Virus record (IMG/VR): IMGVR_UViG_3300027763_000170
Span: 1-30,372 of that record
Length of the DNA stretch: 30,372 nt
Direction: 5' to 3' (one strand)
Origin: a virus
Program-made: the position numbers and the translations under genes
In this document: one piece after another, positions 1-30,372 of the stretch
How positions within the stretch are numbered: the stretch's first letter is position 1
Layout: each line of letters opens with the position of its first letter
The notes under the pieces: model-generated
What the model was told of the DNA's origin: nothing
The model's input: only the letters and a program-made list of their open reading frames with translations
Databases searched by the model: none

Positions 1-49
1 ATCTTTTTTTCACACGCGCAACGGCGCATCGGGTCACTGACGGGGGTTT

Positions 50-1690
50 GTGATGTCAACTAAGACGCGGCCAGCGCCGCCGACTAACGCGAAGTCGCTT
101 GAGCAGCATTTGCGCGATGGCACGTTTGTTCCGTCACGGCATCAGCATCTTCTTGAGGCTGTTGATGGGACTGTCGCTCAGTGGCAGGCCAGGTCGGTTC
201 GTCAGGGCGGGAAGATGTTGCCTGCTGAGCATTTTGAGGCTTGGTGCCGGCAGTACATTAAGCACACTGTTGGTCGCTGGTTTGGCGAGCCATTTACGCT
301 CGAGCCGTGGCAGCGTACCCTTGTTGCTGAGTTGTTGGCTGTTGATAAGGATGGCCGGCGGAAGACTCGGCAGGCCCTTGTTGGGTTGCCGCGTAAGAAT
401 GGCAAGTCGAGCTTGTTGAGTGCGTTGGCTTTGTATTTTGCGTCGATTGAGGGTGAGCATGCCCCTGACGTGATTATCGCGGCTGGTTCGCGTGACCAGG
501 CGGGTGTTGTCTTTGATGCTTGTCGTGCTTACGCTGGTTCGGACCCAATTCTCGATCTTTGGTATGACCAGCAGCGGTTTACGATCAAGTGTCCTGATTC
601 GGATGGTTTGATTCGTCGTGTTGCCTCGGATGGGAAAATGCAACATGGACTCAGCCCTTCGACTGTGATCGTTGACGAGCTGCACAGCTTCTCGACGCCG
701 CGGCAGGTTGAGTTGTGGGCTGCGATGCAAACCGCAACAGGGGCCCGCGAGCTTCCCTTCACTTGCAGCATCACTACTGCTGGTTATGACAAGACCACGA
801 TTCTTGGGCAGCTTTACAAGGCGGCGATCGACTTGCCGCAGCTCGAGGCCCGCGAAGACGGCTCGCTGCTAGTTGCCCGTGATGATGATTCAGGGTTTCT
901 GTTCTGGTGGTATCACGTGCCTGAGGGCACTGACATTGAGGACGAGGCCGCTTGGATGCGCGCTAATCCTGCTTCGTGGGTTACGGCTGACGTACTTCGG
1001 CAGCAGCTTGAGTCTCCGAGCATGGATGTCAACAGCTTCTTGCGGTTGCATTGCAACGTTTGGACTGTGACGCGCACCGCCTGGCTGCCCACTGGCTGCT
1101 GGGACGGCATGCTTGACGCATCCGCAACACCTGAGCTTGGGCAAACGATTTACGTGGGCGTTGACGTTGGCTTGGTTCACGATTGCACGGCTGTGTCGAT
1201 CGCGTGGGTGCGTGACAACACGGTGTGCGTGAAGTCGCATGTCTTTAGTGCTGTAGCGGATGTGCCGGCGCATGAGTATTACGACACGGGCCGCATTGAC
1301 CTTGAAGACGTTGAAAGCTACATTCGTGAGCTCGCAGACAAGTACCACATTGCCGAGCTGGTCTTTGACCCTAGATTCTTTGAACGCTCGGCGCAATCCT
1401 TGAGCGCTGAGGGTTTGACGGTCGCACCGCTGCACCAATCGAGCGCAGCTATGTCTGACGCTTATCAAGAGTTTTACGCGAGCGCGCGTGAAGGCCGAAT
1501 TAGGCATGACGGCGATCCTGTCCTGGCGGAGCACGTGGCCGCGACCGCGGCTAAGCAAACACCGCGCGGTTGGAAGATCAGCAAGATTGACCAAAGCAAA
1601 CGCATTGACGCTTGCGTAGCGACCGTGATGGCTCACTGGCGCGCGTGGCGCTCCGTGGCCGAGGGTGGCGATGAGGGCTTTCTGCTGTGA
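50..1690 (+). CDS. terL: Terminase large subunit
   Basis: This is the ATPase/nuclease motor that cuts concatemeric DNA and pumps it into the prohead through the portal. The 546 aa product has a Walker A-type loop around residues 112-121 (GLPRKNGKS), a Walker B strand ending in DE near 204-210 (STVIVDE), and an RNase H-like nuclease domain starting with VGVDVGL (Asp372) and continuing through LVFDP (Asp440). Length and motif order fit the Terminase_1 family of HK97-like phages. The open frame begins at GTG 50, with ATG directly after at 53; either could be used, and GGGGG at 42-46 is the only Shine-Dalgarno-like stretch. The gene ends in a GTGA overlap with the next gene. No small terminase subunit is recognisable upstream in the window. 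Confidence 0.96.
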   Translation: MMSTKTRPAPPTNAKSLEQHLRDGTFVPSRHQHLLEAVDGTVAQWQARSVRQGGKMLPAEHFEAWCRQYIKHTVGRWFGEPFTLEPWQRTLVAELLAVDKDGRRKTRQALVGLPRKNGKSSLLSALALYFASIEGEHAPDVIIAAGSRDQAGVVFDACRAYAGSDPILDLWYDQQRFTIKCPDSDGLIRRVASDGKMQHGLSPSTVIVDELHSFSTPRQVELWAAMQTATGARELPFTCSITTAGYDKTTILGQLYKAAIDLPQLEAREDGSLLVARDDDSGFLFWWYHVPEGTDIEDEAAWMRANPASWVTADVLRQQLESPSMDVNSFLRLHCNVWTVTRTAWLPTGCWDGMLDASATPELGQTIYVGVDVGLVHDCTAVSIAWVRDNTVCVKSHVFSAVADVPAHEYYDTGRIDLEDVESYIRELADKYHIAELVFDPRFFERSAQSLSAEGLTVAPLHQSSAAMSDAYQEFYASAREGRIRHDGDPVLAEHVAATAAKQTPRGWKISKIDQSKRIDACVATVMAHWRAWRSVAEGGDEGFLL

Positions 1691-2424
1691 AAATCGTTTG
1701 TTGCTTGTCTTGGTATGACGAGAGCCCCGCGTGGCTTGCCACTGTTGTTTCTGCCGCTGCTAGGGCTGGTTGCAATCACATCGTTGCCGTAGATGGGCCT
1801 TATGCTTTGTTGACGGCTACGGGTCGCAGTAGTGGCGTGCTGCAGCAGGATGCCGTGACGCATGCCGCACACGTCGCCGGTATCGGCTTGACGCTGCACG
1901 TGCCTGACTCACCCTTTGGTGGCAATGAGGTTGAGAAGCGCAGTTTGATGTTTCGGTTGGCTGAGCAGATTACAACCGAGGACGATTGGCTGTGGGTCCT
2001 TGACGCTGACTGCTTCGTGACAAAAGCTGTTGATCTTCGGCGCCGGCTAGAACAAACCGACTTAAACGCGGCTGAAGTCATGGTTTGCAACAGCAGTGAT
2101 CCGCAAGTCATCAAGGTAAGTCAACACAAGCAGCCAATCAGGTTGCTTTACAGGGCGATGCGGGGCCTTGAGGTTGCGGGCGCGCACTACTTCTACCGCT
2201 ATCCCGTCGATGATGGGTTTAGTTACCTTTGGGGGCAGCCGCCGCTCGAGCCCGCGTTGCAGCTGCATGATGTTGAGGTTGAGCATTGGAGCGAACAACG
2301 CGATCAGCTGCGTCAGGCTGAGCAGCAGGCTTACTACCACCGCCGTAGCGAGGTTGGCGCTGAGCGGCTGCATGAAACTTGGGTTGAGGGCGTTAATGGG
2401 CAACCAGTCAAACTACGGGGGTAA
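1687..2424 (+). CDS. Glycosyltransferase-like protein
   Basis: The 245 aa protein starts with a beta strand typical of GT-A folds (MKIVCCLSWYDE) and carries WLWVLDADCF at about residues 101-110. Its DAD triplet (106-108) matches the metal- and nucleotide-sugar-binding DxD motif. This suggests transfer of a sugar to a virion protein, host glycan or DNA, but the acceptor cannot be read from the sequence. The GTG start at 1687 overlaps the terL stop (GTGA), so translation is probably coupled to packaging genes. Genes of this type sit between terL and portal in some actinophages. The C-terminal third (EHWSEQRDQ and following) looks helical and has no motif I recognise. Fold assignment is fairly secure; activity is inference. 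Confidence 0.7.
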   Translation: MKIVCCLSWYDESPAWLATVVSAAARAGCNHIVAVDGPYALLTATGRSSGVLQQDAVTHAAHVAGIGLTLHVPDSPFGGNEVEKRSLMFRLAEQITTEDDWLWVLDADCFVTKAVDLRRRLEQTDLNAAEVMVCNSSDPQVIKVSQHKQPIRLLYRAMRGLEVAGAHYFYRYPVDDGFSYLWGQPPLEPALQLHDVEVEHWSEQRDQLRQAEQQAYYHRRSEVGAERLHETWVEGVNGQPVKLRG

Positions 2425-2427
2425 CGC

Positions 2428-2655
2428 ATGCCAGTTTGGTGCTTGAAGATTGCGTGGCGCATTAGGGGCCGCCGGTTGGTGCGTATTCATCAGAAGGACG
2501 GGTTGCCGAGCGTTGAGGGCGTCCTGGTTGGTGTTGCTGCTAAGCGTTACATCGTTTTGAGTGCCGTGATGCTTGGGGATGGTGGCGCGACTGAGTTGGC
2601 GGGCCATGTTGAGATTCCTAAGGAGAACGTGATGCTTGTGCAGGTACTACCGTGA
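2428..2655 (+). CDS. Hypothetical small beta-rich protein
   Basis: A 75 aa product with alternating hydrophobic strands (VEGVLVGVAAKRYIVLSAVML) and a C-terminal VEIPKENVMLVQVLP strand, consistent with a small beta barrel (Sm/SH3-like). It has no cysteines, signal peptide or membrane segment. ATG 2428 lies 3 nt after the preceding stop, and its own stop overlaps the portal start as GTGA. Small proteins of this kind often precede the portal gene in actinophages, but I do not recognise a family. A head assembly or DNA-end role would be a guess from position alone. Confidence 0.75.
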   Translation: MPVWCLKIAWRIRGRRLVRIHQKDGLPSVEGVLVGVAAKRYIVLSAVMLGDGGATELAGHVEIPKENVMLVQVLP

Positions 2656-3830
2656 GACTTTTGAACCGTGCTGGCCGTGACGTGAGCATCAGAACCTTTG
2701 GTGTTGATACGAGCGTGGCGCCAGGACCACTGGACATTGGTTCTGCGCGTGTTGACGCTTCGCCTGTGCAAAGCATTGGCCTGCCGGCAGTTATGGCCGC
2801 GGTGCGCCTCGTTGCTGATTCCATTGCTGCTATGCCCGTCAAGGTTTATGATCGTGCCGGCGCGCTCGATCGGCAACTAGCTGACAGCACGCAGCAATAC
2901 AAGCTGCTGCACAACAGCCCAAACCTTGAGCAGTCCGCGTTTGAGTTCATTCAGGACGTTGTTTCTAGCGTTGAGTGCTTCGGTAACGCTTTTGTGCTGA
3001 AGACGATTGCGCAGGGGCAGGTGCAGGAGCTTCGTGTCCTTTCGGCTAGTCGCGTGACGGTTAAGGCTGACGCTAAGGGTCAGTTGACGTTTGAGATTCA
3101 GGACGGCGCTGACACGAAGACACTTACGAATCGTGAGATTTTGCATGTTCGGGGCCTTGCTCCGTTTGGTGGCGCGTCCGGCGTAAGCCCGCTCACGTTG
3201 CATCGCTCGACGCTGGGTAACAGTGTGGCCGTTCAATCGTTCGCTGGCCGCTACTTCGCTAACGATGCGACACCTGGCCTTGTTTTGAAGATGCCACAGA
3301 ACTTGAACGCGCAACAGGCTGAGGAAATTGGTAATCAGTGGAATCAAGCGCACCGCGGACTAGTTAACGCTCGCAAGACGGCTGTGCTTGGTGGCGGCGC
3401 TGACCTGCAGGTGTTGCCGGTAAGTATGGTTGACGCTCAGTTTGCTGAGATGGCAAAGCTCGGGATTGAGGACGTTGCACGCATCTTTGGCGTGCCTGCC
3501 GAGCTAATTACTGGCGCACCTGTGACTGATCCGCAAAAAACGGCTGAGCACTTCTTGAAGTTTTGTTTGGCGCCGCGGCTTCGTCGCATCGAGGCAGCGT
3601 TCGCCCGCGACACTGACTTGTTCCCTGAGCAGCTGACGCTTTATCCTGAGTTCAACGCTGACGCTTTGCTTCGGCCGGCGACACGCGAGCGCTACGAGGC
3701 ATACCGCGCAGCTAGGCAGGCCGGTTGGCTGAGCCCTAACGAGATCCGTGCGCTTGAGAACTATCCGCCGACGCCTGGTGGCGAAGAAATCCAAATGACA
3801 CCTGTCGGCGGCGCACCTAATCCCGTTTAA
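2652..3830 (+). CDS. Portal protein (HK97 family)
   Basis: Forms the dodecameric ring at one capsid vertex through which DNA enters and leaves, binding TerL and later the connector. The 392 aa sequence shows HK97 portal landmarks: the early helix with VMAAVRLVADSIAAMPVKVYDR (about residues 48-69), the LLHNSPN segment, the central FEFIQDVVSSVECFGNAF helix, HVRGLAPFGGASGVSPL, and the late EDVARIFGVPAELITG with TAEHFLKFCLAPRLRRIE stretch. Length is normal for the family. GTG 2652 overlaps the previous stop (GTGA), and the TAA stop overlaps the next ATG (TAATG). The C-terminal tail ends in the low-complexity stretch TPGGEEIQMTPVGGAPNPV. Confidence 0.95.
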   Translation: MRLLNRAGRDVSIRTFGVDTSVAPGPLDIGSARVDASPVQSIGLPAVMAAVRLVADSIAAMPVKVYDRAGALDRQLADSTQQYKLLHNSPNLEQSAFEFIQDVVSSVECFGNAFVLKTIAQGQVQELRVLSASRVTVKADAKGQLTFEIQDGADTKTLTNREILHVRGLAPFGGASGVSPLTLHRSTLGNSVAVQSFAGRYFANDATPGLVLKMPQNLNAQQAEEIGNQWNQAHRGLVNARKTAVLGGGADLQVLPVSMVDAQFAEMAKLGIEDVARIFGVPAELITGAPVTDPQKTAEHFLKFCLAPRLRRIEAAFARDTDLFPEQLTLYPEFNADALLRPATRERYEAYRAARQAGWLSPNEIRALENYPPTPGGEEIQMTPVGGAPNPV

Positions 3831-5275
3831 TGGCTGATCTAACACCTAACGCTGGAATGGCGGCGGCTGCGCAGCAAGGACTTGACTGGCGCACCGAAGG
3901 CTTAGGTGGCGACGGGCTTGTTGAAGCAACAATTAGTGACGCTAGAAAAATGGCGAACCGTGAGCCACTTTCTGAATCGAAGGTGCGGCGTATGCCCGCT
4001 TGGTTCGCTAGACACGCAGTTGACTTGGAGGCACCACAAAATGATCCTGATAACAAAGACTATCCTGGTGCCGGCCGTGTGGCGTGGCAACTTTGGGGCG
4101 GCGATGCTGGCCGCAGTTGGGCGGATGTAAAGGTGCGTCAACTAGACGAAGAAACACGCGCTCTCGGTCGGGGCGGCGATCACATTATCTGCGACATTGA
4201 CGGCACACTACTCAATAACGGCACTGAGCCGATCGTCAACACGATTGACTTTCTGGATGCGCGTCCTGAGCCCGTGTGCATAGTGTCGGGCCGCAAAGAA
4301 GCCGAGCGCGCTGACACCGTTGCCGCCCTCGATGCTGCAGATGTTGATTACTACGAGCTTTACTTGAATGACACGGACGCAGGCACAATCGAGTTTAAAA
4401 CCAGTGTTGCTGAGGCACTTATGGCTGAGTACAACATTGTGCTCGCTATTGACAATGATGAAGCAGCTCGAGCCGCGTATAACACGCTTGGTATTACGAC
4501 TTTGGCGCCAGATGACATTGAGGCTGCGGGGGCGGCCGATCAACCAGAGGATGCAATGAACACGTTTAGACACACTGCCCCCGTAAAACTTGAGGTTAGG
4601 GAATCAGCAATGGGTGCTGAGTATCTAACGGTGACGGGTTACGCAGCCGTCTTTGATCAAATGAGCCATGATCTTGGTGGTTTCCGTGAGGTCATTCAGC
4701 CAGGCGCGTTTGCTGACGTGCTCGGCGCCAATCCCGATGTGCACCTAGTGATCGGTCATAACATGGACTTGCCGCTTGCGCGTACTCGTAATGGCACGCT
4801 TGAGCTTGGTGAGGACATTCGCGGCTTGAAGATGTGGGCTCGCATCGACTCACGACTCAGTTACGCGAAAGACCTCGCGGTGCAGCTGAAGTCAGGTCTC
4901 GTTGACCAAATGAGTTTCGCGTTCACGATCCCAGAGGGTGGCGACACGTGGAGCGTTGACGACTCAGGCGCGGTTACACGCACCGTGAACCGCATTGACG
5001 GTCTTTATGACGTGAGTGTTGTTGCCGCGGGCGCGTACCCGCAAACTGATGTTCAAGCTGTGCGCGCACTTCTGCGTGACGCAGCTAACAAGGGTTTAAT
5101 TCCCGCAAATCTTGTGGACACTTCGCAGCCAGAAACGGTTGGGGGTGATTCCGTCGAGCAACATGCTGGCGGGACCGTCGAGTCAGATACTGGCGGTCGG
5201 CAGGCTATCCAAAACCTGCAAGCAGCTAAGGCAAAAACCAAAGCTGCCCTTCATAACCATTCGAAAGGACTCTAA
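3830..5275 (+). CDS. HAD phosphatase domain fused to HK97-family prohead protease
   Basis: One 481 aa frame holds three parts. Residues 1 to about 110 contain MPAWFARH and the motif GRVAWQLWGGDAGRSWA, a segment I recall next to protease domains in other phage proteins. Residues about 118-232 form a HAD phosphatase: CDIDGTL (Asp122, Asp124), SGR (153-155), Lys190 in EFK, and AIDND (Asp208, Asp210), in the order seen in PNKP-type 3'-phosphatases. Residues about 243-420 are an HK97 prohead protease, with VIGHN (His310) and QMSFAF (Ser362) as the likely catalytic His and Ser. The protease would mature the scaffold and capsid delta domain. ATG 4556 begins the protease domain (MNTFRHTA) and could be an internal start. 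TAATG overlaps couple the gene to portal and capsid. Confidence 0.88.
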   Translation: MADLTPNAGMAAAAQQGLDWRTEGLGGDGLVEATISDARKMANREPLSESKVRRMPAWFARHAVDLEAPQNDPDNKDYPGAGRVAWQLWGGDAGRSWADVKVRQLDEETRALGRGGDHIICDIDGTLLNNGTEPIVNTIDFLDARPEPVCIVSGRKEAERADTVAALDAADVDYYELYLNDTDAGTIEFKTSVAEALMAEYNIVLAIDNDEAARAAYNTLGITTLAPDDIEAAGAADQPEDAMNTFRHTAPVKLEVRESAMGAEYLTVTGYAAVFDQMSHDLGGFREVIQPGAFADVLGANPDVHLVIGHNMDLPLARTRNGTLELGEDIRGLKMWARIDSRLSYAKDLAVQLKSGLVDQMSFAFTIPEGGDTWSVDDSGAVTRTVNRIDGLYDVSVVAAGAYPQTDVQAVRALLRDAANKGLIPANLVDTSQPETVGGDSVEQHAGGTVESDTGGRQAIQNLQAAKAKTKAALHNHSKGL

Positions 5276-6588
5276 TGAGTTCGATTGATGAACTAACTCG
5301 CGCGCACAATGTTGCCGTTGAGGAAATGCACGCCGCTGCTGCGGCTATTGAGACTGCTGACGAATCAGCCGATCTCGACGCCCTTCAGGGTGAGTTTGAT
5401 AGCAAGCTCGAAGTTGCTGAGCGCGCTAAGGGTGCTGTTGAGGCCCGTGAAGCACTGATGACTGCCCGTGACGCAATGACCGTTAAGCCGGTTGCTGACG
5501 TCAAGGTTGAGGTCATTAGCAATGAGCAGGTTTACCGGCCCGATCGCCCTGAGCGCTCGTACTTCCGCGACCTGTACCTGTCCAAGACGAAGGGTGATCG
5601 TGAAGCAACTGATCGCCTTTCCGGTCATGCACTGGCAACACGTGACATCAACACCACTGATACAAGTGGTGGCGATTTCGTGCCGCCAGCGTACCTTGTC
5701 AATGAGTACATTGCTAAGGCACGTGCCGGCCGCGTTACTGCTGACCTTTGTTCGAAGTTCGCTCTGCCTGGTGGCACCGACTCGATCAACTTCCCAGCAA
5801 TCACGACTGGTACCGCTAACGCGGCTCAGGCATCGCAGAACAGTGCGCTGCAGGAAACTAACCTGGTAACTGCAACCGTCACGGCTCCGGTCACGACGAT
5901 TGGTGGTATTCAGGATGTTTCGGTTCAGCTCGTCGAGCAGAGCCCGATTGCGTTCGATCAGGTTATTTTCGCTGATCTTGCGGCTTCGCACGCGCAGGCC
6001 ATTGGTAGCGCGGTCATTAACGGCACTGGTGCTTCAGGAACCCTTGAGGGGTTTGTGAACGCTGACACTGTTAACACGATCACGTACACCGACGCATCAC
6101 CTACGGCTGCTGAAACGGTTAGCAAAATTGCTGACGGTATCCAGCAGGTTGCATCAGCTCGCTTCTTGCCTGCTGACGCAATTGTCATGCATCCTCGGCG
6201 TTGGTACGCCCTGAGTGCTGGTGTTGATGGTGGCGGTCGCCCGCTGGTTGTTCCTACCGCTCAAGCAATGAACACGTTCGGTACTGCCGAAGGTGTTGCT
6301 GCTGAAGGTTCGGTTGGCAACATCCTCGGACTGCCTGTGTACCTTGATCCGAACATCGCCACGAACACTGGCGCATCGACGAATCAGGACATCATCATCA
6401 TCTCGCGTTTCGCTGACGCTTACCTTTTCGAAGGTACGCCGAAGGCTGAAGTATTCCGTGAGACGCTCTCGGCTGAAGCGACTGTTCGTTTCCGCCTTTA
6501 CAACTTCGTTGCGTTCACTGCTGAGCGCTACGTCGGTATCAACACCTCGATCGTATCTGGAACGGGCCTGGTTTCGCCTAGCTTCTAG
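5275..6588 (+). CDS. Major capsid protein (HK97 fold)
   Basis: The 437 aa product builds the icosahedral shell. Residues 1 to about 65 are helical and charged (ELTRAHNVAVEEMHAAAAA onward) and look like a delta/scaffold domain removed by the upstream protease. The following body has the N-arm (SYFRDLY), a spine helix region, QDVSVQLVEQSPIAFDQVIFADLA, VMHPRRWYAL and the C-terminal VRFRLYNFVAFTAERYVGI typical of the Phage_capsid (gp5) family. The ATG overlaps the preceding stop (TAATG), so protease and capsid are coupled. It is followed by a 136 nt non-coding gap rich in hairpins, the first real gap in the late operon, which may cap or stabilise this highly expressed message. Confidence 0.95.
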   Translation: MSSIDELTRAHNVAVEEMHAAAAAIETADESADLDALQGEFDSKLEVAERAKGAVEAREALMTARDAMTVKPVADVKVEVISNEQVYRPDRPERSYFRDLYLSKTKGDREATDRLSGHALATRDINTTDTSGGDFVPPAYLVNEYIAKARAGRVTADLCSKFALPGGTDSINFPAITTGTANAAQASQNSALQETNLVTATVTAPVTTIGGIQDVSVQLVEQSPIAFDQVIFADLAASHAQAIGSAVINGTGASGTLEGFVNADTVNTITYTDASPTAAETVSKIADGIQQVASARFLPADAIVMHPRRWYALSAGVDGGGRPLVVPTAQAMNTFGTAEGVAAEGSVGNILGLPVYLDPNIATNTGASTNQDIIIISRFADAYLFEGTPKAEVFRETLSAEATVRFRLYNFVAFTAERYVGINTSIVSGTGLVSPSF

Positions 6589-6606
6589 AACGTTGGTGTG
6601 ATTAGC

Positions 6607-6625
6607 CCTGTCAAAACATGACAGG
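6607..6625 (+). other. Hairpin 1 downstream of capsid gene
   Basis: A perfect 7-bp inverted repeat, CCTGTCA / TGACAGG, around a 5-nt loop (AAACA). It lies 18 nt after the capsid stop codon. No T-run follows, so it is not a classical intrinsic terminator; mRNA 3'-end protection or an attenuation signal are possible roles. Confidence 0.6.
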
Positions 6626-6633
6626 TGTTAACT

Positions 6634-6697
6634 GCGGCGCCCTGATTGCCACTACGTGGCGTGGGCTTAGGCAGGGGTTTGATTCCCCTGCCGTCGC
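6634..6697 (+). other. tRNA-T-arm-like structured element after capsid gene
   Basis: The 64-nt segment contains a hairpin GCCAC-TAC-GTGGC (6648-6660) and a perfect 8-bp hairpin GGCAGGGG / CCCCTGCC (6670-6692) with loop TTTGATT. The latter is one base away from a canonical tRNA T-arm, in which the loop would be TTCGATT. Outer bases 6635-6641 (CGGCGCC) can pair with 6690-6696 (GCCGTCG) apart from one C-C mismatch, giving an acceptor-like closing stem. There is no room for normal D and anticodon arms, so it is not a functional tRNA. It could be a decayed tRNA, a tRNA-like regulatory fold, or a terminator lacking a U-tract. The pairing is visible; function is unknown. Confidence 0.5.
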
Positions 6698-6724
6698 TTG
6701 AAACAAGATTTAAAGGAGTTGGCT

Positions 6725-6895
6725 ATGAGCCAGCAACAAATCGCAGCACTCATTCGTGAACGCGCCAGCCTTGAGGCCCGCGGCTTACCTGATCGCGTTA
6801 AGCAAGTTGATGAGCAGCTGCGTCTGCTGGGCGCTAAGGGTGTGACGCCTGCTAAGCGTGCTGAGAAGCGTGTGCCCAAGAAGGCGCGTAAGTAA
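6725..6895 (+). CDS. Small basic protein following capsid
   Basis: A 56 aa protein starting at ATG 6725 with a strong ribosome site (AAAGGAG at 6712-6718). The frame is open from a TTG at 6698, but that start lies inside the upstream hairpin element and has no ribosome site. The N-terminal two thirds is an amphipathic helix (QQQIAALIRERASLEARG, then DRVKQVDEQLRLLG) and the tail is lysine/arginine rich (KRAEKRVPKKARK). A basic tail could bind DNA or the capsid interior. Its TAA overlaps the ATG of the connector gene. No family recognised. Confidence 0.8.
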   Translation: MSQQQIAALIRERASLEARGLPDRVKQVDEQLRLLGAKGVTPAKRAEKRVPKKARK

Positions 6896-7518
6896 TGGCA
6901 ACGGGTGACTTGTGCACGCTTGCTGAAGCCAGGGCGTTCCTCGAGCTGCCTGTGGCTGACACGGCGCGTGACAGTCTGATTACTACGACGATTGCTGCGG
7001 TTAGTAAAGCAATTCATGAGTACACGCAGCGTGAGCTTTATCCTGCGGGGTCGGCTACGCGCGTGTTTAAGTTGCCGCTCGGCAATTTCATCATGCCACT
7101 TACGCCACACGACTTACGATCCGTTACGTCAATTACGTTGCATGCTGACGAAACTGGTCTTGTTCTTACTGCCGCGGATTATCAAACGCAACCTGTACTG
7201 AATCCTGACGGCATGTATTCAGCGGTGCAGTTCAGCAATCAGCTAGCCAACCTGTTCAACAGCGACTCGGCTAGGTACTTTGGTTACTCAAGAGTAACGA
7301 TCGTTGGTATTTGGGGGCCAGCAAGCATTCCTGTTGACGTAAAGCAGGCTTGCGTTGTTTCCGTTGCCGCAGCGATGCGCCGCGATGTCGTAAACCTCGA
7401 CCTTGGTGATGTGCTTAGCGATCCGCGTGAGCTTGGGCCCGATCGCCCAACAAACTACGCTCTGCCGGCCGCCGCGCTTCGCTTGCTGAGCCCTTACCGC
7501 CGTGTTGGGCTGTTGTGA
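6895..7518 (+). CDS. Head-tail connector (gp6-like)
   Basis: The 207 aa product begins with TLAEARAFLELPVADTARDSLITTTIAAVSKAIHEYTQREL, the helical signature of gp6-like connector proteins. These form a ring under the portal after packaging. The middle (PLTPHDLRSVTSITLHADETGL) and the VTIVGIWGPASIPVDVKQAC segment also match this group. It is somewhat longer than the minimal ~100 aa HK97 gp6, as is common in actinophages. It starts at a TAATG overlap and ends at a GTGA overlap with the next gene. Confidence 0.85.
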   Translation: MATGDLCTLAEARAFLELPVADTARDSLITTTIAAVSKAIHEYTQRELYPAGSATRVFKLPLGNFIMPLTPHDLRSVTSITLHADETGLVLTAADYQTQPVLNPDGMYSAVQFSNQLANLFNSDSARYFGYSRVTIVGIWGPASIPVDVKQACVVSVAAAMRRDVVNLDLGDVLSDPRELGPDRPTNYALPAAALRLLSPYRRVGLL

Positions 7519-7952
7519 CCACCGCGACGTATAAGAGCACTGCGCCAGCGTTCAAAGCAGCCCTCTACGCTGCCCTGGCCGCTAACAGTGACCTTGCTGA
7601 TGTAACGGTGTCTTATGGCGCACCGATCACGGGGCCACGCGAGTTCATTGCCCTTAGCGACATTAGTGGCTCGCAAGAGTTCGCAGCACTAGGGAAGCTA
7701 ACGAAGGAAGAAACGTACACGCTTGACGTTTACGTGAGCGTTGTTCGTGAGGGCAACATGCAAAAAGAATGCACCGAAAGGTGCTTTGAACTTGCCGCCG
7801 AGCTCGAGGACTACCTGCGCGCAAATCCAACTGTTGGTGGCACGGTGCGTATCGCGCAGCTCAGCGCACCTTTCAATCTTGAAGAGTTCGCGGGCGACAC
7901 GGCAAGGCAATCAATCCTCACGCTCGGCGTTGAGGCAGCAGCAAGGATCTAA
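7515..7952 (+). CDS. Tail terminator / minor tail (gpU-like) protein
   Basis: The 145 aa protein shows the alpha/beta pattern of tail terminator proteins, which cap the tail tube and join it to the head. It has an N-terminal helix FKAALYAALAANSDLADVTVSYGAP, the strand EETYTLDVYVSVVREG, a long helix CTERCFELAAELEDYLRANP, and a final strand RQSILTLGVEAAARI. Position between connector and major tail protein agrees. GTG 7515 overlaps the connector stop. Assignment rests on fold pattern and gene order, so the exact neck role is inferred. Confidence 0.75.
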   Translation: MTTATYKSTAPAFKAALYAALAANSDLADVTVSYGAPITGPREFIALSDISGSQEFAALGKLTKEETYTLDVYVSVVREGNMQKECTERCFELAAELEDYLRANPTVGGTVRIAQLSAPFNLEEFAGDTARQSILTLGVEAAARI

Positions 7953-8140
7953 TGAAACTTAAATACGTGGGGCCGCAGTCAGCAATCTTTATTCCGCATC
8001 ATGACGTGGAGTTTGACGTGGAGCGCGACGGTGTTGTTGACGTGCCGGCCGAGCTTGCAACAGAGCTACTAAAGCGACCTGACTTTGAGGCCGCGCAACC
8101 AAAGAAAAAGGCCGTGAAGGCCACTAAGGAGACTAAGTAA
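7952..8140 (+). CDS. Small head-tail region protein, unknown function
   Basis: A 62 aa protein beginning MKLKYVGPQSAIFIPHHDVEFDVERDGVVDVPAELATELL, with a lysine-rich end (KKKAVKATKETK). The pattern of strand pair, VPAELA helix and a x-RPDFEAA ending is one I recall from short proteins near the connector genes of actinophages, where function is unassigned. It is coupled on both sides by TAATG overlaps, so it is expressed with the tail genes. Confidence 0.75.
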   Translation: MKLKYVGPQSAIFIPHHDVEFDVERDGVVDVPAELATELLKRPDFEAAQPKKKAVKATKETK

Positions 8141-9081
8141 TGGCTATTCGGTCAGGTTTGGCAGCACAGATTGGTATTGGTGTTGAAACAACGGTCGGTA
8201 CCGCTGTAACGCCTACACGTTTTTATGAGTTCAATGATGAGTCGATCGCGCAAACGATTGAACGCATTGAATCTGAGGGACTGCGCACAGGCAATCGTGT
8301 GCTGCGTAGCGATCGTTACGCATCGGGTCAGAAAGCTATTGAGGGTTCGTTCTCAATGGACATGACCGCTGATAACACGGCGATCTTGTTTAAGCACGCT
8401 CTTGGTGCTGTTGCAACATCGGGAACGTACCTGCACACGTGTACGATGTCGGACCCGTTTGGGTTGGGCTTGACGATTCAGGTCGGCCGGCCAGGAAACG
8501 ACGGGACCGTGAGAGCGTTCACGTATGCCGGCACGAAGATCAACACGCTCGATTTGTCGGTTTCCGTTGGAGAGCTGCTGAGCGCTGAGTTTGGCATCAT
8601 TGGTACGACTGCTGAAAGCATTGGGTCGGTTACCGCAGCGTCTTACGCTTCGAATCTTGAGCTGCTGCACTTCGCTGGCGCCGCTATCACTGTTGCTGGT
8701 ACTTCGTTCCCTTGTAAGGATTTCAGCCTATCCGTGAACAATGGTTTGACTGCTGATCGCTTCGTACTTGGTTCGCAGGTTGCGCAGCAGCCAATCGCTT
8801 CAAGCCTTGCTGAGGTCACTGGCTCGATAACCGCTGAGTTCGTTGACGCAACGGCTTACAACCGTGTTGTTAACGCTACGCACGCAGCTGTTGTCGCCAC
8901 GTTCACTGATTCGACGGGTGATTCAATCACTGTCACTGTTCCTGTTGCTCGCTTTGATGGTGATACGCCGTCTGTTGGTGGGCCGGACATCCTTGATCAG
9001 ACCTTGAACTTCAAGGGCTTGTTCAATGGTACGGATTCGCCTGTGACGATTGCTGTTGCGAATGGTGACAGCGCGCCGTAA
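8140..9081 (+). CDS. Major tail (tube) protein
   Basis: The 313 aa product fits a tail tube subunit: N-terminal LAAQIGIGVETTVGTAVTPTRFYEFNDES, then IEGSFSMDMTADNTAILFKHALG, and repeated beta strands of an Ig-like sandwich. It ends in TLNFKGLFNGTDSPVTIAVAN. This resembles the phage tail tube families of actinophages. Its length suggests an extra C-terminal domain after the core tube fold. It lies before the assembly chaperones and tape measure, as expected. TAATG overlaps couple it to both neighbours. Confidence 0.88.
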   Translation: MAIRSGLAAQIGIGVETTVGTAVTPTRFYEFNDESIAQTIERIESEGLRTGNRVLRSDRYASGQKAIEGSFSMDMTADNTAILFKHALGAVATSGTYLHTCTMSDPFGLGLTIQVGRPGNDGTVRAFTYAGTKINTLDLSVSVGELLSAEFGIIGTTAESIGSVTAASYASNLELLHFAGAAITVAGTSFPCKDFSLSVNNGLTADRFVLGSQVAQQPIASSLAEVTGSITAEFVDATAYNRVVNATHAAVVATFTDSTGDSITVTVPVARFDGDTPSVGGPDILDQTLNFKGLFNGTDSPVTIAVANGDSAP

Positions 9082-9530
9082 TGGGAGACGTTGTTATTGC
9101 GTTTGACGACTACAAAAAGGTTGTCAAGGGATTAAAGCTGCTCGACACGGGCCTTGATTCTGAGCTGAAGAAGGGTCTGAAAGCTGTTGGCGCGAAGGTT
9201 GCGACAAAAGCGAAGGCTGAAGCTGAACGCAAAGGTCTGCGTGCTAGTGGCGAGTTAATCAGGCTCATTAAGCCGAGCGCTACTAATGTTGCTGTGTCTG
9301 TTGTTGCGAGCGCGAAACGTGAAGCTAGTAATGGTTCGCGTGGCCGTAGTCGATACGCCGGCAAGCCATTTAATTACCCGTCCGTGTATGAGTACGGCGG
9401 GCGAGGGAAGCTAAACACTGCGGGCCCGCGAGCGTTCTTGCGACCTGGACTGCGTAAAGCAGGGCCCGCAATTCAAGAAGAAATGCTGCAAGTAATTAAC
9501 CAAACGGTCAGTAAAGCTGGCTTTAAATAG
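9081..9530 (+). CDS. HK97 gp10-like neck/tail completion protein
   Basis: A 149 aa protein with the features of the HK97-gp10 family. The helical N-terminus (YKKVVKGLKLLDTGLDSELKKGLKAVGAKVATKAKAEAE) is followed by a Gly/Ser/Arg-rich loop and then the family hallmark YPSVYEYGGRG...GPRAFLRPGLRKAGPAIQEEM. It is thought to help join head and tail. It is unusual that it comes after the major tail protein here instead of before the tail terminator; this is a local gene-order variant. ATG 9081 overlaps the previous stop. Confidence 0.85.
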   Translation: MGDVVIAFDDYKKVVKGLKLLDTGLDSELKKGLKAVGAKVATKAKAEAERKGLRASGELIRLIKPSATNVAVSVVASAKREASNGSRGRSRYAGKPFNYPSVYEYGGRGKLNTAGPRAFLRPGLRKAGPAIQEEMLQVINQTVSKAGFK

Positions 9531-9539
9531 GGGGATCAC

Positions 9540-9824
9540 ATGGAAATTAAGTGTCCTGCAGGGACGTTTGCTGTGCCCGAAGAGTTTACGTTGCGCGAAA
9601 TGCGCAGCATTAAGCAGCTCACGGGCCTGCTGCCTGGTCAGATCGAGGAAGCGCTCGATCAAGGCGACTTGGACATTGTGCTCGCGTTGGTGATCGTTAG
9701 TGCTGCTCGAGCTGGCAAAGCGCTCACGGAGGAAACAGCGCTCGATTGGACGCTTAGTGAGATTGAGTTTGTTGATGAGCCCGCGGCACCTAAGAAGAAG
9801 GTTGCGGACCCTACGAGTGCCTAA
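9540..9824 (+). CDS. Tail assembly chaperone G
   Basis: The 94 aa product matches the short form of siphophage tail assembly chaperones. Its core FTLREMRSIKQLTGLLPGQIEEAL, DIVLALVIVSAARAGKALTEE, is followed by an acidic DEPAA stretch and KKK. It coats the tape measure during tail assembly. A ribosome site GGGGAT precedes ATG 9540. The frame stops at TAA 9822-9824, while a second coding stretch continues in the -1 frame (9794-9961). Confidence 0.85.
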   Translation: MEIKCPAGTFAVPEEFTLREMRSIKQLTGLLPGQIEEALDQGDLDIVLALVIVSAARAGKALTEETALDWTLSEIEFVDEPAAPKKKVADPTSA

Positions 9825-9961
9825 CTGCTCGTCACTTGTGGACGCCGAGCTTGGCTCGCGTTTATGGGGTTAGGCCGTGGGAAATGGATGATTTGCTGTT
9901 GAGTGAGCTGCATGACATGGCTGTTGATTTGAAACGTATCGGGAAGGAACGCAATGGCTAA
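9794..9961 (+). CDS. Tail assembly chaperone T extension (-1 frame)
   Basis: After the G stop, the -1 frame is open from 9794 to TAA 9959-9961. It encodes LTARHLWTPSLARVYG and then VRPWEMDDLLLSELHDM, a clear T-domain: the HW-PSL-R-YG and PWE-dL motifs are typical. The two frames overlap only at 9794-9824, so the G-T fusion requires a -1 shift there. I see no classical X-XXY-YYZ heptamer. CCCT at 9809-9812 (Pro CCT slipping to CCC) is the best re-pairing site; AAGAAGAAGG at 9792-9801 is weaker. The T frame ends inside the first codons of the tape measure gene, as usual. The coordinates give the visible extension, not a free-standing gene. Confidence 0.8.
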   Translation, partial: EEGCGPYECLTARHLWTPSLARVYGVRPWEMDDLLLSELHDMAVDLKRIGKERNG

Positions 9962-12617
9962 GTCGATAGATGCTCGCGTCAACGTTCTTGCTGATACAGC
10001 TGACCTTGAACGTGGGATGCGTCGGAGCATTGCTGCGACCGACAAGTTCAACAAGTCAACTAAGCGCATCAGTCGCAATCCCTTCAGGAGCGTTACGCGC
10101 TCGGTTGCTGGACTTGCTGGCGCGTACATTGGCGCTCAGGGCTTGATCACGGTCATTCAGGGTTCGGTTCGTGAGCAGCAGGAAAGCATTAAGGTTGGCC
10201 GGCAAACGAACGCGGTGCTGAAGTCAACTAAGAGTGCTGCTGGGTTGTCGGCTAAAGCCATTAGTGATCTTGCGCAGGCGTTGAGTGAGAAGACTGCGGT
10301 TGATGATGAGGCGATTCAGTCTGCCGAGAATCTGCTGCTGACGTTTACGAAGATTGGTAAGGATACGTTCCCTGCCGCTACTGCTGCTGTGCTTGATTTG
10401 AGTGTTGCTACGGGCACGAGTTTGAAGGGCGCAAGCATTCAGGTTGGTAAGGCGTTGCAGGACCCTGTAAGGGGCCTTACGGCGTTGCGTAAGGTTGGCG
10501 TGAACTTTAGTACTGATCAAACTGAAGTGATTAAGAAGCTCGTTGCGACTGGCAAGACAGCTGAGGCGCAGAAACTTATTTTGAAGGAGCTCGCTACCGA
10601 GTTTGGTGGGTCGGCGGCTGCTCAGGCCACACCATTGGACAAGTTGCGTGTGACGTATCAAAACCTGCTCGAGACAATCGGCGGGTACTTGGTGCCTATC
10701 TTGAATCGTGGCGCGACGGCACTGATGGGCTTTGTTGCTGAGGTTCGTGCCGGCACTGGACTTGGCGGCACGTTCCGCGACAACATTAAGGGCATTGCGA
10801 TCGCGCTTGCTGGGTTGGCGGGTGTGCTTGCCGCAGGTAAGATTGCGGGCTCACTGACAAGCATTGGTGGATTGTTGGCTGCGGTGTTCAGCAATCCCGT
10901 TACGGGAACGATTGCGGCGATTGCTTTGGGCATCGCAGCGGTTGGGGCAGCGTTCTATTTGGCTTATAAGCGCAGCGCGTCGTTGCAGAAGCTCGTTAGG
11001 GAAATTGGCGCGACTGTAGGCCCGATCTTCAAGAGTGTTGGTGACGCGGCAAAACGTGAGCTGCCAGGGGCGCTTGTTGCCGCCGGCCGTGTTGCGCGCT
11101 CAATCACTCGTTTGTTTGTTGCGTTGAAGCCAGTCATTGTGCCCCTGTTTAAGGCTATTGCGTTTGCGATCGTTACGTCATTGCGAAATGTTGGGCCGGT
11201 TTTGGCGTTTGTGTCTGGCCGGATTAACGGCTTGACTAGTGCTGCTCGTACTTTGCTTGGTGCTGCCCGCTCGGTGTTTAAGGCTGTTGGGTCTGCTGCG
11301 TCGAAGATGCGTGACATTGTTGTCGGCGCGTTCAATGCGGCTAAGAACGGTGTTGATGCGCTCGTTAATGCGATTGCGCGTGTTGGGCGTGCCGTGCAGA
11401 ACTTGCCTGGTGCGTCTGCGTTAAAGAAGCTCGCGCAAGCTGTTGGGGCTCGTTCTGGTGCTCGCGCTAGCGCTGGCGTTACTGCTGCTAAGTCATTCGG
11501 TCTTGGTGGTGAGGTTGGTGACGTGGAGGGCATCGCAGCTGCGCGTCGTGCTGTTACGAACGCGAGAAATAAGAAGGCGCGTGATAAGGCCGCTAAAGCA
11601 CTCGCGGCGCTTGAAGCTAAGCAGTCGGCTAAGCAAGCTCGCGCAACTGCCGGCGAAACGCTTAAGGGCTTTATTGCGGGCATCCTTGATCAGATCCGCG
11701 ACACGAAACTTAATGAGTTGATGGCGCCGGTAAATGCGGCTCGGGCTGCAAGGGCGGCGCGTGAAACTGGCGTGGCTCGAGGCGGGTTGGGGACTGCAAT
11801 TACTCGCGCTCAGGCTGAGGCTGCTGATCCTCGCGTGCAGGCTCGGTTTCAGCGTGAAGCTGCTCGTCTTGACGCGCGTATTGCTCAGGCGCGTAAGTCA
11901 GGGAACCTTGAAGCGATCGACGCTTTGCAGGGCGAGAAGGATGCGCTTGATGCTCGGTATGGGCCTGCGTATCTTGCTGACTTGCAGGATCAACTTGCGC
12001 AGCTTAATGAGAATGAAATTGAGGCTAGTAGTGAGGCTGCTGCGACAGCGTTTGCTGCGACGTTTTCTACAGGCATGCAAGCTGCCCTCGACGGCCTGCT
12101 TAACGGCGGGACTGTCCAAGCGTTCTTTACGAAGCTGACTGCTGCGTTGCAGGGGTCAGGTGTGTCGCCTGGCTCGTTGCCTGCGAGTGTTACTGCTGGT
12201 GCCGGTGAGGCCGCGGCAAGCGTTGCTGCGCCTCCCGCTTCGCTTGGTAGCCGCGTTCTTGCTTTCTTAAAGGGCAAGAGCAAAAACCCGACGTATGGCG
12301 CTAAGGCAATTGCGGCAGGTCTTTCGCCTAAGAGCACGCAAAAGGCCGTGTTTGCATTGGGCGGGCCGGATCAGAAATACGGCGGTTACAAGATCGCTAA
12401 CCGTGCGTCGGGCGGCATGTTGACGCCAGGCATGCTCACAATGGTTGGCGAAACGGGGCCTGAGTTGATTATGGGCGGCAAGGTTAACTCGAGTACGCGC
12501 ACGAATCGTATGGGTGGCGCTGCCGGCATGAACATTACGGTCAATGCTGTTGGGGCTGCGGCTGATGATCCAATGCTGCTTGCTCGTCAATTGGGTTGGC
12601 AGTTGGCTACGCGATGA
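9954..12617 (+). CDS. Tape measure protein
   Basis: At 887 aa this is the longest protein of the window, and it sets tail length. At the N-terminus SIDARVNVLADTADLERGMRR is followed by alpha-helical segments (KLVATGKTAEAQKLILKEL). Hydrophobic stretches occur around residues 280-345 (GIAIALAGLAGVLAAG; TGTIAAIALGIAAVGAAFYLAY). A long Ala/Arg/Lys-rich coiled region follows from about 500 to 690. The C-terminus has the classic SGGMLTPGMLTMVGETGPEL motif. A ribosome site GGGAAGGA precedes ATG 9954, which lies inside the end of the T frame. It ends in an ATGA overlap with the distal tail gene. By the usual relation of length to tail, a short-to-medium tail is expected. Confidence 0.95.
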   Translation: MAKSIDARVNVLADTADLERGMRRSIAATDKFNKSTKRISRNPFRSVTRSVAGLAGAYIGAQGLITVIQGSVREQQESIKVGRQTNAVLKSTKSAAGLSAKAISDLAQALSEKTAVDDEAIQSAENLLLTFTKIGKDTFPAATAAVLDLSVATGTSLKGASIQVGKALQDPVRGLTALRKVGVNFSTDQTEVIKKLVATGKTAEAQKLILKELATEFGGSAAAQATPLDKLRVTYQNLLETIGGYLVPILNRGATALMGFVAEVRAGTGLGGTFRDNIKGIAIALAGLAGVLAAGKIAGSLTSIGGLLAAVFSNPVTGTIAAIALGIAAVGAAFYLAYKRSASLQKLVREIGATVGPIFKSVGDAAKRELPGALVAAGRVARSITRLFVALKPVIVPLFKAIAFAIVTSLRNVGPVLAFVSGRINGLTSAARTLLGAARSVFKAVGSAASKMRDIVVGAFNAAKNGVDALVNAIARVGRAVQNLPGASALKKLAQAVGARSGARASAGVTAAKSFGLGGEVGDVEGIAAARRAVTNARNKKARDKAAKALAALEAKQSAKQARATAGETLKGFIAGILDQIRDTKLNELMAPVNAARAARAARETGVARGGLGTAITRAQAEAADPRVQARFQREAARLDARIAQARKSGNLEAIDALQGEKDALDARYGPAYLADLQDQLAQLNENEIEASSEAAATAFAATFSTGMQAALDGLLNGGTVQAFFTKLTAALQGSGVSPGSLPASVTAGAGEAAASVAAPPASLGSRVLAFLKGKSKNPTYGAKAIAAGLSPKSTQKAVFALGGPDQKYGGYKIANRASGGMLTPGMLTMVGETGPELIMGGKVNSSTRTNRMGGAAGMNITVNAVGAAADDPMLLARQLGWQLATR

Positions 12618-13447
12618 TTAGCACAATTACGTTTACGCCTAGTGGCGGGTCGGCTGTGACGTTGCATGCCGTTACGATTGGTTCTAAGCGTGTTGTGACG
12701 CGCGCTGAGGGGTTGCAAGGGTCGCCACCTATTCGTGAGGTTAAGACTGTGAAGGGGCAGCAGTCCGGCGCTTACATTCGCTCTAAGTATCTTGATGCTC
12801 GGTACATCACTTTGGAAATGGAAATCATTGGCTCATCGATCGAGGACTCATTTGATGAGTTTGACACCGTTGCCAAAGCACTTATGAGTAGTGTGAGCAC
12901 CGCCGGCACGTTGAAGTGGACGCGCGACTCGAGCGGCCAGGCATTGCAAGTTGACTGCCAGTTGTCTTCCCTTGCCCCTTTGGTGCTTACGGATGGTGGG
13001 AACATGTTGTCTTCGCAGATCACGTTTGTTGCTGCTGATCCGCGCGTTTACGATCAGAGTGAGACTACGGGTACGGGTACGACGATTACGGTGCCGGCTA
13101 CGGGCGGCACGGTGAGCTACACGAACTCAGGGTCGATTGCGACACCGCCGAAGATCAGGATTTATGGCGGCATCACTAATCCGTGGGTGCGCAAGGGCAC
13201 GGTCGCGTCAAGTGTTGGGGCGGGCCTTGTCTTCTCAGGCACTGTTGCGGGCGGTGATTACTTGGAGATTGACGTGCAGGCTAGGACAATCAAAACGAAT
13301 GGCACGACGAACGCTTTGAGTTTGTTGACGGCTGCTTCGTCGGATTTCTTTGAGTTGCCTACGGGTAGTAGCACTGTGTGTATGACGGGCTCCGCTATTT
13401 CGGGTAGTCCGAGGGTTGATCTTATCTATCGCTCTGCGTGGGCGTAA
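12614..13447 (+). CDS. Distal tail protein (Dit-like)
   Basis: A 277 aa protein that would form the hub ring joining tube and tip. It has the siphovirus tail component pattern: TITFTPSGGSAVTLHAV, IREVKTVKGQQSGAYI, YITLEMEIIG, and the later ADPRVYDQSE, followed by a galectin-like beta domain (PPKIRIYGGITNPWV, GGDYLEIDVQARTIK). I choose ATG 12614 because it forms an ATGA overlap with the tape measure stop; an in-frame TTG at 12596 would extend it by six residues. It precedes the fibre and hub genes, as expected. Confidence 0.87.
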   Translation: MISTITFTPSGGSAVTLHAVTIGSKRVVTRAEGLQGSPPIREVKTVKGQQSGAYIRSKYLDARYITLEMEIIGSSIEDSFDEFDTVAKALMSSVSTAGTLKWTRDSSGQALQVDCQLSSLAPLVLTDGGNMLSSQITFVAADPRVYDQSETTGTGTTITVPATGGTVSYTNSGSIATPPKIRIYGGITNPWVRKGTVASSVGAGLVFSGTVAGGDYLEIDVQARTIKTNGTTNALSLLTAASSDFFELPTGSSTVCMTGSAISGSPRVDLIYRSAWA

Positions 13448-13458
13448 GGAGCTGTTAG

Positions 13459-13905
13459 ATGGCTGACAACGTAGCGATTACATCTGGTTCGGGTACGTCG
13501 ATTGCGACGGATCAAAACGGGTCTGATCACGTTCAATGGATGAAACTGTATTACGGTGCTGACGGGTCGTTTACGGCTGTGTCTCCGACGGCTGGGTTGC
13601 CGGTTTCGGTTACGTCAGCTAACACAACGGTTACGGATGGCCGCACGGTTGTTACGACCGCTGGCACAAGGGTTGCTTTGGCTTCCTCGACGGCTTGTAA
13701 GGAAGTAGTCATTACTGCTGAAACTGACAACACGGGCATTGTGGTTGTTGGGGCCGCTGCAACTGTGGTGGCTGCCCTGGCTACTCGGCGTGGTATTCCG
13801 TTGAGTGCTGGTGATTCGGTTGTGATGCAGACCGATAACCTTGCGGATCTTGGTTTGGATTCGACGGTTAGTACTGATGGTGTGACTTACGTGGCGTTCA
13901 GCTAA
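13459..13905 (+). CDS. Virion structural / tail tip protein
   Basis: A 148 aa, Ser/Thr/Val/Ala-rich beta protein starting MADNVAITSGSGTSIATDQ, then HVQWMKLYYGADGSF. I know this N-terminal motif from phage decoration and tail tip proteins. The rest (VVITAETDNTGIVVVGAAATVV, LSAGDSVVMQTDNLADLGLD) looks like a small beta sandwich. AAGGAG at 13445-13450 precedes ATG 13459. It sits between Dit and hub genes and is coupled to the next gene by a TAATG overlap. Precise role unknown; host binding is possible. Confidence 0.7.
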   Translation: MADNVAITSGSGTSIATDQNGSDHVQWMKLYYGADGSFTAVSPTAGLPVSVTSANTTVTDGRTVVTTAGTRVALASSTACKEVVITAETDNTGIVVVGAAATVVAALATRRGIPLSAGDSVVMQTDNLADLGLDSTVSTDGVTYVAFS

Positions 13906-14462
13906 TGGCTCAGGTATCGAGGGTTCTTGCTGACGGCGCGGTAACTACCGCAAAGCTTGCTGCCGCGTCGGTTACGTCCACAAAACTTGCTGCGGGTGTC
14001 GTTGGTGCTGGTGGCGTGTTGATCGTTCGTGACGAGAAAGCGGACGGCACAAATGGTGGCACGTTTACTTCAGGCGCTATGCGTACCCGCGATCTAAACA
14101 CGGTGGCTACAAACACGATCTCTGGCGCTTCGCTCGCTACTAATCAGATCACGTTGCCTGCTGGCACGTATTACATTGACGCTACGGCTCCGGCTTATCT
14201 TATTGACTATCACTTGGCGAAGCTGCGGAACGTCACGGATTCCACCGATACGATCATTGGAACTACGCTGACTGAGGGAAGCGCCGTCGCGGCTACCAAC
14301 TTCAGCAGCATTCGCGGAGTTTTCACGATTGCTGGCACGAAAGCATTTGAGATTCAACACCAATGTTCGTCTACAACCGCGAGCGTGGGGTTTGGCGCTG
14401 CAAGTTCTTTTACTGGTTACGTTGAGGTGTATACGCAGGTAGCAATCTTTAAACTGAGTTAA
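13905..14462 (+). CDS. Tail fibre-like protein with TKLA repeats
   Basis: The 185 aa product begins with two repeats of the form DGAVTTAKLAAAS / VTSTKLAAGV, a short repeat seen in the shafts of many phage fibres. This leads to a C-terminal beta domain: TNQITLPAGTYYIDATAPAYLIDYHLAKLRN, FTIAGTKAFEIQHQC, VEVYTQVAIFKL. That pattern resembles C1q/TNF-like jelly-roll heads used for receptor binding. A trimeric receptor-binding protein is a reasonable inference. ATG overlaps the previous stop (TAATG). Confidence 0.72.
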   Translation: MAQVSRVLADGAVTTAKLAAASVTSTKLAAGVVGAGGVLIVRDEKADGTNGGTFTSGAMRTRDLNTVATNTISGASLATNQITLPAGTYYIDATAPAYLIDYHLAKLRNVTDSTDTIIGTTLTEGSAVAATNFSSIRGVFTIAGTKAFEIQHQCSSTTASVGFGAASSFTGYVEVYTQVAIFKLS

Positions 14463-14474
14463 GAGGGAGGCAGT

Positions 14475-15716
14475 ATGAGTTTGCTACTGCTACTCCAACG
14501 CGAATACGCCGACAGCCTCATTAGCGATGCGGCCGAAGAAGTCGCAGGCATTGGAACAGCACCGCAAGAATGGACGTTCGTGCTCGCGGACAAAAACGGC
14601 ACAGCACTCGACATTCTTGATCCAGCAGTCACAGCGTGTGAGCTTGTGTATCAGCGTTCGCAGCCAACAACATGCACGTTCACGCTGCAAGGCGAAGACG
14701 ATCGCGCCTACAACATCATCTCGGCCCTCACAACCACCAGGCCATTGGCCTATGCGTACCGTGACGGCAAGCTTTACTTCGCTGGCTACCTATCAGGTGT
14801 TAAAGAAGCAGCTGATGAGGACCTAAGCATGATGGTCACGTTCACTGACGCGCTCGGCGTACTCGCGCACAGGTTGACAGACAGTGACTTTGAGGTTTAC
14901 GACGAAACGACCACGAACCTAATTGCGGGCACGTTGACGTCAGGCACGAGTCTTGTTGCCCAGGCTAACGCATTGGCAGCGACGGGCCTGACGGCTACTA
15001 CCGCGACATCAGGCTTTGCGGTTGAAACCTTCACAACAAGCCGTGATGTTGTGCTTGACAAAATCAACGAGCTAGTCAATCTCACGAACGGGCCGGACTT
15101 GCGGATTACGCCGGTTGCTGGCTCGAGCACGTTTGGCACACTTGAGGTTGGCACGCTCTATCAGGGCACGACTGTGATGGCTCGCTTTGGGTACGGGTCA
15201 AGCACGGTTGGTAACTTGACGGGCTTTGATTGGGAGATTACACCGCCGGCCACAAGGGTTGTGTGCGTCGGTAATGAGGTTGAGGGCAGCAGTACGGTGA
15301 ATGCGGCTGTGACGACTGCTGAGGCGCGCATTGGGGTTTGGCAGGCAAGCATCAACAACAATGACCTTTACCTTGAGAACGACTGCATTGACGCGGCTAA
15401 CGCTGCGACACGCCTGGACTGGCAGACAGTCGTCAGCTTTACGCCTGAGCCCGCGATCACACCGAGGCCACTTAGGGATTACACGGTTGGCGATGTTGTC
15501 GCGGTGCGTGCAAATCGTGGCAGTTTGCTTTACAACGGGCAGCTGCGCGTCAGGTCAATCACACTGAGCATTGACGATTCAGGCTTTGAGATTGCGCACC
15601 GCATTGAGTGTGAGGCTGGTGGGCCTGGCGCCACTCAGCAGCTCATGGTCAATCAGATCAGTGCAACTTACGACACGGTTGCGGCATCTAATGGACTCGC
15701 GGGGAGCTTTAGCTAA
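14475..15716 (+). CDS. Tail hub / minor tail protein (Gp37-like)
   Basis: A 413 aa protein resembling the Gp37-like tail-tip hub of actinophages. WTFVLADKNGTALDILDPAVTACELVYQRSQPTTCTFTL is followed by AYAYRDGKLYFAGYLSGV, the sandwich seen in baseplate hub proteins. A central ETTTNLIAGTLTSG...TSRDVVLDKINELVNLTNGPDLRI segment comes next, and a C-terminal PRPLRDYTVGDVVAVRANRG...LRVRSITLSID closes the hub. A ribosome site GAGGGAGG precedes ATG 14475. Its first 500 nt are noticeably richer in A and C than the genes upstream. TAATG overlap with the next gene. Confidence 0.8.
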   Translation: MSLLLLLQREYADSLISDAAEEVAGIGTAPQEWTFVLADKNGTALDILDPAVTACELVYQRSQPTTCTFTLQGEDDRAYNIISALTTTRPLAYAYRDGKLYFAGYLSGVKEAADEDLSMMVTFTDALGVLAHRLTDSDFEVYDETTTNLIAGTLTSGTSLVAQANALAATGLTATTATSGFAVETFTTSRDVVLDKINELVNLTNGPDLRITPVAGSSTFGTLEVGTLYQGTTVMARFGYGSSTVGNLTGFDWEITPPATRVVCVGNEVEGSSTVNAAVTTAEARIGVWQASINNNDLYLENDCIDAANAATRLDWQTVVSFTPEPAITPRPLRDYTVGDVVAVRANRGSLLYNGQLRVRSITLSIDDSGFEIAHRIECEAGGPGATQQLMVNQISATYDTVAASNGLAGSFS

Positions 15717-16234
15717 TGGCAGACATCAAAAATCAAGCCGACTTGATGCACATCCTGCCAGCGCAGGCCGCACGCATTAAAAAAATGGAGCGGCAACTAG
15801 CCGTGCCGCGCACTGAGTACTCGAGCGTTGCAACGAGCGAAACAACTACGAGCGCTTCGCCGGTTGCGTTGACTACTGCTGACACGGTAACGATCGTGAC
15901 AACAGCGGTTTGCTTAATACACATTTACTTTGAGGTTGAGTTTTCAACTTCTGCTGGCGTGTGTAGCATTTACGTGCGCGATCATGACGCGGCTAACGGT
16001 GCGGGCGTCAACACGCTTGTTGCACAAAGCTCAAGTGTGACACCTACTAATGTTGCGCCAACTAACTCGTTTACGGGCGCAACGGTTCCTTACGGCATGT
16101 ACATGACGTTCACGAACACGCCTAAATGGGACTCAGCAGCAAACAATCACACGTTCAGCTTGCGCTACTCAACTACCGCTGGCACCGCCACTTTCGCTAA
16201 ACGCAAGCTGTTTGCTTGGGTTCAGCCTTTCTAA
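15716..16234 (+). CDS. Minor tail / receptor-binding-like protein
   Basis: A 172 aa product with an N-terminal helix (NQADLMHILPAQAARIKKMERQL) followed by a beta-rich domain: TADTVTIVTTAVCLIHIYFEVEFSTSAGVCSIYVRDHD, then PYGMYMTFTNTPKWDSAANNHTFSLRYSTT, ending FAWVQPF. An anchoring helix plus a jelly-roll fits an accessory tip protein that contacts the host. ATG 15716 overlaps the hub stop (TAATG). No sequence family recognised, so this is a fold-level reading. Confidence 0.68.
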   Translation: MADIKNQADLMHILPAQAARIKKMERQLAVPRTEYSSVATSETTTSASPVALTTADTVTIVTTAVCLIHIYFEVEFSTSAGVCSIYVRDHDAANGAGVNTLVAQSSSVTPTNVAPTNSFTGATVPYGMYMTFTNTPKWDSAANNHTFSLRYSTTAGTATFAKRKLFAWVQPF

Positions 16235-16242
16235 GGAGCATG

Positions 16243-16458
16243 ATGACCGACGACACCAACAAGCGACTTGCGAAGATTGAGGCAACGCTTGACGCCGTAC
16301 TCGAGCAAACCACGCGCACGAACGGCACGGTCATCAAACACAGTCAGCAGATCGACGAGCTCGAGTCGTGGCGCGACAAGCTCGCAGGCGCACTTATCCC
16401 AATTAGCATTGCTTCACCAGTCGTTGCCGGTTTGATCGTTTCGTACCTTTCGAAGTAG
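16243..16458 (+). CDS. XhlA-like holin / membrane protein
   Basis: A 71 aa protein (72 if ATG 16240 is used; the two ATGs are adjacent, and AAGGAG at 16233-16238 favours the second). Residues 3-45 form a charged helix of coiled-coil type (NKRLAKIEATLDAVLEQT, then QQIDELESWRDKL), followed by one membrane segment (AGALIPISIASPVVAGLIVSYL) and a short SK tail. This is the haemolysin XhlA / DUF2746 type layout, and it directly precedes two muralytic genes. A holin role is inferred from layout and position. Confidence 0.72.
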   Translation: MTDDTNKRLAKIEATLDAVLEQTTRTNGTVIKHSQQIDELESWRDKLAGALIPISIASPVVAGLIVSYLSK

Positions 16459-16470
16459 TTAGGAGCCACT

Positions 16471-16878
16471 ATGAGCAACAACTACCGCAAGGGGCGGCAA
16501 ATACGTCGCGGGCGCTTCCGCTTCGATGAAGCCGTTGTCACCGACTGTTGGCTATGGCTACTGCTGACCGCGAGGGGTAAGGGTTGGAAGGGCGGCATCA
16601 ACGGGCCACGCGGAGGTTTGCGTTCCTATGCGCAGCAGGCAGCGTTGTACGCAATGTTTCGTGCCGGCGTAGGCAATCCCGCGTTCCCACCTAACGGCCC
16701 TAGCCGCCACCTGATCAGAAACATGAAAGCCAGGGGGCATTGGAGTATGGCCGTGGATGTAAGCGAACCCCAGCAACTAATTAGGATCGCTAGCAAGCTC
16801 GGTGTTGCCCTGCACACGCCTTATCCGAATGAGCCGTGGCATGTTGAAGCTAAGCGTCCGTTTACGGTGCCGAAGTGA
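16471..16878 (+). CDS. M15-type (VanY-like) peptidase endolysin
   Basis: A 135 aa product that would cleave peptide stems of peptidoglycan. Zinc ligands are visible: His80 in PSRH, Asp96 in WSMAVDV, and His124 in EPWHVEA. The last matches the PWHvE motif of D-Ala-D-Ala carboxypeptidase-like endolysins. The stretch between His80 and Asp96 is longer than in VanY, as in other actinophage endolysins. It has no signal peptide, so it needs a holin for release. GGAG at 16461-16464 precedes ATG 16471. A GTGA overlap couples it to the CHAP gene. Confidence 0.78.
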   Translation: MSNNYRKGRQIRRGRFRFDEAVVTDCWLWLLLTARGKGWKGGINGPRGGLRSYAQQAALYAMFRAGVGNPAFPPNGPSRHLIRNMKARGHWSMAVDVSEPQQLIRIASKLGVALHTPYPNEPWHVEAKRPFTVPK

Positions 16879-17489
16879 GCTTCAGTACTGAGGCGTCGTT
16901 GCGATCGTGGGAACGCAAAGTAAGCTGGCGCCGCAATCGACTACTCGCTGCTAAGCGTGCGCATGATCCCGTAAGAGTTAAGAAGTGGCGCGCATACTTG
17001 AAGCACGCTGTTTGGATGGTCAGTGTTCGCAAGAAGCAGCTCGACACGTTGCAGAAGCGTGCGTTGCGTGCTGCTGACGCTTTGGTTGGTGTGATGGAGC
17101 AGGGCGGCAATAACACGGGCCCGATGGTCAACAAGATCATCAAAGCTAACGGCGGTGACATTGGTGAGCCGTGGTGTGGGGACTTCATTGCGTACTGCTA
17201 TCGCCAGGCGGGTTCTAAGGCCGTTACACGCTCTTGGGCAAGCGTCCGTGCCCTAAGCGGCGTCACAGGCGTAAAGCGCGTTAAAACACCGCAGGCCGGT
17301 GATCTAGTCAGGTTCAACTTTGATCACGTTGGAATGTACGTCAAAGAGGCGGGCATGTTCATCGAAACAATCGAAGGCAACACGGGTGCAAGTGGCGCAG
17401 TGTCAGACAGCAAAACGGGTGGCGATGGCGTGTACCGCAAACGTCGAGCGAAAAGTCTTGTCAACGACTACCTGCGCGTAACGCGCTAG
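16875..17489 (+). CDS. CHAP-domain endolysin
   Basis: The 204 aa protein has a basic helical N-terminal half (about 1-70, rich in Arg/Lys and Trp) and a CHAP (NlpC/P60-like) amidase/endopeptidase domain. The catalytic Cys101 lies in EPWCGDFIAYCYRQAG and the His151 in GDLVRFNFDHVGMYV. IEGNTG follows, as in other CHAP enzymes. The basic N-terminus could bind the wall or be structural. GTG 16875 overlaps the M15 peptidase stop, so both wall enzymes are made together. A virion-associated role cannot be excluded. Confidence 0.86.
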   Translation: MSFSTEASLRSWERKVSWRRNRLLAAKRAHDPVRVKKWRAYLKHAVWMVSVRKKQLDTLQKRALRAADALVGVMEQGGNNTGPMVNKIIKANGGDIGEPWCGDFIAYCYRQAGSKAVTRSWASVRALSGVTGVKRVKTPQAGDLVRFNFDHVGMYVKEAGMFIETIEGNTGASGAVSDSKTGGDGVYRKRRAKSLVNDYLRVTR

Positions 17490-17497
17490 GAGGATGC

Positions 17498-17659
17498 ATG
17501 ACCATTAACAAGAAGGTTCAGGGCGCAGGAATCGGCGGGGCTGTGGCAACACTCATCGTTTGGGTTGCGTCTGCAGCCGGCGTTGACGTGCCTGCCGAGG
17601 TTGGCGCTGCACTGGCGACAATTGCTGCGTTTGGTGCGGGTTTCTTGAAAGCTGAGTAA
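17498..17659 (+). CDS. Small membrane protein, probable second holin
   Basis: A 53 aa gene preceded by TAGGAGG (17487-17493). It reads MTINKKVQGAGIGGAVATL, then IVWVASAAGVDVPAEVGAAL, ATIAAFGAGFLKAE. It has two short hydrophobic segments around a VDVPAEV turn. This is a pattern I recall from actinophage lysis cassettes, where such proteins are called holins or membrane proteins. It directly follows the CHAP endolysin and ends 1 nt before the next gene. Paired with the XhlA-like protein it could tune lysis timing. Confidence 0.75.
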   Translation: MTINKKVQGAGIGGAVATLIVWVASAAGVDVPAEVGAALATIAAFGAGFLKAE

Positions 17660-17660
17660 C

Positions 17661-18863
17661 TTGACTCAAACTCAGGGGGAGTTGGAACAGCTACTCAAAA
17701 CGCATGGCAGCTGGGCAGCCGCGGCAAGGGCGCTTGGTATGCCATCGAGCACGCTCAGGGCACGCGCTGACAAGGCACGTGTTAAGAAGCAAACTGCTGA
17801 GCCAGTAAAGGCATCATCGGTTGTTATTGAGGACGAAGCAGACCTCGGTGACATTCGGCGTTTGTGTGCTGATAGGGGCTTGGACGTTGACCGCGATTGG
17901 ATTGTGGTTCGCTCGAGGCTCAATAATTGGGGTGGGCCGGACGGCTTGGAGAACACGCAGCTGCGCGTTGATCTCGAGCCACGGCTTGGGATGCTTATGC
18001 CAGCAGCAAGTGATCCTGGCTGGGTTGCACCTAAGCGTAAGCCGCGGCCGGCGAGCAAGGGCAATGAGCTGGTGTGCTTTTTGAGCGATCAGCATGTGCC
18101 GTTTCACGATAAGCCTTTGCATAAGGCCACTGTTGCGTGGTTGACTGATCATCAGCCCGATCGCATCCTGCTACTTGGTGATCTGTTGGACTTCGATCAG
18201 GTGAGCAGGTATGCGCGTAATGATCTGCATACCGCAACGATGCAGGACACGCTTGATCAAGGTTACGAGGTGCTGCGCGACTATCGTGCCGCGGCGCCCG
18301 ACGCAGAGATCGTTTGCCTAGCCGGAAACCATGAAGAACGCCTACGGGCGGCGATCGGTAAGCAGCTAAGCGCAATCACGAACCTTAAACGACCAGGTGA
18401 CGATGACGGGCTGCTAAGCGTGCCGTTCTTGTTGCGCTTCGATGAGCTTGGAATCAAGTTTGTTCGCAGCGACGTTGGCGGCTATGAGCACGCAGCAATC
18501 AAGGTTAGTCCTGAGCTTCAAGCCATTCATGGCTGGATTGCTAAGAAGGGCTCCGGCTCGAGCGCAAGGGCAACGCTCGATCACATGAGAGTTTCGACGA
18601 TTCAGGGGCATACGCATAGGGCGTCAAGCGTGTTCTCAACTGAATGGACGATTGACAATGAGCCACGCACACTCGTCGCACTTGAAACGGGGTGCCTGTG
18701 CGAAATCAAAGATGGTTTGTCGCACGCTCCGCGACCGGATTGGCAGCAGGGGTTTGCAACCGCTAGCGTGCGCGCGAATGGCAGGTTCTTGTGCGAACAG
18801 GCCGTGTACGTGGCAGGGGCGTTGATGTGGCGTGACTGGACCTACGAAGGGGGCGGGGCATGA
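17661..18863 (+). CDS. Calcineurin-like metallophosphoesterase with N-terminal HTH
   Basis: The 400 aa product has all phosphoesterase motifs: SDQH (Asp143, His145), LLGDLLDF (Asp174), AGNHEE (Asn223, His224), and QGHTH (316-319) as the last metal-binding set. The N-terminal 40 residues (ELEQLLKTHGSWAAAARALGMPSSTLRARADK) form a helix-turn-helix of the Fis/resolvase type, so DNA targeting is likely. A nuclease or phosphatase acting on DNA is plausible, but substrate cannot be told. The TTG start at 17661 follows the previous stop by 1 nt and suggests coupled translation. A linker from about 45 to 135 has no known domain. Confidence 0.85.
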   Translation: MTQTQGELEQLLKTHGSWAAAARALGMPSSTLRARADKARVKKQTAEPVKASSVVIEDEADLGDIRRLCADRGLDVDRDWIVVRSRLNNWGGPDGLENTQLRVDLEPRLGMLMPAASDPGWVAPKRKPRPASKGNELVCFLSDQHVPFHDKPLHKATVAWLTDHQPDRILLLGDLLDFDQVSRYARNDLHTATMQDTLDQGYEVLRDYRAAAPDAEIVCLAGNHEERLRAAIGKQLSAITNLKRPGDDDGLLSVPFLLRFDELGIKFVRSDVGGYEHAAIKVSPELQAIHGWIAKKGSGSSARATLDHMRVSTIQGHTHRASSVFSTEWTIDNEPRTLVALETGCLCEIKDGLSHAPRPDWQQGFATASVRANGRFLCEQAVYVAGALMWRDWTYEGGGA

Positions 18864-19321
18864 GTACAGCACTTAAGATGTGCCAGGAGCTTGGGCACGA
18901 AGAATCAGTTAACCCAAGGCATCGCGGGCTGTGTAGTCGTTGTGGCCGGCAGATACCACGCGACGACATGATCCGCGACCTAGCGTGGGAACGTGAGCAG
19001 ACAAGGCAGTGCGCACAGTTCGCACCCTATGTCGCCCAGGACGATCCGACCGCTGACCGTTTGAGCGACTACGCCGAAACACGGGCGGGCTCTGCGCCGT
19101 GGATCAACTGCTCGAAGCGTGATTGGGCGCTAGAAGGCCTCGAGGAGACTGCCGACTTGCGGATGTACACGCTCGCCGCGCTCCAAGAACTTGAAGCTGA
19201 GGGCCGCGACGATGAAGACGTCGACAGGCTCGTGTATTTCCTCCGGCGCTCTCTTGCCGCATCCGTTGAGGCTTACGATGCGCTAAGTCAATACCGCTTT
19301 CATAGGGCGGCAGACAAGTGA
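18860..19321 (+). CDS. Hypothetical protein with N-terminal zinc-binding motif
   Basis: A 153 aa protein whose first 35 residues hold CQELGHE, NPRHRGLCSRCGRQIP. The Cys/His spacing could bind one zinc. The rest is acidic and helical (DLRMYTLAALQELEAEGRDDEDVDRLVYFLRRSLAASVEAYDAL). It lies between the phosphoesterase and RusA, with ATGA and GTGA overlaps, so it is probably expressed with these DNA-processing genes. I do not recognise a family. Confidence 0.75.
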   Translation: MSTALKMCQELGHEESVNPRHRGLCSRCGRQIPRDDMIRDLAWEREQTRQCAQFAPYVAQDDPTADRLSDYAETRAGSAPWINCSKRDWALEGLEETADLRMYTLAALQELEAEGRDDEDVDRLVYFLRRSLAASVEAYDALSQYRFHRAADK

Positions 19322-19713
19322 GCGTGCAGTTCACGATTCTCGGCCGGCCAGTGCCAAAAGGTTCACGGGTTGCGGGTGTCACGAAGACAGGGCACAGGTT
19401 CAATCGTGAAGCGAACAGCAACTACGGCCCTTACGTCGCGGATGCTAAGAAGCAGCTGCTAGCTCAGCTCGGCAAAGCCGAAATGATCGGCGGGCCCGTC
19501 GAGCTCTTGGTTGAGTTCACGTATGCGCGACCTAAGAAACCATCGCACGATTACCCAAGCCGAGGGGACCTCGACAAGCTCGTTAGAACTGTCGGTGACT
19601 TGTTGCAGCACGTTGGCGTAATTAAGAACGACAGTCAAATTACGCGCATCACTGCTGAGAAGCGCTTTGGGGAAGTTGATCGGGTTGTAGGGGAAATTAT
19701 CCCGATCATTTAA
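19318..19713 (+). CDS. rusA: RusA-family Holliday junction resolvase
   Basis: The 131 aa protein matches RusA: the start FTILGRPVPKGSRV, the acidic cluster RGDLDKLVR (Asp84, Asp86, Lys87) with Asp94, and KNDSQITRITAEKRF (Asp105). It would cut branched DNA after recombination or before packaging. Length is usual for the family. GTG 19318 overlaps the previous stop. It is the last gene before the hairpin array and terminator, and thus closes this transcription unit. Confidence 0.9.
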   Translation: MSVQFTILGRPVPKGSRVAGVTKTGHRFNREANSNYGPYVADAKKQLLAQLGKAEMIGGPVELLVEFTYARPKKPSHDYPSRGDLDKLVRTVGDLLQHVGVIKNDSQITRITAEKRFGEVDRVVGEIIPII

Positions 19714-19715
19714 TC

Positions 19716-19737
19716 TTCGTCCGCTGCCCTGGACGAA
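19716..19737 (+). other. Hairpin A of intergenic array
   Basis: A perfect 7-bp inverted repeat TTCGTCC / GGACGAA with an 8-nt loop, starting 3 nt after the rusA stop. No T-run follows. It is the first of four closely spaced hairpins. Confidence 0.6.
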
Positions 19738-19746
19738 TACATAACT

Positions 19747-19769
19747 GCGGCATGCCCCCTAGATGCCGC
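19747..19769 (+). other. Hairpin B of intergenic array
   Basis: A perfect 7-bp inverted repeat GCGGCAT / ATGCCGC with a 9-nt loop (GCCCCCTAG). It is separated from hairpin A by 9 nt. Confidence 0.6.
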
Positions 19770-19774
19770 GGGTT

Positions 19775-19788
19775 GAGCGCTTGCGCTC
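19775..19788 (+). other. Hairpin C of intergenic array
   Basis: GAGCGC-TT-GCGCTC is a perfect palindromic stretch that would fold with GAGC/GCTC and a 6-nt loop. It could also be a dyad protein-binding site, since the palindrome is nearly continuous. Confidence 0.5.
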
Positions 19789-19793
19789 CGAAT

Positions 19794-19827
19794 CGCCCCT
19801 CTGCCCTAGCGGGTAGGGGGGCGTTTT
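19794..19827 (+). terminator. Strong intrinsic terminator after rusA
   Basis: A 13-bp stem (CGCCCCTCTGCCC with GGGTAGGGGGGCG, two G-T wobbles, loop TAGC) directly followed by TTTT. It sits between rusA and the tiny-gene operon and probably ends late transcription. It is the best intrinsic terminator I see in the window. Confidence 0.82.
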
Positions 19828-19870
19828 GTCGTTCTTAACGCTATTTGCGGGTGTTGTGCGACGGCACGGT

Positions 19871-19900
19871 TTGCGTTCTGTCCGTGAGGCGGTTTATAAC
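19871..19900 (+). promoter_or_regulatory. Candidate sigma70/SigA-type promoter
   Basis: TTGCGT, an 18-nt spacer, then TATAAC, lying 44 nt after the terminator and about 46 nt before the first small gene of the next operon. The placement between a terminator and a new gene series supports it more than the motif match does. Predicted start near 19907. Confidence 0.42.
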
Positions 19901-19945
19901 TTCGCGCATTGCAGGAATCCATCGGGGGATGGCGAAAGGGGCGGC

Positions 19946-20131
19946 ATGAAAGCATTAGCTGGAATGAAAACGAAGGAGCTAACGGTGACATTCACTGAGG
20001 AGTACTTCGAACAGTTCAAAAAGCACTGCGATAAGCAGGGCTTAACGCCGGACCAAATGATTGGGCAGCTCATTGCGGTTGACATGAGCCCACCGAATGT
20101 TATTTGGGGTCCGTGGAAGCCGGCGGCATGA
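19946..20131 (+). CDS. Small putative ribbon-helix-helix-like protein
   Basis: A 61 aa protein from ATG 19946, preceded by GAAAGGGG. The frame is open further upstream from a GTC-rich stretch near 19826, but that part overlaps the candidate promoter and has no ribosome site; ATG 19964 is a second option. KTKELTVTFTEEYFEQFKKHCDKQGLTPDQMIGQLI resembles a strand followed by two helices, as in ribbon-helix-helix regulators. Being first in the operon, it could be a regulator. It ends in an ATGA overlap. Confidence 0.65.
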   Translation: MKALAGMKTKELTVTFTEEYFEQFKKHCDKQGLTPDQMIGQLIAVDMSPPNVIWGPWKPAA

Positions 20132-20226
20132 GCGACTTTATCTTTGGGGTTCTCATTGTGTTTGCGGTCGCGTTGTCCGCGCTGATTGGTGTCGGGTTGT
20201 GGCTTGCGGCAATGGTGCTCGTATGA
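20128..20226 (+). CDS. 32-residue single-span membrane protein
   Basis: ATG 20128 overlaps the preceding stop (ATGA). The product MSDFIFGVLIVFAVALSAL, IGVGLWLAAMVLV is almost entirely one hydrophobic helix. Its stop overlaps the next ATG at 20223. The two-sided ATGA coupling argues that this very short frame is translated. Function unknown; such early membrane peptides can act on host membranes or exclude other phages. Confidence 0.6.
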   Translation: MSDFIFGVLIVFAVALSALIGVGLWLAAMVLV

Positions 20227-20441
20227 AACAGCTCGAGGCGTATCAGGTTGATCAGCTGCAGCACTTAGCGGTCGCTAAGAAGCTCGCTGAGATTGCGGGC
20301 TCAATGCCAGCGCATCCGTTGCATCGTGAGCTCGTTGGCAACGAAAAGCTAGTGATGAGTGCGATAACGCAAATGCTGATTGACACGGCAGCAAACGAAA
20401 TTGACATTGCTAGGTCGATCGGGGAGGAACACAATGTTTGA
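20223..20441 (+). CDS. Small hypothetical protein
   Basis: A 72 aa helical protein (MKQLEAYQVDQLQHLAVAKK, then ITQMLIDTAANEIDIARSIGEEHNV). I take ATG 20223 because it forms an ATGA overlap with the 32-residue gene; an upstream start in frame would run through that gene. It overlaps the next gene by 8 nt. No domain recognised. Confidence 0.65.
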   Translation: MKQLEAYQVDQLQHLAVAKKLAEIAGSMPAHPLHRELVGNEKLVMSAITQMLIDTAANEIDIARSIGEEHNV

Positions 20442-20583
20442 GCTACTACTTGCAATCGCAATTTGGCCGCTGTGGATTTTGCTTGCTGGACTGCTTGCAA
20501 TCGTCGCGCACATGATTATCGAAACAATCATGGACAAGGTTTGGGGCAAACAACCGAAGGGGCAGAAATGGTCACGGAAGTAG
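20434..20583 (+). CDS. Small membrane protein (49 aa)
   Basis: GGGGAGG at 20421-20427 precedes ATG 20434. The product starts MFELLLAIAIWPLWILLAGLL and continues AIVAHMIIETIMDK with a basic tail (VWGKQPKGQKWSRK). It has one clear membrane helix with a positive C-terminus, suggesting the tail is in the cytoplasm. Function unknown. Confidence 0.65.
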   Translation: MFELLLAIAIWPLWILLAGLLAIVAHMIIETIMDKVWGKQPKGQKWSRK

Positions 20584-20753
20584 AACTAAGCGAAGCAGCA
20601 GATCAGGCTCGCAGGGTTATGGAGCTTGGCGAAATGATGCTGCGAACGGCGGTTGATGAGCGTTCGCCGGTTGATGAGCGCGCTGTTGAGGTTGAGCGCT
20701 TAACGCATGTCATTAAGGCACGGTTGCGTGAGGTTGAGCGGGTGATCTGGTGA
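20568..20753 (+). CDS. Small helical hypothetical protein
   Basis: A 61 aa acidic helical protein, MVTEVELSEAADQARRVMEL onward, from ATG 20568 with GAAGGGG upstream (20556-20562). It overlaps the previous gene by 16 nt. It contains an 18-bp tandem duplication (CGGTTGATGAGCG at 20650 and again at 20668) that gives VDERSP/VDERAV. Its stop overlaps the next GTG. No family recognised. Confidence 0.62.
   Translation: MVTEVELSEAADQARRVMELGEMMLRTAVDERSPVDERAVEVERLTHVIKARLREVERVIW
20650..20680 (+). repeat. 18-bp period direct repeat inside a small gene
   Basis: The 13-mer CGGTTGATGAGCG occurs at 20650-20662 and 20668-20680, an exact in-frame six-codon spacing. It looks like a local duplication within the coding sequence. 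Confidence 0.7.
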
Positions 20754-20914
20754 GCGTTCAAAAGCGTCTATTGGCGCGTGGCATTGAGCCGACCAAACAA
20801 GCCGTCGCCGCCTACCACGTTGCTCAGCGAATAGCAGACAAGATAATCGCTGACCTTGAAGCAGAAGCCAAAGGCTCGCAGACGCATTGCAATAAGACAG
20901 ATGGTGACTCGTGA
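20750..20914 (+). CDS. Small hypothetical protein (54 aa)
   Basis: GTG 20750 overlaps the preceding stop, and its own TGA overlaps the GTG of the next gene (GTGA on both sides). The product MSVQKRLLARGIEPTKQAVA, AYHVAQRIADKIIADLEAEA is basic then acidic and helical, with a polar tail containing one Cys. Supported by position and coupling only. Confidence 0.6.
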   Translation: MSVQKRLLARGIEPTKQAVAAYHVAQRIADKIIADLEAEAKGSQTHCNKTDGDS

Positions 20915-21648
20915 GCGACATGGCACTCGAACTGTTTAGCACCGAGAAACTACCGTCAACGGTGAACGTGCTGCTGTACGGGCCTGCGGGGGCGGGTAAG
21001 AGCACTGCGGCAGCGTCGGCACCTGGGCCCGTCATGTTCATCAACCTTGAAGGCCCTAACGCTTTGCATTACGCACGTAAGAGTGCGCGTGACGCTGGCA
21101 CTGAGGTTCTTGAGGTCAGGGTTGATTGGGGCGAAGATCCGCGCGCGTACTTCAGGGAGTCGTTTGCCGCCGCTAAAGAGCGGGGCGTCAATACAATCGT
21201 CATCGACACCTTGGGGAAGCTGCGTGATGGCATTGCGTTCAACATTGGTGGCGAGTCTCCCTCGTTGCCGCAGTGGGGTCAGGTAGGTAAGGCAATGACA
21301 ACGATTCTGCGTGAGCTGCGCGATTCGGACATGAACACCGTCCTGATCTGCCACGAACGAGTGCTCGATTCCGACACTGGCGATCGCATCGTTGAACCGC
21401 TCGTAGGTGGCAAGACAACAACTGAGGCGATGGCTGAGGTTGACGTGATCGCTTACTGCGGCGCTGTGCGTGATGAGAACGGTACGCGCTACCTAGCGCA
21501 GCTAATTGAAAGCAAAGGCCGGCGCGCTAAGGACCGCTCAGGTGCGCTTGGTGAAATTGTTGAGCTGAATCTGACAGACCTAATTGCAAGCTACTTGGCG
21601 AGCTTCATTGACGACTCGCTTCCATTCGATGAAAAGGAAACCGCATGA
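20911..21648 (+). CDS. Sak4-like RecA-fold ATPase (recombinase)
   Basis: The 245 aa product has Walker A YGPAGAGKST (about 23-32) and a Walker B strand NTIVIDT (94-100), and the middle resembles RecA-type nucleotide-binding proteins of phages (AAA_24). VMFINLEGPN, DMNTVLICHERVLDSD and EVDVIAYCGAVRDENGTRYL fit Sak4-like single-strand annealing ATPases, which work with a phage SSB. The next gene encodes an SSB-like protein, which supports this. GTG 20911 overlaps the previous stop; an ATGA overlap couples it to the SSB-like gene. Confidence 0.85.
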   Translation: MSDMALELFSTEKLPSTVNVLLYGPAGAGKSTAAASAPGPVMFINLEGPNALHYARKSARDAGTEVLEVRVDWGEDPRAYFRESFAAAKERGVNTIVIDTLGKLRDGIAFNIGGESPSLPQWGQVGKAMTTILRELRDSDMNTVLICHERVLDSDTGDRIVEPLVGGKTTTEAMAEVDVIAYCGAVRDENGTRYLAQLIESKGRRAKDRSGALGEIVELNLTDLIASYLASFIDDSLPFDEKETA

Positions 21649-22088
21649 AAATAACGGGCTTGGATCAGGTAGGGACTGAGGAAACACCACAGACGTTGAT
21701 TCCGCCAGGTGACTACCTAGTTGGCATTACTGCAGCTGAGGAAAAGACCTCGAAGAACGGGCATCCGCAAGTTGCGCTTGACCTTGAGATCCTTGAGGGT
21801 GAGCTGAAGGGCAGGGGCGTGAAGGATTGGGTAACGGTCACTGAGCGCGCGATGTGGCGCGTGAAGCAGGTACTCACGTCTATTGGGTATCCGATTGCTG
21901 CTAGCGGCGAAGTTGACCTTGACGCGCCAAAGATGATTGGTGGCAAGGCAATCATCACAATCAAACATGAGCTTTACAACGACAAGGTACGGCTCAGGAT
22001 TGACCATTGGGCGCCGGCCGCAGCAACGACAAGCAACGCGACAGGCATTGACGCCGCGATCACTACCGAATCTGACCTGCCGTTTTAG
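21645..22088 (+). CDS. SSB-like single-stranded DNA-binding protein
   Basis: A 147 aa protein with strands of an OB-like fold (GDYLVGITAAEEKTSKNGHPQVALDLEILEGELKGRGVKDWVTVTE) and IGGKAIITIKHELYNDKVRLRIDHW. It ends in an acidic tip, TESDLPF, like the DDIPF tails by which SSBs recruit partners. It resembles DUF669-type phage proteins next to Sak4 ATPases. The ATG overlaps the ATPase stop (ATGA), consistent with a recombination pair. Confidence 0.8.
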   Translation: MKITGLDQVGTEETPQTLIPPGDYLVGITAAEEKTSKNGHPQVALDLEILEGELKGRGVKDWVTVTERAMWRVKQVLTSIGYPIAASGEVDLDAPKMIGGKAIITIKHELYNDKVRLRIDHWAPAAATTSNATGIDAAITTESDLPF

Positions 22089-22089
22089 G

Positions 22090-22791
22090 ATGCCTGTGTC
22101 TGAGATTGAGATTGAAGACGTGTTGGAGTTCGCGCGTGAAATGACTCGCTTTAGTGAGCGTGTTCGCAATCCCGATCCCGCAAATGAGCATTACGTGCCG
22201 TTTGTTGAGCCATTCATCCCAAACATTAAGACCGTTAGGAACGTGTGCTCGGCGCGTGGGCCCGAGGCGGCTATGGAATGGTTGCAGGTGCGGTTTGAGG
22301 CGTCGAAGCGTGACATTCAGCGCGCTAAGGAGCAAGATCAGTTTCGTGCTGAGCATGAACGTAAACGCAGGGAGAAGCACAGAACTGAAGAACGGATGCT
22401 GAGCGATGAGCTGGCACCTGGGCGCCGAATTGACCGTGCGTTGTCAAAGCTGCAGCTGCTTAGCGAAACGCAGGCCGCGAACCTTGAACCGCACATCAGA
22501 GGCAGCGAGCACCCGTCACGAGTGCTGAGTGACGCGCATACTGACGAGTTTCGTAAAGCGCGCAGCTCAGCGCTTAGTTGCGCAAGGAAGCTCGAGGCCA
22601 CACTCGACAGTCACAGGTACAGGTTGTTGCCACCTAAGTTGCAAGGCAGCATTGACGACAGACTAAAACGGCTTGCAGGGTACGCGCCTGACGTTGTTGC
22701 ACGGCTCGATCCTGAGCAGGGCTTGCCGCGGCAGATCATTGAGCGTCGTGAAGCGCTTGGTCTTGATCCTATTACGGGCGATCGGGTGTGA
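22090..22791 (+). CDS. Coiled-coil hypothetical protein
   Basis: A 233 aa protein from ATG 22090 (MPVSEIEIEDVLEFAREMTR), 1 nt after the SSB-like stop; the in-frame upstream part is a shadow of that gene. The central region is strongly charged and helical (RFEASKRDIQRAKEQDQFRA, EHERKRREKHRTEERM). A basic C-terminus with DRLKRLAGYAPDVVARLDP and REALGLDPITGDRV closes it. No catalytic motif visible. Position suggests a role with the DNA-processing proteins. Confidence 0.75.
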   Translation: MPVSEIEIEDVLEFAREMTRFSERVRNPDPANEHYVPFVEPFIPNIKTVRNVCSARGPEAAMEWLQVRFEASKRDIQRAKEQDQFRAEHERKRREKHRTEERMLSDELAPGRRIDRALSKLQLLSETQAANLEPHIRGSEHPSRVLSDAHTDEFRKARSSALSCARKLEATLDSHRYRLLPPKLQGSIDDRLKRLAGYAPDVVARLDPEQGLPRQIIERREALGLDPITGDRV

Positions 22792-22994
22792 AGATCAACA
22801 TGACGACGCTTACTGTTGGTGCGCCGGCCGAAACGAAGGTGCGCGAGTTGCATGCTGCGTTTAGTGATTGTCTGCCGTTGCTTGTGCATTACTTGACGGG
22901 CACTGTTGACGAGCAGCAGCATGTTGCGCAGTTGTTGAGGGATCAGTTGCGAAGCATTGAGGCCCTGAGCGGGCAGGCAAGGAGAAAGCTATGA
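22788..22994 (+). CDS. Small helical hypothetical protein
   Basis: A 68 aa product from GTG 22788, which overlaps the preceding stop; ATG 22800 (MTTLTVGAPA) is an alternative start. Helical (VRELHAAFSDCLPLLVHYLT, QHVAQLLRDQLRSIEAL) with a basic end. It ends in an ATGA overlap with the next gene. Confidence 0.68.
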   Translation: MKINMTTLTVGAPAETKVRELHAAFSDCLPLLVHYLTGTVDEQQHVAQLLRDQLRSIEALSGQARRKL

Positions 22995-23230
22995 AACGTC
23001 AGGAGCCTAAAAACGTGCCGGTGCAGTGGATGCGCCGCCGTAAAGAACTTGAGGCTGTGAGTGGCGTGTTGCCGATCGCTAATGATTGCAGCGACATGTG
23101 CCGCCAGCTACGTGACGAAAACAATGATTTGAAAGCCGTCATTAGTGAGCTCTGCCGGTCTTATGAGCACCTTGAAGCGTCTAAGGCAGCAGTCGACGTC
23201 AACATTCTGATCGCTAAGAGGCGTGTATGA
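22991..23230 (+). CDS. Small coiled-coil hypothetical protein
   Basis: A 79 aa protein from ATG 22991, basic at the N-terminus (MKRQEPKNVPVQWMRRRKEL). A coiled coil follows (DMCRQLRDENNDLKAVISELCRSYEHLEASKA). It has three cysteines in CSDMCRQL and SELCRS. It is ATGA-coupled on both sides. Family unknown. Confidence 0.68.
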   Translation: MKRQEPKNVPVQWMRRRKELEAVSGVLPIANDCSDMCRQLRDENNDLKAVISELCRSYEHLEASKAAVDVNILIAKRRV

Positions 23231-24192
23231 GCTTGCCTGAGCAGGTTGCCGCAATTCAAGACGGCATCGTGCCTGACGGCGACCACCTGGTGACGCTTGT
23301 TGAGGTTGCCGTTGTGCCACGCAAGGCCGGCGGTTGGTGGGGGCGGTTTTTGAGCGAAACGAGCGGTGGCCGGCAGCTGCGCGAAATGCGACGGCTCGGT
23401 GCTGATCCCGACGACGCTTTCGTGCTCGATCAGGCCGCTAATCGCAAGTGGGTTGAGTGGGGGCAGCGAATGGGCGTCAATGAGACTGATGCGAGGGACG
23501 TGTTTAACGCTTTGCATCAGCTACAGGGCCACAGGTTTACGGCTCGCGTTACGAAGACGGCACACAGCACTACCGTGCAGCACAGAGCGTTCGAGGACGT
23601 TGTGTTTGCGACGGGCGGGCAAGCCTTGACCACCGAGGGTGAGATTGTTACGAACGTCGCGCAGGATCAGTACAACCGACTGCTCGAGGGACTGTCGGCG
23701 TCACGGCTTGCGCTGAGCGCCGTCGCGCAGGCATGCCACGACATTAGCCGCGACAAGTCATGGACTGACCTGGGCTACGAATCCCTTGCTGAGTTCCTTG
23801 CGAGCCCTGAGATTACGTTGACGCGCAGCAACTTCTTTAGGATGGCGCAGATTTGGGAGCTGTATGTGCTTGATGGTGGCGTTGATCCGCGGCAGCTTGC
23901 CGTGGCAGGCCCTTCGAAGTTTGCGATCCCGCTTCGTGCTCTTGGTGCTAACGAAGTGAGTGTTGAAGAAGCGTTGGCAGACGTTGAAACGCTCGGTGCG
24001 CGTGATCTGCGTGAGAAATACGAGCTGCCAAAAGAAGAGTCGCAACGTTGCGACCCTCTTGACAGGTTGCTTGACGATGACGTAATTGATGCTGCAATCG
24101 CCTGCTACGAGGGCACTACCGCGTCGGGCCGTGAGCAATGGCAAGTGACGTTGACTGAGATCCGCGATTACATTAAGGCCAGCAATGCGTGA
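23227..24192 (+). CDS. Orphan 321-residue protein, possible replication or partition factor
   Basis: I do not recognise this protein. Residues 1 to about 135 (HLVTLVEVAVVPRKAGGWWGRFLSE ... FTARVTKTAHSTTVQHRAFEDVVF) look beta-rich and could be an OB-like or nucleic-acid-binding domain. Residues about 150-265 are helical and contain LSAVAQACHDISRDKSWTDLGYESLAEFLASPEITLTRSNFFRMAQIWELYV, reminiscent of the helix-turn-helix core of ParB-like or DUF3102-like proteins. The C-terminus is acidic. It is the largest unassigned gene of the early region and lies between recombination genes and the mIHF-like gene. ATGA overlap at the start, 8-nt overlap at the end. Confidence 0.75.
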   Translation: MSLPEQVAAIQDGIVPDGDHLVTLVEVAVVPRKAGGWWGRFLSETSGGRQLREMRRLGADPDDAFVLDQAANRKWVEWGQRMGVNETDARDVFNALHQLQGHRFTARVTKTAHSTTVQHRAFEDVVFATGGQALTTEGEIVTNVAQDQYNRLLEGLSASRLALSAVAQACHDISRDKSWTDLGYESLAEFLASPEITLTRSNFFRMAQIWELYVLDGGVDPRQLAVAGPSKFAIPLRALGANEVSVEEALADVETLGARDLREKYELPKEESQRCDPLDRLLDDDVIDAAIACYEGTTASGREQWQVTLTEIRDYIKASNA

Positions 24193-24463
24193 ACAACAAA
24201 TGAAAGCACTTGAGCGCGCTAACATCGTTAGGTTTGCTGCAGCTGACGTAAAGCGTGAGATTCGTGACGGTCGTTTGCGGCTCGCTGACGCGCTTTGGGA
24301 TGAGCGCGCTAATCCAATTATGTTGCGTGACTTGCTGCTGGTGCAGGTTGGTGAGGGCCCTTATCGTGTTGACACGTTCCTTAATCGCGTGGAGGTCAAT
24401 GGGCATCGTCGTATTAGGGATTTGACCGAGCGGCAGAGGCGGGTGGTTGCTGATGCGGCGTAA
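24185..24463 (+). CDS. mIHF-like DNA-binding protein
   Basis: The 92 aa product resembles actinobacterial integration host factor (mIHF, not related to bacterial HU-type IHF). It has a basic helix with REIRDGRLRLADALWDE and ANPIMLRDLLLVQVGEGPYRVD, a helix-turn part (FLNRVEVNGHRRIRDLTERQRRVVADAA) and the final R-L-QR pattern. In the family this S13-like fold bends or coats DNA. It overlaps the previous gene by 8 nt and the next by 11 nt. A phage copy could organise phage DNA or replace the host factor. Match is by family pattern, no alignment was run. Confidence 0.72.
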   Translation: MREQQMKALERANIVRFAAADVKREIRDGRLRLADALWDERANPIMLRDLLLVQVGEGPYRVDTFLNRVEVNGHRRIRDLTERQRRVVADAA

Positions 24464-24755
24464 GAAGGTTGAACGTAAGGACAAGGTTGTTCAGGAGCGT
24501 TGGGTTGTTGTTGATCCTTTGGATTGCCGTGTGGCGAAGTATCCGCCGGCTGTGGGGATGAGTGATGACGATGTGCATGGCTTTGAGTTTGGTCATGCGA
24601 CAGAACTTGCCGCGCACTTCACGGGTCAGTCGCGGTCATGGGAGGTAGTTCGGTTGAGGGCGTGGCGGTTGGCGCGGGCTGGTGGGGTGCCTGTGTCGGC
24701 CGTCACTGCCGAGCAGCAGTTAACGAGAGGGGATGCTGATGGCGAGGCATCGTAA
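24453..24755 (+). CDS. Hypothetical basic protein
   Basis: A 100 aa protein from ATG 24453, with a basic start (MRRKKVERKDKVVQERW) and a middle of PLDCRVAKYPPAVGMSDDDV. A possible DNA-binding helix segment, SWEVVRLRAWRLARAGGVP, lies near the C-terminus. It overlaps the mIHF-like gene by 11 nt and the HNH gene by 17 nt. No family recognised. Confidence 0.65.
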   Translation: MRRKKVERKDKVVQERWVVVDPLDCRVAKYPPAVGMSDDDVHGFEFGHATELAAHFTGQSRSWEVVRLRAWRLARAGGVPVSAVTAEQQLTRGDADGEAS

Positions 24756-25044
24756 TTGGGCTGAGGCCCGCAGCAAGGTGACTGATGCTGGCCGATGCCG
24801 TGTGTGCAGGACGGGGCAGCCGCCGATCGACGCTGCGCACGTCATTGCTAGAAGCCTGGCACCTAACGGCGGTGAGCACGCTGACGCAATCTGCGAATTG
24901 TGCCGCGAGTGCCACACGCGCTACGACAATCATGAGCTCGACCTGCTGCCGTACCTGACGCTTGCCGAGCAGCTCAGCGCAGTCACGGTCGCTGGTGGCA
25001 TTGAGGCAGCTAGACGTCAAATAACGGGGAGGCGTAATGATTGA
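24739..25044 (+). CDS. Small HNH endonuclease
   Basis: A 101 aa HNH protein. The zinc-binding Cys pair CRVC (20, 23) pairs with CELC (52, 55). The nuclease motif has AAHV (His34) and ICELCRECHTRYDNHEL, with CHTRYD as the last part. ATG 24739 is preceded by GAGAGGGG at a good distance; ATG 24733 is an alternative. HNH nucleases of this size occur in early phage operons as free-standing or homing-type enzymes. The stop overlaps the next ATG region by 8 nt. Confidence 0.78.
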   Translation: MARHRNWAEARSKVTDAGRCRVCRTGQPPIDAAHVIARSLAPNGGEHADAICELCRECHTRYDNHELDLLPYLTLAEQLSAVTVAGGIEAARRQITGRRND

Positions 25045-25180
25045 CGATGAGAAGCGTTGGATTGAGGAGTGCGATCGGCGCCGTGAGGAACGCGACCGCC
25101 GGCTTGATGAGGAATGGGAGTACCGCGATACCGAGCCGTTTAAGAAATCCGATGATGAGGGGGAGAAGGATGATGAGTAG
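25037..25180 (+). CDS. 47-residue highly charged protein
   Basis: ATG 25037 is preceded by GGGGAGG (25026-25032). The product MIDDEKRWIEECDRRREERD, RRLDEEWEYRDTEPFKKSDD has more than half charged residues and is likely helical. It overlaps both neighbours by 8 nt, which supports real translation. No function assigned. Confidence 0.58.
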   Translation: MIDDEKRWIEECDRRREERDRRLDEEWEYRDTEPFKKSDDEGEKDDE

Positions 25181-25529
25181 TGTTTTGATTGGGCAACGGG
25201 CAGTGAAGGTGTTTGTGTTGGGGCTGCTTGCCGCGGCACTGATGGCTGGTAGTGCTGAGGCGAAGATGCCGGCGCATTGGCAGCTGTGGGTTAAGATGGG
25301 TCGCTGTGAGCAGCCAGGCCGCGGGGCTTGGGGTGTTAGGTGGAATCATCCTGGACCTACGTATCAGGGCGGCTTGGGTTTTTATCATGCGACTTGGGAT
25401 GGCTTTAAGCCTCGCGGCTTTCCTAACAATGCTGGTCAGGCTTCGTGGCGGCAGCAGATGTGGGTTGCAAACATTGTTGCTCGGCGCGTCGGGTACTCGG
25501 CGTGGGATTGTTGGGGGCGTATCCGATGA
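25173..25529 (+). CDS. Secreted Rpf-like (lysozyme-fold) muralytic protein
   Basis: From ATG 25173 (ATG 25170 adjacent, both after GGGGGAGAAGG) the 118 aa product has an N-terminal signal peptide: basic QR/K, then VFVLGLLAAALMAGSAEA with cleavage likely after AEA (residue 30). The mature part resembles the resuscitation-promoting-factor transglycosylase-like domain: WVKMGRCEQPG with the candidate catalytic Glu46, then YQGGLGFYHATWDGF, and Cys113 in WDCW to pair with Cys45. Rpf proteins cleave peptidoglycan and wake dormant actinobacteria. The gene lies in the early or middle operon, away from the lysis cassette, and is exported without a holin. Activity is inferred. Confidence 0.8.
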   Translation: MSSVLIGQRAVKVFVLGLLAAALMAGSAEAKMPAHWQLWVKMGRCEQPGRGAWGVRWNHPGPTYQGGLGFYHATWDGFKPRGFPNNAGQASWRQQMWVANIVARRVGYSAWDCWGRIR

Positions 25530-25831
25530 GCCGTATTCAGCAGCGTAGGTGCGGGCTCGAGGCGCTATGCGGGTACGACGAAGTATTCGATGAGCACGGC
25601 TTCTTTCTGCAGGTGTGGCCGATCGGTCATGCTGGCTTGAACGTCATTGACATCGGGTACGCAAAGCCAGTGAGCATGGTGGAGCTGTGCGCGACGGCGC
25701 CTGACGTTGTTGTCGGCTTGTTTCTCTTGTCGCCCGTTGTTGATTTGATGCGGCAGCATGAGCGCGATCGTGATCGTATTAGTGAGGTTGATTGGCGTGA
25801 GGGTATGCCCGCGGGGTTGTGGGCCGAATGA
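25526..25831 (+). CDS. Hypothetical protein
   Basis: A 101 aa protein from ATG 25526 (ATGA overlap). It reads CGLEALCGYDEVFDEHGFFLQVWPIGHAGLNVIDIGYAKPVSMVELCATAP and then a hydrophobic PDVVVGLFLLSPVVDLMRQHERD, which is too short and polar at its flanks for a sure membrane span. The stop overlaps the CoiA-like start. No family recognised. Confidence 0.68.
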   Translation: MSRIQQRRCGLEALCGYDEVFDEHGFFLQVWPIGHAGLNVIDIGYAKPVSMVELCATAPDVVVGLFLLSPVVDLMRQHERDRDRISEVDWREGMPAGLWAE

Positions 25832-26520
25832 TTGTCGCGCAGCATGACGGCAGGTCTGTTCTTTGCAAGGAATCGGGGCAGAGGGCGATTTGTCCTGAAT
25901 GTCACGCGCCGGTAGCCGGCAAGTATGGAAGCGTCGTGATTCCACACTTTGCTCATCTTGCGAGCACCAGGTGTTCATACGGTTCTCATGGTGAGTCTGA
26001 GTGGCACCTTCGTTGGAAATGGCTGTTTGCTCGAGCTGGTTGGGAGTATGAAGTGCGTATTGGAGATCATCGCGCAGATGTTAGACGCGGCGATTGCGTG
26101 GTTGAGTTTCAAAAGCGGCCATTGAGCGACGAAGATTACTTTGGCCGAGCGGATACATACGGCGACGAAATGATTTGGGTAGTCGACGGGTCAAGGAGAG
26201 GCTTCACGTTTACCGAGAACAAACAGTTTGTGTGGGGTTCTATTGGTGCGCTTGGTTGGTTAGAGGGCGCTAGTCAACGAGTGATTATTGACGATGGTTA
26301 TGACTCTGCGTATTTAGTATCAGGGCTTCGGCGTCGTCGCAGTCGCAAAACCATGCGCGAGTACATCCACTGCGATGTAGAGCACGTGTGGGAGCGAGAG
26401 GTCGATGGCTGGGATGAACACGCGCAACTTTTACAATGTCTAACCTCGTCTGCTGATATTGGTAGCACTGACTTGCTGGTAATGGATCATTTAGGCAACG
26501 AGTGGAGAATTAAACAATGA
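25828..26520 (+). CDS. CoiA-like nuclease
   Basis: The 230 aa protein matches the competence protein CoiA layout. A zinc site CPEC (22, 25) is followed by PHFAH (His40, His43), then GESEWHLRWKWLF (Glu56, His60, Lys64). The nuclease core is HRADVRRGDCVVEFQKRPLSDED, with Asp84, Glu93 and Gln95 as the PD-(D/E)xK-type site, plus RADTY. CoiA family proteins act on DNA during natural transformation; phage copies are sometimes seen and may process DNA in recombination. ATG 25828 overlaps the previous stop; GTG 25819 is a less likely start. It ends in an ATGA overlap. Confidence 0.8.
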   Translation: MIVAQHDGRSVLCKESGQRAICPECHAPVAGKYGSVVIPHFAHLASTRCSYGSHGESEWHLRWKWLFARAGWEYEVRIGDHRADVRRGDCVVEFQKRPLSDEDYFGRADTYGDEMIWVVDGSRRGFTFTENKQFVWGSIGALGWLEGASQRVIIDDGYDSAYLVSGLRRRRSRKTMREYIHCDVEHVWEREVDGWDEHAQLLQCLTSSADIGSTDLLVMDHLGNEWRIKQ

Positions 26521-26696
26521 GCTACTACGGCTATCCGAATGGTCCTGCTACTCAGAAGCAGTTGTGGTTGCTGCGCAAGTTGTTGTTGGACTTACACAAC
26601 GAGCAGCTAATGGCTGATCATGGGTACACGGAGGGCACGGCTTCCGCTGAGATTAAGCGTTTGTTGCAGCTGCAAAAAGAACGCGATGCGGCGTGA
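26517..26696 (+). CDS. Small DUF3072-like protein
   Basis: A 59 aa gene in a tight ATGA/GTGA string. The N-terminus PNGPATQKQLWLLRKLLLDL and the later TASAEIKRLLQLQ follow the pattern P-AT-KQ-xLxxL ... AS-EIxxL of DUF3072-like small phage proteins, of unknown role. The match is by pattern and short, so confidence is limited. Confidence 0.65.
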   Translation: MSYYGYPNGPATQKQLWLLRKLLLDLHNEQLMADHGYTEGTASAEIKRLLQLQKERDAA

Positions 26697-27265
26697 AGGA
26701 TTACTGCGCATCGTGCCGTGAACGCACTGGCCTTACGGCGCGTGGTGTGTGCGAGTGGTGCGACACACCGTTGACCGTGAAGCGTGGTGGTGGTCGAGCA
26801 CCTGGCGCTGGTTGCAAGCTTACTGACACGCAACTGCGGGCGTTGCATGCCGCTCACATGCGAGGGCAAAGCATTAACGAGCTTGCTAAGAGCATCTATG
26901 TGCAGGTTGGGTATTCGTCGCGGTCGTCTTGCGCGTCGTCAATTAGTAATGCGTGGCAGCGTTTGGGGTTGCAGGCGCGTGACCGTATCGAAATGACGGT
27001 GCTGAAGTCGTTTAAGCATGGGCGCGGCGGTCGGCAGCAGCAGCGTGACGGTGGGCCCGAGTATGCGAAGTACAGGCGTGAGACGCGACGTAAAAGCGGT
27101 GAGGTTCACGGCCGGCGCTGTGACGCCTTGCGTAAGCAGTACCCACGTAAGGGGCAGCCGTGCTCAAGCAGCGCTTTGTCGGACAGTGAGTTTTGTTATC
27201 AGCACGATCCGCGCTTCGAGCAGGAGCGTAACGCGCACTTGGAGCGTATGAGGGCCGCGGCGTGA
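26693..27265 (+). CDS. Zinc-binding and HTH protein
   Basis: A 190 aa basic protein from GTG 26693 with two zinc-like sites around a helix-turn-helix. The N-terminal pair YCASCRERTG and VCEWCDTPL is a zinc ribbon. LTDTQLRALHAAHMRGQSINELAKSIYV resembles an HTH (sigma region 4-like). At the C-terminus RRCDALRKQYPRKGQPCSSSALSDSEFCYQHDP is a C-x-C-x-C-x-H cluster that recurs in actinophage DNA-binding proteins, including some small terminases. A transcription regulator is the simplest reading. GTGA overlaps on both ends. Confidence 0.72.
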   Translation: MKDYCASCRERTGLTARGVCEWCDTPLTVKRGGGRAPGAGCKLTDTQLRALHAAHMRGQSINELAKSIYVQVGYSSRSSCASSISNAWQRLGLQARDRIEMTVLKSFKHGRGGRQQQRDGGPEYAKYRRETRRKSGEVHGRRCDALRKQYPRKGQPCSSSALSDSEFCYQHDPRFEQERNAHLERMRAAA

Positions 27266-27456
27266 CTGATCCGTTTCCTGCCGATCGACGCGCCAGCATG
27301 ACAATTGACCAACGCTTGCGTGATGCTGACATCACACCGACGACTGATGCCGCTAAAGCATTCAGGCTTGGGTATCAGGCGGGCCGTGTGAGCGTTGATG
27401 AGGGCGCGAAGTACGCAACGATCATTGACCGCGCGACAACGCACGTGAAGCCATGA
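27262..27456 (+). CDS. Small hypothetical protein
   Basis: A 64 aa protein from GTG 27262 (GTGA overlap); ATG 27298 is an alternative start. It reads MTIDQRLRDADITPTTDAAKAFRLGYQAG and is helical and mildly acidic. Its stop overlaps the next ATG (ATGA). No family recognised. Confidence 0.65.
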   Translation: MTDPFPADRRASMTIDQRLRDADITPTTDAAKAFRLGYQAGRVSVDEGAKYATIIDRATTHVKP

Positions 27457-27755
27457 CTGACGTTGATCGTAAGCACGTGCGCGCCGTAATGACACGCATG
27501 CTTAACCGCCAGGCCTTAACGCTCGAGCAGCTGCAGGACGAGCTCGCGCACCTAGCGGCACCTAACGTCATTGCTGAGCAGATGCGCGCACTAGTTCGCA
27601 GCGACATCATTGTTGGGGTTGGGGGCAGCAACGGCTACAAAGGCCAGGCCGCGATGTATGAAACTTGGAGCAACGCTGTGGCACGATTGAAAGATCAGCC
27701 CGCTCGGTTGCCTCGTAGGTGTCACGCTGTTAGGAATCCGACGCGCGTGGCATAA
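27453..27755 (+). CDS. Putative winged-helix protein
   Basis: A 100 aa protein from ATG 27453. Helix VRAVMTRMLNRQALTLEQLQDELAHLA, then VIAEQMRALVRSDIIVGVGG, GYKGQAAMYETW suggests a small winged-helix domain: helices followed by a beta-wing. The tail is basic (ARLPRRCHAVRNPTRVA). It is the last gene of this coupled operon; the following 262 nt are non-coding. Confidence 0.68.
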   Translation: MTDVDRKHVRAVMTRMLNRQALTLEQLQDELAHLAAPNVIAEQMRALVRSDIIVGVGGSNGYKGQAAMYETWSNAVARLKDQPARLPRRCHAVRNPTRVA

Positions 27756-28017
27756 GCCAGGCTAATCGCCTGCCGGCGCTGACCAATGATGCCTGCGTGC
27801 TCTTGGTGCCCTGCGTCTGTTACACCGTTAGACGGTGAGGTGTGCTGCTGCGTGTGTTGCAGCTGGAGCCGAGGGCCCATCGTTTTGGGTAGGGGCGCCT
27901 ATTGGGATTAGTGTCGGCTGAGTGAACAGCAGCAGGCGAGGGAGGATGAGGGGCAGTGGGTAGGACGCTGACGGTTCTGTGTAGCGGGCTGGTAGTGTTT
28001 GGGTATGGGGATTGACT
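27756..28017 (+). other. Non-coding region with small hairpins
   Basis: No convincing gene is seen in these 262 nt. They hold a 6-bp hairpin CACCGT-TAG-ACGGTG (27823-27837) and a second, weaker one GCTGC/GCAGC (about 27845-27865). Neither has a T-run, so no clear terminator. A TAGTGT box at 27993-27998 fits the actinobacterial TANNNT -10 pattern, but its -35 side (CTGACG, spacer 19) is weak. A promoter for the next gene is possible; a small RNA cannot be excluded. Confidence 0.4.
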
Positions 28018-28215
28018 TTGAGTAGTCGAGCATCACTTGAGCAGCTCGGCAACCTGGCGGGTGACATTGACAAGCTCAAAGCAACACGGCAACGCCTACT
28101 CGTTAAGCGTGACGTGATGATCAAGGCCCTTGCTGACAAGCAGTTTAAGAGCTCAGCGATCTGCACTGCAGCTGGTATCAGCCGCTCACGCTTCCAACAG
28201 ATTCTCAAACAATAA
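28018..28215 (+). CDS. Small coiled-coil/HTH protein
   Basis: A 65 aa product from TTG 28018 with GGGG at 28007-28010; TTG 28012 is an alternative. The N-terminal half is a charged helix (LAGDIDKLKATRQRLLVKRD). The C-terminal half reads KQFKSSAICTAAGISRSRFQQILKQ, a compact helix-turn-helix with an AGISRSR turn. It is isolated between two gaps and is probably a DNA-binding regulator, or part of a multimer such as a packaging factor. Function open. Confidence 0.65.
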   Translation: MSSRASLEQLGNLAGDIDKLKATRQRLLVKRDVMIKALADKQFKSSAICTAAGISRSRFQQILKQ

Positions 28216-28283
28216 GTCTGTCCGAGTGGCCTGCGATGCTTTCCCAAATGGGTGGCGCCGCCTGCCCGCATAGATTCACCTGA

Positions 28284-28304
28284 GCCCTGCGTAATCCGCG
28301 GGGC
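28284..28304 (+). terminator. Terminator-like hairpin
   Basis: GCCCTGCG (28284-28291), loop TAATC, CGCGGGGC (28297-28304): 8 bp with one G-T wobble. Only TTACT follows, not a full T-run, so termination would be weak. It sits between the small HTH gene and the surface-modification genes. Confidence 0.45.
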
Positions 28305-28332
28305 TTACTCGTTGGGGAGACAGGGGCCGGCA

Positions 28333-28497
28333 GTGTTCATTGACGTTGACCTAACAAACATGCGCGTTTATGTGCGTGGCCGGCGCTTGCATCACGGCTT
28401 AATTGGGGCTGTGGCGATCGCAGCTGGCCTCGTTGCCGCTGTTCATGACAGGCGTGACGCGAAGGTGTGGGTGAGGGACTTCGTTCGTAAGGGGTGA
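28333..28497 (+). CDS. Small membrane-associated protein (54 aa)
   Basis: GTG 28333 with AGGGG at 28322-28326 gives MFIDVDLTNMRVYVRGRRL, then HHGLIGAVAIAAGLVAAVHD, and a basic end. It has a single hydrophobic helix (LIGAVAIAAGLVAA). The frame is open upstream to GTG 28252, but that part overlaps the hairpin and lacks a ribosome site. GTGA overlap with the deacetylase gene, so it may support that enzyme at the membrane; this is only a positional guess. Confidence 0.55.
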   Translation: MFIDVDLTNMRVYVRGRRLHHGLIGAVAIAAGLVAAVHDRRDAKVWVRDFVRKG

Positions 28498-29180
28498 GCC
28501 GCATGCTTCAGATGCCACTGTTCGGTGTAGTGGGCTATCGACGCATGCTTGTTGACTTGGCTGCCGCGGGTTACAGGATGCGGCCAACTGAGGACATTGG
28601 TACTCGTGAGCGGTCGGTGTTCATGCGGCACGATGTTGACTGTCACCTTGACGGCATCATTCCGTTCGCTCGGCTTGAGCGTGAGATGGGTTGCAGGTCA
28701 ACTTGGTTTGTGCCTGTGACGTTCAACTTCAATGTGTTGCACGAACCAAACAGCCAGGTACTTCGTGAGCTCGTAGCGTTCGGCCACAACATCGGCTTGC
28801 ATTACGATCCGCTGATGACACGAACACGTGAAGACTTGCGCAGGCAGATCAGAGTCTTGGAGAACGCATCAGGGTTTAAGGTGCGGTCGGTCACGTCGCA
28901 TAAGCCAGGCAGCATTGACTCGCGGGTTGACACGTCTGATTGGCGTGTACCTATTCACTCGGAGTACGTGAGCGATAGTGGCAGGCGCTGGCGTGACGAT
29001 CGCCTAATGCGACTAACGCATAAGCAAGAGTCGTTCATGTTGCTTACGCACGTTGAGCATTGGATGAGCGCTGAGCTTTCGTTGACTGATCACTTCGCGT
29101 TAAGCACGTTGCCTAACTGCACTCGGCAATCACAAGATCACGCTGTTGAAGTACTAACGGATTGCTTGGCTCACACATGA
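28494..29180 (+). CDS. Polysaccharide deacetylase-like (NodB-fold) protein
   Basis: A 228 aa protein with the divergent WbmS-like deacetylase pattern: FMRHDVDCH with metal Asp47/Asp49, STWFVPVTFNFN, then FGHNIGLHYDP (His98, His103), and SHKPG with His136. Typical NodB TFDDG and RxPY motifs are absent, so this is a distant branch, probably removing N-acetyl groups from an amino sugar. GTG 28494 overlaps the preceding stop (GTGA); ATG 28503 is a possible alternative. Its stop overlaps the start of the acyltransferase gene (ATGA). Substrate unknown: host surface glycan, phage glycan or a nucleotide sugar. Confidence 0.75.
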   Translation: MSRMLQMPLFGVVGYRRMLVDLAAAGYRMRPTEDIGTRERSVFMRHDVDCHLDGIIPFARLEREMGCRSTWFVPVTFNFNVLHEPNSQVLRELVAFGHNIGLHYDPLMTRTREDLRRQIRVLENASGFKVRSVTSHKPGSIDSRVDTSDWRVPIHSEYVSDSGRRWRDDRLMRLTHKQESFMLLTHVEHWMSAELSLTDHFALSTLPNCTRQSQDHAVEVLTDCLAHT

Positions 29181-29773
29181 TGCCTGAAGCGTTTGCTGAC
29201 GTAACGCTGTTGCAAGGACGCTGGTGGATGCATGAGCTTGCATCAGTACACACCTCGGCCATCATCTTCCCTGGCGTTTACATCGGGCCAAACGTGAGGA
29301 TTAGCGAGGGCTGCGTGATCGGACCTAACACTTGCATCGGGCAGCCAGGCTTCGGTTACAACACGCTCGAGGATGGCACACGCGAGTACCGCGACCATTC
29401 GCAAGGCGTACTACTTGAAGCTGACGTGCATGTTGGGGCGAACACTTGCATAGATCAAGGCCGACACAGACGCACCGAGATTGGCGCCGGCACGAAGATC
29501 GACAACCTTGTTCACATTGCACACAACGTAATCATCGGTAAGCGCTGCCTCATCATTGCGCATACAATGCTCGGCGGGTCAGTAACAATCGGTGATGACG
29601 CGCACATCGCACCTGGCAGTCTCATTCGTGACTGGCGCAACGTAGGTGCCAACGCAACAAGCGGGCTCGGTGCGGTCGTAGTGAAGGACATACCAACAGG
29701 GGAAACGCACGCAGGTAATCCTGCCAACAACCTTGAGGTACGCAATGACCGACAATGCGCTGGACCTAGCTGA
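29177..29773 (+). CDS. LpxD-like left-handed beta-helix acyltransferase
   Basis: A 198 aa protein of hexapeptide repeats (GVYIGPNVRISEGCVIGPN, VHVGANTCIDQG, VTIGDDAHIAPGSLI). It also has LpxD-type signatures GQPGFGYN (55-62) and IDNLVHIAHNVIIG (about 108-121), with His116 at the place of the LpxD catalytic His. The N-terminal uridine-binding domain and C-terminal helices of LpxD (about 340 aa) are missing, so it may use another acceptor. ATG 29177 (ATGA overlap; next ATG 29180) ties it to the deacetylase. N- or O-acyltransfer to a sugar is inferred. Confidence 0.8.
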   Translation: MMPEAFADVTLLQGRWWMHELASVHTSAIIFPGVYIGPNVRISEGCVIGPNTCIGQPGFGYNTLEDGTREYRDHSQGVLLEADVHVGANTCIDQGRHRRTEIGAGTKIDNLVHIAHNVIIGKRCLIIAHTMLGGSVTIGDDAHIAPGSLIRDWRNVGANATSGLGAVVVKDIPTGETHAGNPANNLEVRNDRQCAGPS

Positions 29774-29996
29774 ACACTTCGTTGACAAGGGCTACTGCGT
29801 CACAGTGATCCCAATTAGGTATGACGATGGGACACCTGAGTGCAGCGTCGTTGCGCTCGAGCCGCATCCCTACGTGCTGCCGGCCCTGACGAGCGACGAC
29901 ATTACGCTGCGCGTTCGTGCCCTTACGCTCGTTGCTGTCGCATCACACAACAAGCTGATCGAACACAACCTGACGTTCCGATCGCATCTTGCCTGA
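29745..29996 (+). CDS. Hypothetical protein
   Basis: An 83 aa protein from ATG 29745, with GAGG at 29735-29738 and a 29-nt overlap with the acyltransferase gene. It is acidic with DNALDLAEHFVDKGYCVTVIPIRYDD, then LEPHPYVLPALTSDDITLRVRALTLVAVASHN. Mixed alpha/beta with no known motif. It overlaps the HNH gene by 8 nt. Confidence 0.65.
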   Translation: MTDNALDLAEHFVDKGYCVTVIPIRYDDGTPECSVVALEPHPYVLPALTSDDITLRVRALTLVAVASHNKLIEHNLTFRSHLA

Positions 29997-30336
29997 GCTA
30001 AAGGTATGCAACAAGTGCGGCAACTTACACACTGACATCAGTAAGCCAGTATGCGCGAGCTGCTATCGGCCACCTAACCGTCATCGGCCATACACGAAAG
30101 CACTTGGGCAACGCAACAGTCTTTACCGAACAGCAGCATGGCAACGAGTAAGAGCAGTCGCCTTAGAACGCGACAACCACCAATGCCAACACTGCAGCAG
30201 TCAAGCAGACCTAATTGTTCATCACCACAAAGAAGCAAACACAGGGCAAGACCAACTCAACCTAGACAACCTAGAAACCCTATGCCGACGCTGCCACGGA
30301 CGCGAACACGCAGCCAGACGCACACGAAACAAATAG
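29989..30336 (+). CDS. HNH endonuclease (terminase-adjacent type)
   Basis: A 115 aa HNH protein. An N-terminal zinc knuckle CNKC / CASC (7, 10, 22, 25) is followed by YRTAAWQRVRAVALERDNHQC, then CQHC (66, 69), HHH (78-80), NLDNLETLCRRCHGREH. This is the HK97 gp74-like type that in many phages lies next to the terminase and is needed for packaging. TTG 29989 overlaps the previous stop. The gene is unusually rich in A and C on the + strand (42 of 60 bases in both 30181-30240 and 30241-30300), unlike terL. If the window is a circle, terL follows within about 100 nt. Confidence 0.85.
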   Translation: MPELKVCNKCGNLHTDISKPVCASCYRPPNRHRPYTKALGQRNSLYRTAAWQRVRAVALERDNHQCQHCSSQADLIVHHHKEANTGQDQLNLDNLETLCRRCHGREHAARRTRNK

Positions 30337-30372
30337 GGGGGCGGGTCAGGCACACGCAAAAGAGGACAAGCG

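Follow-up and report, generated by a model that had tools for sequence, protein, structure and literature searches.

Two overlapping genes in a tailed-phage genome probably form a deacetylate-then-reacylate module, with predicted activities directed at an amino sugar of a surface or virion glycan. The genome is IMG/VR record IMGVR_UViG_3300027763_000170, analyzed over 30,372 nucleotides (the window), and family matches identify terminase, capsid-protease and tail genes as well as a protein with a transglycosylase-like domain (PF06737). The major capsid protein matched 57 records in a collection of 50,697 phage records, all of them Mycobacterium phages and no others, so the host is likely to be an actinobacterium and to lack lipid A; the capsid protein thus bears out the original prediction of an actinobacteriophage. 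Elsewhere in the window, a 481-amino acid ORF (3830 to 5275) matches head maturation protease families and, over an overlapping part, polynucleotide kinase families. A metallophosphoesterase-like protein (17661 to 18863) lies downstream of tail and CHAP-domain genes, and a CoiA N-terminal-like protein (25819 to 26520; PF25164, 2.1e-10) is also encoded within the phage genome.

The upstream gene of the pair, on the plus strand at 28494 to 29180, encodes the 228-amino acid protein P0001, a predicted sugar N-deacetylase of NodB-like (CE4) fold recognized from an AF2 model, Foldseek and its homologues. On the same strand at 29177 to 29773, the second gene encodes P0002, a predicted N-acyltransferase of 198 amino acids with an LpxD-like left-handed beta-helix, assigned from LpxD structure and profile matches. 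Both ORFs are uninterrupted over the coordinates originally predicted for them, and the ATGA coupling claimed for 28494 to 29773 is present in the sequence: the TGA stop of the first gene (29178 to 29180) overlaps the ATG start of the second (29177 to 29179) within plus-strand positions 29177 to 29180. A mechanical call of TTG 29162 as the acyltransferase start was set aside, because this overlap places the start at 29177. The GTG start of the deacetylase gene (28494) in turn overlaps the stop of a small plus-strand ORF (28252 to 28497, 81 amino acids) as GTGA, and the two are probably on the same transcript; family matches to the small ORF were sought and none was found. An alternative deacetylase start is the ATG at 28503, which has AGGGG about 10 nucleotides upstream.

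P0001 has no match in Pfam, NCBIfam or PHROG, and searches using it alone gave nothing convincing; the relationship to CE4 enzymes came out only via alignment and fold. An AF2 model built from the viral homologue alignment (pLDDT 78) returned CE4 deacetylases as all of its top 16 PDB matches in Foldseek (best E 2e-5, probability 1.00, TM about 0.5), in line with the divergent NodB-fold deacetylase first proposed; ranks 2 and 3 are the CE4 pseudoenzyme BA3943. Profile searches for the family agree weakly with CE4 (7y51, E 0.0017). The PF01522 gathering cut-off is reached by none of the 13 members of the viral alignment, and the cellular relatives L051 and L066 match that model at 0.009 and 0.013, below the cut-off. 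No export signal in P0001 was apparent by eye. A lysis-type peptidoglycan deacetylase was considered and dismissed, the coupled partner being an acyltransferase.

Homologues of P0001 were found at 17 viral and 67 cellular loci. The absence of TFDDG from the window deacetylase had been remarked on correctly: at the place of CE4 motif 1 (TFDD), the homologue alignment puts HDVD (H46-D47-V48-D49, 28629 to 28640, plus strand), with H46 and D47 invariant and position 49 always D or E in 83 of 83 aligned homologues. H103 (28800 to 28802, plus strand) aligns to the first metal His of motif 2 in CE4 structures; the H(S/T)xxH pattern itself is broken, with L107 in place of the i+4 His, and nearby D105 is D or E in 81 of 85 homologues. 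Further along the same strand, H136 (28899 to 28901) is invariant (84/84) and the motif 5-like H186 (29049 to 29051) nearly so (83/84). Across 85 homologues H46, D47, D49 (D/E), H103, H136, D161 and H186 are near-invariant, and all are present in the window protein. Because this non-canonical site is so widely conserved, the alignment argues against decay and for a divergent yet constrained candidate active site. Since neither motif 1 of CE4 enzymes nor a second metal His is present, the predicted metal site must be unusual.

P0002 agrees with what had been supposed, a predicted left-handed beta-helix acyltransferase with the LpxD signature and catalytic His. Its best solved relatives are LpxD structures (PDB 2iu8, E 6.8e-21), Hexapep matches at 5.3e-21, and alignment locates the signature KIDNLVHIAHN at 29495 to 29527 (plus strand), including the catalytic H116 (29522 to 29524), invariant in 16 of 16 relatives. 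A W stands where E. coli LpxD carries a further His (GHMEI), which counts against the proposed module. The LpxD models of NCBIfam match at 1.4e-41, over the helix region only and below their cut-offs (136.5 versus 242.5 bits for the equivalog); NeuD_NnaD, from among the NeuD/PglB acetyltransferases, matches as well, at a far poorer 5.1e-23. The protein covers positions 148 to 315 of 345 in profile PRK00892, its match to TIGR01853 stops at 306 of 325, and the C-terminal extension of LpxD is absent. Also absent is the N-terminal, UDP-binding domain (PF04613), which is weak in L053 and L066 and is kept in phage L010 and in cellular relatives. The earlier description of an enzyme with no uridine-binding domain is thus right for the window and wrong as a general trait; judging from these matches, the loss is restricted to some phage copies. 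As to the catalytic groups on which the original prediction was staked, P0001 has the fold of CE4 enzymes, P0002 keeps the acyltransferase His, and the candidate metal site is non-canonical though conserved. An AF2 model of P0002 led Foldseek to right-handed pectate lyases, none below E 0.001; this is most likely a handedness error from a thin alignment, and the model was discarded in favor of the sequence evidence. Lipid A synthesis by the phage was likewise dismissed, in view of the missing LpxD parts and the actinophage relatives.

A search for the same gene pair, suggested at the outset, found it in other viruses, bacteria and archaea. Starting from P0002 alone, 25 viral loci were recovered, the distinct records among them amounting to 20 with the window. 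A deacetylase gene lies within two genes of the acyltransferase gene in 18 of these 20 records and is its immediate neighbor in 14; against random placement in the same stretches the adjacency has P = 3.5e-10, a value that overstates independence, as the 20 records are partly related. The deacetylase slot is filled by a NodB-like protein in 5 records and by a PIG-L/LmbE-like protein, whose fold is unrelated, in 13; none has both together. PF02585 was above cut-off in all seven viral PIG-L copies scanned and then in both copies of a second scan. Short gene overlaps like the ATGA of the window recur across viral and cellular loci, in L002, L005, L048, L051, L053 and L078. NodB-like genes with no LpxD-like neighbor occur in the viral loci L032, L034, L036, L038, L039, L041 and L042. 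Among cultured phages in the 50,697-record collection the pair was not found; Arthrobacter phage Pitbull encodes a distantly related acetyltransferase with no annotated deacetylase neighbor, and four records lacking annotation, of which three are virome contigs, yielded no additional pair. Some viral cassettes with PIG-L and LpxD-like genes also encode an asparagine-synthase-like amidotransferase (L004:5929-7455, L008:8543-10294, L009:8477-10219, L013:8525-10285), which perhaps forms uronamides.

Among cells, we sampled from the deacetylase side, using an alignment of NodB-like sequences taken from phages alone, which retrieved 67 loci. In 15 of the 67, an LpxD-like gene lies within 200 nucleotides of the NodB-like gene, both gene orders being seen, and the paired genes often overlap by a few to about thirty nucleotides. 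The LpxD-like partner is longer in bacteria and archaea than in the window. The pair occurs in hosts such as Bacillota, Erysipelotrichaceae, Clostridium, Athalassotoga (the cultured Athalassotoga saccharophila, L078), Myxococcota and ammonia-oxidising archaea; metagenome-assembled genomes represent many of these hosts. Most of the 67 loci have no LpxD-like neighbor, so the NodB-like family has uses outside the pairing too. It is also rare, occurring in 6 of 200 Nitrosopumilaceae, 13 of 391 genomes of the Clostridium class and 2 of 395 of the Micrococcales class. A Thermoflexus metagenome-assembled genome has a PIG-L gene (L046:5222-5875, minus strand) and a NodB-like gene (5977-6780, plus strand) as divergent neighbors, the only immediate NodB/PIG-L neighbors seen, with no LpxD-like gene nearby.

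A set of 200 Nitrosopumilaceae genomes includes 20 that together encode 21 LpxD-like genes, of which four lie by a NodB-like gene, three by a PIG-L gene and one is fused to PIG-L; the remaining 13 have no NodB-like or PIG-L deacetylase within 1.5 kb. The fusion (L160:250-2058, minus strand) is a single protein of 602 amino acids comprising a PIG-L deacetylase (5.6e-22) and a full LpxD-like acyltransferase, including the LpxD N-terminal domain (PF04613, 1.7e-8, above cut-off). Another archaeal LpxD-like protein, L053:6689-7606, passes the NCBIfam equivalog cut-off for lipid A LpxD (254.2 versus 242.5), and archaea, to our knowledge, make no lipid A. Because this protein passes it, the cut-off is an annotation trap, and passing it is no proof of a role in lipid A synthesis. 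The pair had first seemed striking in a host without lipid A; the host assignment is supported, and the situation is less paradoxical than it seemed, given LpxD-like enzymes in Clostridia, Erysipelotrichaceae and Nitrosopumilaceae, all organisms without lipid A.

Phylogenetic trees place P0001 in a clade (support 99) with sequences from Actinomycetota (L044, which has the pair, and L043), Chloroflexota (L046) and Syntrophaceae (L049, with the pair). P0002 is sister, with support of 96, to its counterpart in the pair-bearing phage L002, whose terminase is closest to those of Streptomyces phages. The histories of the two genes in the window may differ. In the acyltransferase tree, proteins with a NodB partner (L003, L005) group with proteins that have a PIG-L partner (L015, L017, L019), so deacetylase partners appear to have been swapped within one LpxD-like subtree. 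The viral contigs L029, L030 and L033 carry cassettes of NodB-like, FkbM methyltransferase and LpxD-like genes among structural genes; since the deacetylase tree places the NodB-like proteins of these contigs with Nitrosopumilaceae, they may be thaumarchaeal viruses. Viruses seem to have gained the module several times, with long branches leaving exact placements unsure.

Cellular pairs often lie among genes for WbpA (NDP-sugar 6-dehydrogenase), WbpB (UDP-GlcNAc 3-dehydrogenase-like), WbpD and WbpE, the known route to UDP-2,3-diacetamido uronic acids. The pair is found inside such UDP-diaminosugar clusters in L048, L051 and L134, and the NodB-like gene alone in L136; many cellular clusters also carry genes for a DegT aminotransferase and for a WbpD-like acyltransferase distinct from the LpxD-like one. 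A minority of clusters have genes nearby that could supply an acyl donor: a 3-hydroxybutyryl-CoA dehydrogenase (L051), FabH with FabG (L050), a MaoC-like hydratase (L138) and AMP-ligases (L134, L063). An acyl-CoA dehydrogenase gene adjoins the LpxD-like gene in phage L029. That such genes accompany cellular copies is consistent with an acyl donor other than acetyl. Because the enzymes of L051, L050 and L138 can converge on 3-hydroxyacyl thioesters, this minority of clusters, cellular and outside the window, points to a 3-hydroxyacyl as the incoming group.

We propose that the NodB-fold enzyme would strip the N-acetyl group from a host-made amino sugar, most likely nucleotide-linked, and that the LpxD-like enzyme, through its conserved His, would put another acyl group on the freed amine, most likely a short 3-hydroxyacyl from CoA or ACP. 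The re-acylated sugar would then be built into a host-surface or virion glycan, changing recognition. The LpxD-like acyltransferase would team up with any available deacetylase fold, much as LpxD follows LpxC in lipid A synthesis, and the window would represent a minimal form that depends on the host for its amino sugar. Sequential action on the same substrate is supported indirectly by fold replacement and fusion. The idea of an N-acyl swap has gained support from context (conserved pairing, two folds and a fusion) and in part from structure; we infer the two activities, their order, the shared nitrogen, the donor, the sugar and the target.

It is scarcely credible that the two genes are unrelated neighbors acquired by chance. 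NodB-like and LpxD-like genes do each occur apart in polysaccharide clusters, but the conservation of their adjacency across viruses, bacteria and archaea and in both gene orders, partner replacement and fusion largely refute chance as a general statement, and the unrelated context against which the original prediction had warned did not appear. Very improbable, too, is that P0001 is a pseudoenzyme or sugar-binding protein that leaves P0002 alone catalytic: the missing TFDD, the missing second His of HxxxH and the Foldseek matches to BA3943 would suit that idea, whereas the near-invariant residues kept in the window, and the PIG-L enzymes that fill the same slot in other viruses, speak against it.

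Two further alternatives accept both enzymes and differ in the chemistry. P0002 might be a NeuD/WbpD-type acetyltransferase that exchanges acetyl for acetyl in recycling or repair, introducing no new group. Hexapeptide acetyltransferases are common and the NeuD_NnaD model does match; we give this little chance, however, against the much stronger LpxD matches and the 3-hydroxyacyl or acyl-activating genes beside several cellular copies. Alternatively, the enzymes could belong to one amino-sugar pathway and act on different nitrogens, the deacetylase freeing one amine permanently and the LpxD-like enzyme acylating another made by an aminotransferase. The DegT and WbpD-like genes of many cellular clusters do put several nitrogens in play, but no sugar aminotransferase lies beside the pair in the window or among the listed genes of L004, L018 and L022, and fusion together with one-to-one pairing with two folds most simply means substrate hand-over, so that this arrangement is rather unlikely. 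The preferred reading remains deacetylation followed by re-acylation of the same nitrogen.

More broadly, the evidence leaves evenly balanced a claim that a general, lipid A-independent module, composed of a NodB- or PIG-L-fold deacetylase and an LpxD-like acyltransferase, tailors nucleotide-linked surface amino sugars in bacteria and archaea, and that viruses of different hosts took it up repeatedly to rewrite host or virion N-acyl groups. Because such a module would be independent of lipid A, the lack of lipid A in the host would be no paradox. If true, the claim would explain genes resembling lipid A LpxD in archaea, Gram-positives and viruses, would rationalize the substrate of a NodB-like family for which Pfam has no model, and would make N-acyl identity a surface-sugar feature altered by viruses. 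The pairing lends itself directly to a two-enzyme assay, with the archaeal fusion as a single-protein version.

In the open-licence literature that we searched, for the pair itself and for LpxD with LmbE, PIG-L with an N-acyltransferase, Nitrosopumilus LpxD and NodB/NodA/LpxD, we found neither a description of this pairing nor a measured activity. One of the closest known systems is LpxC-LpxD of lipid A synthesis, which shares the succession of deacetylation and N-acylation, the LpxD fold and the catalytic His. LpxC, however, has a fold different from both NodB and PIG-L, and P0002 lacks the N- and C-terminal parts of LpxD, falls below LpxD cut-offs and occurs in a lipid A-free setting, while cellular copies of the pair lie in UDP-diaminosugar clusters. 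In rhizobial Nod factor synthesis, a NodB-fold deacetylase is followed by an N-acyltransferase, NodA, and dedicated acyl-chain genes, NodE/NodF, are nearby, comparable to FabH/FabG in L050. NodA is not a beta-helix enzyme, and NodB acts on chitooligosaccharide and has canonical CE4 motifs, whereas the window pairs a beta-helix acyltransferase with a deacetylase lacking those motifs. Cellular pairs also sit within clusters for the WbpA/B/E/D pathway to UDP-GlcNAc(3NAc)A-type sugars, which is not known to include a deacetylase or an LpxD-like enzyme; its WbpD, a shorter beta-helix acetyltransferase of a different kind, is present there in addition to the LpxD-like enzyme. UDP-QuiNAc4NHb gene sets, an example of bacterial N-(3-hydroxybutyryl) amino sugars, are predicted to include an acyltransferase dedicated to placing 3-hydroxybutyryl on an amino sugar, with the amine provided by a 4-aminotransferase rather than by deacetylation as in the proposed module (PMC3628348). 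On motif and domain evidence, the pair described here would work like LpxC-LpxD and NodB-NodA and is a member of neither, because the defining motifs and domains of those systems were looked for and are not those of the pair.
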